A DNA stretch of 64,000 nt, from positions 186,001 to 250,000 of the forward strand of contig WTGH01000018.1 in assembly GCA_011523655.1 (NCBI GenBank), written 5' to 3'. Source of the stretch: Rhodospirillaceae bacterium. Lineage in GTDB: Bacteria > Pseudomonadota > Alphaproteobacteria > Bin65. The position numbers and the translations under genes were made by a program. A model generated the notes under the pieces. That model had not been told where the DNA came from. It saw only the letters and a list, made by a program, of their open reading frames with translations, and made no database searches. Each line of letters begins with the position of its first letter. Position 1 is the stretch's first letter. Of the stretch, positions 1-64,000 are shown piece after piece.

Positions 1-218
1 TGGTGACCGTGTCGAGCGGGTTCTTCCAGATGGACCCGTTCGCTTTCACCGCCGTGTCGCTGATCGGCCGCGGGGTCCGCTTCTTCGCCGTGGCCGGGGC
101 CGTATACCTGCTGGGTCCGATGGCGGAAAAGCTGGTGCGCCGCAACCTCAAGCTCGCCTTCGCGGTCTTCCTGGCGTTCTTCGTCGGCGGTATCGTGCTG
201 ATCGGATGGATCCTGTGA
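1..218 (+). CDS. YqaA/DedA-like membrane protein, C-terminal part (5' end outside window)
   Basis: The frame is open from the window edge, so this is the tail of a longer gene. The visible 71 residues hold a Gly-Arg-Gly-x-Arg-Phe-Phe loop between two hydrophobic helices and end in a last transmembrane segment (ending IVLIGWIL). That arrangement fits the C-terminus of VTT-domain (YqaA/DedA, SNARE-associated) inner-membrane proteins, which are linked to lipid or membrane homeostasis. A GTG at position 3 is simply an internal codon. The family call rests on the loop and helix pattern only; another small membrane protein cannot be excluded. Confidence 0.5.
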   Translation, partial: VTVSSGFFQMDPFAFTAVSLIGRGVRFFAVAGAVYLLGPMAEKLVRRNLKLAFAVFLAFFVGGIVLIGWIL

Positions 219-360
219 GATTTCCGGCCGGGTCGGCGGCAACCGAAGTACCCGCTACCGGCCGACCCGCTCCTCCGGTCCGGTTCCGCCCCCAGGGGCT
301 TCACGGCGGCGGAGCGCGTTCGTATAACCGGGCGGCCTGTCCGGTCCGGAGGTTGCCGAC

Positions 361-996
361 ATGAAATTCTACGATTGCTCCACCGCGCCCTCGCCGCGCC
401 GCGCCCGCATCGCCCTGGCCGAGAAGGGCCTGCTGGACGACATCGAGGTCGTTGAGGTCAACCTGCGCGAAGGCGAACAGCGCAAGCCCGAATTCGCCGC
501 CGTCAATCCGTACCTTACCGTGCCGGTCCTGGAGCTGGACGACGGCCGGCGCATCGCCTCCTCGACCGGCATCTTCCACTATCTCGAGGCCGCCGTGCCC
601 GAACCGCCGCTGATGGGCCGGACGCCGGCCGAAAAGGGCCTGGTCGGCGACCTCGAATGGCGCATCGAGATGGACGGCTTCATGGCGATCGGCGAATGCC
701 TGCGCAACACGGCCAGGGGGATGGCCGGGCGCGCGCTGACCGGCAGGCACGGTTACGAGCAGATCCCGGAACTGGGCGCCCGGGGACGGCAGCGCATCGA
801 GCGCTTCTTCGAGGATTTCGACGATCTGGTGGGCGACAGGCGCTTCCTGGCCGGCGACGACTATACCATCGCAGACATCACCGCCATGGTGACGGTCGAT
901 TTCGCCAAGTGGATCAAGGTGAGCCTGCCGGAGGACGCCGCCAACGCGCAGCGCTGGTACGCCGAGGTGTCGGGCCGGCCCAGCGCCGGACGATAA
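361..996 (+). CDS. Glutathione S-transferase family protein
   Basis: A 211-residue cytosolic protein of normal GST length. Residues 1-80 form the thioredoxin-like N-domain: beta-strand MKFYDCS, a SPRRARIALAEKG helix, the cis-Pro loop LTVPVLELDDG and the glutathione-binding ESS/T-like turn ASSTGIFHYLE. The rest is the all-helical C-domain, with the FLAGDDYTIADI motif typical of GST N-capping boxes. The likely role is glutathione conjugation or a related detoxification; the substrate cannot be told. The ATG at 361 follows a GGAGG-like site (cggaggttgccgac). Its stop codon lies inside the first unit of a 14-bp tandem repeat. It stands alone between the membrane protein and the convergent ubiD. 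Confidence 0.85.
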   Translation: MKFYDCSTAPSPRRARIALAEKGLLDDIEVVEVNLREGEQRKPEFAAVNPYLTVPVLELDDGRRIASSTGIFHYLEAAVPEPPLMGRTPAEKGLVGDLEWRIEMDGFMAIGECLRNTARGMAGRALTGRHGYEQIPELGARGRQRIERFFEDFDDLVGDRRFLAGDDYTIADITAMVTVDFAKWIKVSLPEDAANAQRWYAEVSGRPSAGR

Positions 997-1038
997 GCGC
1001 CGGACGATAAGCGCTGGAAGATAAGCGCCGGGCGGTAG
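983..1038. repeat. 14-bp tandem repeat, four units, spanning the GST stop codon
   Basis: Units 983-996 and 997-1010 are identical (GCGCCGGACGATAA). Units 1011-1024 and 1025-1038 differ at 2 and 3 positions. Each unit ends in TAA or TAG, and because 14 is not a multiple of three the stops fall in successive frames. The first copy encodes the end of the GST gene. Confidence 0.9.
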
Positions 1039-1084
1039 GCGCGGAAAACCGCCGCCGGAAACCGGGACGGAAGGCCCGGCCGCC

Positions 1085-3550
1085 TCAGTCGTCGCCGAAG
1101 AAGCTGCCGGCTTTCGGCGGCGCTTTCTGAGTCGGGGCGGCGCGCGAGGCCGGCGAAACGCGATCCTTCTTCGCGCTGCGGCGCACGGCCGGGCGCGGCG
1201 CCGCCGGCAGGACCGGGCCGTCGAAGAAAGCGCCCGGGCGCACCGCGTCTTCGACATCCTTCTCCCGGCGGGCGGGCTGTGCGGCCTTCCGGGCGGCCTG
1301 TTTCGGGGCAGCCTGTCTGGAACCGGACCGTTTGGAAGCGGCCGGTTTGGCGGCAGACGGTTTGGATTCGCCCCGTTTCGATTTGGCCTGTTCGGATTTG
1401 GCCTGTTCGGGTTTGGCCTGCTCGGATTTGGCGGGGACCGCTGCCGGTTTCTTCGATCCGTTGCCGGCCTTGTCGCGCGCCGCGCCCGCCGCCTTCTTTT
1501 TCTTCTTCTTTGCCGCCTTCGCGGTTCTCCGGGCCGGTTTTTCGGCGGCGGCAGCCGGCTTTTCCCTCTCCGCGCGGCCGGGGCCGAGATCGACGGGCGC
1601 CGGGCGGATGATCCAGGCGTCCGGATCGGCCGGTTCCGCCGGCGGCGCGGCGGCCGGGGCCGGCACGTCGCGCGGCGTGGTCTCATCGGCGCTGCCGAGC
1701 GACGCGAGGTCGATCGGCGCAGGGCGGGAAATCCAGGCGTCCGGGTCGGCCGCGGTTTCTGTCTGCTGCCGCGCTTCCCGGGCGCGGCCCGGCCCGAGGT
1801 CGACCGGCGGCGGCCGGACGATCCAGGCGTCGGGATCGTGAACCGGTGCCGCGGACCCGCCCGCGCCGGCGGCGCCGGAAGCGCCCGCCGCCGCAAGGTC
1901 GATCGGCGCGGGCCGGGCGATCCAGGCGTCCGGATCGGCCGCAGCCGCTGCATGGCGGGCGGCATCGGAGCGGACCGGCGTCAGGTCGACCGGCGCGGGC
2001 CGGGCGATCCAGGATTCCGGGTCGTCGGTCGCCGCTGTTGCTTGGTGGGCGGCGCCGGCCCGGACCGGCGTCAGGTCGATCGGCTGCGGCCGGGCGAGAG
2101 AGGATTCGAAGGCTTCGGTCTCGGCGCGCGACGCGCCGGCCTGCGGCGCTTCCCGTTTGGGCGCGGCGGCCCGGCGAACGATATCCGGTTGCACCATTTC
2201 CACGGCCTCCAGAGACATGGGTTTGTAGGTCGCCCGCTCATAGGCCCAGGTGGGCGGATAGGGCTTGGTGGCGTCGAATCCGACCTTCGGGCCGAGATAG
2301 TCCGGGAAAGACGGGTTCAGCCCGTGGCCGAAGGATTCGTCGATCGTGACGATGCCCTTGGTCGGGTCCAGCCGCGTCGCCATCGCCCATTCGACGTCCT
2401 GGGCGCTGCGCAGGTCGACATCGTCGTCGACGATCGTCACCATCTTGAGCGGCGGGAAGGCGGAGAAGGCGGCGAGGATCGCCTGTTTCGACCAGCCCTG
2501 GCGCTTCTGGGCGAGCTGGACGACGCAGTGATAGAAGCCGCCGCCGCCGTGGCTCATATAGACGTCGGTGACGCCGGGCACCTGCTTTTGCAGCAGTTGC
2601 AGGATGTTGGCCTCGCCGAGCAGGCCGACGGAGTTCCACACCTCGACGCCCGACAGGATGGTCTGGAACACCGGGCTGGACCGACGGTGGATCTTGCGGA
2701 CATGGACGACGGGCCGCGGCGCCACGGTGGCGTAGTAGCCGGTGACCTCGGCAAACGGCCCCTCGTCGGCGACCTCGCCGGGCGCCATCTCGCACTCCAG
2801 CGCCCACATGGCATGGGCGACCATGTCGTCGTGGCCGTTCGAGGCCTTGACCAGTTCAAGCGGCGCGCCGTGGAAGGCGCTGGCGATGCCGAGCTCGTCG
2901 GAATCCGCCGGGGCGGCCTCGGCCGGCGCGGCGGCGGCGAAGTGCAGGCCGGGTCCGACGCCGCAGTTGAGCGTGAAGGTCAGCGTCTCGCCGCGCGCCT
3001 CCGCCTTCTCCAGGTAGAGCTCCAGATGCCGGCCGGCGTCGATATTGACGTGCATCCGGTCCTTGGCGACGACCTGGAAGCGCTGGATCGAGGCGTTGCG
3101 CACGCCGGTTTCGGGATCCTTCGCGATCACCACGGCGGCGTCGAAATAGGGGCCGCCGTCCTTCTCGGCATGGATCGGGATCGGCATCTTCGCGAGATCG
3201 ACATCCGGCTCCGTCACGTCGAGCACCGGGCCGGACGGCACGACCACCGGATCGACCGGCGCCTGCTGCCACTGCCGGATGCAGTCGGAGACATATTGCG
3301 GCAGCGTCCGTTCCTCGCGCCGCAGCAGGTCGGCCAGCAGTTCGCGCGACCAGTAGAGGCCGGTCAGCACCGGCCATTCGTGGCCGGCGACATTCTCGAA
3401 CAGAAGGGCGCGAGGCTGGCTCTCGAGCTCGGCGGCGAGGCCGGCCAGATCGTGCTTGAGATCGACGCTGCTGCCGATGCGGGCGAGCCGCCCGCTGCGC
3501 TCCAGATCCTCGACGATCAGCGCGAGATCGTGAATGTGGGTTGCCGCCAT
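1085..3550 (-). CDS. ubiD: UbiD-family prenyl-FMN-dependent decarboxylase with a long repeat-containing C-terminal tail
   Basis: An 821-residue protein where about 450-500 is usual. Residues 1 to about 455 are a complete UbiD domain. The expected catalytic triad is present: Arg157 (in NASIQRFQVV) and Glu263/Glu268 in DEGPFAEVTGYY, the E-x4-E spacing of Fdc1/UbiD enzymes. Known family chemistry is reversible (de)carboxylation of aromatic or unsaturated acids using prenylated FMN made by UbiX, whose gene lies directly upstream on the same strand. From about residue 480 the protein becomes a Pro/Ala-rich disordered tail with about six copies of DPDAWIxRPxPxDL. A Lys/Ala-rich basic stretch with EQAK repeats follows, and the protein ends GSFFGDD. 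The longest frame starts at 3667, but the first homologous Met (MAATHIHDL) is at 3550 behind GGCGGGG, so that start was chosen. Whether it acts in ubiquinone synthesis or catabolism is not clear. Confidence 0.9.
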   Translation of the reverse strand: MAATHIHDLALIVEDLERSGRLARIGSSVDLKHDLAGLAAELESQPRALLFENVAGHEWPVLTGLYWSRELLADLLRREERTLPQYVSDCIRQWQQAPVDPVVVPSGPVLDVTEPDVDLAKMPIPIHAEKDGGPYFDAAVVIAKDPETGVRNASIQRFQVVAKDRMHVNIDAGRHLELYLEKAEARGETLTFTLNCGVGPGLHFAAAAPAEAAPADSDELGIASAFHGAPLELVKASNGHDDMVAHAMWALECEMAPGEVADEGPFAEVTGYYATVAPRPVVHVRKIHRRSSPVFQTILSGVEVWNSVGLLGEANILQLLQKQVPGVTDVYMSHGGGGFYHCVVQLAQKRQGWSKQAILAAFSAFPPLKMVTIVDDDVDLRSAQDVEWAMATRLDPTKGIVTIDESFGHGLNPSFPDYLGPKVGFDATKPYPPTWAYERATYKPMSLEAVEMVQPDIVRRAAAPKREAPQAGASRAETEAFESSLARPQPIDLTPVRAGAAHQATAATDDPESWIARPAPVDLTPVRSDAARHAAAAADPDAWIARPAPIDLAAAGASGAAGAGGSAAPVHDPDAWIVRPPPVDLGPGRAREARQQTETAADPDAWISRPAPIDLASLGSADETTPRDVPAPAAAPPAEPADPDAWIIRPAPVDLGPGRAEREKPAAAAEKPARRTAKAAKKKKKKAAGAARDKAGNGSKKPAAVPAKSEQAKPEQAKSEQAKSKRGESKPSAAKPAASKRSGSRQAAPKQAARKAAQPARREKDVEDAVRPGAFFDGPVLPAAPRPAVRRSAKKDRVSPASRAAPTQKAPPKAGSFFGDD
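1588..2111 (-). repeat. Coding repeat array in the UbiD tail: six WIxRPxPxDL units
   Basis: On the plus strand the units begin near 1592, 1705, 1797, 1896, 1980 and 2070, with spacing 84-113 bp. Each encodes a variant of DP(D/E)(A/S)WIxRP(A/P)P(V/I)DL; the last (nearest the enzyme domain) is degenerate (ARPQPIDL). The Trp, Arg-Pro and Asp-Leu positions are conserved while the linkers vary in length and sequence, which suggests selection on the peptide motif rather than recent DNA slippage. Confidence 0.9.
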
Positions 3551-3706
3551 CGCCCCGCCATTTCGCACGCCACCGGCTTTATTTCCGACCGGTTTCCGGG
3601 TGGCTCTGTCTGGCGCCTTGCGGCGCATCCCTCGATCAGCGGTCCCTCTTCCGACGAATTGCCGCACCGGTCAAGGCGGGAAACGGCGCAGCCGCCGGAC
3701 CCCCCG

Positions 3707-4363
3707 TCAGGCGTCGCCGGATTTCCGGGCCGGTTTGCCGACGCCGCCGGCCGCCGCCGGTTCGCCCCAGCGCTTGACCAAGCCGAGATCGAATCCGAAC
3801 AGGTCGAGCGCCCGGCCGACCGTCTGGTTGACGATATCGTCGACGGTCTCCGGCCGCTGGTAGAAGGCCGGCACCGGCGGCGCGACGATCGCGCCCATCT
3901 CCGAGAGGCGCGTCATGGTGCGCAGATGGCCGGTGTGAAGCGGCGTCTCGCGCACCAGGAGGACGAGGCGGCGGCGTTCCTTGAGCACGACATCGGCGGC
4001 CCGGGTCATCAGGCTGGCCGTCGTCCCGGCCGCGATCTCCGACATGGTGCGCACCGAGCAGGGCGCGATGATCATGCCCTCGGTGCGGAACGAGCCCGAC
4101 GAGATCGCCGCGCCGATATCGTGGACCGGGTGGACGACGTCGGCGAGCGCGCGGATATCCGCCACCTTGGCCGTCATCTCGTAGGCCAGCGTGACCTCGG
4201 CGGACTTCGTCATCACGAGATGGGTTTCCACCCCGGTGCCGCGCAGCGCCTCCAGTACCCGCACGCCGTAGACGATGCCCGACGCGCCGCTGAGGCCGAC
4301 GATCAGCCGCTTGCCGGCGTTCTGCCCCGGGCCTTTTCCCGTGCCGCTCATGGCCGCGACCAT
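3707..4363 (-). CDS. ubiX: Flavin prenyltransferase UbiX
   Basis: A 218-residue UbiX (Pad1-like) protein. It opens with the FMN-binding strand-loop RLIVGLSGASG, and carries SGSFRTEGMIIAPCSVRT, the ETPLHTGHLRTM motif and the PPVPAFYQRP loop of the family. UbiX joins a dimethylallyl group to reduced FMN to make prenyl-FMN, the cofactor of UbiD. The ubiD gene lies 156 bp downstream on the same strand, so the two are probably one unit. Several in-frame starts exist (4420, 4363, 4351). I prefer 4363, which has GGGGCG about 6 bp upstream; 4351 is nearly as likely. The gene is divergent from the thiolase, leaving about 134 bp for both promoters. Confidence 0.92.
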   Translation of the reverse strand: MVAAMSGTGKGPGQNAGKRLIVGLSGASGIVYGVRVLEALRGTGVETHLVMTKSAEVTLAYEMTAKVADIRALADVVHPVHDIGAAISSGSFRTEGMIIAPCSVRTMSEIAAGTTASLMTRAADVVLKERRRLVLLVRETPLHTGHLRTMTRLSEMGAIVAPPVPAFYQRPETVDDIVNQTVGRALDLFGFDLGLVKRWGEPAAAGGVGKPARKSGDA

Positions 4364-4497
4364 AGCGACGCCCCGCACCGGCGGCAACGCGCGTTGAGGC
4401 TGCGCCTGCCGCCGCCCCATGCCGCGCTTCCCCTCCGAAGTCCCGGCCGCTATATCTTTCGGCAGCTTTCGCCGAATCTCTTTCCGGACCCCGCCCC

Positions 4498-5709
4498 ATG
4501 ACCGACGCCTATATCTTCGACGCCGTCCGAACGCCGCGGGGCCGCGGCAAGGCCGACGGCGCCCTGCACGAGATCACGCCGGTCGATCTGGCCGCGCAGA
4601 CCCTCGGCGCCCTGCGCGACCGCAGCGGTCTCGACACGTCGAAAATCGACGACATCGTCCTCGGCTGCGTCATGCCGGTCGGCGAACAGGGCGCCGACAT
4701 CGCCCGGCTCGCCGCGCTCAAGGCGGGCTACGACGAAAAGGCGACCGGCATCCAGATCAACCGCTTCTGCTCCTCCGGGCTCGACGCCTGCAACCTGGCG
4801 GCGGCGCAGGTCATGTCCGGCCAGGCCGATCTCACGGTCGGCGGCGGCGTCGAGAGCATGAGCCGGGTGCCCATGGGCTCGGACGGCGGCGCCTACGCCA
4901 TGGATCCGGCGGTCGCCATGCCGATCTATTTCGTGCCCCAGGGCATCGGCGCCGACCTGATCGCCACCCGCGAGGGCTTCTCGCGCGACGACGTCGATTC
5001 CTACGCGGTCGAATCCCAGAGGCGCGCCGCGGCGGCGTGGGAGAACGGCCGATTCGAGAAGACGGTTGTGCCGGTGAAGGACGTCAACGACCGGGTCGTG
5101 CTGGCGAAGGACGAGCATATGCGCCCGGAGACCGACATGCAGTCGCTCGGCGCGCTCAACGCCTCCTTCGAGGGTATCGGCGCCCAGTTCGGCTTCGATG
5201 CCGTCGCTATCCAGCGCTATCCCGACGTCGAGCGGATCGTCCACGTCCACACGCCGGGCAACTCGTCGGGCATCGTCGACGGCGCCGCCGCCATGCTGAT
5301 CGGCACGAAGGAGACGGGCGAGGAACTCGGCCTCAAGCCGCGCGCGCGCATCCGCGCCTTCGCCTCCAACGGCTCGGAGCCGACCATCATGCTGACCGGC
5401 CCGGTCGACGTGACACGCAAGGCGCTGAAACGGGCCGGCATGGAGACCGGCGACATCGACCTGTACGAGCTCAACGAGGCCTTCGCCTCGGTCGTGCTCT
5501 ACTACATGAAGCAGCTCGGTATCGACCACGACCGGATCAACGTCAACGGCGGCGCGATCGCCATGGGCCATCCGCTCGGCGCGACCGGCGCGATGATCCT
5601 CGGCACCCTGCTCGACGAGATGGAGCGCCGCGGCGCCGAGACCGGCCTCGCCACGCTGTGCGTCGGCGCCGGCATGGGCGCGGCGACGATTGTCGAGCGG
5701 GTGCACTGA
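4498..5709 (+). CDS. Acetyl-CoA C-acyltransferase (thiolase)
   Basis: A 403-residue thiolase of normal length with the full catalytic set: nucleophilic Cys91 in [11 protein letters not shown], His358 in [16 protein letters not shown], and Cys388 in [11 protein letters not shown]. It cleaves 3-ketoacyl-CoA with CoA (beta-oxidation) or condenses acetyl-CoA units. The sequence resembles degradative FadA/PaaJ-like enzymes, but chain-length preference cannot be read from it. The ATG at 4498 follows the divergent ubiX promoter region. A long inverted-repeat element lies downstream, then an SCP2 protein that could bind acyl or sterol substrates. Confidence 0.92.
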
Positions 5710-5721
5710 TTCCTGCTTCCG

Positions 5722-5841
5722 CCCTTCGATACGCCCCGGATTCAATCCGGGGCTACTCAGGGTGAGGGTATATGTTTCTTGTTTTTCAAATCCCCCTCAT
5801 CCCGAGTAGCCGCGGACCTCGTCCGCGGCGTATCGAGGGAC
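5722..5841. repeat. Type-1 intergenic inverted-repeat element (copy A)
   Basis: The left arm begins CCCTTCGATACGCCCCGGAT and ends in CTACTCAGGGTGAGGG. The right arm begins CCCTCATCCCGAGTAG and ends GGCGTATCGAGGGAC. The outer and inner parts of the two arms pair, and each arm holds its own small hairpin (CCCCGGATTCAATCCGGGG; CGCGGACCTCGTCCGCG). Related copies lie near 17944, 39791, 45951 and, partially, 59206. It sits between the thiolase and the SCP2 gene. Confidence 0.85.
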
Positions 5842-5863
5842 ATGCCCAGCGAGGAACCCGTCC

Positions 5864-6163
5864 ATGAGTCTTGCCGACGTCACGTCAGCGATGCGGGAGC
5901 GCATCGGCGACGCCTCCGGCCTCGACGCCACGGTGAAATTCGATTTCGGCGGCGACGGCTGCCTCTATCTCGACGGGACGGCCGAGCCCTACGCCGTCTC
6001 CAACGAGGACGCGGACGCCGACTGCATCGTCGCGATGTCGCTGGACGACTTCAAGGAGATGGCAACCGGCGAACTCGACCCGACGACCGCCTTCATGATG
6101 GGCAAGCTCAAGGTCACCGGCGACATGGGCGTCGCCATGAAACTGGCGGCGGTGCTGGGGTAA
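5864..6163 (+). CDS. SCP2 sterol-binding domain protein
   Basis: A 99-residue single-domain protein. It follows the SCP2 pattern: a short helix (MSLADVTSAMRERI), then VKFDFGGDGCLYLDG, DADCIVAMSLDDFKEMATGELDPTTAFMMGKLKVTGDMGVAMKLAAVL. The last part (GxLDPTxAFMxGKLKxxGDMGxAMKL) is the most conserved segment of bacterial SCP2 proteins. These small cytosolic proteins bind lipids or acyl chains non-specifically. The ATG at 5864 follows GAGGAACCC. Its position 3' of a thiolase suggests fatty-acid or acyl-CoA metabolism, but the repeat element between them may separate the transcripts. Confidence 0.85.
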   Translation: MSLADVTSAMRERIGDASGLDATVKFDFGGDGCLYLDGTAEPYAVSNEDADADCIVAMSLDDFKEMATGELDPTTAFMMGKLKVTGDMGVAMKLAAVLG

Positions 6164-6266
6164 GTGCGGAGCGTCGCGGCCGCGAATTGCGGCCGGCAGA
6201 CTTGCCGCGATCCAGTGTCCGACCGTCTTGACGGATTCGGACTGAAGTAATATTTTAATTGAAATA

Positions 6267-6285
6267 ACCAGTTAATATAACCGGT
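6267..6285. promoter_or_regulatory. Imperfect palindrome in AT-rich leader of the Phd/VapC module (candidate operator)
   Basis: ACCAGTTAATATAACCGGT is an inverted repeat (ACCxGTTA/TAACxGGT) 12 bp before the antitoxin start. It lies in an AT-rich island (about 6240-6296) that stands out from the GC-rich surroundings. Phd-type antitoxins commonly bind such palindromes to autoregulate their operon. Confidence 0.5.
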
Positions 6286-6296
6286 GAAAATTTGAC

Positions 6297-6548
6297 ATGC
6301 AGACCATCAGCGCCACTGAAGCGAAAGCGCGTCTGGCGGAATTGCTCCGCACAGTCGAGCGCGGCGAATCCGTGGCGATAACCCGTCACGGCGAAGCCAT
6401 TGCCCATGTCGTCCCCGTACAGGCGGCCGACCGCGCCGAACGGGAGCAGGCGATGGCTGACTTTCTGCGGATTCGGGAAAAATGGAAGCCTGCCGGCATG
6501 TCGGTCGAGGAAATACTCCGGGCGCGCCATGAGGGCCATCGCCTTTGA
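6297..6548 (+). CDS. Type II antitoxin, Phd/YefM family
   Basis: An 83-residue protein opening MQTISATEAKARLAELLRTV, with GESVAITRHGEAIAHVVPV, the signature of the Phd/YefM N-terminal DNA-binding domain. The C-terminal third (ADFLRIREKWKPAGMSVEEI) would wrap the toxin. It neutralises the PIN toxin encoded by the overlapping next gene and probably represses its own promoter through the palindrome just upstream. A GGTGA element precedes the ATG. Confidence 0.85.
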   Translation: MQTISATEAKARLAELLRTVERGESVAITRHGEAIAHVVPVQAADRAEREQAMADFLRIREKWKPAGMSVEEILRARHEGHRL

Positions 6549-6964
6549 ATCTCTTTGTCCTCGATGCTTCGATTGCGCTTGCATGGCTGCTGAACGAGGA
6601 AGCCGGATCGCAGGCGGACCGGGCTTGGCTGCGCCTGAAAAACGGCGACGCGCTGGTTCCCCGGCTTTGGCATTTTGAGGTCCGCAACGGTTTGCTCGTT
6701 GCAATGCGCCGGGGGCGGATTGCGCGCGATGCATCGGCGCAGCTGCTTCGCGCCCTTGAACGCTTCCCGATCCGGACCGACGTCGAACCCGATCTGGAAA
6801 CGGCCTTCGATCTGGCCGACAGGCACAGACTTACCATCGACGATGCTGCGTATCTGGAAGCGGCCTTGCGGAATTCTGCGCCGCTGGCCACGCTGGACAA
6901 GGCTCTTGCACAAGCCGCGGCCGAGTGCGGCCTGTCCCTGGTCGGCGGCCGCATCGGGACGTAG
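6545..6964 (+). CDS. PIN-domain toxin (VapC family)
   Basis: A 139-residue PIN-domain ribonuclease. The acidic metal-binding residues are in place: Asp7 (FVLDAS), Glu45 (HFEVRN), Asp99/Asp100 (LTIDDAAYLEAA) and Asp118 (LATLDKAL). It starts at a TTG overlapping the antitoxin stop by 4 bp, which implies translational coupling. Family toxins cut tRNA or rRNA when unopposed. It faces a second TA module across 18 bp. Confidence 0.87.
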   Translation: MNLFVLDASIALAWLLNEEAGSQADRAWLRLKNGDALVPRLWHFEVRNGLLVAMRRGRIARDASAQLLRALERFPIRTDVEPDLETAFDLADRHRLTIDDAAYLEAALRNSAPLATLDKALAQAAAECGLSLVGGRIGT

Positions 6965-6982
6965 AAGACGTGTGGCGGCTCG

Positions 6983-7483
6983 TTAGCGACTATCGCCGCC
7001 CGACTCGCCGAGACCGATCCGGGCGTTGACCCGCTGGGCGCCCGGCGCCGCCGCGAACCAAGCGCTTGCATCGCGGAATCCCTCGCGCAGCTTGCCTTTG
7101 ACCGAGTCCAGGTAAGGCGGCATTTCGGACGCCCGGTAAAGCCCGCCCAAGGACGGCGGAGGCATTTGCCGCTTTTGCAGCGCCTGCCGGGTCACCTTCA
7201 GCCGTGCAGCGATTTCGGCAAGGCTGACCAGGTCAGGCTTTACCTCCCGAAGCACCGCCCCTTTCGGAAGGGCGGACAGGACCTGTTTCACCGTATCCGA
7301 GATGACCGCCTCGGCTTCCCGGCCGGTGCGCGTGAACCCCAGCCCGATCAGGCCCGGTGCGCCCAGGCCGACCGCCGCGTCGTCGCAACCAGCATTGTAG
7401 AGAGCATCGAGGATTGCATCCTCGTCCGCGGTCTCTTCCGGCAGCGCGAATACCAAATCGAACTCGAACGTCGCTTCAGTCAT
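6983..7483 (-). CDS. Helix-turn-helix protein, putative antitoxin partner of the HicA-like gene
   Basis: A 166-residue protein. The N-terminal half (FEFDLVFALPEETADEDAIL) looks like a small alpha/beta domain. Residues about 87-107 (SLAEIAARLKVTRQALQKRQ) form a clear HTH. The C-terminal part has PPPSLGGLYRASEMPPYLDS. The longest frame starts at 7642, but the ATG at 7483 gives the natural start and does not overlap the preceding toxin-like gene, whose stop is 14 bp away. The likely role is a DNA-binding antitoxin or autoregulator. I do not recognise a named family; the TA role is inferred from gene order and size. Confidence 0.7.
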   Translation of the reverse strand: MTEATFEFDLVFALPEETADEDAILDALYNAGCDDAAVGLGAPGLIGLGFTRTGREAEAVISDTVKQVLSALPKGAVLREVKPDLVSLAEIAARLKVTRQALQKRQMPPPSLGGLYRASEMPPYLDSVKGKLREGFRDASAWFAAAPGAQRVNARIGLGESGGDSR

Positions 7484-7497
7484 GATCGCTGTCACCT

Positions 7498-7746
7498 TTA
7501 CATGACGCAGCCATGGGCTTTTCTCAGCAGTTCGTTCGCATGCGCTTGCGGATTGCTCGGCGTGCTCCATACGGACATCCGGCAGAACGTCCCGGAACGG
7601 CAGGCATTCCCTGCATTCGCCGGGCAAAGGACATAGCCCCACGAATGGGCGCTGCGCCCCTTGGCTTCCTCAACCGTCCAGCCTGCCGACTCGAGATCCT
7701 TCAACGCAGATTCGATCTCTTTGTACGGATGCCTCTTCCTTGGCAC
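7498..7746 (-). CDS. Small HicA-like protein, putative toxin
   Basis: An 82-residue protein: a basic start (PRKRHPYKEIESALKDLESAGW), then TVEEAKGRSAHSWGYVLCP and four cysteines (41, 49, 55, 80) around CRSGTFCRMSVWSTPSNPQAHA. The helix-strand-Gly-x-x-His-strand order resembles HicA double-stranded-RNA-binding-fold toxins, but the Cys-rich second half is not in classical HicA. An upstream in-frame TTG (7761) is possible. I chose GTG at 7746 because GGCGGAG lies 6-8 bp before it. The paired HTH gene follows, the reverse of a HicB-type domain architecture. Confidence 0.65.
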   Translation of the reverse strand: MPRKRHPYKEIESALKDLESAGWTVEEAKGRSAHSWGYVLCPANAGNACRSGTFCRMSVWSTPSNPQAHANELLRKAHGCVM

Positions 7747-7766
7747 AGATAGCTCCGCCAACCATA

Positions 7767-7782
7767 GTTGTCAATTGACAAC
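7767..7782. promoter_or_regulatory. Perfect 16-bp palindrome upstream of the HicA-like/HTH pair (candidate operator)
   Basis: GTTGTCAATTGACAAC is an exact palindrome, 20 bp before the GTG start at 7746 on the minus strand. Its AT-rich core contrasts with the region. The HTH product of the downstream gene is the obvious candidate ligand. Confidence 0.65.
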
Positions 7783-7839
7783 CAAGGTATTTTCCGCCTT
7801 CCCTGCGTGAAACGATTTCAAAGCGGGTCGCGAACGCCA

Positions 7840-8463
7840 TTACCCCGCCGGAGGCGGCGTCATCCAAGGGCGGTCCTGGGCGTGGCGGGCTTCGAAGCTG
7901 TCGATGCTGGCGGCCTTCTGGAGGGTGAGGCCGATATCGTCGAGGCCGTTGAGCAGGCAGTGCTTGCGGAAGGGCTCGACCTCGAAGGCGACGGTCTCGC
8001 CGTTCGGCCTCGTAATCGTCTGGGCCTCCAGATCGACCGTCACGGTCGCGTTGGCGCCCATCTGCGCGTCCGCCATCAGGGCGTCGACATCCGCCTGCGG
8101 CAGGGTGACCGGCAGGATGCCGTTCTTGAAGCAGTTGTTGAAGAAGATGTCGGCGAAGCTGGTCGAGATCACGCAGCGGATGCCGGCGTCGAGCAGGGCC
8201 CAGGGCGCGTGCTCGCGCGACGAGCCGCAGCCGAAATTGTCGCCGGCGACGAGGATTTTCGCGTCCCTGTAGGCCGGCTTGTCGAGCACGAATTCGCCGG
8301 TGACGACGCCGTTCCTGTCGGTGCGCATTTCGTGGAACAGGCCGGCGGACAGGCCGGTCCGCTTGATCGTCTTGAGATACTGCTTCGGGATGATCGCGTC
8401 GGTATCGACGTTGACCATCGGCAGCGGCGCCGCGACGCCGGTGAGCGTGGTGAATTTTTCCAT
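7840..8463 (-). CDS. leuD: 3-isopropylmalate dehydratase small subunit
   Basis: A 207-residue LeuD of normal length. It shows [13 protein letters not shown] near the N-terminus, [16 protein letters not shown], and [17 protein letters not shown]. With LeuC it isomerises 2-isopropylmalate to 3-isopropylmalate in leucine synthesis. It starts 15 bp after the leuC stop, so the two are translated from one mRNA. It is the last gene of the minus-strand ffh-to-leuD run. Confidence 0.95.
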
Positions 8464-8478
8464 CGGTCTTCTCCCGTA

Positions 8479-9894
8479 TCAGCCGGCCTGGAGCGCGCGC
8501 ACGTCGGCGAGCCGGCCGCTCACTGCCGCCGCCGCCGCCATCGCCGGGCTGACCAGATGGGTCCGCGCGCCGCGGCCCTGCCGGCCCTCGAAATTGCGGT
8601 TCGAGGTCGAGGCGCAGCGCGCGCCCATCGGCACCTTGTCGGCATTCATCGCCAGGCACATGGAACATCCCGGCTCGCGCCATTCGAAGCCGGCCTCGGA
8701 CAGCACCCGGTCCAGTCCTTCCTGCTCCGCCTGCTCCTTGACCAGCCCGGAGCCGGGCACGACCAGCGCGCGCACACCGTCTGCCACCCGGCGGCCCTTC
8801 GCGACCTCGGCGACCGCGCGCATGTCCTCGATCCGCCCGTTGGTGCAGGAGCCGATGAAGACGTAATCGACCGCGAGATCGGTCATCCGCTCGCCGCCTT
8901 CGAGGCCCATATAGTCGTACATGCGGGTCCAGGCGGCGCGCTGGGCGGCGTTCTCGGCCTGATCGAGGGTCGGCACGCTGCCGTCGATCGGCGAGACCTC
9001 CTGCGGGCTTGTGCCCCAGGTGACGATGGGCGGGATGTCCGACGCGTTCAGCGAGACTTCGGTCTCGTAGCGCGCGCCGTCGTCGGACGGCAGGGTTTTC
9101 CAGTACGCAAGCGCGGCTTCCCATTGCGCGCCCTTGGGCGTCTTGGGCCGGCCCTTCAGATAGTCGAACGTCGTCTCGTCCGGCGCGACCAGGCCGGCGC
9201 GGGCGCCTGCCTCGATCGACATGTTGCACACCGTCATGCGGCCTTCCATGGAGAGGTCGCGGACCGCCTCGCCGGCATATTCGATGACATGGCCCGTGCC
9301 GCCGGCGGTGCCGATCTTCCCGATGATGGCGAGGATCAGGTCCTTCGCCGTCACGCCGAGGGGCAGGGCGCCGTCCACCGCGATGCGCATGTTCTTGAGC
9401 GGGCGCTGGATCAGCGTCTGGGTCGCCAGGACATGCTCGACCTCCGAGGTGCCGATGCCGAAGGCGAGCGCGCCGAAGGCGCCGTGGGTCGCCGTGTGGC
9501 TGTCGCCGCACACGATGGTCGAGCCCGGCAGGGTGAGGCCCTGCTCCGGGCCGATGATATGGACGATGCCCTGGCGGATGTCGTCCATATCGAAGAATTC
9601 GATGCCGAATTCCCCGGCGTTCGAGCGCAGCAGGTCGATCTGGATCTGCGCTTCCGCGTCGTCGACCGTCATGCCCCGGCCCGGCGTGGTCGGGACGTTG
9701 TGATCGGCGACGGTGAGCGTCAGGTCCGGGCGGCGCACCGTCCGGCCGTTCTCGCGCAGCCCTTCGAAGGCCTGGGCGCTGGTGATCTCGTGCACCAGGT
9801 GCCTGTCGATATAGATCAGGCAGGTGCCGTCGTCCTGCTCGTGCACCAGGTGGCTCTGCCAGATCTTGTCGAAGAGCGTTCGGGGTTGGGTCAT
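8479..9894 (-). CDS. leuC: 3-isopropylmalate dehydratase large subunit
   Basis: A 471-residue aconitase-family protein. The 4Fe-4S ligands are Cys350 (FIGSCTNGR), Cys410 and Cys413 ([11 protein letters not shown]); the [24 protein letters not shown] substrate motif region is also present. It forms the heterodimeric isopropylmalate isomerase with LeuD. The longest frame extends to 10095 but is basic non-homologous sequence. The start at 9894 ([12 protein letters not shown]) has AGGGAGG 8 bp upstream. It lies 82 bp after rplS, linking leucine synthesis to the ribosomal operon. Confidence 0.95.
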
Positions 9895-9976
9895 CGCTTG
9901 GCCTCCCTGTCCGGGTTCCGTGCCGCCGTCCGCGGGATCGCGGCTGTGGCGCGCCGCGGGACGGCGCCGGACTCGT

Positions 9977-10555
9977 TCAGTCTTCCTTCTCTGCCGTGTC
10001 GGCGTCGTCGGCAGACGCTGTTTCGTTCTCCGCCTTGGCCGCCTCGGCTGTGCCGGATTCCGCCGGTGCCGTTTCGGCCTCCGCCTCTGCCGCAACGTCG
10101 GGTTCCGCAGCGGTCTCAGCCGGAGCCTCAGCAGGTACGGGCACTGCTGCGCTTTCGTCGACCGCGTCGGCCCCCTCGGCCTTCTTCATGCCGCGGCCGG
10201 TCGTCCGCTCGACGATACGGGCCCGCTTGCCGGTCCGGCCGCGCAGATAATAGAGCTTGGCCCGGCGGACCTTGCCGCGGCGGATAATCTCGATCGATTC
10301 GACGCGCGGGCTGTAGAGCGGAAAGACGCGCTCGACGCCCTCGCCGTAGGACAGCTTGCGCACCGTGAAGGACGAGTTGAGGCCGGCGTTGCGCCGCCCG
10401 ATGCACACGCCCTCGAACGCCTGGACCCGCTCGCGGTTGCCCTCGACGACCCGGACGTTGACCCGCACGGTATCGCCCGGGCTGAAATCCGGGATCTCCT
10501 TGTCGCCGGCAATCTCGGCGAGATGCTCCTGTTCGATTTCCTGGATGATGTTCAT
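9977..10555 (-). CDS. rplS: 50S ribosomal protein L19 with acidic Ala/Glu-rich C-terminal extension
   Basis: Residues 1 to about 120 are a standard L19 ([61 protein letters not shown]), located at the 30S-50S interface. A 70-residue tail of Ala, Glu, Asp and Pro follows, ending [11 protein letters not shown]19 is usually about 115-130 residues, so the extension is unusual. It lies 4 bp after trmD in the conserved rpsP-rimM-trmD-rplS order. Confidence 0.95.
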
Positions 10556-10559
10556 CGGC

Positions 10560-11291
10560 TTACACGCCTTTCCCCGGTTGCTGCCCGGCGTATCGGGCCC
10601 AAAGGTCGGGCCGGCGCATCCGGGTGATGTCCTCTGCCTGCGCCAGCCGCCATTCGGCGACCCGCGCGTGATGTCCCGACAGCAGCACCTCCGGCACGGT
10701 CATGCCGTTCCAGGTCTGCGGCCGTGTGTAGTGGGGATGCTCCAGCAGCCCCCGCTCGAAACTTTCCTCCGCCAGCGAACGCGCGTCGCCGACGACGCCG
10801 GGCAGCAGGCGCACGCAGGCGTCGATCAGCACTGCCGCTGCCGGCTCGCCGCCGGACAGGACATAGTCGCCGATGCTCATTTCCTCCAGGGCGTGCGCCT
10901 CGATCGCGCGCTGGTCGACCCCCTCATAGCGGCCGCACAGGATGACCGCACCGGGCCCCGCCGCCAGTTCGCGCGCCCGCCGTTGGGTCAGCGGCGCGCC
11001 GCTCGGCGACAGAAAAATGCGCGGCCGGCCGTCCGCCGGCCCGGCATCCAGCGACCGCAGGGCCGCATCGACGATGTCGGCCCGCATCACCATGCCCGGC
11101 CCGCCGCCGAAGGGCGTATCGTCCACCGTGGCATGCCTGTCGCGCGCAAAATCGCGGATATCCACGGTATCCAGAGACCACACGCCCCCGTCCAGCGCCT
11201 TGCCCGCCAGCGAATGGCCCAGGCAGCCCGGAAACATCTCCGGGAACAGGGTCAGCACCGTGGCCGACCAGGCGGTAGCGCCGGCGCTCAC
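10560..11291 (-). CDS. trmD: tRNA (guanine37-N1)-methyltransferase
   Basis: A 243-residue SPOUT enzyme that puts the N1-methyl group on G37 of tRNAs and so prevents frameshifting. Visible motifs are [34 protein letters not shown], the SAM-binding trefoil-knot segment [10 protein letters not shown] and [14 protein letters not shown]. The start overlaps the rimM stop by 4 bp. Confidence 0.95.
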
Positions 11292-11827
11292 CGGTCGTCC
11301 TCCGCCGCCGCCGGCGCTTCGGCCTCCGCCAGGTGCACGGCATCGACGGTCACTTCGCCGGCGGCCAGGTCGATGTGCGGAACGGCGGTCCGCGTAAACG
11401 GCAGCAGGACCAGCCGGCGCGACGGCCGGCGGATCTCGATCAGGTCGCCGGCGCCGAAATCGTGCAGCGCGTGGACGGTTCCGGCGGCGCGGCCTTCCGA
11501 ATCGACGACGCGCAGGCCGAGCAGGTCGGCGTGGTAGAATTCGTCCTCCCCGGGCGCCGGCAGGCGTTCGCGCGGGACATGGAGCCTCAGGCCCTTGAGC
11601 GCTTCGGCCGCATCGCGATCCGCGATTCCGCTCAGGCGCGCGATCACGGTTCCGCCGGATTCGCCGACCAGCGACAGCTCGAAGGCGCGCGCGCCCCCGG
11701 CATCGGTCACCGGCCCGTAGGCGGCGACGTCCTCCGGCGCGTCCGTAAACGGCTTGATCCTGACGTTGCCGCGCACCCCGTGCGCCCCGGCAACCGCCCC
11801 AATGCAGACCATCTTGCGCTCCGACAT
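11288..11827 (-). CDS. rimM: 16S rRNA processing protein RimM
   Basis: A 179-residue ribosome maturation factor that acts on the 30S head and binds S19. The N-terminal barrel begins [22 protein letters not shown]; the C-terminal PRC-barrel has [18 protein letters not shown] and [17 protein letters not shown]. The frame is open further upstream into the rpsP tail. I chose ATG 11827 ([10 protein letters not shown]) as the family-like start; an ATG at 11869, overlapping the end of rpsP, is an alternative. It is coupled to trmD by a 4-bp overlap. Confidence 0.92.
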
Positions 11828-11858
11828 GACCGGCCGGACCGGCAGCGACGCCGCCGGG

Positions 11859-12329
11859 TCAGCCTTCATCCTTGGCTTCGGCCTCGGCTCCGGCTTCAGC
11901 TTCAGCCTCAACTTCGGTTTCGGCCTCGGCTCCGGCTTCAGCCTCAACTTCGGTTTCAGCCTCGACTTCGGGCTTGGCCGACGCAGCCGCCTTTTGTTTC
12001 TCTTCGCGCTCGCGGCGGCGCTCCAGCGTCTTCTCGCCCGGCAGGTGTTTTTTCGTCTGAACCGGCGCCTCGCGCCGGCCGGCGAGGCCGGCGGTGCCGA
12101 GGAAACGCGATACGCGGTCCGACGGCAGCGCGCCGACGCCGAGCCAGTGCCGCACCCGTTCCTCCTTCAGGACGACCCGGTCCGGATGGTCTTTCGGCAG
12201 CATCGGGTTGTAGGAGCCGACGCGCTCGATGAAACGGCCGTCGCGCGGCATGCGCGAATCGGCCACGACGATCCGGTAGAAGGGGCGTTTTTTCGCCCCG
12301 CCCCGGGCCAGTCTGATGCGTAGGGACAT
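11859..12329 (-). CDS. rpsP: 30S ribosomal protein S16 with acidic repetitive C-terminal tail
   Basis: Residues 1 to about 85 are a normal S16 ([54 protein letters not shown]). After a basic Lys/Arg linker ([11 protein letters not shown]) comes a tail of about 40 residues made of alternating Glu-Ala/Glu-Val units ending AKDEG. Total length is 156, against about 80-90 normally. The tail is encoded by an imperfect 36-bp DNA repeat. It is the first ribosomal gene after ffh. Confidence 0.95.
11876..11970 (-). repeat. Imperfect 36-bp tandem repeat encoding the S16 acidic tail
   Basis: On the plus strand the phrase GGCCTCGGCTCCGGCTTCAG followed by CCTCAACTTCGGTTT recurs about 36-42 bp apart, with a partial third copy (CAGCCTCGACTTCGGG). 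Translated on the minus strand this gives repeated [11 protein letters not shown] units. Such arrays change length by slippage. Confidence 0.8.
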
Positions 12330-12374
12330 GTGAGTTTCTCTCGCGTTCCGTTCAGGGATTCTCTTGGCTTCGGG

Positions 12375-13853
<1,479 letters not shown>

Positions 13854-14104
13854 GCGCGTCCGGCGTCCCTTTCCCTTCGCGCCGCCCAATGCAAAACGCG
13901 CCCGTGTGCGAACCTTCGCAGACGGACGGGCCCCCTGAGGAGCGCCTTGGGCAATGCGGCGCTGAATTCGTGGCGCGATGTAGGGGCGCGCAAGCGGCCG
14001 GTCAAGCCGGCAAACGCCGCAGCGAAGCGCCGATCCTTCGGCTCCCCGCGCCAACCACTCTGCCGCGTGGACAGGCGCGGCGGAAACACCATATCTCCCC
14101 GGCC

Positions 14105-14959
14105 ATGAACCAGACCGGCCATAACAACCCGGCCTTCGATCCCGCCGGCGTCCCCTTCGTCAAGATGCACGGCGCGGGCAACGATTTCGTGATGCTCGAC
14201 CTGCGGGACGGCGCGGCGGCGCCCGGCGCCGGGACCGCGGCGGAGATCGCCGACCGCCGCCGCGGCGTCGGTTGCGATCAGCTCGTCGTGATCGTGCCGG
14301 CGCCGACCGGACTGGCGGACTACGGACTGCTGTTCCTGAACAGCGACGGATCGGCGTCCGGCGCCTGCGGCAACGGCACCCGCTGCGCCGCCGCGCTGCT
14401 GATGGACGAGACCGGCAGCACCGAAATCTCCTTCGAAAGCGAAGCCGGCGTTCTCGACTGCCTGCGCAACGGCGACGGCAGCGTGGCGGTCGACATGGGC
14501 CGGCCGGCGACGGACTGGCGCGAAATCCCGCTCTCGGAAGACCGGGACACGCTGCATCTCGGCATTGCGGAAGGCCCGCTCAGCGATCCGGTTGGCGTCG
14601 GCATGGGCAATCCCCATGCCGTCTTCTTCGTCGAGGACGCCGAGAGCGTGCCGATCGAACGGATCGGCCCGGTCCTCGAACATCACCGCCTGTTCCCGGA
14701 ACGGGCCAATATCGGCGTCGCCCAGGCGAAGGGCCGAGGCCGGCTCCGCCTGCGGGTGTGGGAGCGCGGTGCGGGGCTCACCCAGGCCTGCGGCTCCGGC
14801 GCCTGCGCCGCCGCAGTCGCCGCGGTTCGCCGGGGACTGACGGATCGCAAGGTCACGGTCGAGGTCGATGGCGGCGAACTGTTCATCGACTGGGCGGAGG
14901 ACGATCACGTCCTGATGTCCGGCCCGACCGCCACCAGCTTCCGCGGCGTGCTGGCATGA
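14105..14959 (+). CDS. dapF: Diaminopimelate epimerase
   Basis: A 284-residue cofactor-independent racemase converting LL-DAP to meso-DAP for lysine and peptidoglycan. The two catalytic cysteines are visible: Cys88 in SASGACGNGTRC and Cys229 in TQACGSGACAAA. The start motif FVKMHGAGNDFVMLD is conserved. The frame is open from 13889, but the N-terminus is family-like only from the ATG at 14105. The stop overlaps the mtaB start (ATGA). Confidence 0.95.
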   Translation: MNQTGHNNPAFDPAGVPFVKMHGAGNDFVMLDLRDGAAAPGAGTAAEIADRRRGVGCDQLVVIVPAPTGLADYGLLFLNSDGSASGACGNGTRCAAALLMDETGSTEISFESEAGVLDCLRNGDGSVAVDMGRPATDWREIPLSEDRDTLHLGIAEGPLSDPVGVGMGNPHAVFFVEDAESVPIERIGPVLEHHRLFPERANIGVAQAKGRGRLRLRVWERGAGLTQACGSGACAAAVAAVRRGLTDRKVTVEVDGGELFIDWAEDDHVLMSGPTATSFRGVLA

Positions 14960-16248
14960 CGGCGCATCCCGAACCGCAGGTGGTGACCTTCGGCTGCCGG
15001 CTGAATGCGGCGGAATCGAGCGCAATTGCGGCGCACGCCGCCGGGCTGGGCGATGCGGTGATCGTGAACACCTGCGCAGTGACCGCCGAGGCCGAGCGCC
15101 AGGCGCGGCAGGCCGTGCGGCGGGCGCGGCGGCAGCGGCCGGGCGCCCGGATCGTCGTCACCGGATGCGCGGCGCAGATCGATCCCGGCGCCTGGGCGGC
15201 GATGCCGGAGGTCGATCGCGTCGTCGGCAATGTCGAAAAGATGGACCCGGCAACTTTCCTGGCGGCGAACGACGCGCCGGTGCAGGTCAACGACATCATG
15301 GCTGTGCGCGAGACCGCGAGCCACCTGGCCGGCGGCTTTGACGGCCGGGCCCGGGCCTATGTCCAGGTCCAGAACGGCTGCGACCACCGCTGCACCTTCT
15401 GCATCATCCCCTACGGCCGGGGCAACAGCCGCTCGGCCGCGCTCGGCCCGATCGTCGAACAGGCACGCGCGCTGGTCGAAACCGGTTATCGCGAGATCGT
15501 GCTGACCGGCGTCGATATCACCGCCTGGGGCGCCGACCTGCCGGGGACGCCGTCGCTCGGGCAGATGGTGCAGCGGCTGCTCGCCGCCGTGCCGGAGCTG
15601 CCGCGCCTGCGCCTGACCTCGCTCGATTGCGCCGAAGTCGACGGGACGCTGCTGCGCCTGATCGCCGAGGAGCCGCGGCTGATGCCCCATCTGCATGTCA
15701 GCCTCCAGGCCGGCGACGACCTTGTCCTCAAGCGCATGAAGCGGCGGCACAGCCGGCGGCAGGCCATCGACTTCTGCCGGCGGGTCCGCGATCTTCGCCC
15801 GGACATCGCGCTGGGCGCCGACCTGATCGCCGGCTTCCCGACCGAGACCGAGGACATGTTCCGGCGCACGCTCGACCTGGTCGAGGACTGCGGCCTCGTC
15901 TTCCTGCACGTCTTTCCCTATTCGGAGCGGCCCGGCACGCCGGCGGCGCGGATGCCGGCGATGCCGAAGCGGGTCCGCAAGGAACGCGCCGGCCGTCTGC
16001 GCGCGCGGGGCGCCGAAGCGCTCCGGCGCTGGCTCGCCGGCCAGGCCGGCCGCGACATTGCCGTGCTGGTCGAAGGCGAAGGCAAGGGCCGCAGCGAACA
16101 CTATGCCGCCGTGCGCTTCGACGGCGCCGCCTTTGCCGAAGATACAAACGAGGCCGGCTGTCTCGCCGGCAGCATCGTCCCGATGCGCGTCACCGGCGCG
16201 GCCGACGACGTATTGCTCGCCGGTCCGGCGCACGGGCTGCCCGCGTAA
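14956..16248 (+). CDS. mtaB: tRNA t6A37 methylthiotransferase MtaB
   Basis: A 430-residue radical-SAM methylthiotransferase adding a methylthio group to t6A37 of tRNA. The UPF0004 cluster cysteines are Cys14 (TFGCRLNAAES), Cys40 (VNTCAVT) and Cys71 (VTGCAAQ). The radical-SAM triad is Cys142, Cys146 and Cys149 (NGCDHRCTFCIIPYGRG). The short N-terminus and the GCRLN motif favour MtaB over MiaB or RimO. It starts at the ATG overlapping the dapF stop and overlaps ftsY by one base. Confidence 0.93.
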   Translation: MTAHPEPQVVTFGCRLNAAESSAIAAHAAGLGDAVIVNTCAVTAEAERQARQAVRRARRQRPGARIVVTGCAAQIDPGAWAAMPEVDRVVGNVEKMDPATFLAANDAPVQVNDIMAVRETASHLAGGFDGRARAYVQVQNGCDHRCTFCIIPYGRGNSRSAALGPIVEQARALVETGYREIVLTGVDITAWGADLPGTPSLGQMVQRLLAAVPELPRLRLTSLDCAEVDGTLLRLIAEEPRLMPHLHVSLQAGDDLVLKRMKRRHSRRQAIDFCRRVRDLRPDIALGADLIAGFPTETEDMFRRTLDLVEDCGLVFLHVFPYSERPGTPAARMPAMPKRVRKERAGRLRARGAEALRRWLAGQAGRDIAVLVEGEGKGRSEHYAAVRFDGAAFAEDTNEAGCLAGSIVPMRVTGAADDVLLAGPAHGLPA

Positions 16249-17267
16249 TGGCTTTGTTCCGCCGCCGGAAAGATGCGCCGGAGCCGGCGGCCGGCGAACC
16301 CGGACCGGCGCAAAGGCGCGGCTGGCTCAGCCGGCTGCGCGACGGGCTCGGCAAGTCCTCCTCGCGGTTGGCCGAAGGCATCGGCGGCCTGGTCGGCGGC
16401 GGCCGGCGGCGGCTCGACGACGCCACGCTGGAGGCCCTGGAAGACATCCTGATCACCGCCGACCTCGGCCCCTCGACGGCGGCCCGGCTGGTCGCCGATC
16501 TGGGCGCGCGGCGCTTCGACCAGGAACTGTCGGAAGCGGACATCCGCGCCGAATTCGCCGCCGACATCGGCGCGATTCTCGAACCGGTCGCCCGGCCGCT
16601 GGCGGTCGATCCGGCGCACCGGCCCCATGTCGTGCTGGTGGTCGGCGTCAACGGCAGCGGCAAGACGACGACCATCGGCAAGCTCGCGAAGAACCATCGC
16701 GACGCCGGGCTGAGCGTGATGATGGCGGCCGGCGACACCTTCCGGGCGGCGGCGATCGACCAGCTGAAAATCTGGGCCGAGCGGACGGATAGCGCCATCC
16801 TCGCGCGCGACCCCGGCGCCGACGCCGCAGGCCTCGCCTTCGACGCGCTGAAACAGGCGCAGGACGGCGGCCACGACCTGCTGCTGATCGACACCGCCGG
16901 GCGCCTGCAGAACAAGAAGGAGCTGATGGACGAACTGGCCAAGATCGTGCGCGTGCTGCGCAAGATCGACGGCGGCGCGCCCCACGACGTATTGCTCGTG
17001 CTCGACGCCACGGTCGGCCAGAACGCCCACAGCCAGGTCGAGGCGTTCCGCGACATGGCGGCGGTGACCGGCCTGATCGTCACCAAGCTCGACGGTACGG
17101 CGCGCGGCGGCGTGGTGGTCTCGCTGGCCGAGAAATTCGGTCTGCCGGTCCATGCCGTCGGCGTCGGCGAAAGCGCCGAGGACATGCGCCCCTTCGCGGC
17201 GCAGGACTACGCCCGCAGCCTGATGGGGCTCGATCCGGCGGGCGGCAGCCGGGAGGCGGCGGCATGA
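16248..17267 (+). CDS. ftsY: Signal recognition particle receptor FtsY
   Basis: A 339-residue SRP GTPase. The acidic A-domain of enterobacterial FtsY is replaced by about 55 mostly basic residues. The NG domain has LEDILITADLGPSTAARL, P-loop VGVNGSGKTTTIGKLA, AGDTFRAAAIDQL, DTAGRLQNKKELM and TKLDGTARGG. The start ATG shares an A with the mtaB TAA. It pairs with Ffh for co-translational membrane targeting. Confidence 0.95.
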   Translation: MALFRRRKDAPEPAAGEPGPAQRRGWLSRLRDGLGKSSSRLAEGIGGLVGGGRRRLDDATLEALEDILITADLGPSTAARLVADLGARRFDQELSEADIRAEFAADIGAILEPVARPLAVDPAHRPHVVLVVGVNGSGKTTTIGKLAKNHRDAGLSVMMAAGDTFRAAAIDQLKIWAERTDSAILARDPGADAAGLAFDALKQAQDGGHDLLLIDTAGRLQNKKELMDELAKIVRVLRKIDGGAPHDVLLVLDATVGQNAHSQVEAFRDMAAVTGLIVTKLDGTARGGVVVSLAEKFGLPVHAVGVGESAEDMRPFAAQDYARSLMGLDPAGGSREAAA

Positions 17268-17887
17268 CGCTGAAATTCGCGGCAGATCCCTCCGAGAAAT
17301 CGCGGGTCACGCCGCTGGCCCGGACCTTCATCGAGTTCGGGCCGCTCGGGGCCTTCTTCGTCTGCTATTTCGTCTGGGACCTGATGGTCGCCACCGCCGC
17401 CTTCATCCCGGCGATGCTGGTGTCGCTGGCGCTTTCGATCAGGCTCGAGCGGCGGGTGCCGCTGATGCCGCTGGTCACCACGGTGGTCGTGGTGATCTTC
17501 GGCGGCCTGACGCTGATCCTGCAGGACGACACCTTCATCAAGATGAAGCCGACCATCGTGAACGGCCTGTTCGCCTTCGCCCTGTTCGCCGGCCTGCTGT
17601 TCCGCCGCGCCTTCCTGAAATACCTGTTCGGTCCGGTGTTTCAGCTGACCGACGAGGGCTGGTTCAAGCTGTCCTTCCGCTGGGCCTGCTTCTTCGTTTT
17701 CATGGCCGTGCTGAACGAGATCGTCTGGCGCACCCAGACCGAGAGCTTCTGGGTCTCCTTCAAGGTGTTCGGCAACATGCCGATCACCATCGTCTTCGCG
17801 CTCTCGCAGCTGCCGCTGATCCAGCGCCATTCCACCGACGGCGGCCCGTTCGGCGACCTCAAGCGGGAGAAGACGGAAGGGGAGTAG
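17264..17887 (+). CDS. yciB: Inner-membrane-spanning protein YciB (septation protein A family)
   Basis: A 207-residue polytopic inner-membrane protein with five or six hydrophobic segments. It carries family motifs: FIEFGPLGAFFVCY, ERRVPLMPLVTTVVVVIFGGLTL, QDDTFIKMKPTIVNGLFA and NEIVWRTQTESFWVSFKVFG. YciB/IspZ proteins affect envelope and division; the biochemical role is not settled. The start overlaps the ftsY stop by 4 bp, closing the dapF-mtaB-ftsY-yciB operon. Confidence 0.92.
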   Translation: MTLKFAADPSEKSRVTPLARTFIEFGPLGAFFVCYFVWDLMVATAAFIPAMLVSLALSIRLERRVPLMPLVTTVVVVIFGGLTLILQDDTFIKMKPTIVNGLFAFALFAGLLFRRAFLKYLFGPVFQLTDEGWFKLSFRWACFFVFMAVLNEIVWRTQTESFWVSFKVFGNMPITIVFALSQLPLIQRHSTDGGPFGDLKREKTEGE

Positions 17888-17943
17888 CGGCATTCGTTGC
17901 CGTGAACGCTTCCAGCGCGCCGAACCTCGCGCGCCGTATCCCG

Positions 17944-18052
17944 CCCTTCGATACGCCCCGGATAAAATCCGGGGCTACTCAGGGTGAGGGTCGAGTAGCG
18001 GGAAAACCTTACCCCTCATCCCGAGTAGGCGCACCAGCGCCGTATCGAGGGA
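17944..18052. repeat. Type-1 intergenic inverted-repeat element (copy B)
   Basis: The same arms as copy A: CCCTTCGATACGCCCCGGAT, then CTACTCAGGGTGAGGG, and on the right CCCTCATCCCGAGTAG and CGTATCGAGGGAC. It lies between the 3' ends of convergent yciB and the small monooxygenase-like gene, so it could end transcription from both sides. Confidence 0.85.
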
Positions 18053-18063
18053 CGCTCGGCAGG

Positions 18064-18399
18064 TTACTCCGCCGCGATGGCCGGGGCCGGTTCGAGCACG
18101 CGGACCTCGCCGGCTGCATTGTCGGTGATACAGAACACGGAGAAGAACTCGATCTCCGGTTCCATGCCGTAGCGCTCGACGATGCCGTCGCGCCAGGGGC
18201 CCGAATAAAAGGCCTCGGCGGCTTCGCGGCTCTCCCACTGGTAGACGCCGCCGGCGACGCCGTTGTCGGCGCAGATGAAATGCTTGCTGACGAGGCCCGG
18301 CACGTCGCGGAAGCCGGGCGCGATCTTCTCGTGATGGTCGCGGCAGGCCGCCCGGTCGATGGACGGCGGCAGCCGGTAGCGGACGACGGCGCAGATCAT
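18064..18399 (-). CDS. YdhR/ABM-like putative monooxygenase domain protein
   Basis: A 111-residue single-domain protein starting MICAVVRYRLPPSIDR. It has the ferredoxin-like dimeric alpha/beta-barrel pattern (GLVSKHFICADNGVAGGVYQWESREAAEAFY), matching YdhR-type proteins; the Gly-x-Tyr-x-Trp strand and the Ala-x-x-Phe-Tyr helix are typical. No cofactor is expected in this fold and the substrate is unknown. It is a single gene between a repeat element and a divergent small secreted protein. Confidence 0.65.
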   Translation of the reverse strand: MICAVVRYRLPPSIDRAACRDHHEKIAPGFRDVPGLVSKHFICADNGVAGGVYQWESREAAEAFYSGPWRDGIVERYGMEPEIEFFSVFCITDNAAGEVRVLEPAPAIAAE

Positions 18400-18448
18400 G
18401 GCGTGTTTCCTGTTTTCCGTTCCCGGCCCGGGCCGCGGGCGATCCGCG

Positions 18449-18475
18449 TTGACCGGAACCGGCAGTCGGTATAGG
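18449..18475 (+). promoter_or_regulatory. Possible sigma-70 promoter of the small secreted protein
   Basis: TTGACC at 18449-18454 and TATAGG at 18470-18475, with a 15-bp spacer, 44 bp before the ATG at 18520. The spacer is short, so this is only a candidate. Confidence 0.35.
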
Positions 18476-18519
18476 GTTTCTATAGCATATTCCGAGAAGT
18501 TCCTGTGGGGAGGATTCCC

Positions 18520-18684
18520 ATGCGTGAGATCAAGAAAACCGCCCTCGGCCTTTGTGTCGCCGGATTCGTGCTCGGCACCGCCGGTGCGGCCTTCGCCTGC
18601 CCGATGGCCGGCATGGCCCAGAGCGACAAACCGAAGGTCGAGCAGACGGTCGTAACCAACACGACGACCGCCGAAGAGGAATAG
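18520..18684 (+). CDS. Small exported protein (54 aa) of unknown function
   Basis: Translation of 55 codons gives MREIKKTALGLCVAGFVL, then GTAGAAFACPMAGMAQSDK and a Thr/Glu-rich end (TTTAEEE). There is a basic n-region, a hydrophobic core and an AFA cleavage site just before Cys-Pro-Met, so the mature peptide would be about 28 residues. GGGGAGG sits 6 bp before the ATG. A strong hairpin with a T-rich tail follows at 18761. No family recognised. The gene is easily missed because it is short. Confidence 0.65.
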   Translation: MREIKKTALGLCVAGFVLGTAGAAFACPMAGMAQSDKPKVEQTVVTNTTTAEEE

Positions 18685-18760
18685 GCCCGGTCCGCGCCCG
18701 ACCCGCGGACCCCGACCCGCATACAGGGCGCCGCGGGAGGAGCGCCGAAGTGTGACAGAC

Positions 18761-18804
18761 GGCTTCCCGCGGTGCGGACCGCGGGGAGCCGCTTTGCGTT
18801 TTGG
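18761..18804. terminator. Rho-independent terminator between convergent genes
   Basis: A 13-bp stem GGCTTCCCGCGGT / ACCGCGGGGAGCC (one mismatch) with GCGG loop, followed by GCTTTGCGTTTT. It lies 76 bp after the small secreted gene stop and 24 bp from the stop of the opposing Mpo1-like gene. Confidence 0.75.
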
Positions 18805-18828
18805 GCGGCAGGAAAGCGGGTGGGCAAC

Positions 18829-19197
18829 CTATTGCGGAATGCCGAAGCGCGCGTAGTCGCCGGCCAGCCGGCCGGTCGCCCAGCGCCACAGCATGCGGAA
18901 GTCGCTGAACAGGGACCAGACCGGGTAGGTGAAGGTCGCCGGCCGGTTCTTCTCGACGAAAAAATGGCCGATCCAGGCGAAGAAATAACCGCAGAACACC
19001 GCGGCGGCGAGCAGCCACCAGGTCTGCGTAACCAGCGCGACGATCACCGCGGCGATGGCGAGCGAGGTGCCGAAATAGTGCAGATGGCGGGTCCGCGGAT
19101 TGCGGTGTTCGCCCAGGTAGAAGGGCCAGAATTCCCCGTAGGTTGCGATCTTCCCGCCTGAGGCTCTCTTGTCGGGCGTGTCGGGCGTATCGGGCAT
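18829..19197 (-). CDS. Mpo1-like (DUF962) membrane protein
   Basis: A 122-residue protein. The DUF962 histidine motifs are visible: YLGEHRNPRTRHLHYFGTS and FAWIGHFFVEKNRPATFTYP, with two to three hydrophobic helices between. The yeast homologue Mpo1 is an iron-dependent dioxygenase of 2-hydroxy fatty acids; a similar bacterial activity is inference. The longest frame starts at 19320, but MPDTPDTPDKR at 19197 follows a GGGAGGGGAAAACG site and is preferred. Confidence 0.82.
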   Translation of the reverse strand: MPDTPDTPDKRASGGKIATYGEFWPFYLGEHRNPRTRHLHYFGTSLAIAAVIVALVTQTWWLLAAAVFCGYFFAWIGHFFVEKNRPATFTYPVWSLFSDFRMLWRWATGRLAGDYARFGIPQ

Positions 19198-19333
19198 CGT
19201 TTTCCCCTCCCGGCGCGCGCCGCGTGCAGTCCGGGGACGATCCGCCCCGCTGCACGCGGCATGAGGATATCTTGAAGTGCGGCGGACGGTTCGCCAATTC
19301 AAGCGCCGGACCGCCCTCAACGGAGTAGAAAGT

Positions 19334-20371
19334 ATGGGCTATCGCGTAGCCGTGGTCGGCGCGACCGGCAATGTCGGCCGGGAAATGCTCGACCTGCTGG
19401 CCGAACGGAAGTTTCCGGCCGACGAGGTGATCCCGCTCGCCTCGCCGCGCTCGGAGGGCGAGCCGATCGATTTCAACGGCCGGACGCTGGAGGTGAAAAA
19501 CCTCGCGGCCTTCGATTTTGCCGGCGTCGACATCGCCTTTTCGTCGCCCGGCGCGAAGGTTTCGAAGGAATACGCGCCGAAGGCCGGGGCCGCCGGCTGC
19601 CTGGTGATCGACAACACCAGCCAGTTCCGCATGGATGCGGACGTGCCGCTGGTGGTGCCGGAAGTGAACGGCGATGCGCTCGCCGGCTACATGGCGCGCA
19701 ACGGCCGGCGCAACATCGTCGCCAATCCGAACTGCTCGACCATCCAGCTCGTCGTGGCGCTCAAGCCGCTGCACGATGCGGCGCGGATCCGGCGGGTCTC
19801 CGTCGCGACCTACCAGTCGGTCTCCGGTGCCGGCAAGGCGGGCATGGACGAGCTGTTCGAGCAGACGCGCAACATCTATGCCGGCGGCGGCGCGGACAAG
19901 GAGACATTCACCAAGCAGATCGCGTTCAACGTCATTCCCCATATCGACGTTTTCATGGAAGACGGCTCGACCAAGGAGGAATGGAAGATGGTCAACGAGA
20001 CGAAGAAGATCCTCGACCCGGCCATCGACATGATCGCGACCTGCGTGCGCGTGCCGGTCTTCATCGGCCATGCCGAGGCGGTGCATCTGGAATTCGAGAG
20101 CGCGCTGGGCGAGGACGAAGCCCGCGAGGCGCTGGCGGCCGCGCCCGGTGTCTCCGTGATCGATTACCGGGCCGACGAGGGCTACGTCACGCCGGTCGAA
20201 TGCACCGGCGAGGACAAGGTCTATGTCAGCCGCATCCGCAAGGATCCGAGCGTGCCGCACGGCCTTGCGCTATGGGTCGTCTCCGACAATCTGCGCAAGG
20301 GCGCGGCGCTCAACACCATCCAGATCGCCGAAGCGATGATCGAACGGGGCGGCCTACGGGCGGCAGCCTGA
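19334..20371 (+). CDS. asd: Aspartate-semialdehyde dehydrogenase
   Basis: A 345-residue NADPH-dependent enzyme producing aspartate semialdehyde for lysine, threonine and methionine. It shows the nucleotide loop GYRVAVVGATGNVGREML, catalytic Cys134 in NPNCSTIQL, SVSGAGKAGMDEL and the His-containing VPVFIGHAEAVHLEFE. The start at 19334 has GGAG 9 bp upstream; the 19277 frame extension is not family-like. It is a single gene, but dapB and dapF of the same pathway are elsewhere in the window. Confidence 0.95.
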   Translation: MGYRVAVVGATGNVGREMLDLLAERKFPADEVIPLASPRSEGEPIDFNGRTLEVKNLAAFDFAGVDIAFSSPGAKVSKEYAPKAGAAGCLVIDNTSQFRMDADVPLVVPEVNGDALAGYMARNGRRNIVANPNCSTIQLVVALKPLHDAARIRRVSVATYQSVSGAGKAGMDELFEQTRNIYAGGGADKETFTKQIAFNVIPHIDVFMEDGSTKEEWKMVNETKKILDPAIDMIATCVRVPVFIGHAEAVHLEFESALGEDEAREALAAAPGVSVIDYRADEGYVTPVECTGEDKVYVSRIRKDPSVPHGLALWVVSDNLRKGAALNTIQIAEAMIERGGLRAAA

Positions 20372-20477
20372 GGGCATCCGCTTATCCGCAGCACAGGTCT
20401 TCTTCCCGACTGCCGGCAAGCACCGCACCGCCGATTGCCGGACCTGTCACCCATGTATCCGGTTTGCACCCTGGAGT

Positions 20478-20601
20478 CCCCCCTCCCCTTGGGGGAGGGG
20501 GTTAGGGGGAGGGGTCCGCAGACCCTGTCGCGGTTCTGGAATTGGACATCGGCGCGGCGGCGGGCGACCCCTCCCCTAGCCCCTCCCCCAAGGGGAGGGG
20601 G
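20478..20601. repeat. Type-2 inverted-repeat element (CCCCTCCCC arms)
   Basis: The left arm contains CCCTCCCCTTGGGGGAGGGG then TTAGGGGGAGGGGTC. The right arm contains GACCCCTCCCCTAGCCCCTC then CCCCAAGGGGAGGGGG. The arms pair over about 35 bp around a 50-bp spacer. It lies between asd and the convergent DUF1330 gene. A related but diverged element is at 59944-60090. Confidence 0.8.
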
Positions 20602-20664
20602 ATTCGTGCGGTGTCAGCATTCTGTTGCAGAGCAATTCCGGCGCGGGGAGAGCCTGCGGCAGGT

Positions 20665-20955
20665 TCACACCCCTTCGATGATCCGGAAGTCCCGCACCAC
20701 GGCGCCTTCGAGCCGGTCGAGGGCGGCGGCGTAGGCGTCGCTCTCGCGGGCCGCGACTGCCTGGTCGTAGCTGTCGAACTCGATGACCACCGTGCGGTTG
20801 GCGAGGCCGGCCTCATAGGGCGTGACCTTGCCGCCCCGGACGAGGAAACGGCCGCCATGTTGCAGCACGGCCGGCCCGGCCAGTTCGGCATAAGAGGCCA
20901 GCGCGTCCGGATCCTTCACCTCGCGATAGCAGGAAACCCAATATCCCTTGGCCAT
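20665..20955 (-). CDS. DUF1330 domain protein
   Basis: A 96-residue ferredoxin-fold protein (MAKGYWVSCYREVKDPDALASY, RFLVRGGKVTPYEAG, RTVVIEFDSYDQAVAARESDAY). This is the DUF1330 pattern, related to dimeric alpha/beta-barrel proteins. No enzymatic function is established for the family. A GGGGGGAGAAG site precedes the ATG. It is upstream of, and on the same strand as, nothing obvious; the TRAP permease ends 88 bp 5' of it. Confidence 0.85.
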   Translation of the reverse strand: MAKGYWVSCYREVKDPDALASYAELAGPAVLQHGGRFLVRGGKVTPYEAGLANRTVVIEFDSYDQAVAARESDAYAAALDRLEGAVVRDFRIIEGV

Positions 20956-21043
20956 CTTCTCCCCCCTTCGGTTCCGTTCGGTTCGCTCGAAACGACAGGC
21001 GGGTACGCCGCCCGGCCCGAACGTTGAGCGCGCAGGAAAGGTC

Positions 21044-22402
21044 TTACCCCATCAGGCCCGGCAGCCAAAGCACGATTCCCGGAAACGCCAGCAGCACGCC
21101 GACGGTCGCGACGTCGGCGACGAAGAAGGGGCCGATGCCGCGGAACACGTCCTGCAACGGCACTTCGAGCGAGCGGCCTTCGGCGTCGCGCAGGTCGCGG
21201 CTGACCCCGGCGACGACGAAACAGTTGAGCCCGATGGGCGGGGTGATCAGGCAGATCTCCGCCATCTTCACCACGATGATGCCGAACCAGACCGGATGGT
21301 AGCCCAGCGCCTCGACCGCCGGGAACACCACCGGCAGGGTGAGGATCAGCATGCCGATCGCATCCATGAACATGCCGAGGATCGCGTAGGCGAGCAGGAT
21401 GCAGATCATGATGACGATGGGCGGCATGTCCAGCGTCGTGACCCATTCGGCGAAGGAGGCCGGCAGGCCGGCGAAGCCGAGGAAGCGCACGAACAGGAAC
21501 ACGCCCCAGATCAGGGTGAAGATCATCGCCGTCAGCTTGGCGGTCTCCAGCAGCGCCTCCTTCAGCCGGCCGCCCATTTCGCCGACCGCCTTCTGCCGGA
21601 ACGCCTCGAAGACGTAGATCGCGAACACGATGGCCGCGCCGAGCGCCGCCGCCTCGGTGGGCGTCGCCGTGCCGGTGTAGATCGCGCCGAAAATCACCAG
21701 GACGACGGCGAAGATGGGCAGGACGCCGGGGACGGTCGCCAGCTTCTCGCGCAGGGTGAATCCGGAGATCGGCCGGCCGAGCTGCGGCTTCCACAGGCAC
21801 ATGCCGATAATCAGCGCGGCGTAGATCAGCGCCGAGACAATGCCCGGCAGGAAGCCGCCGAGCAGCAGCTTGCCGACCGATTCCTCGACGATGATCGCGT
21901 AGATGACCAGGATCGCCGAGGGCGGGATCAACGAGGCCAGCGTGCCGCCCGCCGCGACCACGCCGGCGGCCAGCTTGCGGTCGTAGCCGTTCTTCAGCAT
22001 GTCCGGGATCGCGACCCGGGAGAACACGGCCGCGGTCGCGGTCGACGCGCCGGAGACCGCGGCAAATCCGGCGGTCGCGAACACCGTCGCCACGGCGAGG
22101 CCGCCCGGCACCCAGCCGGCCCAGCGGCGCGCCGCCTCGAACAGCTTGCCGGTCATGCCGGCGTAGAAGGCGAGAAAGCCGATCAGGATGAACAGCGGCA
22201 GAACCGAGAGCGGATAGGTGATGGTCTTGGAATGGGGAATCGTGCCGGAAATCGCCGCCGCCACGTTCCAGCCGCGCAACTCCAGCAGGCCGAGAAAGCC
22301 GGTCAGCGCCGCGGCGACGAAAACCCGGACGCCGAGCACCACCAGGACGATCAGGAAGACGACCGCAACGATGCCGGTATCGAAGGGATCGAGGCCGAGC
22401 AT
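21044..22402 (-). CDS. dctM: TRAP transporter large permease (DctM)
   Basis: A 452-residue inner-membrane protein with about 12 hydrophobic helices. It carries family motifs: SVLPLFILIGFLAFYAGMTG, AGFAAVSGASTATAAVFSR, GGTLASLIPPSAILVIYAII, GTATPTEAAALGA and the ending LITPPIGLNCFVV. It drives sodium- or proton-coupled uptake of the solute delivered by DctP, with DctQ as scaffold. The start codon overlaps the dctQ stop (TGATG type). Confidence 0.93.
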   Translation of the reverse strand: MLGLDPFDTGIVAVVFLIVLVVLGVRVFVAAALTGFLGLLELRGWNVAAAISGTIPHSKTITYPLSVLPLFILIGFLAFYAGMTGKLFEAARRWAGWVPGGLAVATVFATAGFAAVSGASTATAAVFSRVAIPDMLKNGYDRKLAAGVVAAGGTLASLIPPSAILVIYAIIVEESVGKLLLGGFLPGIVSALIYAALIIGMCLWKPQLGRPISGFTLREKLATVPGVLPIFAVVLVIFGAIYTGTATPTEAAALGAAIVFAIYVFEAFRQKAVGEMGGRLKEALLETAKLTAMIFTLIWGVFLFVRFLGFAGLPASFAEWVTTLDMPPIVIMICILLAYAILGMFMDAIGMLILTLPVVFPAVEALGYHPVWFGIIVVKMAEICLITPPIGLNCFVVAGVSRDLRDAEGRSLEVPLQDVFRGIGPFFVADVATVGVLLAFPGIVLWLPGLMG

Positions 22403-23037
22403 CAGACGGTGCCCTCGATCTCGTCCCTGGCCTGCTCCTCGACCGTCTTGATGTGCGGCGCGCCGACCGGCGCCAGCGCCGGGTTTACGAGCAATCGCAG
22501 ATAGGCGAAGAGCTGGACCGCGAAGCGGAGAAACAGCAGGGCGAGGAAGACCGGCACCGCCAGTTTGCCCGGCCAGGTCACCAGTTCGATGTCGATCGTG
22601 CTATCGCCCAGTTCCCAGGCCCTGCCGAAGTGCTGGTAGGAATAGGGGATCAGGATCGCGACGATGACCATGCCCGCGAGCACGCCGACCGCCTCGGCCA
22701 GCCACATGGCCCGCCCGCGCAGCCGGCCGAGGACCAGCTCCATCCGGACATGGCCGCCCATGCGCTGGAGCCAGGCGATGCCGAAAATGGCAAAGCCGAT
22801 CATGCCGAACTCGACGATGTCGATGTAGCCGAAGATCGGCGCGTTGAAGAGGCTGCGCAGGACGATCTGGATCATACCCAGGATCATCAGGCCGAAAACG
22901 AGCGCCCCGCCGACCAGCGTACAGACGAATTCAAGCGGCGCGAGCAGCCGGTCGGCCCGCCAGACCGCGCGGCCGAGCAGATCGTCCGGCGGCCCTGAGG
23001 CGTATTCCGGGCCGTATTCCGGCGCGTCCCCGATCAT
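22402..23037 (-). CDS. dctQ: TRAP transporter small permease (DctQ)
   Basis: A 211-residue protein with four transmembrane helices. It holds the DctQ-type WLQRMGGHVRMELVLGRLRGR loop between helices 2 and 3 and long polar ends. It joins DctM in the TRAP permease. A perfect 16-bp-stem hairpin lies between the dctP stop and this start. Confidence 0.88.
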   Translation of the reverse strand: MIGDAPEYGPEYASGPPDDLLGRAVWRADRLLAPLEFVCTLVGGALVFGLMILGMIQIVLRSLFNAPIFGYIDIVEFGMIGFAIFGIAWLQRMGGHVRMELVLGRLRGRAMWLAEAVGVLAGMVIVAILIPYSYQHFGRAWELGDSTIDIELVTWPGKLAVPVFLALLFLRFAVQLFAYLRLLVNPALAPVGAPHIKTVEEQARDEIEGTV

Positions 23038-23063
23038 GGTTTTACCGAAGAGGGATAAACGGC

Positions 23064-23111
23064 GCAGCCCGCCGCCCGCTGCCCGATCGGGGCGTGCGGG
23101 CGGCGGGCTGC
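23064..23111 (-). terminator. Strong hairpin between dctP and dctQ (attenuator or mRNA stabiliser)
   Basis: GCAGCCCGCCGCCCGC (23064-23079) pairs perfectly with GCGGGCGGCGGGCTGC (23096-23111); the 16-nt loop itself holds palindromic CCCGATCGGG. No T-run follows on the minus strand. Hairpins at this place in binding-protein operons usually let the binding protein be made in excess by protecting its mRNA or partly stopping transcription. That role here is inferred from position. Confidence 0.7.
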
Positions 23112-23127
23112 AAGCCTGTGTCGGAGA

Positions 23128-24189
23128 CTATTCGTAGGTCTGGCCGACGGCGGCGAACATGGACTTCACGAGGCCGCGGGCGTCGAACTTGTCCTGGTTC
23201 TCCTTGATCCAGGCTTCGATGATCGGCCGTCCGCCCGCCTTGCGGAAGGCCGCAATCTGCGCGTCGGTATAGCGGACTTCCTTCAGCTTCTTCTTCAGCA
23301 TCGGCAGGTTTTTCGCGTCCGCTTTCTTGTAGGCGTCGATCTGGGCCGCGATGACCGCTTCCTTCGAGTCTTCCAGCAGCTTCTTGTATTGCGCCGGCAG
23401 CTTGTTGTAGGCGCTGATCGAGAAGGTCAGCGGGCAGTCCGACGTGCCGGGCGACAGGTTGATGGTGTACCAGTCGGCCAGTTCGTGGATCTTGTAGGCG
23501 ACATGGGCGTAGGTGAAGGGGAAGGAGGCCGCCTGCATCGTGCCCTGCTGCATGCCGGTATAGACCTCGGTTGCCGTCGGCGTCGTCGGGGTCGCGCCCA
23601 GCACCTTCATCGCCCGGCCGAGGCCGCCGCCGGCCCGCACCGTCATGCCCTTCCAGTCGGCCAGCGCCACCGGGGGCTTGCCTTTGCCGAGCAGCTCATA
23701 CTGCGGCAGGAAGGACGAGGTGTAGATCATGGCGTTCCAGCGCGCGAGTTGCTTGCCGACCGACGGATGGGCGTAGACCGCCTCGCGCACCTTGCGGTTG
23801 TTCTCCCAGGTCGCCATCGGCAGGAAGGGCAGGGCCAGCGCCATCAGCGCCGGGTTCTTCTTCGGATGGTAGAAGTTGCAGAACATCGCCCCTTCGAACG
23901 CGCCGATCTTGAGCCCGTCCAGGTTCTCGCGCGATTTCGAGAGCGCCGCGCCGTAGTAGATCTTCAGGGTCCAGTTGCCGCCGGTCTTCTCGGCGAGAAT
24001 GGCGGACAGCTTCTCGATCCCGGCGGTGAAGGCGCGCTTCTTGCCCCAGACCGAATAGTTCCAAGTCAGTTTCGGGCCGTTGACCTCGGCGGCCTGCGCC
24101 GGCGCCCAGGCCGATGTCAGGCCGAACGCCAGGCCGAACGCCAAGACCGGCGTGGCGCCGAGCGCGATGCTGCGGGTGCAAATTTTCAT
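23128..24189 (-). CDS. dctP: TRAP transporter solute-binding protein (DctP)
   Basis: A 353-residue periplasmic protein with a signal peptide (KICTRSIALGATPVLAFGLAF ending AQAAEV). The domain has KLTWNYSVWG, the conserved DWKGMTVRAGGGLGRAM with the ligand-carboxylate Arg, and ALPFLPMATW. DctP proteins usually bind organic acids; the ligand here is unknown. AGGAGG lies 9 bp before the ATG at 24189. The frame is open to 24444 but that part is not homologous. Confidence 0.92.
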   Translation of the reverse strand: MKICTRSIALGATPVLAFGLAFGLTSAWAPAQAAEVNGPKLTWNYSVWGKKRAFTAGIEKLSAILAEKTGGNWTLKIYYGAALSKSRENLDGLKIGAFEGAMFCNFYHPKKNPALMALALPFLPMATWENNRKVREAVYAHPSVGKQLARWNAMIYTSSFLPQYELLGKGKPPVALADWKGMTVRAGGGLGRAMKVLGATPTTPTATEVYTGMQQGTMQAASFPFTYAHVAYKIHELADWYTINLSPGTSDCPLTFSISAYNKLPAQYKKLLEDSKEAVIAAQIDAYKKADAKNLPMLKKKLKEVRYTDAQIAAFRKAGGRPIIEAWIKENQDKFDARGLVKSMFAAVGQTYE

Positions 24190-24287
24190 GGACTTTCCTC
24201 CTGGCGGGTTGCCGGCCGGCTGCCCGGCCGGGCACATGATACCTCCCGTGAACCGATTGACGGTCCGTTGCGCGTACCGGGCCGAGC

Positions 24288-25283
24288 CTAGCGTTTTTCC
24301 CCGCTTTGCGGCAAGCGCCGCGCCATCTTGCCGACCAGATTGTCGGCGACGCCCGGCCGGCTCCACGGACAGACGGCGAGGCAGATGCCGCAGGTCTCGT
24401 TCTCGACGAAATAGGGCAGGCACTTGTCGAAATCGACATACCATTTCTCGGTGCCGCGCACTGTCTGCTTGTCGGGCGCGATGGCGTCCGGCGGACAGGC
24501 CCGGGTGCAGACCTGGCAGCTCTGGCAGAACAGGTCGGCGCCGAAAATGTCCGGCGCATCGGGCGCAACCGGCAGATCCGTCGTGACCATGGACAGGCGG
24601 AAATTGGCGCCGAAGCGGCGGTGGATCATCGAGCCGTGCTTGCCGAGCTCGCCCAGACCGGCCTCGATCGCCGCCGGGATCATCAGCACATCCTCGGTCA
24701 TCGGGCCGGTCTTGGCCTCGGCGGGAAAGCCGCGCTCGCGAATCCAGTTGGCGAGCCGCTTGGCGGCGACGCCGGCGCGGCCGTATTGCGCCATGACCTC
24801 GATATAGGCGTCTTCGTGCGGCGCACTGTTGAGCCGGTCGTATTCGTGGGCGAAGGCCATGACGACGACCCAGCGCCCGGCCGGCCGGGGCCGGTCGGTA
24901 AAGGTCCAGGATTCTTCATATTCGCAGATGCCGGCGTCGTCCGCCCCGGCCGCCAGCGCGGCCTGTTTGACTGCCGCGCTCCAGCCGTCGGCCGGTTCGG
25001 GCGCCGGTGCCGGCGCAACCGGGCTTTCGGCGTATGCGGCGGCGCGCTGGCGGTATTTGCGCGCCTCGCGGATATTCGCGTTGTCGCGGTAACGGTCGTA
25101 AAAGAAGCGCAGGACGCCGGTGTGCTCGATCGAATGGCCGTCGTCGCGCCAGAAAACCGGCCGCGGCGGGCCGAACGCCGCCTCGCCCAGACCGTTAATG
25201 GCGTTGCCGGAAACCTCCGGCCACACCGCCGCCTGCTCCGGCGACGGCGCCCATGCCGCCGCAGCCGTGGATGTTCCCGCCAT
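24288..25283 (-). CDS. Double-4Fe-4S protein, QueG / reductive-dehalogenase-like
   Basis: A 331-residue protein with a C-terminal bacterial ferredoxin module: Cys253, 256, 259, 263 (CQSCQVCTRACPPDAI) and Cys288, 298, 301, 305 (CGICLAVCPWSRPG). The middle segment (YEVMAQYGRAG-like helix, AIEAGLGELGKHGSMIHRRFG, RLSMVTTDLPV) matches the cobalamin-binding domain shared by epoxyqueuosine reductase and RdhA. There is no Tat signal, so it is cytoplasmic. The long N-terminal part with HSIEHTGVLRFFYDRYRDN is not typical of QueG. It lies between the TRAP genes and the Rieske operon, all on the minus strand. The substrate is unknown. Confidence 0.72.
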   Translation of the reverse strand: MAGTSTAAAAWAPSPEQAAVWPEVSGNAINGLGEAAFGPPRPVFWRDDGHSIEHTGVLRFFYDRYRDNANIREARKYRQRAAAYAESPVAPAPAPEPADGWSAAVKQAALAAGADDAGICEYEESWTFTDRPRPAGRWVVVMAFAHEYDRLNSAPHEDAYIEVMAQYGRAGVAAKRLANWIRERGFPAEAKTGPMTEDVLMIPAAIEAGLGELGKHGSMIHRRFGANFRLSMVTTDLPVAPDAPDIFGADLFCQSCQVCTRACPPDAIAPDKQTVRGTEKWYVDFDKCLPYFVENETCGICLAVCPWSRPGVADNLVGKMARRLPQSGEKR

Positions 25284-25400
25284 GACCCGCTCCCGCCTTT
25301 CCCGTTCGCCCGGTGCGCGGCCAGACTACCCCAGGGACCGGCCGGCGCGTAAGGGGAGCGTAAGGGGACAGGACGGGACCGGACTTCCGTCGCGCCGCGC

Positions 25401-25724
25401 TTAAAACCGCGATTCGTAACGCAGCGGGTCGCAGGCGTCGACGGCCTCCCGCCGCTTGTAGAACTCGACGAGGGTGGCGATCTCGACCAGCGACAGCGAC
25501 ATCAGGTAGAGCCGGTGCGCTTCGGTCGGCATGTTGCCGCCGAAATCGTCGTCCAGATAGGCGAGGATATCGTCGATCCGCAATATCATCGCATCGTAGA
25601 AGGCGCGGATTTCGTCCATCGAGGCCACCGCCCTCTTCTCGGTCCGGGCGCGCTCCGGCTCCAGCGCCCAGTCCGCAAACGGGGCCAGTTCCCCGAATGC
25701 GTCGGGCAACAGCGGCTCATTCAT
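25401..25724 (-). CDS. Small acidic helical protein following the Rieske oxygenase
   Basis: A 107-residue, largely helical protein (MDEIRAFYDAMILRIDDILAYLDD, LYLMSLSLVEIATLVEFYKRREAV), with no signal peptide or metal motif. It starts 33 bp after the Rieske gene on the same strand, so it is likely co-transcribed and may be an accessory or regulatory subunit. I do not recognise the family. Confidence 0.65.
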   Translation of the reverse strand: MNEPLLPDAFGELAPFADWALEPERARTEKRAVASMDEIRAFYDAMILRIDDILAYLDDDFGGNMPTEAHRLYLMSLSLVEIATLVEFYKRREAVDACDPLRYESRF

Positions 25725-25757
25725 CGCCTGCTCTCCGCCGCCTCGCAGCCGGACCGG

Positions 25758-26936
25758 TCATGCGCATCGGCCGGACCCGGCATAATCGCCCAGGACCTTG
25801 TGGAAATGGCGGATCGGCAGTTCGTCGTCCTGCAGGATGAGATGGCTCCGCACACCGGAGGCAATGCCCGCATGGACGCTTTCGTGCGCCAGCGTATCCT
25901 CCTGAAGCGTATCCCGGATAAAGCACTTGAAAAATTCCTGCTGGAGCCGTTCGCGCCGGGTTGCGGCCGCGCTGAAGTGCATCCGAATCTCCCAGATCGT
26001 CCGGTCGACCGCGATCGGCCAGAGCATGTAGGTGATGCACCCCATCCAGGTGCCAACCTTAAACAGCGAAAGAATGCCGTTCGGAAAAAGCAGATAGTGG
26101 TCCAGGTCGCCGATCATGTTCGGAACCCGGGGAGCCCCGGCGGTGTCGCCTCCGTAAAAGAGTGCGATTTTCAGCGGAGTCAGTTTCTGGAAGGACTGGT
26201 AATCGCACGACCAGAAACTGTGATAGTCGTAGAGAATAATCTCCTTGAAGTAGCAATTTCCGGTGTCGTCCTTCGCGAACGACTGGCCAAGCGTCCAGCG
26301 ATGCTGATACGGCAAATGGTACACTTCGTTCTGTGCATCGAGCACGATCTTCCAGTTGGCGCGCTCCTCCACCCTGTAGACCTGCGACAGTTTCATTTCG
26401 TGGAACGGGCAGCCGTCGAGCCGGTCGGCGAAACCGCCGAGATAGTTCCGCAGCGTCTCGGCGGGGTCGGGGGCCAGATGAACGAAGATGAAGCCCTCCC
26501 AGATGTCGGTATCGACCGGCGTCAGGCCGTGATCCCGCCGGTCCAGGCCGAAGAAATTCTCTTCGTTCGGGACGCTGACCAGTTCGCCCGTGTCGCTGTA
26601 CGCCCAGTTGTGGAGGCGGCAGAAGAGCGCGCCGCCGCAGGAGCCCCGTTCGTCTGCCACCAGCCGGTTGCTGCGATGGGAGCAGACATTGTGAAAGCCG
26701 CGCACGACGCCGTCCGAGCCCCGGATGATCAGTACTGAGGCGTTGCAAATGGCGATATCCCGGACGAAATAGTCGCCGGCATCGGGAATTTCGTCGACAC
26801 GGCCGACCTGGAGCCATGACCTGCGGAAGACGCGCTCGCGCTCGAGTGCGAAATGCTCTTCGGAAATGTAGGGCTCGGTGGGCAGCGGATTTGTGCCCAA
26901 ATCCGGATATTTTTCAGACCACATCCCTTGCCGCAT
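25758..26936 (-). CDS. Rieske non-heme iron oxygenase, alpha subunit
   Basis: A 392-residue ring-hydroxylating-type oxygenase. The Rieske 2Fe-2S site is Cys85-x-His87 (NVCSHRSNR) and Cys106-x2-His109 (FCRLHNWAY). The catalytic domain holds Asn203, His207 and His212 (AQNEVYHLPYQH), the usual mononuclear iron region. Such enzymes hydroxylate or O/N-demethylate aromatic or quaternary-amine substrates and need a reductase, which is not encoded nearby. Local base use is slightly less GC-rich than in its neighbours. A second ATG (fifth codon) is an alternative start. Confidence 0.9.
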   Translation of the reverse strand: MRQGMWSEKYPDLGTNPLPTEPYISEEHFALERERVFRRSWLQVGRVDEIPDAGDYFVRDIAICNASVLIIRGSDGVVRGFHNVCSHRSNRLVADERGSCGGALFCRLHNWAYSDTGELVSVPNEENFFGLDRRDHGLTPVDTDIWEGFIFVHLAPDPAETLRNYLGGFADRLDGCPFHEMKLSQVYRVEERANWKIVLDAQNEVYHLPYQHRWTLGQSFAKDDTGNCYFKEIILYDYHSFWSCDYQSFQKLTPLKIALFYGGDTAGAPRVPNMIGDLDHYLLFPNGILSLFKVGTWMGCITYMLWPIAVDRTIWEIRMHFSAAATRRERLQQEFFKCFIRDTLQEDTLAHESVHAGIASGVRSHLILQDDELPIRHFHKVLGDYAGSGRCA

Positions 26937-27270
26937 ACCTATCCCCGTTTGCCGGTCTTTTGACAGTCGCGGCGCATCGGCCGGCCTTTGTCGCTCAAAC
27001 AGCGATAGCAGGTCGTATTGCGTGGGAGCCTAGGTCAGCTGCGTATGTCCGCGCGTCCCCAAGGTTGGGGAGACTTTGCGGTTTCTGTTCGTGCGGCGGC
27101 GCTCAAGGGAGGCAAGGCCCGTGGCGGAACGGCGCCACCGCCTTCCGGTCCGTCGCGACGGGCCGCAGCGGCGCAAAAATGTACCAGCGGCACGGCGGCA
27201 GCCTGTCCCGGCAGTCGAAAGGGGGCCCCGCGCGGCTTCGCGGCGCGAATTCCCGTCTCGAACGGCGCCC
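26937..27270. other. Non-coding stretch upstream of the Rieske gene
   Basis: About 330 bp between the Rieske start and the gapR stop, both minus strand. It should hold the Rieske-operon promoter. Only a small GC-rich hairpin (CGCGGCTTCGCG near 27230-27243) was noticed, and no open frame looks protein-like. Confidence 0.5.
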
Positions 27271-27603
27271 TCAGATCATGCCGATAGCGCGGCGGTAGAC
27301 GTCGAGCAGTTCCTCCTGCTCCCGGCGGTCGGCGGTGTCCATGCGGCGCAGGGCGACCAGCTTGCGCATGATCTTCGGATCGTAGCCGTTGCCCTTCGCC
27401 TCGGCATAGACCTCGCGGATATCGGCGGCCAGCGCCTTCTTCTCCTCCTCCAGACGCTCGATCCGCTCGACATAGGCGCGCAGGATGTCGCCCGCCACGC
27501 CGCCGGCCCGGATCGTATTTGTCGTATCGGGAGTTACCGGGGATTCGGGAGCGGCGGTTTCGCTGGAGCCGGCGTTCAGGGCGGCATTATCGGCAGGGTT
27601 CAT
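27271..27603 (-). CDS. gapR: GapR-family (DUF2312) DNA-binding protein
   Basis: A 110-residue protein. After about 35 Pro/Thr-rich residues comes the conserved DUF2312 block: [39 protein letters not shown] and [21 protein letters not shown]. GapR of Caulobacter is a coiled-coil tetramer clamping overtwisted DNA ahead of polymerases and aiding gyrase. The family is close to restricted to alphaproteobacteria, which helps place the organism. Confidence 0.9.
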
Positions 27604-27694
27604 CGTCGTCGGTCCGTTCGGTGGGAGAGGGAAAGCGATACCGGCTCGCCGGGCTTGCGACCCGCGACAGGCTGGCCATTCGGGCTGCCGGCCG

Positions 27695-28873
27695 CTACAT
27701 GCGGAAATGCTTGCTCAGGCGCAGCCCCTGGGCCTGGTAGTTGGAGCCCAGGTCCTTGCCGTAGAGCCGGTCCGGGACGGCGCGCAGCCTCTCGTAGACC
27801 AGCCGGCCGACGACCTGCCCGTCCTCGACGAAAAACGGCACCTCGTGGGGCCGGACTTCGAGGACGGCCTTGCTGCCGGTTCCGCCGGCCTCGGGGCTGC
27901 CGAAACCGGGGTCGAAGAAGCCGGCATAGTGGACCCGGAATTCGCCGACCAGCGTGTCGTAGGGGATCATCTCGGCGGCATGGTCCGGCGGCACGGAGAC
28001 CGCTTCCCTGGAGGCCAGGATGTAGAAGTCGTCGACATTGAGGACGAACCCGCCGTCCGCCGGCGCGCGGATCGGCTCCCAGAAGTCCGCCGCCGGATAA
28101 TGGCCGACCCGGTCGACATCGATGACGTCGCAGTTCTTTTTCGCCTTGTAGCCGACGATGGCGTCCGGCCCGCTGCCGCTGAGGTCGAGCGATATGTTGA
28201 GCTTGTCGCCCTCCAGCGTGATTTCCGGGCCGTCGGTCGAGAGCTTGCGCTCGGTCTGCAGCGCGCGCATCGCCGTCTTGCTGAGCGTCGGCGCGCCGCG
28301 GCGCAGCCGGAGCTGGTTGAGCCTGGTGCCGGTCCGCACCCGCACGCTGAAGGTGCGCGGCGAGATTTCGGCGTACAGCGCGCCGCAATAGCCGGCCGCG
28401 ATGCGGTCGAACGCGGTCGAATAGTCGGTGATGACGCGGGTGAAGATGTCCAGCCGCCCCGCCGAGCTCTTGGGGTTGGCATAGGCGTTCAGGGGCTTGG
28501 GCAGATCGAGCTGCTCCAGCAGCGGCACGATATAGACATGCCCCTGTTCCAGGACCCCGCCGTCGGCGAGGTCGATCTCGTATTGCGCAAAGGCGTCGAT
28601 CCGGTCCCTGACACTGTGGTCCGGCCCGGGCAGGAAGCTGGCGTTGACCCGGTAGGCGGTCCTGCCCAGCCGGAGGTCGAGGCTCGCCGGCTGGATCTGC
28701 GGGTCGCCGATCGTCTCGGACGCCAGGATCTTCCGGCCGCGGATCAGACCCTCGACTTCCTGGGACGGATAGATCCCGGTATTCGGGCGCGACCTGTCGC
28801 CCTCCGCCGCGGCGTCGGGGGTTTCGGAACCGAACAGGTCAATGTCGCCGGCAGGGGTCGGTCGAGATTCCAT
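27695..28873 (-). CDS. dcd: 2'-deoxycytidine 5'-triphosphate deaminase (long form)
   Basis: A 392-residue protein about twice the length of classical Dcd. It contains two dUTPase-like barrels: the first has [11 protein letters not shown] and [16 protein letters not shown], and the second has [22 protein letters not shown] and [11 protein letters not shown]. This double-domain type is common in alphaproteobacteria and deaminates dCTP to dUTP for thymidylate synthesis. The ATG at 28873 was chosen over 28906 as more family-like. It is downstream of rpsA on the same strand, but about 245 bp away. Confidence 0.88.
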
Positions 28874-29118
28874 GCGCACGGTACGGCTATCGGCTCTGCA
28901 CACCATGCCATAGCCGAAAAATCAGTTAAATCAGGAAGTTACCCCATTCCATCCGGAATTTGCGCCGCTGGTTTTCCCAAGGCCCGGCTGCGGAAAAATA
29001 TTGGCAGGCAACGCGTTGCGCCGGTTACGCACCCAATTCACGCAATCCACAAAGACGCCGTCCCGCCGCGGCCCGGCCGGCAGCCGCCGCGCCGCAGGGG
29101 CCGGCCAAACCCGGCGCC

Positions 29119-30822
29119 CTATCCGTCCTTCTTCGCCTTGTTGAGCGCGGCGCCGAGGATATCGCCCAGCGAGGCGCCGGAATCGGACGAGCCGAACTGC
29201 TCCATGGCCTCCTTGTCCTCGGCGATCTCCCGCGCCTTGACCGACAGGGAGAGCTTGCGGGCGCTCTTGTCGAAGTTGGTGACCTTGGCGTCGATCTTCT
29301 CGCCCACGGCGAAGCGGTCCGGCCGTTGCTCGGCGCGCTCGCGCGACAGGTCGGCCTTGCGGATGAAGCCCTGGATGCCGTGGACCTCGACCTCGAGGCC
29401 GCCGGTGGTCACGGCGGTGATCGTCGAGGTCACGAGGGCGCCCTTGCGGATCGACCCGGCCGCGCTGGCCAGCGGGTCTTCCGACAGCTGCTTGATGCCC
29501 AGGCTGATCCGCTCCTTCGCGGTATCGACCTCGAGGAGCTTCACCTTCACCATGTCGCCTTTCTTGTACTCGGCGACGGCTTGCTCGCCCGGCGTGTTCC
29601 AGGAGATGTCGGACAGGTGCACCATGCCGTCGATATCGCCCGGCAGGCCGACGAACAGGCCGAACTCGGTGATGTTGCGGATTTCGCCCTCGAGCTCCGT
29701 GCCGGCCGGATACTGTTCGGCGAAGGTCGTCCAGGGATTGTCCCGCGTCTGCTTCAGCCCGAGGCTGATCCGGCGGCGCTGGGGATCGACGTCCAGCACC
29801 ATCACCTCGACCTCCTGGCTCGTCGAGACGATCTTGCCGGGATGCACGTTCTTCTTGGTCCACGACATTTCCGAGACGTGGACCAGGCCCTCGATGCCCG
29901 CTTCCAGCTCCACGAAGGCGCCGTAGTCGGTGATGTTGGTGACCCGGCCGGTGAAGCGCGCGTTCTCGGGATACTTGGCTTCGACGCCGTCCCAGGGATC
30001 GGCCTCGAGCTGCTTCATGCCGAGACTGATGCGCTGGGTGTCCGGATTGAAGCGGATCACCTGCACGTCGACCGTCTCGCCGATGTTGAGCGCTTCCGAG
30101 GGATGGTTGACGCGTTTCCACGAAATGTCGGTGACGTGAAGCAGGCCGTCGATGCCGCCCAGATCGACGAAGGCGCCGTAGTCGGTGATGTTCTTCACCA
30201 CGCCCTTGAGCACCTGGCCTTCCTTCAGGTTGGCGATCAGCTCGGCGCGGGCCTCGGCGCGGGTCTCTTCCAGCACGGCGCGGCGCGAGACGACGATGTT
30301 GCCGCGCTGCCGGTCCATCTTGAGGATCTGGAAGGGCTGCGGCGTGTTCATGATCGGCGTCACGTCGCGCACCGGCCGGATATCGACCTGGCTGCCCGGC
30401 AGGAAGGCGACGGCGCCGTTGAGATCGACCGTGAAGCCGCCCTTGACCCGGCCGAAGATGTGGCCGGTGACGCGCTGGCCGTCGTTGAAGGCGCTTTCGA
30501 GCTGGACCCAGGCCTCCTCGCGGCGGGCCTTGTCGCGCGACAGCACGGCCTCGCCGTTGGCGTTTTCCAGCCGCTCGACATAGACCTCCACCTCGTCGCC
30601 GGCCTTGATTTCCGGCGCCGCGCCCGGCGGCGCGAATTCCTTGATCGGCACGCGGCCTTCGGCCTTGAGGCCGACGTCGATCACGGCGAAGTCGTTTTCG
30701 ATCGCCACGATCCGGCCGGCCACCACCTTGCCTTCGAACTGGTCGTGGTCTTTCAGGGATGCATCGAGCAGCGCGGCGAAGTCCTCGCCGGACGCCGCCG
30801 CGGTTTCTGTCGCAGTCGTCAT
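29119..30822 (-). CDS. rpsA: 30S ribosomal protein S1
   Basis: A 567-residue protein of six S1 (OB-fold) RNA-binding repeats. Examples are VVAGRIVAIENDFAVIDVGLK, GVVKNITDYGAFVDLGGIDG, GRVTNITDYGAFVELEAG and GEIRNITEFGLFVGLPGDI. It recruits mRNA to the ribosome. It lies 133 bp after cmk in the widespread cmk-rpsA order. Confidence 0.96.
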   Translation of the reverse strand: MTTATETAAASGEDFAALLDASLKDHDQFEGKVVAGRIVAIENDFAVIDVGLKAEGRVPIKEFAPPGAAPEIKAGDEVEVYVERLENANGEAVLSRDKARREEAWVQLESAFNDGQRVTGHIFGRVKGGFTVDLNGAVAFLPGSQVDIRPVRDVTPIMNTPQPFQILKMDRQRGNIVVSRRAVLEETRAEARAELIANLKEGQVLKGVVKNITDYGAFVDLGGIDGLLHVTDISWKRVNHPSEALNIGETVDVQVIRFNPDTQRISLGMKQLEADPWDGVEAKYPENARFTGRVTNITDYGAFVELEAGIEGLVHVSEMSWTKKNVHPGKIVSTSQEVEVMVLDVDPQRRRISLGLKQTRDNPWTTFAEQYPAGTELEGEIRNITEFGLFVGLPGDIDGMVHLSDISWNTPGEQAVAEYKKGDMVKVKLLEVDTAKERISLGIKQLSEDPLASAAGSIRKGALVTSTITAVTTGGLEVEVHGIQGFIRKADLSRERAEQRPDRFAVGEKIDAKVTNFDKSARKLSLSVKAREIAEDKEAMEQFGSSDSGASLGDILGAALNKAKKDG

Positions 30823-30955
30823 GGGGGTTCCGGATGTCCTCTCGTTTTCCGGCCGGCTCTCTGGCTGCAGTCCCGACGGATCGCTTCCTGACGGGCCGGT
30901 CCCCTTTCGGAACGCCGGTCAGGCCGGGTCGGAAAGCAGCGCCGATGCGTTGCCG

Positions 30956-31660
30956 TTACCGGACATCCTGCACGAGCCGTCGCCACCCCGGCGCACGCTG
31001 CGCCACGATATCCAGCGCCGCACGGAATGCGGCCTCGGCGTCGAGGGTACTGGTATCGAGAATCGCCGCGTCGTCGGCGGGCTTCAGCGGCGCTACGGCG
31101 CGGCTGCTGTCGCGGCCGTCGCGCGCCTCAAGCTCGCTCAGGACAGCCGGGTATATAACGTCCGCCCCGGCGGCCTGCAACTCTGCAAACCGGCGCCGCG
31201 CCCTTTCGTCCGGGCTTGCCGTGACGAAGATTTTCACCGGCGCGTCCGGGACGACGACGGTGCCGATATCCCGGCCGTCGATCGCGGCGCCGCGCCGGCC
31301 GGCCGGCGGATTGCGGGCGAAGCGGCGCTGGAAGTCCAGCAGGGCCGCGCGAACCGAGGGGAACGCGGCGACCCTGGAGGCGGCGTCGCCCGTTTCCGGT
31401 GCGCGCAACGCCGGGTCGGAAAGGCGGCCGGTGTCGAGGCTTGCAGCGGCGGCGACGGCGGCCGCCTCGTCCGCCGGGTCGCCGCCCGCGCGCAGGACGG
31501 CCAGCCCGACGGCGCGGTAGAGCGCGCCGGAATCGAGGTGGGCGAGATCGAGCGCTGCGGCGAGCCGCCGGGCCAGCGTGCCCTTGCCGGCCGCGGCCGG
31601 GCCGTCGACGGCGATGACGAGCGGGAGCGGGGACACGGACTCTGACGGAGGGTCGGACAT
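30956..31660 (-). CDS. cmk: Cytidylate kinase
   Basis: A 234-residue P-loop kinase phosphorylating CMP and dCMP. It shows [55 protein letters not shown] and the RRRFAEL lid-like segment. It is upstream of rpsA, and divergent from apaG. Confidence 0.94.
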
Positions 31661-31825
31661 GGTCGCGCCGGAGATAATCCTGTGCCGTGGAAGCTAATGC
31701 ATTTTCCGCTCGCGCGGAATCGGCGCCGCCGCCCCAAACGAACCGGACGCACGAAGATGCCGCCTCGACAGCGGCCGGAACCTGCCTACATATCCGGCGT
31801 CAACCTGTGCAGCCATGTTCGGACC

Positions 31826-32218
31826 ATGTATTCGGAAAAGACGGCCGACATTCTCGTCTCGGTCAAGCCGTTCTATCTGGAAGAGCAGTCGGAGCCCGAC
31901 GAAAACCGCTATGTCTGGGCCTACACCGTGACGATCAGCAACGAGGGCGGGGACCGGGTCCAGCTGCTCAACCGGCACTGGCGGATCACCGACGCGGCCG
32001 GCCAGCAGCAGGAGGTGCGCGGCCCCGGCGTGGTCGGCGAGCAGCCGGTGCTGGAGCCGGGCCAGAGCTTCGAATACACCAGCGGCTGCCCGCTCGCGAC
32101 GCCGTCCGGCTTCATGGTCGGCGCCTATGAAATGACGCGCGAAGACGGCAGCCGGTTCCAGGTCCGCATCCCGATGTTCTCGCTGGACAGCCCCTTCGTC
32201 CGGAACATGGTGCACTAG
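31826..32218 (+). CDS. apaG: ApaG domain protein
   Basis: A 130-residue Apa[72 protein letters not shown] and a GSYEM-like [13 protein letters not shown]. This is a fibronectin-type fold linked to Co/Mg efflux phenotypes, with unknown biochemistry. The frame is open from 31682; the Met at 31826 matches the usual ApaG start, though no strong ribosome site is visible. Confidence 0.9.
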
Positions 32219-32249
32219 GCGCCCGCCGACCTCAGGGAGAAACCGTTTC

Positions 32250-33215
32250 ATGCTGCTCCGCCTGGTGCCGGCCGGCACGACCATCCCGTTTGTCCGTTAC
32301 CGCAGGATCTATCTCGCCCTTTCGGTCGCCCTGCTGATCCTCAGCGGCGCCATGTTCTTCGGGCAGGGCCTTAACTTCGGCATCGATTTCAAGGGCGGCA
32401 TCCTGCTCCAGGTCACGGCTCTGGACGAGAAGGGCAACGAGAAGCCGGCCGACGTCGCCGGCCTGCGGAGCCGGCTCAACGCGCTCGGGCTGGGCGAGGT
32501 CTCGATCCAGAACTTCGGCACGGATTCCGAAGTCCTGATCCGGGTCGAGAAGCAGCCCGGCGACAACAAGCGCCAGATGCAGGCGATCGAAACGGTTACC
32601 GCGGCGCTGGGCAAGGGCTACCGCGTCGGCCGCGAGGAATTCGTCGGGCCCAAGGTCGGCGCCGAACTGATCCAGGCGGGCATCATCGCGACGGTGCTCG
32701 CGCTGCTTGCGATCATGGCCTATGTCTGGTTCCGCTTCGAATGGCAGTTCGCCATCGCGGCCGTGGCGGCGCTGACCCACGACGTGCTGCTGACGATCGG
32801 CCTGTTCAGCCTGTTCCAGTTCGAATTCAACCTCTCGACCGTCGCTGCGGTGCTGACCATCGCCGGCTATTCGATCAACGACACGGTGGTGGTGTTCGAC
32901 CGGGTGCGCGAAAACATGCGCAAATACAAGAAGCTGGCGATGCCCGACCTGATGAATCTGTCGCTCAACGACACCCTGTCGCGCACGGTGCTGACCAGCG
33001 TCACGACCCTGCTGGCGCTGCTGGCGCTGTTTTTCCTGGGCGGCGAGGTCATCCGCGGCTTCTCCATCGCCCTCATCTGGGGCGTGGTCATCGGCACCTA
33101 TTCCTCGATCTGCCTGGCGGTGCCGCTGCTGCTGATCCTGCGCATCAAGCGGCTCGGCCGGTCGAGCGACGGTTCCAGCGACGCCGGCGACGCCGCCGAG
33201 GCGGCCGCGGGCTAG
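32250..33215 (+). CDS. secF: Protein translocase subunit SecF
   Basis: A 321-residue inner-membrane protein with six helices. It has the signature FGIDFKGGILLQV (43-55), GPKVGAELIQAGI, the VRFEWQFAIAAVAALTHDV-type loop, the conserved SINDTVVVFDRVREN and a final amphipathic basic end. It works with SecD in proton-driven steps of protein export. secD is not adjacent: the upstream neighbour is apaG. AGGGAGAA precedes the ATG. Confidence 0.95.
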   Translation: MLLRLVPAGTTIPFVRYRRIYLALSVALLILSGAMFFGQGLNFGIDFKGGILLQVTALDEKGNEKPADVAGLRSRLNALGLGEVSIQNFGTDSEVLIRVEKQPGDNKRQMQAIETVTAALGKGYRVGREEFVGPKVGAELIQAGIIATVLALLAIMAYVWFRFEWQFAIAAVAALTHDVLLTIGLFSLFQFEFNLSTVAAVLTIAGYSINDTVVVFDRVRENMRKYKKLAMPDLMNLSLNDTLSRTVLTSVTTLLALLALFFLGGEVIRGFSIALIWGVVIGTYSSICLAVPLLLILRIKRLGRSSDGSSDAGDAAEAAAG

Positions 33216-33273
33216 TAGGCCGAAGCGGCAGCCGGGACCGCCGCCCCAGGCCGCCCCGGCGGGAGCGCCCCCG

Positions 33274-33666
33274 GTGGAACTCACGGAAGCGCCGCGCGGC
33301 GACCGGCCCTTTATCGAAAGCTACGGCCCCGGCGGGTTCCGGATCGGCGGCGTGCGGTGGACCGGGCCGGTCCTGATCCTGACGGACCGCGTCGTCGCCT
33401 GGGAACACGGCGGCGGCACGCCCCTGGATGCCGCGGCGCTCGCCGCCGCCTTTGCCGGCGAGTCGATGGAACTGCTCATCCTCGGCCTCGGCGCCGGCCC
33501 CGCGGCTGTTTCTGCGGCGGTCCCGCCTGCGGTGCGCGAAGCCCTGAGGGATGCGGGCCTCGCGCTCGAAGCGATGGACACCGGCGCCGCCTGCCGGACC
33601 TACAACCTGCTGGCCGGCGAAGGCCGGGCCGTCGGCGCCGCCCTCATCGCCCTGCCGGCCCAATAG
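33274..33666 (+). CDS. Mth938-like domain protein
   Basis: A 130-residue protein of the Mth938/NDUFAF3-like fold (PFIESYGPGGFRIGGVRWTGPV, LLILGLGAG, MDTGAACRTYNLLAGEGRAVGAALIAL). The family pattern Tyr-Gly-x-Gly-x-Phe and TxxAxxTYN is clear. Mitochondrial relatives act in complex I assembly, and the bacterial function is not proven. It begins at a GTG with GGGAG 8 bp upstream, 58 bp after secF. An NDUFAF6-like gene lies about 0.8 kb away. Confidence 0.85.
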   Translation: MELTEAPRGDRPFIESYGPGGFRIGGVRWTGPVLILTDRVVAWEHGGGTPLDAAALAAAFAGESMELLILGLGAGPAAVSAAVPPAVREALRDAGLALEAMDTGAACRTYNLLAGEGRAVGAALIALPAQ

Positions 33667-33668
33667 CA

Positions 33669-33697
33669 AACGGGCCCCGCCGGCAGCGGAGCCCGTT
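33669..33697. terminator. Bidirectional terminator hairpin
   Basis: AACGGGCCCCGC / GCGGAGCCCGTT, a 12-bp stem with one G-T type mismatch and CGGCA loop, immediately after the Mth938-like stop and before the end of the convergent PuuD-like gene. It is flanked by A- and T-rich ends (AAAC...GTTC). Confidence 0.7.
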
Positions 33698-33744
33698 CGA
33701 TGGTCTTGCCGGCCTTGGGCCGGCCTCGCTAGCGCGGCGTGCCG

Positions 33745-34362
33745 CTATCCGCCGAAGCCGACGAAGCCGGCGTTCTGGTGGGCCACCATGCAGAACAGCA
33801 TGGGGATCGAGAGCAGCGTGTTGGTGCGCGAGAACAGCATGGCCATGCGCGCCGACTTGGCCTTCGAATCGGCGTCCGCCTCGACGATGCCGAGCGCGCG
33901 CTTCTGGTTCGGCCAGATGACGAACCAGACGTTGAACCACATGATCGTGCCGAGCCACATGCCGATGCCGATCGCGGTGCTGTTGCCCTCGTCCATGAAG
34001 CCGATCGCGATGGCCTCGACGAGATAGCCGTTCATCAGGGCCAGGATCAGGCCGGTGACGATCGTCGACATGGCGCCCCAGCGGAACCAGAACAGGGCCG
34101 CCGGCGCGATCACCTTGCCGATCGCCGGCTTCTGCTCGTCCGGGATGTTCGGCATGTTGGGGATCTGGACGAAGTTGAAATAATACAACAGGCCGATCCA
34201 CATGACGCCCGACAGGACGTGCAGATAGCGGAACAGGAAGCTCCACCAGCTGTGGTCGAACGCGCCGCCGCCGGCCGTGGCGCCGACGATGATAAACATG
34301 ACGACCAGCGCCACGATGCCGGCAATCACCGTATTGCTGAGCTTTGTCAGAATTGCTGCCAT
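33745..34362 (-). CDS. PuuD-type (urate hydroxylase membrane domain) integral membrane protein
   Basis: A 205-residue protein with five or six transmembrane helices. It has HVLSGVMWIGLLYYFNFVQIP, WFRWGAMSTIVTGLI, GTIMWFNVWFVIWPNQKRALG and a helix RMAMLFSRTNTLLSIPMLFCMV. These match the N-terminal membrane part of PuuD. The C-terminal cytochrome c domain of full PuuD is absent, so urate oxidation itself is doubtful. It stands alone. Confidence 0.75.
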   Translation of the reverse strand: MAAILTKLSNTVIAGIVALVVMFIIVGATAGGGAFDHSWWSFLFRYLHVLSGVMWIGLLYYFNFVQIPNMPNIPDEQKPAIGKVIAPAALFWFRWGAMSTIVTGLILALMNGYLVEAIAIGFMDEGNSTAIGIGMWLGTIMWFNVWFVIWPNQKRALGIVEADADSKAKSARMAMLFSRTNTLLSIPMLFCMVAHQNAGFVGFGG

Positions 34363-34441
34363 GATGTCTGCCCCGGAAAAGTTACACCCCAGCAGAGCCC
34401 GGCCGGCCGCCGCGCACCTGCGCTCCGCCTAATCTGCATCT

Positions 34442-35326
34442 ATGGAAGAAAAAGGCAACAGAATCGCCGCCGAAAGCGCCATTGGGGACGATGCGGTCGA
34501 AGCCTGCCGCCGGCTGGCGCGGCGGCAGGATTTCGAACGCTATCTCGCGACCCTGTTCGCGCCCCGCCCGCGGCGGCCGGCCCTGTGGATCCTGCTCGCC
34601 TTCAATGCGGAAATCGCCCGGACCCGGGAAATCGTCAGCGAGGCGGCGCTCGGCGAAATCCGGCTGCAATGGTGGCGCGATGCGCTGGAGGCCGCAGCGG
34701 CGGACGGGCCCGTGCGCCAGCACGAGGTGGCCGCGCCGCTGGCCGAAGCGTTGCGCGCCGGCGCACTCGATCCGGACCTGTTGCACGGCCTGATCGACGC
34801 GCGGATGCGCGATCTGGACGACGCGCCGATGGCCGACGAGGCGGCGCTGCTCGACTATGCCGGGCAGACCGGCGGCCTTCTGGCCGAGGCAATGGCGGCT
34901 GCGGCCGAAGGCGGGCAGGCGGGCGAAGCGGCCCGGCAAGCGGCAAGGGCGCTGGGAACCGGATGGGCGCTCGCCGGCATCCTGCGCGCCGCCCATTTCC
35001 ACGCTACCGGGGGCCGGCAGTTGCTGCCGCAATCGGCGCTCGCGGCGGGCGGCGCAGGCGCGCGCGACCTGGCCGAGCGCCGTGCGACGCCGGGGGTGAG
35101 GGCCGCGGCCGGAACCGTGGCGGCGATGGCGCGGGACCGGCTGGCCGAAGCGGGGAAGACCGGCAGCCCTGCGGATCGCCTGCTGGTCCTGAAACCGGTC
35201 GCGCTCGCCTGGCTGAAACGCCTGGAACGCGCCGGCTTCGACCCCTTCGCCGTGCCGGACCGCCTGGCGCCGGCCCACCTGCTCGTGGTCATGCTCGCCG
35301 CGCGCTGGTTGGGCCGGGGAATTTAG
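34442..35326 (+). CDS. Squalene/phytoene-synthase-family protein, NDUFAF6-like
   Basis: A 294-residue protein of the all-helical trans-prenyltransferase fold (RRQDFERYLATLFAPRPRRPAL, AFNAEIARTREIVSEAALGEI, RLQWWRDALE). The two Asp-rich DxxxD motifs needed for prenyl-diphosphate chemistry are replaced, the second segment reading GTGWALAGILRAAHFHA. That pattern is seen in the NDUFAF6-like group (complex I assembly factor in mitochondria) rather than in real squalene synthases. The function is inferred. Confidence 0.78.
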   Translation: MEEKGNRIAAESAIGDDAVEACRRLARRQDFERYLATLFAPRPRRPALWILLAFNAEIARTREIVSEAALGEIRLQWWRDALEAAAADGPVRQHEVAAPLAEALRAGALDPDLLHGLIDARMRDLDDAPMADEAALLDYAGQTGGLLAEAMAAAAEGGQAGEAARQAARALGTGWALAGILRAAHFHATGGRQLLPQSALAAGGAGARDLAERRATPGVRAAAGTVAAMARDRLAEAGKTGSPADRLLVLKPVALAWLKRLERAGFDPFAVPDRLAPAHLLVVMLAARWLGRGI

Positions 35327-35346
35327 GGCGCGGCCGTCATGCGCGC

Positions 35347-36189
35347 TCAGGCCCGGCTGCGTGCAGCTTGCGCCGCGCCCTCGAAGGCCATTTCCATGCC
35401 CCGGCTCATGCTGCTCGAGCCGGTCAGCACGGTGCCGCCGTCGACCGGGATGTTGCCGCCGGTGATGTAGGCCGCCATCGGCGAGGCCAGGAACAGGGCA
35501 GCGTCGCCGACCTCGGATTTCAGGCCGAAACGCTTCATCGGCGTCATCTCGGCGGCCGCTTGCTTGGCCGCGCCGGTCGGCGCGAGTCGCTCCATGCCCT
35601 CGGTGCCCTCGATCGGGCCGGGGATGATGGTGTTGACCCGCACGCCCATCGGCGCCCATTCCAGGGCGAGGCCGCGGCACAGCATGTCGAGCCCCGCCTT
35701 GGCGGCGCAGACATGGGTCTGGAAGCTATAGGCGTGGATCGCCTGGGGCGCCGAGATCGCGATGCAGGAGGCGCCCGGTCTCACCAGATGGTCGAAGCCG
35801 GCGCGGAACACGTTGTAGCTGCCGTTGAGATCGATATCGACCACGGTCTTGAAGCCGTTGGCCGACATGCCGAGCGCCGGAGCGACAAAATTGCCGGCCT
35901 GCCCGGCGATCAGCGTGTGGATCGGCCCATGCCGGGCGGCGGCCTCCTTGAGCGCGCCGTCGATCCGGGCGTAGTCGCGGACGTCGGCGCTCGTGCCGAA
36001 CACGTCTCCGCCATGCCCTCTCAGTTCTTCGACGGCGCCTTCGACCCGCTCCGCCGACCGGCTGCAGATCGACAGTCTGGCGCCGAACTCGGCGAAGCGG
36101 TGGGCGATGCCCAGATTGATGCCGCTCGACCCGCCGGCGATGAAGACGTGGGTGTCGCGGAAATCGGCGTCGGAAAGCAGGACGGTCAT
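35347..36189 (-). CDS. SDR-family oxidoreductase resembling 2,4-dienoyl-CoA reductase
   Basis: A 280-residue Rossmann protein with nucleotide loop FIAGGSSGINLGIAHRFAEFG and ADVRDYA. In the active site Lys164 is kept, but Val160 takes the place of the usual Tyr (HVCAAKAG). The following LALEWAPMGVRVNTIIPGPI and EGTEGMERL closely recall DECR2/Sps19-type 2,4-dienoyl-CoA reductases, which also lack the Tyr. It probably assists oxidation of unsaturated fatty acids. The start is at 36189; the longer frame to 36243 lacks homology. Confidence 0.82.
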   Translation of the reverse strand: MTVLLSDADFRDTHVFIAGGSSGINLGIAHRFAEFGARLSICSRSAERVEGAVEELRGHGGDVFGTSADVRDYARIDGALKEAAARHGPIHTLIAGQAGNFVAPALGMSANGFKTVVDIDLNGSYNVFRAGFDHLVRPGASCIAISAPQAIHAYSFQTHVCAAKAGLDMLCRGLALEWAPMGVRVNTIIPGPIEGTEGMERLAPTGAAKQAAAEMTPMKRFGLKSEVGDAALFLASPMAAYITGGNIPVDGGTVLTGSSSMSRGMEMAFEGAAQAARSRA

Positions 36190-37029
36190 GGCGGCGGGCC
36201 TCGTTTGGCGTTGCGGGGCGGCCAGCTTAGCGCCGTCCGGCAACGAGGACAGTGCGGTCCTGTGCCCCCTGCCCCTGGATTCTTCTGCAAAAGGGCGTGC
36301 CGGACAGGCCGGACGCCGGAAAACGGCCGGATTTTGAATAACCGTTCAATATCAGTTTCCCTAAGCCTTTGAAATTGCTCTGTTTTTGGTATTAGACAGA
36401 ACGTTCTAAATAATATGTTTTTTTGTGCCCGGCAACCCTAACCCTTTGGAATCGTTGGAAACACGCCCTTCGGAAATGCGCAAAATCAATCTCGATAGGA
36501 AATTTTCCAGCCTCCCGGCCGAACGGGAGCGCCGCTCGACACCGGGGCGGCACCGCCGGGCAGGATCGGGGGCACGATGGCCCGGCGGAATCGGAGGGTC
36601 GAACCGGAGGGTCCAATCGGACGGGGTCCGGCCGTCAAGCCCGATGGCGCATGGGGCGGCACCCTGGATCGCCGATTGGCGGCGGCGGGCCGGAGAGCGG
36701 GCCGGAAAGCGGGAAAAACGGAACGGTCCCGCACGGTCTCCCGACTGTTTCTTCGTTTGCTTCTTTTCGGGGGGTGTCGGCCGGCCGCGGCAGGCGCACT
36801 TCGGGCATTGACGGGGCCGATATAGGGCGCGGGATCGCCCGTGTCAAGGAATATTATCGAAAAAAAGGAAATATTGTTGGAGACCGGCCCGGCGGAGCCC
36901 GCCGTGCGGCTTTTCGTAGAGAAATCCTTGGGGGAGGGTGCAAAGAGTCGATTGGAGCCGGTCGCCGGTGTTGCCCGCGCGGCAGGATTTCCCTTTCTCG
37001 CGCCGCCGTTTGCCGCCATCACGGTCGCC
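36190..37029. other. 840-bp gap without a convincing gene, partly AT-rich
   Basis: This lies between divergent SDR and acyl-CoA synthetase genes. 36335-36425 is strikingly AT-rich for this genome and contains TTGAAA (36369) and TATTAG (36390) with 15-bp spacing, and AGAACGTTCT (36398-36407, palindrome). 36841-36885 is again A/T-rich (GAAAAAAAGGAAATATTG). Overlapping frames in this gap are Arg/Gly/Pro-rich shadows without family features. It may hold two promoters, a long leader or a small RNA. Confidence 0.5.
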
Positions 37030-39138
37030 ATGTCCGAAATTCCGAACCGCTCCCTGCTGCCGATCCTGCGGCCGGAGTCCGTCGCGGTGATCGGGGCGTC
37101 GGACACGCCGTCGCGCATCGGCGGCCGGCCGATCCATTCCATGAAGACGATGGGCTATGGCGGCCGGATCTATCCGGTCAACCCGCGGCGCGAGACCGTG
37201 CAGGGGCTGACGGCCTACCCGACAATCCGCGACGTGCCGGAGGCGGTGGACTGCGCCCTGATCGCCGTGCCGGCCGCGATTGCCGTCGACGCCATCCGCG
37301 ACTGTGCCGGCCGGGGCGTGAAATCCGCCGTCGTCTTCACCTCCGGCTTTGCCGAGCAGGGCGAAGACGGCGCGCGGGCGCAGGCGGAGATCGCCCGGAT
37401 CGCCCGGGACAGCGGCATGCGCATCGTCGGGCCCAACTGCCTCGGCGTGTTCGCCATGGACCGGGGCTGGTACGGCACCTTCACCAATGCGCCGGACATG
37501 CTGGACCTGCCGCCGGGGCCGGTCGGTATTGTCAGCCAGAGCGGCGCCTACGGCTCCCATGTCCTGCTGGTCGCCCAGAAGCGCGGCGTCGGGTCCAACT
37601 TCTGGGTGACGACCGGCAACGAATGCGACGTCGATCTCGGCGAGGTCATCGACTTTTACGCTGAATCGCCGGAGGTCGGGATCATCGCCGTCTATGCCGA
37701 AGGGGTGTGCAACGCGGGCCGGCTGCGGCAGGCGCTGGGCAAGGCGCGGGATGCGCGCAAGCCGGTGATCGTCATGAAGGTCGGCAAGACCGACGCCGGG
37801 GCCCGCGCGGCGGCCAGCCACACCGCCAGCCTGGCCGGCAGCGACGCGATCTACGACGCCCTGTTCCGGCAGACCGGCGCCTACCGGGCCGGCACCACGG
37901 AAGAGCTGGTCGATGTCGCCTATGCCTGCCAGTACGGCAGCTATCCGACGGGCCGGCGGATCAGCCTGCAGACCATCTCCGGCGGCGGCGGCGTGCAGAT
38001 GGCGGACGATGCGGTGCGTTACGGGCTCGACGTCGCGCCCCTGCCGCAGCCGGTCCAAGACAGGCTGAAGGCGCTGATCCCCTTCGCCGGCACCAACAAC
38101 CCGGTCGATTTCACCGCCCAGGCCCTGAACGAGCCGGACCTGATGCTGAAGAATATCGGCCTGACGATCGAGGAAGCGGACTACGACAGCCACATCGTCT
38201 TCATGACCTCGGTGCCGGCCACGCCGTTCATGAAGAAACCCTGCGCCGACCTGTTCCGCACGGTGCGCGAACGCTGGCCCGACGTGCAGATGATCATGAG
38301 CCTGGTCGGCGGGCGCGACGTCGTCGAGGCCTACGAGAAGCTGGGCTATCCGGTCTTCGAGGATCCGTCGCTCGCGGTCCGGGCGATGGCGGCGCTGACC
38401 CGGTTCGGCGACGTCTTCGGCCGTACGGGCGACAGCGCGCCGCCCGCGGCCCCGCCCGGCATGCTGCCGGCGCCCGCCGAAGCCGTGGGCGAGCACGAGG
38501 CCAAGGCGATCCTGGCGAGCGCCGGGATTCCGGCCGTGCGGGAAAGCCTGGCGGCGACGCCGGACGAAGCGGTTGCCGCAGCTGCCGCGATCGGCGGGCC
38601 CTGCGCGCTCAAGATCGTCTCGCCCGACATCCCGCACAAGACGGAGATCGGCGGCGTGTTGCTGAATGTCGAAGGCGACGACGCGGTGGCCGAGGGCGCG
38701 CGGACCCTGCTGCGCCGCGCCGCCGAACAGACGCCGGAGGCCCGGATCGACGGCGTATTGGTCAGCGAGATGGTTGCCGGCGGCGTCGAGACCGTGCTCG
38801 GCGCGGTACACGATCCGGCGTTCGGGCCGGCGGTCATGTTCGGACTGGGCGGCGTGTTCGTCGAGGTGCTGGAGGATGTCAGCTTCCGCCTGGCGCCCTT
38901 CGGCGCCGACGAGGCCCGCCGCATGATCGGCGAGATCCGCGGCCGGGCGCTGCTCGACGGCGTGCGCGGCGCGCCGCCGGCCGATCTCGACGCGCTCGCC
39001 GACGCGCTCGCCCGCCTCTCCGTCTTCGCCGCCGCCAACGCCGGGCGGATCGAGAGCATCGACATCAACCCCTTCGTCGCCCTGCCCAAGGGCGGCGTGG
39101 CGGCCGACGCGCTGATCGTGCCGCGGACGGCGCAATGA
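37030..39138 (+). CDS. ADP-forming acyl/acetate-CoA ligase family protein
   Basis: A 702-residue single-chain ACD-type synthetase. The CoA-binding domain is VAVIGASDTPSRIGGRPIHS. The succinyl-CoA-ligase-like domains have IVSQSGAYG, GNECDVDLGEVIDFY and phospho-His264 in ASHTASLAGSD. A C-terminal ATP-grasp domain follows (AVGEHEAKAILASAGIPAVRE, ALKIVSPDIPHKTEIGGV, DINPFVALPKG). It converts an acyl-CoA, ADP and phosphate to acid, CoA and ATP, or the reverse; the acyl group is unknown. The frame opens at GTG 36841, but the family start is the ATG at 37030. The stop overlaps the GNAT gene. Confidence 0.87.
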   Translation: MSEIPNRSLLPILRPESVAVIGASDTPSRIGGRPIHSMKTMGYGGRIYPVNPRRETVQGLTAYPTIRDVPEAVDCALIAVPAAIAVDAIRDCAGRGVKSAVVFTSGFAEQGEDGARAQAEIARIARDSGMRIVGPNCLGVFAMDRGWYGTFTNAPDMLDLPPGPVGIVSQSGAYGSHVLLVAQKRGVGSNFWVTTGNECDVDLGEVIDFYAESPEVGIIAVYAEGVCNAGRLRQALGKARDARKPVIVMKVGKTDAGARAAASHTASLAGSDAIYDALFRQTGAYRAGTTEELVDVAYACQYGSYPTGRRISLQTISGGGGVQMADDAVRYGLDVAPLPQPVQDRLKALIPFAGTNNPVDFTAQALNEPDLMLKNIGLTIEEADYDSHIVFMTSVPATPFMKKPCADLFRTVRERWPDVQMIMSLVGGRDVVEAYEKLGYPVFEDPSLAVRAMAALTRFGDVFGRTGDSAPPAAPPGMLPAPAEAVGEHEAKAILASAGIPAVRESLAATPDEAVAAAAAIGGPCALKIVSPDIPHKTEIGGVLLNVEGDDAVAEGARTLLRRAAEQTPEARIDGVLVSEMVAGGVETVLGAVHDPAFGPAVMFGLGGVFVEVLEDVSFRLAPFGADEARRMIGEIRGRALLDGVRGAPPADLDALADALARLSVFAAANAGRIESIDINPFVALPKGGVAADALIVPRTAQ

Positions 39139-39749
39139 ACCGGGGCCTGTTCGGATTCCTCGGGCCGGTACAGCCGCGCAGCCACAGTCTGCGTGACGTT
39201 CAGCGGGCGGTAAAGGACGGGGTTTCGACACCGCGGCTGCGGCTGCGCCCGCCGGCGTTGGCCGACCTGCCGCACATCCGGCGCTACGCCGTGCGGGAGG
39301 CCTTCTACCGCTACATGGATATGGAAAAACCGACGCCGGAGGGAATCGGCAAATACCTCGAATCGGCCATGGCGACATGGCGGCGGAGACGTCCGGCCGA
39401 ACTCGTCTTCGCGATCGAGCCGGGCGATGTCGGCCGGATCGTCGGGCTCATCCGGATCAGGATTGACGAGGACGACGACCGGGCCGCGAGCGTCGGTTTC
39501 CACCTCGACAGCGATTTCCAGGGCCGCGGCTACGCGACCGAAGCGCTTCGGGAAATCGTGCGGATCGGATTTGCGCACTCCGGCGTCGCGCGGATTTGGG
39601 CCGAGGTCGATACCCGCAACACGCAATCCTGCGCGCTGCTCGAGCGGGCCGGCTTCCGCCGGGAAAAGCGGATGGACGGCCACAGGAGCATCCGGGGAAC
39701 GGTGACGGACTGGTATCTGTATGCCGTCGATCGGCCCCGATCCCGCTGA
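39135..39749 (+). CDS. GNAT-family N-acetyltransferase (RimJ-like)
   Basis: A 204-residue protein with the acetyl-CoA fold of RimJ/RimL-like enzymes: TPRLRLRPPALADLPHIRRYA, VGFHLDSDFQGRGYATEALREIV (the Q-x-x-G-x-A pyrophosphate loop as FQGRGYATEA) and NTQSCALLERAGFRREKRM. It overlaps the ligase stop by 4 bp, so the two are coupled. ACD-type synthetases are known Lys-acetylation targets in other bacteria, which makes regulation of the neighbour plausible but unproven. Confidence 0.85.
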   Translation: MNRGLFGFLGPVQPRSHSLRDVQRAVKDGVSTPRLRLRPPALADLPHIRRYAVREAFYRYMDMEKPTPEGIGKYLESAMATWRRRRPAELVFAIEPGDVGRIVGLIRIRIDEDDDRAASVGFHLDSDFQGRGYATEALREIVRIGFAHSGVARIWAEVDTRNTQSCALLERAGFRREKRMDGHRSIRGTVTDWYLYAVDRPRSR

Positions 39750-39790
39750 ACGCGCGGCCGGCGGCGCTGCGGCGGTCGTATCGAATTGCG

Positions 39791-39984
39791 TCCCTCGATA
39801 CGGCGCGCCCCTCGATACGGCGCTGGCGCGCCTACTCGGGATGAGGGTGTGTAGTGAGCTCACTCCCTTCACCCTCACCCTGAGTAGCCCCGGCCCCCGG
39901 CCGGGGCGTATCGAAGGGCCTGCCCTGAGCTTGTCGAAGGGGCGGGGTGTATCGAAGGGCCTGCCCTGAGCGAAGTCGAAGGGG
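39791..39984. repeat. Type-1 intergenic inverted-repeat element (copy C, extended)
   Basis: It contains two copies of CCTCGATACGGCG, CTACTCGGGATGAGGGTG, CACCCTCACCCTGAGTAG, GGGGCGTATCGAAGGG and two GCCTGCCCTGAGC-TGTCGAAGG style tails. It is longer than the other copies because the right-hand end is duplicated. It lies between the GNAT gene and convergent greA, ending 7 bp before the greA stop. Confidence 0.85.
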
Positions 39985-39990
39985 GCGCCC

Positions 39991-40464
39991 TCAGCCGTAT
40001 TTCACCTTCATGATCTCGTAGGCCCTGGAGCCGCCCGGGGCGGTGACCTCGATGGAATCGCCGGTTTCCCGGCCGATCATGGCCCGGGCGAGGGGCGAGG
40101 TCAGCGACAGCAGGCCGTTGCCGATATCGCCCTCGTCCTCGCCGACGATCTGGTAGGTGCTTTCCTCGTCCGTGTCCTCGTCGGCCAGCGTGACGGTGGC
40201 GCCGAAGCGCACGGTATCGCCGGACAGGCTTCGCGGGTCGATCACCTGGGCGCGGCTGACCTTGTCTTCCAGCTCCATCAGCCGGCCCTCGATGAACGCC
40301 TGGCGCTCCTTGGCGGCGTGATATTCGGCGTTCTCCGAGAGATCGCCGTGGGTGCGCGCCTCTTCCAGCGCGTTGATTACGGCCGGGCGCTCCACCGTCC
40401 TGAGCCGTTTCATTTCTTCCTGGAGCATGCCGTAGCCACGCTCTGTCATCGGAACCTTATCCAT
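39991..40464 (-). CDS. greA: Transcription elongation factor GreA
   Basis: A 157-residue GreA. The N-terminal coiled coil has LQEEMKRLRTVERPAVINALEEA and the tip acidic pair in THGDLSENAEYHAAKERQ. The C-terminal FKBP-like domain has QIVGEDEGDI, LLSLTSPLARAMIG and VTAPGGSRAYEIMKV. It rescues backtracked RNA polymerase. It is the third gene after carA-carB, 116 bp downstream. Confidence 0.95.
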   Translation of the reverse strand: MDKVPMTERGYGMLQEEMKRLRTVERPAVINALEEARTHGDLSENAEYHAAKERQAFIEGRLMELEDKVSRAQVIDPRSLSGDTVRFGATVTLADEDTDEESTYQIVGEDEGDIGNGLLSLTSPLARAMIGRETGDSIEVTAPGGSRAYEIMKVKYG

Positions 40465-40580
40465 CGGGCGGTCCGTTCGTCGTCAAAGTGCTGTCCCGGC
40501 GCCTGCGGCAACAGATTGCTTCATCGGCGTCTCGATGGGGGACGCCGGGGGATGGTGCGCGCGCTCGCGCCGTCGGGTTC

Positions 40581-43838
<3,258 letters not shown>

Positions 43839-45104
43839 CTACGCCTGTCCCGCTTCCGCCATATCCGCCACGAAGCGCTCGAACAGGTAGGCGCTGTCCT
43901 GGGGGCCGGGGCTGGCTTCCGGGTGGTATTGCACGCTGAAGACCGGCCGGCCCTCGACCTTCAGGCCCTCGCAGGAGCCGTCGAACAGCGATTTGTGGGT
44001 CATGGTCACGCCGGCGGGCAGGCTCTCGGCATCGACCTCGAAGCCGTGGTTCTGGCTGGTGATCTCGACCTTGCCGGTTTCCAGGTCCTTGACCGGGTGG
44101 TTCGCGCCGCGATGGCCGTGATGCATCTTGCGGGTCTGCCCGCCGAGGGCGAGCGCAAGCATCTGGTGGCCGAGGCAGATGCCGAAGACCGGCAGATCGA
44201 ATTTCAGCACTTGCCGGATGACCGGCACGGCATAGGCGCCGGTCGCCGCCGGATCGCCCGGCCCGTTGGACAGGAACACGCCGTCTGGCGCGTGGCGCAG
44301 GATTTCCTCGGCGCTCGCCGTCGCGGGCACGACCGTGACCCGGCAGCCGAGCGCGGCCAGGCTGCGCAGGATGTTGCGCTTGGCGCCGAAATCCATCGCG
44401 ACGACGTGGAAGCGCGGTTCGGACTGCCGGCCGTAGCCTTCGCCCCAGGCCCAGCCGGTCTCGTCCCACTGGTAGGTCTGGGTGCAGGAGACGTCTTTCG
44501 CCAGGTCCATGCCTTCCAGACCGGGCCAGGCGCGGGCGTTATCGATCAGGTCGCCGATCGGGAAATCGCCGCCGGGGTCGTGGCGCAGCACGGCGTTGGC
44601 CGCGCCGCCGTCGCGCAGCCGCCGGGTCAGGCGCCTTGTGTCGACGCCGGCGATCGCCGGCAGATCGTGGCTCTTGAGCCAGCCGTCCAGATGCTGCGCG
44701 CTGCGGTAGTTGGATGGCTGGGTGATATCTGCGCGGAACACGCCGCCGAGCGCCGCCGGGGTCGCCGTCTCGATATCCTCGGCGTTGGTCCCGACATTGC
44801 CGATATGCGGGAAGGTGAAGGCGATGATCTGGGCGGCGTAGGACGGGTCGGTGAGGATTTCCTGATAGCCGGTGAGCGATGTGTTGAAACACAGCTCGCC
44901 CAGCACCGTCTTCGCCGCGCCGGCGCCCCGGCCCCAGAATACCGTGCCGTCGCCCAGGAACAGGCCGGCCGTCGCCCACTCCGGCCGTTCCGGGGCCGGC
45001 CGTTCCGGGGCCGGCCGGTTCGGGGCCGGCCGGTCGGGGGCAATCCCTGCCGAAGGCCCGCCGCCGGGGCCCGCGGTCGTGTCGGGCGAAGGGGACGTCT
45101 GCAT
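43839..45104 (-). CDS. carA: Carbamoyl-phosphate synthase small subunit with Pro-rich N-terminal repeat
   Basis: A 421-residue glutamine amidotransferase subunit. The N-domain starts ATAGLFLGDGTVFWGRG; the class-I GATase domain has FLSNGPGDPAATGAYA, the catalytic Cys in FGICLGHQMLALALGG and the His/Glu in YHPEASPGP. It delivers ammonia to CarB. The first 42 residues are unusual: Gly/Pro-rich with RPAPNRPAPERPAPERPE, encoded by GGCCGGCCGTTCCG-type repeats (44985-45045). A later start inside this stretch cannot be ruled out. Confidence 0.95.
   Translation of the reverse strand: MQTSPSPDTTAGPGGGPSAGIAPDRPAPNRPAPERPAPERPEWATAGLFLGDGTVFWGRGAGAAKTVLGELCFNTSLTGYQEILTDPSYAAQIIAFTFPHIGNVGTNAEDIETATPAALGGVFRADITQPSNYRSAQHLDGWLKSHDLPAIAGVDTRRLTRRLRDGGAANAVLRHDPGGDFPIGDLIDNARAWPGLEGMDLAKDVSCTQTYQWDETGWAWGEGYGRQSEPRFHVVAMDFGAKRNILRSLAALGCRVTVVPATASAEEILRHAPDGVFLSNGPGDPAATGAYAVPVIRQVLKFDLPVFGICLGHQMLALALGGQTRKMHHGHRGANHPVKDLETGKVEITSQNHGFEVDAESLPAGVTMTHKSLFDGSCEGLKVEGRPVFSVQYHPEASPGPQDSAYLFERFVADMAEAGQA
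44985..45045. repeat. 15-bp-class tandem repeat encoding RPAPE units of CarA
   Basis: GTTCCGGGGCCGGCC recurs with small changes (GTTCCGGGGCCGGCC, GGTTCGGGGCCGGCC, GGTCGGGGGC), giving four to five successive RPAP(E/N) units. Confidence 0.8.
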
Positions 45105-45469
45105 CGGCAGCCCGCTGTCTTTGGCCGTATTCGTCGGAAATCGCCGTATCGGAGAGCCGGACCGGCCGGCGTTAGGTAGGAAAGGGGGGCCTTGCCGGTC
45201 AAGCGCAGGCGCCTACATCCCCGCCTTCGAACGGGCCGCATTTCGTCACAGCGGCCCGTTGCGGAAGGGGCGACGTGCGGGGCCGCCAGCCGGCGACATA
45301 TCCACACTCGGGCCACATTCGGGCCGCAGCCGGCGACCGCTCCATTGACTCCGGCGGCCAGTCGATGGCATTTCTACGACCTCTTGACGCGTGGCCGGAG
45401 ACTGCCGGCGCGCCCGGCATCGGGTTTGGGACGGGCCCTGAGGTACGGGCCGGGACTGGAGACGGACAG
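45105..45469. other. 365-bp divergent promoter region (carA / yqeY) with a perfect hairpin
   Basis: AACGGGCCGC (45230-45239) and GCGGCCCGTT (45251-45260) form an exact 10-bp stem with an 11-nt loop, about 125 bp upstream of carA and 210 bp upstream of yqeY. No T-run follows. It could be part of a carA leader or simply a terminator-like structure. No small gene is convincing here. Confidence 0.5.
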
Positions 45470-45940
45470 ATGGCTGACGCCATGCTGCGCGACCGCATCA
45501 AGGCCGAACTGAAAGCAGCGATGAAGGCACGGGAGCAGCGGAAGACCGCGACCCTGCGCCTGATTTCGGCTGCGCTGAAGGACCGGGACATCGCCGCCCG
45601 CGGCAAGGGCGTTCGCGACGGCATCGACGAGACCCAGATTCTCGGCATGCTGCAGACCATGGTGAAGCAGCGCGAGGAGAGCATCGGCCATTACGAGCAG
45701 GGCGGCCGGCTGGAAATGGTCGAGCAGGAGCGCGAGGAAATCGCGATCATCACCGGCTTCCTGCCGCCGCGGCTCGACGAGGCGGCGATGGAAGACGTCA
45801 TCGGCTCGGTCATGGCCGAACTCGGCGCGGAATCGATCAAGGATATGGGGCGCACCATGGCCGCCCTGCGCGAGCGCTATGCCGGCCAGATGGATTTCGG
45901 CAAGGCGAGCGCGGTGGTGAAATCGCGCCTGGCGCTGTAG
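45470..45940 (+). CDS. GatB/YqeY domain protein
   Basis: A 156-residue YqeY protein (LRDRIKAELKAAMKAREQRKTATLRLI, MVKQREESIGHYEQGGRLEMVEQEREEI, FLPPRLDEA, MGRTMAALRERYAGQMDFGKASAVVKSRL). The fold matches the tRNA-binding tail of GatB. The function is unproven; a link to transamidation or tRNA has been proposed. The start at 45470 has GGAG 9 bp upstream. Its position before dnaG and rpoD is common in proteobacteria. Confidence 0.9.
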   Translation: MADAMLRDRIKAELKAAMKAREQRKTATLRLISAALKDRDIAARGKGVRDGIDETQILGMLQTMVKQREESIGHYEQGGRLEMVEQEREEIAIITGFLPPRLDEAAMEDVIGSVMAELGAESIKDMGRTMAALRERYAGQMDFGKASAVVKSRLAL

Positions 45941-45950
45941 CCGCTGCCGG

Positions 45951-46086
45951 CCCCTCGATACGCTCCGGATCAAATCCGGGGCTACTCGGGATGAGGGAAG
46001 GTGGCGGTCGTTTCCGATACCCTCCCTCACCCTGAGCAGCCGCGCAGCGGCGTATCGAAAGCCTGCCCTGAGCCTGTCGAAGGGGG
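45951..46086. repeat. Type-1 intergenic inverted-repeat element (copy D)
   Basis: Left arm CCCCTCGATACGCTCCGGAT, then CTACTCGGGATGAGGGA. Right arm TCCCTCACCCTGAGCAG and GCGGCGTATCGAAAGCC, with a CTGCCCTGAGCCTGTCGAAG tail. It lies between yqeY and dnaG, which share orientation. Confidence 0.8.
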
Positions 46087-46122
46087 CGGCGGCCACGACC
46101 GTTTCGTGCTAGACATGCAAGC

Positions 46123-47919
46123 ATGGCGATCACTCCCCATTTTCTCGACGAACTGCGCAGCCGGGTACCGGTCTCCGATGTCGTCGGGAAGCGGGTGAAG
46201 CTGGCGAAGAAGGGGCGCGAATTCAGCGGCCTGTGCCCGTTCCACAGCGAAAAGACGCCGTCCTTCACCGTCAACGACGATAAGGCCTTTTACCACTGTT
46301 TTGGCTGCGGGGCGCATGGCGACGTCATCCGTTTCGTCACCGAGACCGAGGGGCTGACCTTTCCCGAGGCGGTCGCCAAGCTGGCCGGCATGGCCGGGCT
46401 TTCGGTGCCGCAGGCGACGCCGGAGGAACGCCGGCGCGCGGAGCGGGCGAAGAGCCTGCAGGACGCCTGCGAAGCCGCGCTGGGCTTCTTCCGCCGGCGC
46501 CTGAACGAACCGGCCGGCGCCGACGCGCTGGCCTATCTGCGGCGGCGCGGCCTGAAGCCGGAAACCATCGAAGCATTCCGGCTCGGCTGGGCGCCGGACG
46601 GGCGCGCCGCGCTGAAACAGGCCTTGACCGGCGAAGGCTTCCAGGAGGCGATGCTGGTCGAGGCCGGGCTGCTGATAAAGCCGGAGGACGGCGGCGAGAG
46701 CTATGACCGCTTCCGCGGCCGGGTGATCTTCCCGATTGCCGACCGGCGCGGCCGGGTGATCGCCTTCGGCGGCCGGGCGCTGGGCGATGTCCAGCCGAAA
46801 TACCTCAACTCCCCGGAGACCCCGCTGTTCAACAAGGGCCGGCTGCTCTATGCGCTCGACAAGGCGCGCCAGGCCGTGCGCGACGGTGCGGACGTCATCG
46901 TGACCGAAGGCTACACGGACGTGATCGCGCTCCACCAGGCCGGGTTCGGCGGGGCGGTCGCGCCGCTCGGCACGGCCCTCACCGAGAGCCAGATCGAGGA
47001 ACTGTGGCGCCTCGCGCCCGGGCCGGTGCTGTGCTTCGACGGCGACGAGGCGGGCCGCCGCGCCGCCGGCCGGGCGCTCGACCGGCTGCTGCCCCGGCTG
47101 GTCCCCGGCAAGACGGCGCGTTTCGTCTTCCTGCCGGAGGGCGAGGACCCGGATTCCTTCGTCAGCCTGTCCGGCCCCGAGGCCTTCGGCCGCCTCGTCG
47201 AACGCGCGACGTCCGTCTCCGAAGCGCTGTGGCGGCGCGTGGCCGGGACGCAGACGATCGATTCGCCGGAATTCGCGCTGATTGTGGAGAAGAAAATCGA
47301 GGACATCGTTGCGCAAATGGCCGAGCGGAGTACGCAATTCTACTATCGCGTATTCCTGAAGAAGCGGTTGTTCTCGGTGCTCTGGAACAAGCGGGACAGA
47401 ACCGGCAAGGCGAAAATCATCGAGATGAAATCCGATGCTGTTCCGGAAGAGAATGTCTCGAATGCCCAGAAGGCGCTGGTTGCGGCGCTGCTCAACCATC
47501 CCAGGTTGATCCGCGAATACGGCGAGCGGCTGGTCGAGGTCAATTTCGTATCAAGCGAACTGGAAAGGCTGTTGATGGATGCGATCCTGCTGCACAGCCA
47601 CGCCGAAGATATTGAACCTGATGTACTGAAAGACCTTCTGCGCGCCAGGGACCACGAAAAGACCATCGCCAATATCTGCAACCGTAAAGTCTATGCAGTC
47701 GCACCCTTCGCGGATCCGGCGTGTGATCCGGATATGCTCGAAATTGCCTGGAAGGATGCCTTGCGGCGCCAGAACCTGATTTCCGCGGCAGAGGAACTGC
47801 AGCAACGGCTCAAACGCGGCCTGTACCGCGAGGACGATGCCGAATTTGCCCGGCTCACCGAGTTTGCGTCCGATATCGCGCGCCAGGCGGCCGCCCCGGA
47901 AGAGGCCGAGCCCGGCTGA
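46123..47919 (+). CDS. dnaG: DNA primase
   Basis: A 598-residue primase. The CHC2 zinc site is Cys38, His41, Cys59 and Cys62 (GLCPFHSEKTPSF; YHCFGCGAHGD). The catalytic core has the Toprim elements VTEGYTDVIALHQAG and CFDGDEAGRRAAGRALD. The C-terminal third is the helicase-binding region. It makes RNA primers at the fork. It starts at ATG 46123, about 37 bp after a repeat element, and is followed by rpoD as in many proteobacterial macromolecular-synthesis operons. Confidence 0.95.
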   Translation: MAITPHFLDELRSRVPVSDVVGKRVKLAKKGREFSGLCPFHSEKTPSFTVNDDKAFYHCFGCGAHGDVIRFVTETEGLTFPEAVAKLAGMAGLSVPQATPEERRRAERAKSLQDACEAALGFFRRRLNEPAGADALAYLRRRGLKPETIEAFRLGWAPDGRAALKQALTGEGFQEAMLVEAGLLIKPEDGGESYDRFRGRVIFPIADRRGRVIAFGGRALGDVQPKYLNSPETPLFNKGRLLYALDKARQAVRDGADVIVTEGYTDVIALHQAGFGGAVAPLGTALTESQIEELWRLAPGPVLCFDGDEAGRRAAGRALDRLLPRLVPGKTARFVFLPEGEDPDSFVSLSGPEAFGRLVERATSVSEALWRRVAGTQTIDSPEFALIVEKKIEDIVAQMAERSTQFYYRVFLKKRLFSVLWNKRDRTGKAKIIEMKSDAVPEENVSNAQKALVAALLNHPRLIREYGERLVEVNFVSSELERLLMDAILLHSHAEDIEPDVLKDLLRARDHEKTIANICNRKVYAVAPFADPACDPDMLEIAWKDALRRQNLISAAEELQQRLKRGLYREDDAEFARLTEFASDIARQAAAPEEAEPG

Positions 47920-47994
47920 CTCGGGCGGCGGACTTGTTGTCCGGCATGAGGGGGCTATATCTCGGCGAGTCGCCTGCACGCGTCCGGGACCGGC

Positions 47995-48026
47995 GGCCGG
48001 TCCTTCAGGCCGGTCCTTCAGGCCGG
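47995..48026. repeat. 13-bp direct repeat in the rpoD leader
   Basis: GGCCGGTCCTTCA occurs twice in tandem (47995-48007, 48008-48020), followed by another GGCCGG. It is in the 248-bp dnaG-rpoD gap. Confidence 0.75.
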
Positions 48027-48167
48027 GGCGCGTCGGGGGAAAGGGCGACACTCGCGGGGTGCGCGCGACGCCTGGGCGGCGCGGCGGGGAGCCTGCGAAA
48101 ACCGAGCGGATAATCATATCGTGCGCGCCGGAGCGCCTGCGCCGCGCGAAGCTGGGGACGGAGCTAC

Positions 48168-50519
<2,352 letters not shown>

Positions 50520-50541
50520 GGGGCGGGCGACGGCGCCACCC

Positions 50542-51288
50542 ATGCGCATCGTCGCCTGGAATTGCGCCAAAGCGTTTCACAACAAAATCGGCCGGCTTCT
50601 GACGCTCCAACCGGACGTGGCCGTGATTTCCGAATGCGCCGCCCCGGAAGTGCTGGACCGCAAATGCCGCCTGCCGGAATTTTCCGCCCCGCCACTCTGG
50701 CACGGTGACCATCCGAATTGGGGGGTTGGAGTTTTCTTCTTCAACGGCTGGGCCGGGCGGCGTCACCAACAGTTCGATCACAATCTGAAACTGTTGCTCC
50801 CGGTCGAAGTCACCAAGCCGCGGTGTTTCAATCTACTTGCGGTTTGGGCCTTCACCTACGGATTGCGCAAAGCGCAACGCGGGCCGTTGAACGAAGGCGC
50901 CGAATTCTATCGCCAGTTTCTGACCAAGGAAGACGCCGTGCTCGCCGGTGACTTCAACCACAACGTGATTTGGGACAAAGACGGTTGGGCGGGCAATTTC
51001 CGCGACAGCCTCAATACTCTGGACGACTACTGCCTGGTCAGCGCCTATCATGCGGCCAAGAGCGAAGCCCAGGGGAAAGAAACGAATCCGACCATCTACT
51101 GGAAGAAGCGCAGGAAGGACGGCAACACCTACCACATCGACTATATCTTCGTGCCCTGCACTTGGACGAAGCGGACTTTCAACCTGCAAATCGGACGCTA
51201 CGACGACTGGGTCGCCCCCGGCACCGGCATGAATGGCAAGGGCCTGAGCGACCATGTGCCGGTGATACTCGATACCGGCGACGGCTAG
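50542..51288 (+). CDS. Endonuclease/exonuclease/phosphatase (EEP) family protein
   Basis: A 248-residue protein with every EEP metal-site motif: Asn7 (VAWNCAK), Glu31 (VISECA), Asp137/Asn139 (LAGDFNHN), His198/Asp200 ([10 protein letters not shown]) and the final Asp237-His238 (LSDHVPV). No signal peptide is present, so it acts in the cytoplasm on DNA, RNA or a phospho-substrate. GC content is lower and codon use looser than in rpoD, and a broken toxin gene follows directly, which suggests accessory origin. Confidence 0.85.
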
Positions 51289-51301
51289 ACGCCGTCATTC
51301 C

Positions 51302-51451
51302 CGTGTGCTCGTTATCCTGACCGGATCGCAGCGCCTTTACTTCCTCCGCGAGGGCGCGACGGTCGTGATGCTTTGCGGCGGCGACAAGGGCAGCCAGCGG
51401 CGCGACATCGAGCGCGCGGGCCGGTTGGCGCAGGACTGGAGACAGGCATGA
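51302..51451 (+). pseudogene. RelE/HigB-type toxin remnant (C-terminal half only)
   Basis: The frame encodes GSQRLYFLREGATVVML, CGGDKGSQRRDIERAGRLAQDWRQA and ends at the TGA overlapping the next ATG. The tail (RLYF-x-REG, L-x-GGDK-SQ--DI) is the hallmark of phage-Gp49/HigB-like toxins (usually about 95-105 residues). The N-terminal half is missing: the reading frame upstream runs into the EEP nuclease gene. A GTG at 51305 could start a 48-residue peptide without the full catalytic fold. Confidence 0.7.
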
Positions 51452-51735
51452 CCGAAACCTTCGCGAAATGGGACGCTGCGGAACATCTGCGCACGCGGGA
51501 GGATGTTCAGCTCTACCTGGAGGCCTGCGCCGAGGAGGACCCGGGCGACGGCAGCCTGATCCGGGCGGCGCTGAGCGACATCGCGCGGGCGGAAAATATG
51601 AGCCGGCTGGCGCGCGAGGCGGGCCTGAGCCGCGAAGGGCTCTACAAGGCCCTGTCGGAAGACGGCAACCCCACCTTCGCCACGGTGATGAAAATTACGC
51701 GCGCGCTGGGGATGCAACTGCGCATTTCGGCGTAG
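51448..51735 (+). CDS. Addiction-module antidote protein (HTH, HigA-like)
   Basis: A 95-residue antitoxin: MTETFAKWDAAEHLRTREDV, QLYLEACAEEDPGDGSLIRAAL, then an HTH (NMSRLAREAGLSREGLYKAL) and NPTFATVMKITRALGMQL. This is the COG3636-type antidote usually placed 3' of a RelE-like toxin, as here, with a 4-bp overlap to the toxin remnant. With the toxin broken it is probably an orphan repressor. Confidence 0.85.
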   Translation: MTETFAKWDAAEHLRTREDVQLYLEACAEEDPGDGSLIRAALSDIARAENMSRLAREAGLSREGLYKALSEDGNPTFATVMKITRALGMQLRISA

Positions 51736-51881
51736 CGCTTCCGCCGCTCTCGGCCGACCGCCTCTTCGAAGACCGAACCGCGCCCCATCCCCCGTTGGCC
51801 TGCGCCGCCGGTTGGCGTATTGCTTGGGGCCGGGCCGGGCCGGGCCGGAGCGCGGCGCCGGAAGTCGAGGAGAGGGATGCC

Positions 51882-52931
51882 ATGATGCAGGAGCGGATCG
51901 AGGCCAAGTGGATCCGGGCGTTCGAGACGGTGTTCGGCCTGTGCGCGGTCGAGCCCGGCGATGCGGTCGCCATCCTGTCGGAGAGCCAGTCGCGCGGCAT
52001 CAACGTACAGCTGGCGGAACTGGCGCTGAGCGCGATGGGCGCCCGGCCGTTCCATGTCGTGCTGCCGACGCCGCCGCAATCGGCGCCCGTGCCGGTGCGC
52101 TCGACCGGGGCGAGCGACGCGGTACAGGGGCTGGAGCCGGTGATCGAGGCGCTCGGCGCGTCGGCCCTGTTCGTCGACTGCACCGTCGAGGGCATGCTGC
52201 ACGCGCCGGAGCTGCCGGAGATCCTCGGCAAGGGCACGCGCGGCCTGATGATCTCCAACGAGCACCCCGAAGCGCTGGAGCGGCTGGCGCCGGACGCCGA
52301 GCTCGAAGGCCGGGTGAAGACGGGCATAAAGATGCTGCGCGGGGCCTCGGAAATGCGCGTGGCTTCGGACGCTGGCACCGACCTCACGATCCGGGTGGCG
52401 GGCGCGGCGGCGGGCGGCGGCTGGGGCTTCACGAAGCGGCCCGGCACCATGACCCACTGGCCGGGCGGCCTGTGCCTGTGCTTCCCGGCGACCGGCAGCG
52501 TCAACGGGCGGCTGGTGCTCGACCGCGGCGACGTCAACCTGACGCTCAAACGCTATATGGAGGCGCCGGTGACGCTGACGATCGAGGACGACTACGTCAC
52601 CGACATCGCCGGCGACAATCTCGATGCCGACCTGTTCCGCGCCTACATCGATGCCTGGGGCGACCGCGAGGCCTATGCCGTCAGCCATGTCGGCTGGGGC
52701 ATGAACCCGGCGGCGCGCTGGGAATCGATGGCGCTCTACGACAAGACCGATTTCAACGGCACGGAGCTGCGCGCCTTCGCCGGCAATTTCCTCTATTCGA
52801 CCGGGGCGAACGAGGTCGCCGGCCGGCATACGCTCGGCCATTTCGACCTGCCGCTGCGCCATTGCACGGTATCGCTGGACGGCAGGACGGTGGTCGACCG
52901 GGGCGTTTTGCAGGGCGACCTCGCTGCATGA
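51882..52931 (+). CDS. NicX-like (M29-fold) ring-cleavage dioxygenase homologue
   Basis: A 349-residue protein matching 2,5-dihydroxypyridine 5,6-dioxygenase NicX across its length, notably AYAVSHVGWGMNPAARW, ALYDKTD, RAFAGNFLYSTGANEVAG and GHFDLPLRHCTVSLDG. The iron ligands reported for NicX (two His and an Asp) line up with His269, His320 and Asp322, with nearly the same spacing. The fold is that of M29 aminopeptidases, so a peptidase annotation is the main alternative. GAGGAGAGGGA precedes the ATG at 51882. It is coupled by 4-bp overlap to an alpha/beta hydrolase, as expected if that gene handles the ring-opened formyl product. Confidence 0.75.
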   Translation: MMQERIEAKWIRAFETVFGLCAVEPGDAVAILSESQSRGINVQLAELALSAMGARPFHVVLPTPPQSAPVPVRSTGASDAVQGLEPVIEALGASALFVDCTVEGMLHAPELPEILGKGTRGLMISNEHPEALERLAPDAELEGRVKTGIKMLRGASEMRVASDAGTDLTIRVAGAAAGGGWGFTKRPGTMTHWPGGLCLCFPATGSVNGRLVLDRGDVNLTLKRYMEAPVTLTIEDDYVTDIAGDNLDADLFRAYIDAWGDREAYAVSHVGWGMNPAARWESMALYDKTDFNGTELRAFAGNFLYSTGANEVAGRHTLGHFDLPLRHCTVSLDGRTVVDRGVLQGDLAA

Positions 52932-53740
52932 ACGCACCGCCGCCGACGGACGTCCCGGCCTGCATCGAGGCCGGGGCGGGGCCGGATACCGCGCTGTTCC
53001 TGCACGGCATCGGCGGCGACTCCGGCAGCTTCGCCGACAATCTGCCCGCATTGCCCGAAGGTTGGCGCGGCCTCGCCTGGGATGCGCCGGGCTATGGCGC
53101 TTCAGCACCGCTGGCCGAAATGACCTTCGAAACCCTCGCCGCGGCGGCGATCCGGCTGCTCGATGCGCAGCGGGTCCGGCGTGCGGTCATCGTCGGCCAT
53201 TCCATGGGCGGCATGATCGCCCAGGAGATCGCCGCCCGCTATCCGGAGCGCGTCCGGGGGCTGGTGCTGTTCGCCACCAGCGCCTCGTTCGGCGGGCGCG
53301 ATGCGCTCTTCCGCATGAAATTCCTCGCCGACCGCCTCGCGCCGCTCGACCGGGGAATGACGCCGGGGGATATCGCCCGCCCGCTGGTTCCGAGCCTGTT
53401 CGGCCCCGAACCGCCGCCCGGGGCGCTGGAGCGCGCCGTCGCGAGCATGGCGGCGCTGTCTTCGGCCACCTATCGCCAGGCGCTCAACTGCATCGTCCAT
53501 TTCGACCGCAAGGACGATCTGGCGCGCATCGCCTGCCCGACCCTGGCGCTCGCCGCCGAACACGACATGCTGGCCCCGCCCCGGACGATGGAACGGATGG
53601 CCCAAGCGGTTCCGGGCGCGCGCTACCGTTGTCTCGCCGGGGCAGGCCATCTGGCCAACATGGAAGACCCGGCGGCGTTCAACGCCGAAATCGGCGGCTT
53701 CCTGCAGGACATTCCCCGGCAGGACCCGGACCGGACCTAG
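52928..53740 (+). CDS. Alpha/beta hydrolase (NicD/PcaD-like)
   Basis: A 270-residue hydrolase with oxyanion region FLHGIGGDSGSF, nucleophile Ser92 (VGHSMGG), Asp213 (AEHDMLAPP) and His241 (GAGHLANMEDP). The size and motif spacing resemble 3-oxoadipate enol-lactonase and N-formylmaleamate deformylase. Next to a NicX-like dioxygenase, a deformylase-like role is attractive, but this is inference from position. Start and stop lie within the four-gene operon. Confidence 0.82.
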   Translation: MNAPPPTDVPACIEAGAGPDTALFLHGIGGDSGSFADNLPALPEGWRGLAWDAPGYGASAPLAEMTFETLAAAAIRLLDAQRVRRAVIVGHSMGGMIAQEIAARYPERVRGLVLFATSASFGGRDALFRMKFLADRLAPLDRGMTPGDIARPLVPSLFGPEPPPGALERAVASMAALSSATYRQALNCIVHFDRKDDLARIACPTLALAAEHDMLAPPRTMERMAQAVPGARYRCLAGAGHLANMEDPAAFNAEIGGFLQDIPRQDPDRT

Positions 53741-53749
53741 AGAGGCTGC

Positions 53750-54991
53750 ATGACGCGCGCGCTCATGGACATCCACGCGGCGGATGCGACCGCCCGGCAG
53801 AAGGACCTGATCGGCCGGACGCGCGAACTCGGCCGCGAGCGCTTCCGCCCGCGCGCCGCCGAATTCGACGCGCGCAACGCCTTTCCGTTCGAAAACTATG
53901 CCGATCTGCGCGAGGCCGGCTTCTTCGCACTCACGATCCCGGAAACCCACGGCGGCATGGGCGCGGATTACCAAACCTACGCCCTGGTCTCGGCGGAGCT
54001 GGGCCGCTGGTGCCCGGCGACCGCGCTCACCTTCAACATGCATGCCTGCACCCTGTTGTGGGCGTCGCAGATGGCGGACGAGCTGGACATGCCGGACGAT
54101 GTGCGCGCGCAGCACAACATCCGCCGTGCGGACATTTTCCGCCGCGTGGTCGAGGACGGCATGCTGTTCGCCCAGCCCTTCTCCGAGCCGGACAGCGCGG
54201 CCGCCGCCGGCAAGGCCGCGTTCGGCACGACGGCCCGGCCGGTCGAGGGCGGCTACCGGGTCGACGGCATCAAGCATTTCGCGTCGCTCTCGGGCGCGGC
54301 GAGCCACTACGGCCTGGTCTGCACGCTGCAACAGGAAGGCGTCGAGCCGATCCCGCAGAACACCATGTTCCTCGCCGTGCCGGCCGATGCCGAGGGCGTG
54401 ACGATCTTCGGCGAATGGGACGTCATGGGCATGCGGCCGACCGACAGCCGCTCGATCCGGTTCGAGAATGTCTTCGTGCCCGACGCGCTGACCATGCTGC
54501 CCCACGGCCTCTACTACCAGGCCGCGCTCAACTGGCCGCACATGTTCATGACCCTGACGCCGACCTATCTCGGCCTCGCCCATGCCGCCTTCCAGTTCAC
54601 CGTGGACTATCTGCGCGGCGAGGTCGTCGGCGCGCCGCCCGCCGGTTCCGCCCGGCACAGCCCGGCCAAGCAGCTTGCGGTGGCGGAGATGCGCATCAAG
54701 CTGGAGCAGGCGACGGCCCTGTTCCGGCGCGCGATAAGCGAGGCCCGGCTGCGCCCGGCCAAGGAGGACCGGCTGCGCGCCTACGCCGCCCAGTTCACGG
54801 TCATGGAATACGCCAACGATATTGCGCGCCTCGGCCTGCGCACCTGCGGCGGCCGGGCGATCTTCAGGAATTTCGATATCGAGCGCTGGTATCGCGACAG
54901 CCGCTGCGGTTCGCTGATGCTGCCCTGGACCGCGGAAATCTGCTTGGAGCGGCTGGGCCGCGAGAGCCTGTTCGAACGCGGCGAAAAATGA
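53750..54991 (+). CDS. Acyl-CoA dehydrogenase-family flavoprotein with altered active site
   Basis: A 413-residue ACAD-fold protein: helical N-domain (FRPRAAEFDARNAFPFENYADL, ALTIPETHGGMGADYQTYAL), beta-domain (FAQPFSEPDSAAAAG; DGIKHFASLSGAASHYGLV) and a C-terminal bundle with CGGRAIFRNFDIERWYRDSR. Where ordinary acyl-CoA dehydrogenases have the base in EGTSEI, this one has PWTAEI, so the usual catalytic Glu is absent. It may be a flavin monooxygenase (DszC/HpaH-like) or use another base. It overlaps the ligase gene by 4 bp. Confidence 0.8.
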   Translation: MTRALMDIHAADATARQKDLIGRTRELGRERFRPRAAEFDARNAFPFENYADLREAGFFALTIPETHGGMGADYQTYALVSAELGRWCPATALTFNMHACTLLWASQMADELDMPDDVRAQHNIRRADIFRRVVEDGMLFAQPFSEPDSAAAAGKAAFGTTARPVEGGYRVDGIKHFASLSGAASHYGLVCTLQQEGVEPIPQNTMFLAVPADAEGVTIFGEWDVMGMRPTDSRSIRFENVFVPDALTMLPHGLYYQAALNWPHMFMTLTPTYLGLAHAAFQFTVDYLRGEVVGAPPAGSARHSPAKQLAVAEMRIKLEQATALFRRAISEARLRPAKEDRLRAYAAQFTVMEYANDIARLGLRTCGGRAIFRNFDIERWYRDSRCGSLMLPWTAEICLERLGRESLFERGEK

Positions 54992-56553
54992 CGGCCGGAA
55001 GGGCAGCGGGACACGGCCAGACCGATATTTCCGGCTGGATCGCGCAGCGCGCCGGCTGGGCGCCGGACGATACCGCCATCCGCTTCGAAGGGTCCGGCAT
55101 CTCCTACGCGGCGCTCGAGGACCGGATTGGCAGGACCGCCGGGGCGCTTGCCGACGAACTCGATATCGGCGAAGGCGGCCGGGTGGCGCATCTCGGCGTC
55201 AACGCGCCGGAGATGATCGACCTGCTGTTCGCCTGCGCCCGGCTCGGCGCGATCTTCGTGCCACTGAACGGCCGGCTGACCGTAGAGGAGCTTGTGTGGC
55301 AGTTGCGGGACTGCGGCGCCGACCTGCTGTTCGTCGAACCGGACTATTTCGACCACGCCGCCGAACTGGCGGCGGCGCTGCCGTCCTTGCGCCTCGCGAC
55401 CTACGGCGGCGCCGACCCCCGCTGGCCCGATCTGGCGCGGCTGCGCGGTGCGGCGGGCTACCGGCCGCCCGGCCTGCGGGCCGACCTGCGCGGCCCGGCC
55501 AAGATCGTCTACACCTCGGGCACGACCGGCCGGCCGAAGGGCGCGGTGCTGTCCCAGGAGGCGCTGTTCTACACCGCGCTCAACGGCCAGTCGGTCTTCG
55601 AGTTCACCAGCGCCGACCGCATCCTGACCGCGATCCCGCTGTTCCATGTCGGCGGCATGAACATCCAGACCCTGCCGGCCCTGCGCGCCGGCGCGACGGT
55701 CACGCTCCACCGCCGCTTCGACCCGGCGGCGGTCCTGGAGACGCTGGTCGAGGACCGTACGACCCTGGTCGCCATCGTCCCGACCATGGCGCGCGCCCTG
55801 TTCGCCCTGCCGGACTTCGGCGATGCCGACCTGTCGGGCCTGCGCTGCGTGTGCATGGGCTCGTCCTCGGTGCCGCCCGCCCTGTTCGCGCCGTGGCACG
55901 CGAAGGGCCTGCCGGTGAACCAGGTCTACGGCCTGACCGAGAGCGGCCCGACCGCGGTGGCGCTGCCGATCGCCGACGGCTTCGCCCGCAGCGCCTCGGC
56001 CGGCAAGCCGGTGCTGCATTGCGACGCGAAGATCGTCGCCGACGACAACGGCCGCGAAGCGGCGCCCGGCGAGATCGGCGAGATCTGGCTGCGCGGCCCC
56101 AACATGATGACGGAATACTGGGGCAATCCCGACGCGACCGCCGAAGCCTTCACCGAAGACGGCTGGCTCCGGACCGGCGACCTCGGCCGGGTCGACCGCG
56201 ACGGCTATTTCTTCGTCGAGGACCGCAAGACGGACATGATCGTCTCCGGCGGCGAGAACATCTACCCGGCGGAGCTGGAGCGGATCCTCGCCGATTCCGA
56301 CGCGTTGGCCGAGTTCGCCGTGGTCGGCCGACCGGACGAAAAATGGGGCGAGACCCCGGTCTGCATCGCCGTGCCGAAACCGGGCGCCGCGGTCACCGAG
56401 TCCTCGGTCCTGGCGCTGTTCGAGGGCCGGCTCGCCCGCTACAAGCGCCCGCGCGCGGTCGTGCTGACCGATGGCCCGCTGCCGCGCACCCCCCTCGGCA
56501 AGGTCCGCAAGTTCGAACTGCGCGAGGCGCTGCTGGCGGGGCGGTTGGGGTGA
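54988..56553 (+). CDS. AMP-forming acyl-CoA ligase
   Basis: A 521-residue ANL-superfamily enzyme: phosphate loop YTSGTTGRPKGAV (175-187), FHVGGMN, VYGLTESGPTAVALP, WLRTGDLGRVDRDGYFFVEDRKTDMIVSGGEN (split as TGDLG, DGYFF, DRKTDMI) and a C-terminal catalytic Lys in PLGKVRKFELR. It activates a carboxylic acid as acyl-CoA. Last gene of the operon; the acid is unknown but is probably made or used by the upstream enzymes. Confidence 0.9.
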   Translation: MTAGRAAGHGQTDISGWIAQRAGWAPDDTAIRFEGSGISYAALEDRIGRTAGALADELDIGEGGRVAHLGVNAPEMIDLLFACARLGAIFVPLNGRLTVEELVWQLRDCGADLLFVEPDYFDHAAELAAALPSLRLATYGGADPRWPDLARLRGAAGYRPPGLRADLRGPAKIVYTSGTTGRPKGAVLSQEALFYTALNGQSVFEFTSADRILTAIPLFHVGGMNIQTLPALRAGATVTLHRRFDPAAVLETLVEDRTTLVAIVPTMARALFALPDFGDADLSGLRCVCMGSSSVPPALFAPWHAKGLPVNQVYGLTESGPTAVALPIADGFARSASAGKPVLHCDAKIVADDNGREAAPGEIGEIWLRGPNMMTEYWGNPDATAEAFTEDGWLRTGDLGRVDRDGYFFVEDRKTDMIVSGGENIYPAELERILADSDALAEFAVVGRPDEKWGETPVCIAVPKPGAAVTESSVLALFEGRLARYKRPRAVVLTDGPLPRTPLGKVRKFELREALLAGRLG

Positions 56554-56614
56554 AGTTCGCTCAGACGGTCGACAAGGGTCTGATCGTGGATCACGTCGCG
56601 CCGACCGTTATCGC

Positions 56615-56977
56615 TCAAATGTAAACCGCGTCGCGAAGCTGATTGACCAGGCGCCGCACTTCATCGATCCGGCCATCCCGGATGAGTTCGGCCGGCGAAG
56701 AGCCCTTCAGGTGCTTCTGCGGCGCGAAAATCCACTGCCGCGCCTCGTTCGGTTCGTAGAAGTCGGACAGTTGGTCCACGATGAACTCGAACTCCAGCAG
56801 AGTCCTTTCGGTCTTCGCATGCGGGTAGGCACGGCCCTGGTTCCAGCGCGAAACCGTTTCCGGCCGCGTGCCGAGCAGATTCGCAACCTCGACATGTCGC
56901 ATCGCGCCCTTGGTGCGGATCGACTCCAGTTTTCGGGCGACCACGTTATTCACGACCGCCGCCTTCGCACCCGCCAT
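56615..56977 (-). CDS. Xre/MbcA/ParS-type antitoxin (DUF2384), orphan
   Basis: A 120-residue protein. Residues 20-50 form an HTH (GAMRHVEVANLLGTRPETVSRWNQGRAYP), and the C-terminal part (QWIFAPQKHLKGSSPAELIRDGRIDEVRRLVNQL, shown in pieces here as FAPQKHLKG, SPAELI, RRLVNQL) is the DUF2384 toxin-binding domain. The normal partner, a RES-domain toxin, should follow, but only 61 bp separate its stop from the opposing ligase gene. A near-consensus promoter and small operator-like repeat lie upstream. Confidence 0.82.
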   Translation of the reverse strand: MAGAKAAVVNNVVARKLESIRTKGAMRHVEVANLLGTRPETVSRWNQGRAYPHAKTERTLLEFEFIVDQLSDFYEPNEARQWIFAPQKHLKGSSPAELIRDGRIDEVRRLVNQLRDAVYI

Positions 56978-57009
56978 CGTTCGCTTCCCCTCGGCATAGC
57001 TAGTTTATA

Positions 57010-57023
57010 GCAATTTCTATTGC
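57010..57023. promoter_or_regulatory. GCAAT-N4-ATTGC inverted repeat (candidate Xre operator)
   Basis: GCAATTTCTATTGC lies 33 bp before the DUF2384 gene start and just downstream of its -10 box, a position suited to autorepression. Confidence 0.5.
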
Positions 57024-57025
57024 GT

Positions 57026-57055
57026 ATTATATACGATTTTTTCTTGACATTTCAA
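57026..57055 (-). promoter_or_regulatory. Near-consensus sigma-70 promoter of the orphan antitoxin
   Basis: On the minus strand TTGAAA (57055-57050), an 18-bp spacer and TATAAT (57031-57026), within a strongly AT-rich patch 49-78 bp upstream of the start codon. This is the best promoter match in the window. Confidence 0.75.
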
Positions 57056-57088
57056 TTGGCACAGCGTGGCGCTCCAGCAGCCGTCGCC

Positions 57089-57730
57089 TCACACCGTCTT
57101 GCCCTTGAAGCGGCACAGGTCGTTGACGATGCAGGCTGGGCAATCGGGCTTGCGCGCCTTGCAGACGTAGCGGCCGTGCAGGATCAGCCAGTGGTGCGCG
57201 TGCTGCCGGAATTGCGGCGGCGTCGCTTTCTCCAGCTTCTGCTCGACGGCGAGCGGCGTCTTGCCGGGCGCGAGGCCGGTCCGGTTGCCGACCCGGAAGA
57301 TGTGGGTGTCGACCGCGATGGTCGGCTGGCCGAAGGCGATGTTCAGGACAACGTTCGCGGTCTTGCGGCCGACGCCGGGCAGGGCCTCCAGCGCGGCGCG
57401 GTCCTGCGGCACGCGGCTGCCGTGTTTCTCGATCAGGATATGGCTGAGCGCGATGACGTTCTTCGCCTTGGCGTTGTAGAGGCCGATGGTGCGGATATGC
57501 TCTTTCAGCCCCGCCTCGCCGAGCGCCACCATCTGCTCCGGCGTCGTCACCCGTTCGAACAGGGCCTTCGTCGCCTTGTTGACGCCGACGTCGGTCGCCT
57601 GGGCCGACAGGACGACGGCGACCAGCAGGGTATACGCGTTGACATGCTCCAGCTCGCCCTTCGGCGCCGGCCGCTGCGCCTCGAGACGGCTGTACATCTT
57701 GACGATATCGGCTTTCTTCATGGCCCTCAT
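57089..57730 (-). CDS. nth: Endonuclease III
   Basis: A 213-residue DNA glycosylase/AP lyase for oxidised pyrimidines. It has the helix-hairpin-helix with catalytic Lys (LPGVGRKTANVVL), catalytic Asp (VDTHIFRV) and the 4Fe-4S loop Cys190-x6-Cys197-x2-Cys200-x5-Cys206. The frame continues to 58390 in shadow sequence. The start is the ATG at 57730, or the one nine bases later (57721, MKKADIVK). It is divergent from the DUF2244 gene. Confidence 0.95.
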   Translation of the reverse strand: MRAMKKADIVKMYSRLEAQRPAPKGELEHVNAYTLLVAVVLSAQATDVGVNKATKALFERVTTPEQMVALGEAGLKEHIRTIGLYNAKAKNVIALSHILIEKHGSRVPQDRAALEALPGVGRKTANVVLNIAFGQPTIAVDTHIFRVGNRTGLAPGKTPLAVEQKLEKATPPQFRQHAHHWLILHGRYVCKARKPDCPACIVNDLCRFKGKTV

Positions 57731-57775
57731 GGCGCGGACCTTACCACGAAACGGCGAATGGGTTATGGTCGGGCC

Positions 57776-58252
57776 ATGAACGCGTCGCCGGTCTTTCTCG
57801 ACGCCGAACTCCGGCCCAACCGCAGCCTCGGCCCGCGCGGCTTCCGCTGGCTGATGGGCGGGCTGCTGGCGCTTTCCTTCGTCGCCGGCATCGTCTTCGT
57901 CTCGATCGGCGCCTGGCCGGTCTTCGGTTTTTTCGGGCTCGACGTGCTGCTGATCTGGCTCGCCTTCCGCGCCAGCTACCGCAGCGGCGCCATGTTCGAA
58001 TATCTGAGGCTCACCCGCGACGCGCTGGAGGTGAAGCGCATCCATCCCTCCGGCCGTGAGCAGCGCTGGTCGTTCCAGCCCTGGTGGGTGCGGGTGTCGC
58101 TGCCCCGCCCGGTCCGGCACGAAAGCCAGCTCTCGCTCTCGTCCCATGGCCGGCGGCTGGTCGTCGGCGCCTTCCTCAGCCCGCGGGAGCGCGGCGAGGT
58201 CGCCGACGCGCTGGAGAATGCCCTGAACCGGATGCGTGCGGCGCCGGCCTGA
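57776..58252 (+). CDS. DUF2244 membrane protein
   Basis: A 158-residue protein. Two close transmembrane helices (FRWLMGGLLALSFVAGIVFV and WPVFGFFGLDVLLIWLAF) follow LRPNRSLGPRGF, then a cytoplasmic beta-rich part (YLRLTRDALEVKRIHPSGREQ, QPWWVRVSLP, LVVGAFLSPRER). This is the DUF2244 layout (small integral-membrane proteins of unknown role, common in alphaproteobacteria). The ATG at 57776 is 45 bp from the divergent nth start. Confidence 0.85.
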   Translation: MNASPVFLDAELRPNRSLGPRGFRWLMGGLLALSFVAGIVFVSIGAWPVFGFFGLDVLLIWLAFRASYRSGAMFEYLRLTRDALEVKRIHPSGREQRWSFQPWWVRVSLPRPVRHESQLSLSSHGRRLVVGAFLSPRERGEVADALENALNRMRAAPA

Positions 58253-58307
58253 CGCCCCGAAAGCGAATGGGGGACGCAAACGGCGGCGCGGCGCTTCACA
58301 TCCAGAC

Positions 58308-59117
58308 TCAGCGCAGGCCGAGCACGTCCGCCATGTCGTAGAGGCCGGGTTTCCGGCCGGCCGCCCAGCGCGCCGCCCGCACCGCGCCACGGGCGAAGAT
58401 GGCGCGGCTGCCGGCCTTGTGGGTCAGTTCCACCCGTTCGTTCTCCGTCGCGAACACCACCGTATGCTCGCCGGCGACATCGCCGCCGCGCAGCACGGCG
58501 AAGCCGATATCGCCCGGCCGGCGCGCGCCGGTGACGCCGTCCCGGCCGCGGTCGGCCACGGCGTCCAGGTCGACGCCCCGGCCCCGTGCGGCGGCGCGGC
58601 CGAAGCCGAGCGCGGTGCCCGACGGCGCATCCGCCTTGTGCCGGTGGTGCATCTCCACGACCTCGATATCCCAGTCGTCGCCCAGCGCGCCCGCGACCTG
58701 TTCGGTGATTGCGAAGAGGAGATTGACGCCGAGGCTCATGTTGGGCGCGTAGACCACCGGCACCGACGCCGCAGCGGCCTCCAGGGCGGCGGTGTGTTCC
58801 GGTTCCAGCCCGGTCGTGCCGATCACCAGCGCCGTACCGGCCTCCGCCGCGGCCGCCGCATGCCCGGCAGCCGCAGCCGGCACGGTGAAATCGACCAGCA
58901 CGTCGCTCGCCGCCGCCGCGGCGCCTGTATCGTCGCCCACCGTCACGCCGAGGGGATCGAGCCCGGCGAGAGCGCCGGCGTCCCGGCCGACCGCCTCGTC
59001 GCCCGGCAATTCCGTCGCCGCCGCCACCGCGCAGCCCTCGGCGGCGGTAATTTCCCGCACCAGCATTTGCCCCATCCGGCCCCGGCAGCCGAGGACGGCA
59101 ATCCGGCAATCGCCCAT
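58308..59117 (-). CDS. dapB: 4-hydroxy-tetrahydrodipicolinate reductase
   Basis: A 269-residue NAD(P)H enzyme of the lysine/DAP pathway. It shows IAVLGCRGRMGQML (nucleotide loop), VLVDFTVPAAA, IGTTGLEPEH, the catalytic EVVEMHHRHKADAPSGTAL, and FATENERVELTHKAGSRAIFARGA. All catalytic residues (His-His pair and Lys) are present. It is a single gene. Confidence 0.95.
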   Translation of the reverse strand: MGDCRIAVLGCRGRMGQMLVREITAAEGCAVAAATELPGDEAVGRDAGALAGLDPLGVTVGDDTGAAAAASDVLVDFTVPAAAAGHAAAAAEAGTALVIGTTGLEPEHTAALEAAAASVPVVYAPNMSLGVNLLFAITEQVAGALGDDWDIEVVEMHHRHKADAPSGTALGFGRAAARGRGVDLDAVADRGRDGVTGARRPGDIGFAVLRGGDVAGEHTVVFATENERVELTHKAGSRAIFARGAVRAARWAAGRKPGLYDMADVLGLR

Positions 59118-59205
59118 GATCCCGGTTCCCGTTCGTCGATATTCCGCTTCCGGCCTTGCCTACGGCAGCCTGCACCGCCGCGCAAGGCGAGTGCGCAAGA
59201 CGGCC

Positions 59206-59250
59206 CCCTTCGATACGCCCCGCCCCTTCGACTTCGCTCAGGGCGGCCCC
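59206..59250. repeat. Type-1 intergenic element, partial copy (E)
   Basis: CCCCTTCGATACGCCCCGCC followed by CCTTCGACTTCGCTCAGGGC: only the outer arm and tail of the type-1 element, between dapB and the ParDE module. Confidence 0.6.
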
Positions 59251-59269
59251 GACCCGCTTGCGCATGTAT

Positions 59270-59279
59270 TCAATATTGA
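59270..59279. promoter_or_regulatory. TCAATATTGA palindrome upstream of the ParD-like gene
   Basis: A perfect 10-bp palindrome in a short AT-rich stretch (59265-59295), 36 bp before the GTG start at 59316. RHH antitoxins such as ParD often bind sites like this; the assignment is by position. Confidence 0.4.
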
Positions 59280-59315
59280 GTAATTTGACTACATTCCCGG
59301 TCGGGAGGTCGATCC

Positions 59316-59582
59316 GTGCGGCATACGACAACGATGACGGTCCGTCTCAGCGGCGCGCTCAGCGATTTCGTTGCAGCCAATGTCGGCGAGGCCGGATCCT
59401 ATGAGAATGTCAGCGAGTACATCCGCGACCTGATCCGGCGCGACAAGGAACGGTCCGAGCGCGAAGCCTTCGACCGCCTCAAGGCCGAACTCGGCCGCGC
59501 CTTTGCGGCGCCGGAGGAGACCTATCGTCCATTGTCGGCCGCCGACGTGATCGCGAGAAACCGGGCGCAATCCGGCGCATGA
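59316..59582 (+). CDS. ParD-like ribbon-helix-helix antitoxin
   Basis: An 88-residue protein: RHTTTMTVRLSGALSDFVAANV as the beta-ribbon and first helix, then GSYENVSEYIRDLIRRDKERSER. This is the ParD/CopG antitoxin pattern (G-x-x-x-N-x-SEYIRDLIR). The GTG at 59316 has GGGAGG 8 bp upstream; ATG at 59334 is an alternative. It overlaps the toxin gene by 4 bp. Confidence 0.88.
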   Translation: MRHTTTMTVRLSGALSDFVAANVGEAGSYENVSEYIRDLIRRDKERSEREAFDRLKAELGRAFAAPEETYRPLSAADVIARNRAQSGA

Positions 59583-59893
59583 CGCCGGTGCGCGTCCAGG
59601 ACGCCGCCGCGGTCCGTATCGACGAAATCTACCGCTACACAAGGGATCGCTGGGGCGAGGCCCAGGCGGACGCCTACATTGCCGGGCTGTTCGAAGCCTT
59701 CGAGGGCATCGCGGCCGGCACGGTGGCGTCGCGGCCGGTTCCGGCGGAATTCGGCGTCGACGGCTATGTCTTCCGGTACAAAAGGCACTTCGTCTACTGG
59801 AAGACGCTGGGCGACGGCGCGACCGGCATCGTCACCGTTCTGCACGAACGCATGCACCGGATCGACCGGTTTCTGGAGGATCGCGAAGCGTAG
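59579..59893 (+). CDS. ParE/RelE-family toxin
   Basis: A 104-residue protein with the ParE fold: AAVRIDEIYRYTRDRWGEAQADAYI, ELFEAFEGIA-like helix, SRPVPAEFGVDGYVFRYKRHFVYW and TVLHERMHRIDRFLED. ParE toxins act on gyrase and RelE toxins on ribosome-bound mRNA; the sequence does not decide. The pair appears intact. Confidence 0.87.
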   Translation: MTPVRVQDAAAVRIDEIYRYTRDRWGEAQADAYIAGLFEAFEGIAAGTVASRPVPAEFGVDGYVFRYKRHFVYWKTLGDGATGIVTVLHERMHRIDRFLEDREA

Positions 59894-59943
59894 AGCTTCC
59901 CCTTCGATCCCTCTGTGAAAGGCCGCAGGCGTCCGCGGAGTGT

Positions 59944-60090
59944 ACCTCCCCCTCTTCAGAGGGGGAGGCCAGGTGGGGGTGTCGTGGCACCGGGTAAATG
60001 CCGCCGGGCGCCTTGTCCCGCTCGAACGACACGTCACCCCCATCGACCTCGCTGCGCTCGGCCACTTCCCCCTCTGAAGAGGGGGAAGGA
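59944..60090. repeat. Type-2 inverted-repeat element (CCCCCTCTTCAGAGGGGGA arms)
   Basis: CTCCCCCTCTTCAGAGGGGG then AGGCCAGGTGGGGGTGTCG on the left; TCACCCCCATCGACCTCG then CACTTCCCCCTCTGAAGAGG on the right. The long arms pair around a 40-bp middle. It lies between convergent parE and thpR. Confidence 0.8.
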
Positions 60091-60110
60091 TATCTTGCCC
60101 CGACCCACCC

Positions 60111-60647
60111 TCAGCCCAGGGGGTAGCTTTGCAGCACCCGGTACATCGCGCCGTGGCGGGTCAGGTGGCTTTCGTAGAGGATAAAGGTGCGGACCTCGAA
60201 GGGCGGGGCGCGGAAATCGCCGTGCTCGGAGAGGAAATTCGCCACATGATGCCCGGTCTCGCCCTTGATGCGGGCGAGCGTGACATGGGGCCGGAACCTG
60301 CGCGCCTCCGCCGGAAAGCCCGCACGCACGATGGCGGAGCCGACGCCGGCCTGGAGCCGGTCCAGCGCCTCGTTCGCCTCGACCCCGGCCCAGACCGAGC
60401 GCGCCTTGCGCAGCTTGCCGAAATGGCCGACACCGGCGAGCGACAGGGCGAAGGGCGCCGCCTGCACCCCGGCGAGCGCGGAATCGATATCCTCGGCGCG
60501 GTCTTCCGGCACCTCGCCGATGAAGCGCAGGGTGATGTGGTAGTTGTCGGACTCGATCCAGCGCGCGCCGGGGATGCCGCGCTCCAGCATGGCGAGCGTG
60601 TCGCGCAGCCCCTCGGGCAGGTCGAGACCGACGAACAGGCGCAGCAT
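60111..60647 (-). CDS. thpR: RNA 2',3'-cyclic phosphodiesterase (ThpR/LigT)
   Basis: A 178-residue 2H phosphoesterase. Both catalytic motifs are present: His37-x-Thr (NYHITLRFIGEV) and His121-x-Thr (RPHVTLARIKG). It starts LRLFVGLDLPEG, as usual. It opens 2',3'-cyclic phosphates on RNA ends. Single gene. Confidence 0.92.
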   Translation of the reverse strand: MLRLFVGLDLPEGLRDTLAMLERGIPGARWIESDNYHITLRFIGEVPEDRAEDIDSALAGVQAAPFALSLAGVGHFGKLRKARSVWAGVEANEALDRLQAGVGSAIVRAGFPAEARRFRPHVTLARIKGETGHHVANFLSEHGDFRAPPFEVRTFILYESHLTRHGAMYRVLQSYPLG

Positions 60648-60788
60648 GGAATCGGGACCGGTGCGGGCGAATCGGGCGGGAAATTCCGCAAGCCGCGAGG
60701 ATACGCCGGAACGGGCCCCGGAGAAAGCGCCCTAGGGGAACCGTAGTGAATCAGTTTGACTTACGGCACCGGACCAAACCCGTACCTT

Positions 60789-60929
60789 CCCCGTCATTTC
60801 GACCGGAGCGCCGCCAGGCGCGTAGTGGAGAAATCTTTTCGGTACAGTGCCCTGGACCTGAATCCGCGGCTGAAAGATTTCTCCGCTCCGCCCCGGCCTG
60901 GGGGCCGGGGCTCCGGTCGAAATGACGGG
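60789..60929. repeat. Type-3 inverted-repeat element (GTCATTTCGACCGGAGC arms)
   Basis: CCCGTCATTTCGACCGGAGC with GTAGTGGAGAAATCTTTT on the left, and AAAGATTTCTCCGCTCCG with GCTCCGGTCGAAATGACGGG on the right: a 141-bp palindromic element with nearly perfect outer 19-bp arms. It is in the 350-bp gap between divergently placed thpR and the integrase end. Confidence 0.85.
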
Positions 60930-60999
60930 AGAGGGGTCGCCGCGCTGGTCACGGGACGTCGGTCAGGGGACATCGGTCAGGGGACATCGGCCGGGCGCG

Positions 61000-62256
61000 T
61001 CAGGCGGCGTCGGGCGGGTCGCCGTCTTGCGCGTGAGCCCCGCCGATACTGCCCCCGATACCGTCGCCGATACTGTCGCCGATTCTGTCGCCGATGCTGT
61101 CGGTGATGCGCGCGGCGGCGCTCTGGATCGAGTTCCGGGCGAGGTGGGCGTAGCGGGCCGTGGTCTGGACCTGGGTGTGGCCGAGCAGTTTGCCGATCAT
61201 GGTCAGGCTCTCGCCGAGCGCCAGCGCCTGCGAGGCGAAGGTGTGGCGCAGGTCGTGGATGCGCACGTCCTCCAGCCCGGCGCGCTTGCGGATGATCTTC
61301 CACGGCCCCTGCAGATCGACCAGATGGGTGCCGGGAAACCGGCCCGGAAACACCCAGGGGCTGCCCGGCGTCCGGGGAATGGACTCCAGCACCGCCCGCG
61401 CGCCCGGCCCCAGCGGCACGGCGCGCCCGCCGGTCTTGGCGTCGGGCAGTTCGATCGCGTCCGCCGTGACATACTCCCAGCGCAGGTCGCGGATTTCCGA
61501 CTTCCGGCAGCCCGTCATCAGCAGCAGGCGGAAGGCGGCGACGGCCGCCGGCATCTCCGCCTCGGCCGCACGCAGGACCGCGCCCAGGCGCGCCATCTCC
61601 TCCGGCGACAGGAAGCGTTCCCGCTTGTGCTCCTTGTATTGCCTTAGGTGCCGGCAGGGGTTCGAGCCGTCCGGCCGCCAGCCCCAGATCTCGGCCTGGA
61701 CGAACATCCTGGACAGGACGCCGAGCATCCGGTTGGCCTGGTAGGGCGTGGCGCGCAGGCTATGGTGCAGTTCGGCGACGTCCTTGCGCTGGACGTCTCC
61801 GGCCGGCATGTCGCCGAGCGCGGGGACGATGAACTTCTCCACCATCCGGCGATAGAGCGCCTGGGTGCCCGGCTTGCAATGCGCCGGGACGTAATCATCC
61901 AGGAACCGCTGCCCGAGTTCCGCCACCGACGGCGACGGCGCCCTGTACGCATCCGGGTCCCCGTCCCGGTCTTCGCGCGGATCGATGCCCCGCTTCGCCA
62001 GCGCCAGGAGCTGCCGCGCCTGCGCCCGCGCCTCTTCGGCGCCCAGATTTTCGATGCCGGGCGCGCCGTAATGCCCGAGGGTGAACCAGCGCAGCCGGCC
62101 GCGAACGCGGGTCTGGAACACCCAGGTCTTCCGGCCCGACGCGCGGACCCGGACGCCGAAGCCGGTCAGCTCCCCGTCCCAGTAAACGGCGTCGGAATCG
62201 TTTGCCGGAAGGGCGTCGACCGCGCGGTCGGTGAGTTTGGACGTGCGGTTTGCCAT
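61000..62256 (-). CDS. Tyrosine-type site-specific integrase
   Basis: A 418-residue recombinase. The N-terminal DUF4102-like arm-binding domain has LTDRAVDALPANDSDAVYWD, followed by a core-binding domain (SVAELGQRFLDDYVPAHCK). The catalytic domain has Arg251 (TGCRKSEIRDLRW), Lys274 (PDAKTGG), His334/Arg337 (HDLRHTFAS), His360 (LLGHTQVQTTARYAH) and nucleophile Tyr369. The C-terminus has a SIGD-type repeat. It probably came in with a small integrated element; no tRNA flanks it, and the adjacent porin is truncated on the side facing its start. Confidence 0.9.
   Translation of the reverse strand: MANRTSKLTDRAVDALPANDSDAVYWDGELTGFGVRVRASGRKTWVFQTRVRGRLRWFTLGHYGAPGIENLGAEEARAQARQLLALAKRGIDPREDRDGDPDAYRAPSPSVAELGQRFLDDYVPAHCKPGTQALYRRMVEKFIVPALGDMPAGDVQRKDVAELHHSLRATPYQANRMLGVLSRMFVQAEIWGWRPDGSNPCRHLRQYKEHKRERFLSPEEMARLGAVLRAAEAEMPAAVAAFRLLLMTGCRKSEIRDLRWEYVTADAIELPDAKTGGRAVPLGPGARAVLESIPRTPGSPWVFPGRFPGTHLVDLQGPWKIIRKRAGLEDVRIHDLRHTFASQALALGESLTMIGKLLGHTQVQTTARYAHLARNSIQSAAARITDSIGDRIGDSIGDGIGGSIGGAHAQDGDPPDAA
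61042..61101 (-). repeat. 12-bp tandem repeat in the integrase 3' end (five units)
   Basis: Units at 61042, 61054, 61066, 61078 and 61090 are variants of GCCGATACTGTC. They encode (D)(S/R/G)IG-type tetrapeptides, residues 387-406 of the integrase, after the catalytic Tyr. Confidence 0.88.
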
Positions 62257-62292
62257 ATTTTACAACCCCTTACTATCGCGCCGATCCACTCA

Positions 62293-62313
62293 GTCGGCAA
62301 ACATCTGGCAAAC
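62293..62313. repeat. Direct repeat GGCAAACA upstream of integrase
   Basis: GGCAAACA occurs twice with 12-bp periodicity (GGCAAACATCTGGCAAACA), about 40 bp before the integrase start. Short direct repeats like this can be arm-type integrase sites; there is no further support. Confidence 0.3.
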
Positions 62314-62449
62314 AAACCGGGCACCGGAAGGATCGGAACTTGTGAGATCAAAGGACCAGTATTTTAGGAGAATCGCGTAACGTCAATGGGTTATCCAATT
62401 CAGGCGGCTGCGCTCCGCAGAATGTGAGGTCACGCTGCTCAAGAACCAG

Positions 62450-63475
62450 ATGAAATCGGCCATGATGGCCAAGGGCCCGGACAAAAATATCGTTTCGGGC
62501 AACAGCCGCGTGAAGGTCACGATCTACGGCCAGGTCAACCGGGCAATTCGCTTCGCTTCGACGCAGTCGAAGTCTCATGTCCAGAGCGTGGACAATGACC
62601 AGTCGTCCTCGCGCTTCGCCCTGCGCGCCTCGGGCAAGATCAACCCGAACGTGTCGACTACGGCGCTGGTCGAGCTCGAGGTCAAGACCGGCCACCGGTC
62701 CGGCCAGGATATCGACGACGACAGCGCGGAGCTCTTCCGCATGCGGCATTCGACCCTGTCGTTGTCCCATAAGGACATGGGCACGCTGTCGATCGGCCAG
62801 ACTTTTATCGCCGGCAGCCTTTCGGGCATGTTCTCTTACCCATCCGGCGTCAGCATCGTGTTCGGCCCCGGCGGCCCCGGCGGCGACGACGGTGTCACGG
62901 CTGAAATGGCAGGCGATCGCTTCGGACCGACCTTCGGTCTGTTCGCTTCGCGCCAGAACACGATCAAGTACCAGACGCCCAACCTGATGGGCCTCTCGGC
63001 CAACGTGTCCTGGAACGAAAACAGGAGCTGGTCCGCCGGCGCCAGCCTTTCCGGTCTGCCGGGCGTCAAGTCAATCGGCGTGAACGTGGGGGTCGGCTAT
63101 CGCCAGAACGAAGATTCTTCGGTCCTGGCGGTGTCCGGCGGCGTCAAGCACAACGCGTCGGGCGCAAGCATCGGCGGTGTCTACGGCTACGAAGACCACG
63201 ATGGCGGCGGCAAGCCGACCTACTGGATGGTCGAGGCCGGATGGACCGGCAAGATCAACGACATGGGCAGCACCAGCCTCGGTGTCGGCTACGGCATCTG
63301 GGATGACGGCGGAGCCGGCGAGAGCACGCGCTACCACGGCGCCGTTGTGCAGCGGGTTACCGCGGCGGCGACCGACGTCTATGTCGGCGGGTCCCACGAC
63401 ACCGGTACGAACGCGGCTGGAGCCGATCGCGATGGCGTGTTCGTCCTCATCGCCGGCGCCCGGATCAAGTTCTAG
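62450..63475 (+). CDS. Porin, 5'-truncated (signal peptide missing; probable pseudogene)
   Basis: 341 codons of a Gram-negative porin: VKVTIYGQVNRAIRFASTQS, SSRFALRASGKINPNVSTT, then alternating beta-strands to the barrel-closing IAGARIKF with terminal Phe. From the ATG at 62450 there is no signal peptide and no clear ribosome site. The upstream frame continues (EVTLLKNQMKSAMMAKGPDK, the end of the coiled-coil linker seen in this porin type) and meets a TAA at 62378, so the first 40-60 codons are gone. The break lies just beside the integrase gene. The rest of the frame is intact, so the loss looks recent. Confidence 0.75.
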   Translation: MKSAMMAKGPDKNIVSGNSRVKVTIYGQVNRAIRFASTQSKSHVQSVDNDQSSSRFALRASGKINPNVSTTALVELEVKTGHRSGQDIDDDSAELFRMRHSTLSLSHKDMGTLSIGQTFIAGSLSGMFSYPSGVSIVFGPGGPGGDDGVTAEMAGDRFGPTFGLFASRQNTIKYQTPNLMGLSANVSWNENRSWSAGASLSGLPGVKSIGVNVGVGYRQNEDSSVLAVSGGVKHNASGASIGGVYGYEDHDGGGKPTYWMVEAGWTGKINDMGSTSLGVGYGIWDDGGAGESTRYHGAVVQRVTAAATDVYVGGSHDTGTNAAGADRDGVFVLIAGARIKF

Positions 63476-63505
63476 GCGGCCCGCTCTCCATCGGGATCCC
63501 GACCG

Positions 63506-63811
63506 GTGCGCGCTCTTCCTCTTCTCTCAGCGGCGGCGCTGGCCCTAACGGCCGGCGCCTGCGCCGCCCCGTCCGCGGAGACATCCGCCGCGGACGGGGC
63601 GACGTCCCGCAGTGCGGAGAAAGGCCGGACCGGACAGCCTTGGTGGAAGCTGTCGCAATACAGCCGCAAGCCAACGGCCCATGGATCCTATCCGGGCAAT
63701 GTCCGGCCGGGGAAGGGCCTGCTGAGTGACGACGGGGACGGCTTCGTCCTCTACCGCAAGGGGGAAGTCGGTTCCTCCGCTTCTACGAAACCCTCGAAAG
63801 TCCGGCGCTGA
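63506..63811 (+). CDS. Small secreted protein, possible lipoprotein
   Basis: A 101-residue protein with a signal (RALPLLSAAALALTAGACAAP); the AGAC site is a weak lipobox. The mature part is Ser/Gly/Lys-rich (TGQPWWKLSQYSRKPTAHGS, PGNVRPGKGLLSDDGDGF) and basic overall. It starts 30 bp after the porin stop, in the same direction. No family recognised. Confidence 0.6.
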   Translation: MRALPLLSAAALALTAGACAAPSAETSAADGATSRSAEKGRTGQPWWKLSQYSRKPTAHGSYPGNVRPGKGLLSDDGDGFVLYRKGEVGSSASTKPSKVRR

Positions 63812-63848
63812 CGGCACGATGCCGGTGCCGGTATTTGGGAGAACAACG

Positions 63849-64000
63849 ATGAGTTCACGACTTAAACTTGCAGGAATCTGCTTTGCGGCGGCGTTCGCTC
63901 TCGCCGCCTGCGGCGGTGGAGGAGGCGGAACCGCAACGATGCCACCGGACCCGATGCCGCCGGAGCCGACGCCTCCGCCGGTTGCGATGGTGATGATTCC
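63849..64000 (+). CDS. Lipoprotein with Gly run and Pro-rich linker (3' end outside window)
   Basis: Starts MSSRLKLAGICFAAAFALAA with lipobox LAAC, then six glycines and a Met/Pro/Glu linker (TATMPPDPMPPEPTPPP). GGGAG lies about 8 bp before the ATG. This Cys-Gly-run-Pro-linker layout is common in outer-membrane lipoproteins carrying a C-terminal surface domain, which is beyond the window. Confidence 0.7.
   Translation, partial: MSSRLKLAGICFAAAFALAACGGGGGGTATMPPDPMPPEPTPPPVAMVMI

Follow-up and report, generated by a model that had tools for sequence, protein, structure and literature searches.

One gene in the 64,000-nucleotide stretch of Rhodospirillaceae DNA analysed here (the window) raises the question of what a UbiD decarboxylase does with a long, repetitive C-terminal tail. 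Its single open reading frame encodes an intact UbiD decarboxylase (residues 1–455) followed by a 366-residue tail. We tentatively propose, at somewhat less than an even chance, that the tail is a predicted disordered, multivalent array that would dock one or more partner proteins. The start methionine is shared by 22 of 23 aligned rows (P0013 is stored with a longer start), and the listed GTG at 3667 is therefore unneeded.

The catalytic part exceeds the Pfam cut-offs for UbiD_N (47.8 bits), UbiD (160.2 bits) and UbiD_C (101.5 bits) over residues 13–427, and scores 272 bits against TIGR00148 (cut-off 244.85). By sequence the protein is a member of the UbiD decarboxylase family, and prFMN-dependent decarboxylation is predicted. 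It falls outside the canonical ubiquinone UbiD group (PRK10922, NF008175), with 142 bits against a cut-off of 788. A search of the organism's own genome (4.27 Mb, 96% complete) with the window protein identified three further UbiD-like genes (454, 487 and 542 aa), none of them long-tailed. An untailed paralogue in this genome scores 706.7 bits to the canonical enzyme, which is below the same cut-off but far closer to it.

The nearest solved chain is AnInD, the indole-3-carboxylate decarboxylase of Arthrobacter nicotianae (PDB 7p9q; 550 bits over residues 45–493 of the 860-aa open reading frame). The E(D)-R-E ionic triad that PMC8988006 describes for the prFMN site is present. R157 and E263 are invariant and E268 is at least 90% conserved among 62 aligned sequences, with the triad positions matched to the window protein by our own reading. 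In our reading of the AnInD alignment, R155, E266, L409 and D169 correspond to R157, E268, L411 and D171, and D171 is invariant in the 23 rows and at least 90% conserved in the 62 sequences. PMC8988006 also reports a docking model in which D169 contacts the indole nitrogen, and severe impairment of D169 variants. Because the catalytic residues correspond to those of AnInD, including D169, the window enzyme is predicted to be an indole-3-carboxylate decarboxylase.

Relatives of the enzyme are encoded at 63 loci, an uneven sample found by two peptide patterns only. A TrpB-like family, recognised by reading, is common to nine of these loci (L021, L023, L034, L045, L052, L059, L064, L065 and L069), and the copy in L065 (8283–9755), the sole one checked for family, matches Pfam PALP. 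None of the five loci that share the window's WIxRP array (L007–L011, all labelled Rhodospirillaceae or Alphaproteobacteria, with L008 and L011 truncated where their contigs stop) is among the nine. The presence of a TrpB-like gene near AnInD-like UbiDs suggests that indole-3-carboxylate is converted to tryptophan by way of indole.

The tail consists of a short linker, six motif copies of the DPDAWIxRPxPxDL type, a basic Lys/Ala block, GAFFDG (residues 773–778) and a terminal GSFFGDD (residues 815–821). A first-pass annotation had described a long tail with six WI copies on an intact UbiD. The long tail and the intact enzyme are borne out, but W-I is present in only five copies and the sixth is degenerate: copy 1 (AFESSLARPQPIDL) lacks DPDAW. 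Copy 2 reads DPESWI, and each of the five W-I copies holds at least three prolines. The Lys/Ala block with EQAK repeats and the GSFFGDD end are present as annotated; GAFFDG was absent from that list. The net charge is −10 over residues 456–660 and +27 over residues 661–821.

Table 1. Positions in the window of the tailed gene, the elements of its tail, and neighbouring genes.
Feature	Position	Strand	Remarks
Tailed UbiD-family decarboxylase gene, 821 aa	1085..3550	-	ATG 3550, stop 1087-1085
Catalytic UbiD part, residues 1-455	2186..3550	-	Pfam domains, AnInD 7p9q match, AlphaFold2
Motif 1, degenerate, AFESSLARPQPIDL, residues 480-493	2072..2113	-	predicted short helix 475-485 overlaps start
Motif 2, DPESWIARPAPVDL, residues 510-523	1982..2023	-	
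Motif 3, DPDAWIARPAPIDL, residues 539-552	1895..1936	-	
Motif 4, DPDAWIVRPPPVDL, residues 572-585	1796..1837	-	
Motif 5, DPDAWISRPAPIDL, residues 602-615	1706..1747	-	
Motif 6, DPDAWIIRPAPVDL, residues 642-655	1586..1627	-	slightly raised pLDDT over 631-650 (51-57)
Basic Lys/Ala block with EQAK repeats, residues ~661-769	1244..1570	-	
First FF motif, VRPGAFFDGPVL, residues 770-781	1208..1243	-	
C-terminal FF motif, PKAGSFFGDD, residues 812-821	1088..1117	-	
UbiX-type flavin prenyltransferase	3707..4420	-	156 bp upstream of tailed gene
Thiolase	4498..5709	+	also near tailed UbiD in L007-L011
Single-domain SCP2 protein, 99 aa	5864..6163	+	

We reject a read-through product, a second gene or an internal ATG start: the gene is in one frame, its last methionine is residue 452, and the tail recurs in 35 search hits. 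The separate downstream start for the tail that the first-pass annotation had considered thus finds no support as far as ATG starts are concerned. Searches of the tail for a known domain found nothing above the cut-off in Pfam and a best PDB match of E 0.22, which is not a helper subunit.

We searched for the tail region among the 7,987 candidates sharing the most words with it, at lengths of 0.55–1.75 times the query, and found 35 proteins, every one with at least one UbiD domain. A free-standing tail query that admitted shorter proteins (7,998 candidates scored) identified three proteins, two of them partial members of the same 35-protein set. The third, P0037 (577 aa, no Pfam domain), is encoded on a 3,547-base contig by a tail-only frame that starts at the beginning of the tail, and may be a fragment, a frameshift or a true split gene. 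In the organism's own genome the motif DNA pattern, which is exact, demands a Trp codon and would miss degenerate copies, matches five times, always in the window tail; a reversed control matches nowhere. At the level of this exact pattern, we reject for this genome a docking tag shared by many different enzymes. A restriction of the motif to UbiD is supported in the genome itself and by 35 of the 36 distinct tail-search hits, the exception being the possible fragment P0037.

Motif copies occur in each of the 36 proteins P0001–P0036. Among 209 loosely matched copies, W is found in 163, the following I in 164 and D at +8 in 196, counts that lean upward, the pattern having fixed P, allowed only R or Q before it and limited other positions. 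In a reading of the 23-row alignment, the arrays of P0010 and P0032 differ in copy number through clean deletions from one motif copy to another, of the kind that recombination between the repeats would produce.

Such a tail could be without function, a low-complexity stretch added neutrally to a gene rich in GC. Tail length and the basic block vary widely, many relatives in the subfamily have no tail, and by reading the tails of two close relatives, P0038 and P0039, appear to be out of frame, through either assembly indels or tail decay. These two cases are of the kind that the first-pass annotation had counted against function, but elsewhere in the relatives the motif is conserved. It is retained in P0036, P0043, P0044 and P0046, which share 74–77% identity with the window protein over the catalytic part. 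Moreover, selection differs within the tail. Compared with the full-length tails of L007, L009 and L010, dN/dS is 0.167, 0.138 and 0.220 for the motifs and 0.516, 0.734 and 0.676 for the linkers, figures that come from three relatives, small samples (84 motif codons, 17 FF-motif codons) and a linker alignment of uncertain quality. The corresponding values are 0.102, 0.108 and 0.094 for the catalytic part, 0.106, 0 and 0 for the FF motifs, and 0.41–0.56 for the basic region. The motifs and FF motifs contain no gapped codons, the linkers 1–6 and the basic region 26–30. The contrast between motif and linker (0.14–0.22 vs 0.52–0.73), a check that the first-pass annotation had put forward, favours functional motifs, and we regard a neutral tail as highly improbable.

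Relatives carry other arrays at the same place, which lay beyond the view of the first-pass annotation. A search with the catalytic part scored about 8,000 candidates and identified 610 relatives, the best 120 of which were examined. Among the 87 new relatives within these best 120 of 610 (P0038–P0124), 30 have at least 60 residues past position 455 and 57 have fewer; many members of the subfamily stop near residue 455–490. Sorted by eye and by our own regular expressions, six distinct repeat arrays occupy this position: WIxRP, RWWKREL, VPKAD, DAFWxAV, LVDYILEKTG and LKERI. The DWDENRWWKRELEEMKRE array is found in 15 rows including L057, VPKAD in P0047, DAFWxAV in P0074, P0099 and P0112, LVDYILEKTG in L045, and LKERI in L019 and L040. 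Five rows have an RPVDVAR-type tail of 97–183 residues with no clear repeats.

On the best tree of 154 rows (a quick tree with many weak forks, which includes L008 and L011 and leaves out L055, L056, L060, L062 and L066), the presence of a repeat array requires at least five gains or losses and the array type eight changes. A single clade of WIRP, RWW and VPKAD arrays has a p-AU of 0.231, again with the weak forks of this quick tree. Of the 35 rows that carry WIRP, RWW or VPKAD arrays, 32 terminate in the FF motif, vs 1 of 119 others (P0057); the misses are P0043 and the contig-cut L008 and L011. Several RWW rows end in GGFFRGGAM. Within the best 120 of 610, many short-tailed relatives end in GG-x-A-M or similar, with GGSAM in 13 of the 57. 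From these termini we infer that the C-terminal motif is the older element and that the arrays arose in the linker preceding it.

Other features vary among the relatives. In L021, L027, L064 and L065 (Granulosicoccaceae/Chromatiales) the last 200 or so residues of the UbiD form what looks like a globular domain, for which Pfam gave nothing further in L021 and L064. A gene named from its sequence as flavin-reductase-like lies upstream of UbiD in the same four loci (5333–5881 in L065) and is possibly comparable to the prFMN maturase PhdC. Seven loci (L017, L018, L020, L024, L026, L028 and L039) encode untailed betaproteobacterial UbiDs with common downstream genes, which in L020 and L024 read as parts of a TRAP transporter.

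The structure of the chain was predicted with AlphaFold2 from a single chain and 62 aligned sequences. Blocks of the core score mostly 75–98, with dips to 65–67 at residues 301–310 and 331–340 and to 45–52 at residues 401–430. Values in the tail are approximately 33–45, with the exception of residues 461–490 (60–69, including the short helix) and the segment overlapping motif 6, and the tail is predicted to be disordered. Conserved motifs in variable, disordered linkers, as the first-pass annotation had described them, are in agreement with dN/dS, gap placement and the predicted model.

A predicted disordered chain with repeated tryptophans could also self-associate, with the Trp motifs serving as stickers for one another or for the cores of other hexamers, giving condensates or lattices without a second protein. 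By the pattern used, the motif is unique to the window protein in its genome; the acidic repeat region (net −10) is followed by a basic region (net +27); and several of the other arrays pair aromatic with acidic residues, as stickers could, although the LKERI array does not. However, within the WIRP clade the motif is conserved residue by residue, beyond what loose stickers would need, and the single-chain model placed no motif on the enzyme's own core, the motifs being at low confidence. We consider self-association unlikely as the main role of the tail.

The gene directly upstream encodes the only UbiX found in this 96% complete genome, as the other of two Flavoprotein-family matches is CoaBC. 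A ubiX gene lies within approximately 1 kb of the UbiD gene in L007–L012 and L057. Overall, ubiX is nearby in 9 of 16 tailed loci, a set drawn up by hand from tails at least about 83 residues long, whether repetitive or not, vs 6 of 42 other loci (Fisher p 0.002). A test of tail against ubiX adjacency by independent pairs had only three pairs on well-supported branches and gave no signal. Adjacency as proof of UbiX docking is ruled out, because the link across these 58 loci fails the test for shared ancestry. An alignment of UbiX from tailed genomes reveals no clear special docking surface by eye, and UbiX looks ordinary.

These observations bear on the possibility that specific binding of UbiX by the tail gives the window UbiD priority over the three other UbiD-like enzymes in receiving prFMNH2. 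One UbiX for four UbiD-like genes, the closeness of ubiX in the loci above, and the helper proteins that some UbiDs need for cofactor loading (LpdD, PMC10865409) would all be consistent with such a hand-over. However, no ubiX was found in the fetched flanks, some of them short, of L021, L027, L064, L065, L045, L014 and L016, which have other long tails. There is also no independent association of tail and ubiX, and UbiX stays recognisable while the motif turns over. A dedicated hand-over is in our judgement distinctly improbable.

The neighbourhood also includes the SCP2 gene. SCP2 homologues were found in the fetched flanks of only L007–L011 and L057 out of 63 loci, all with a tailed UbiD, and this co-occurrence is suggestive, although bound to related enzymes. 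Separately, overlapping genes for a Phd/YefM antitoxin and a PIN-domain protein (window 6297–6964, + strand) form a VapBC-like pair.

A lipid-carrier-domain neighbour common to these loci would fit a tail that tethers the enzyme to membrane or nucleic acid, with the basic block and the Trp and FF motifs holding it on an anionic surface. The C-terminal region is strongly positive in net charge (+27), and by reading the RWW-type arrays in relatives resemble amphipathic helices. However, the five W-I copies, with their several prolines each, are not expected to form helices, the basic region has the most gaps, and the repeat region carries a net negative charge. A tether appears about as improbable as a dedicated hand-over.

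The docking array that we tentatively favour would combine the six motif copies on drifting linkers with the basic block and the two FF motifs. A folded receptor is favoured by the motif-specific conservation, avidity by the number of repeats, and a dedicated partner or the enzyme itself by the uniqueness of the motif in the genome. The proline-rich RPxPxDL core, anchored by its tryptophan, would occupy a groove of the folded partner. AnInD is a hexamer in which the C-terminal loop meets the adjacent prFMN domain (PMC8988006). A hexamer, predicted here from homology to AnInD, would display some 30–36 motifs on its six chains and hold many partner copies at once. The array would be rooted where the AnInD loop touches the neighbour's prFMN-binding domain, near the cofactor domain. 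With many sites of low affinity, it would either concentrate the partner locally or link hexamers to each other.

The candidate partners are, in order, the adjacent UbiX, the enzyme itself and the adjacent SCP2 protein. UbiX is placed first because it is encoded within about 1 kb in L007–L012 and L057 and because UbiD activation can require helpers (PMC10865409 and PMC13040415); it would be the sole supplier found in this genome of an oxygen-sensitive cofactor for four UbiD-like enzymes. A single old, fixed groove on UbiX is disfavoured, because UbiX can still be recognised where the motif has been replaced. A broader reading, which we hold as doubtful, is that of a self-scaffolding metabolic enzyme: six arrays at the same point of the same enzyme would gather the partner of each lineage, and the docking code would have been rewritten repeatedly, leaving a set of naturally evolved assembly codes on a single unchanging catalyst.

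We found no description of UbiD repeat tails in the literature, judged by title and the start of the abstract among the matches listed, with subscription journals thinly covered. A subfamily with repeatedly gained motif arrays offers ready-made baits for partners, and bears on prFMN delivery and the organisation of UbiD enzymes. If the proposal is true, one could trace on a nearly constant enzyme how one multivalent motif code gives way to the next.

Three known systems provide a comparison. AnInD is the best solved match, and equivalents of its D169, R155, E266 and L409 are found in the window protein. However, its solved chain of 461 residues, matched to residue 452, has no long tail. In VdcCD and LpdCD the UbiD also depends on a further protein element in addition to UbiX (PMC8379154 and PMC10865409), but the helpers VdcD and LpdD are separate small folded proteins, whereas the element in the window is a covalent, predicted disordered repeat tail in which neither Pfam nor PDB sequence searches found a match to these helpers. 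The alpha-carboxysome protein CsoS2 has repeated, conserved short motifs in a disordered chain, whose multivalent binding drives assembly (PMC11365436). The window tail, with its repeated conserved motifs on a predicted disordered chain, may be likened to CsoS2 in its way of working only: CsoS2 is a separate scaffold with other motifs, whereas the window array is part of the enzyme itself.
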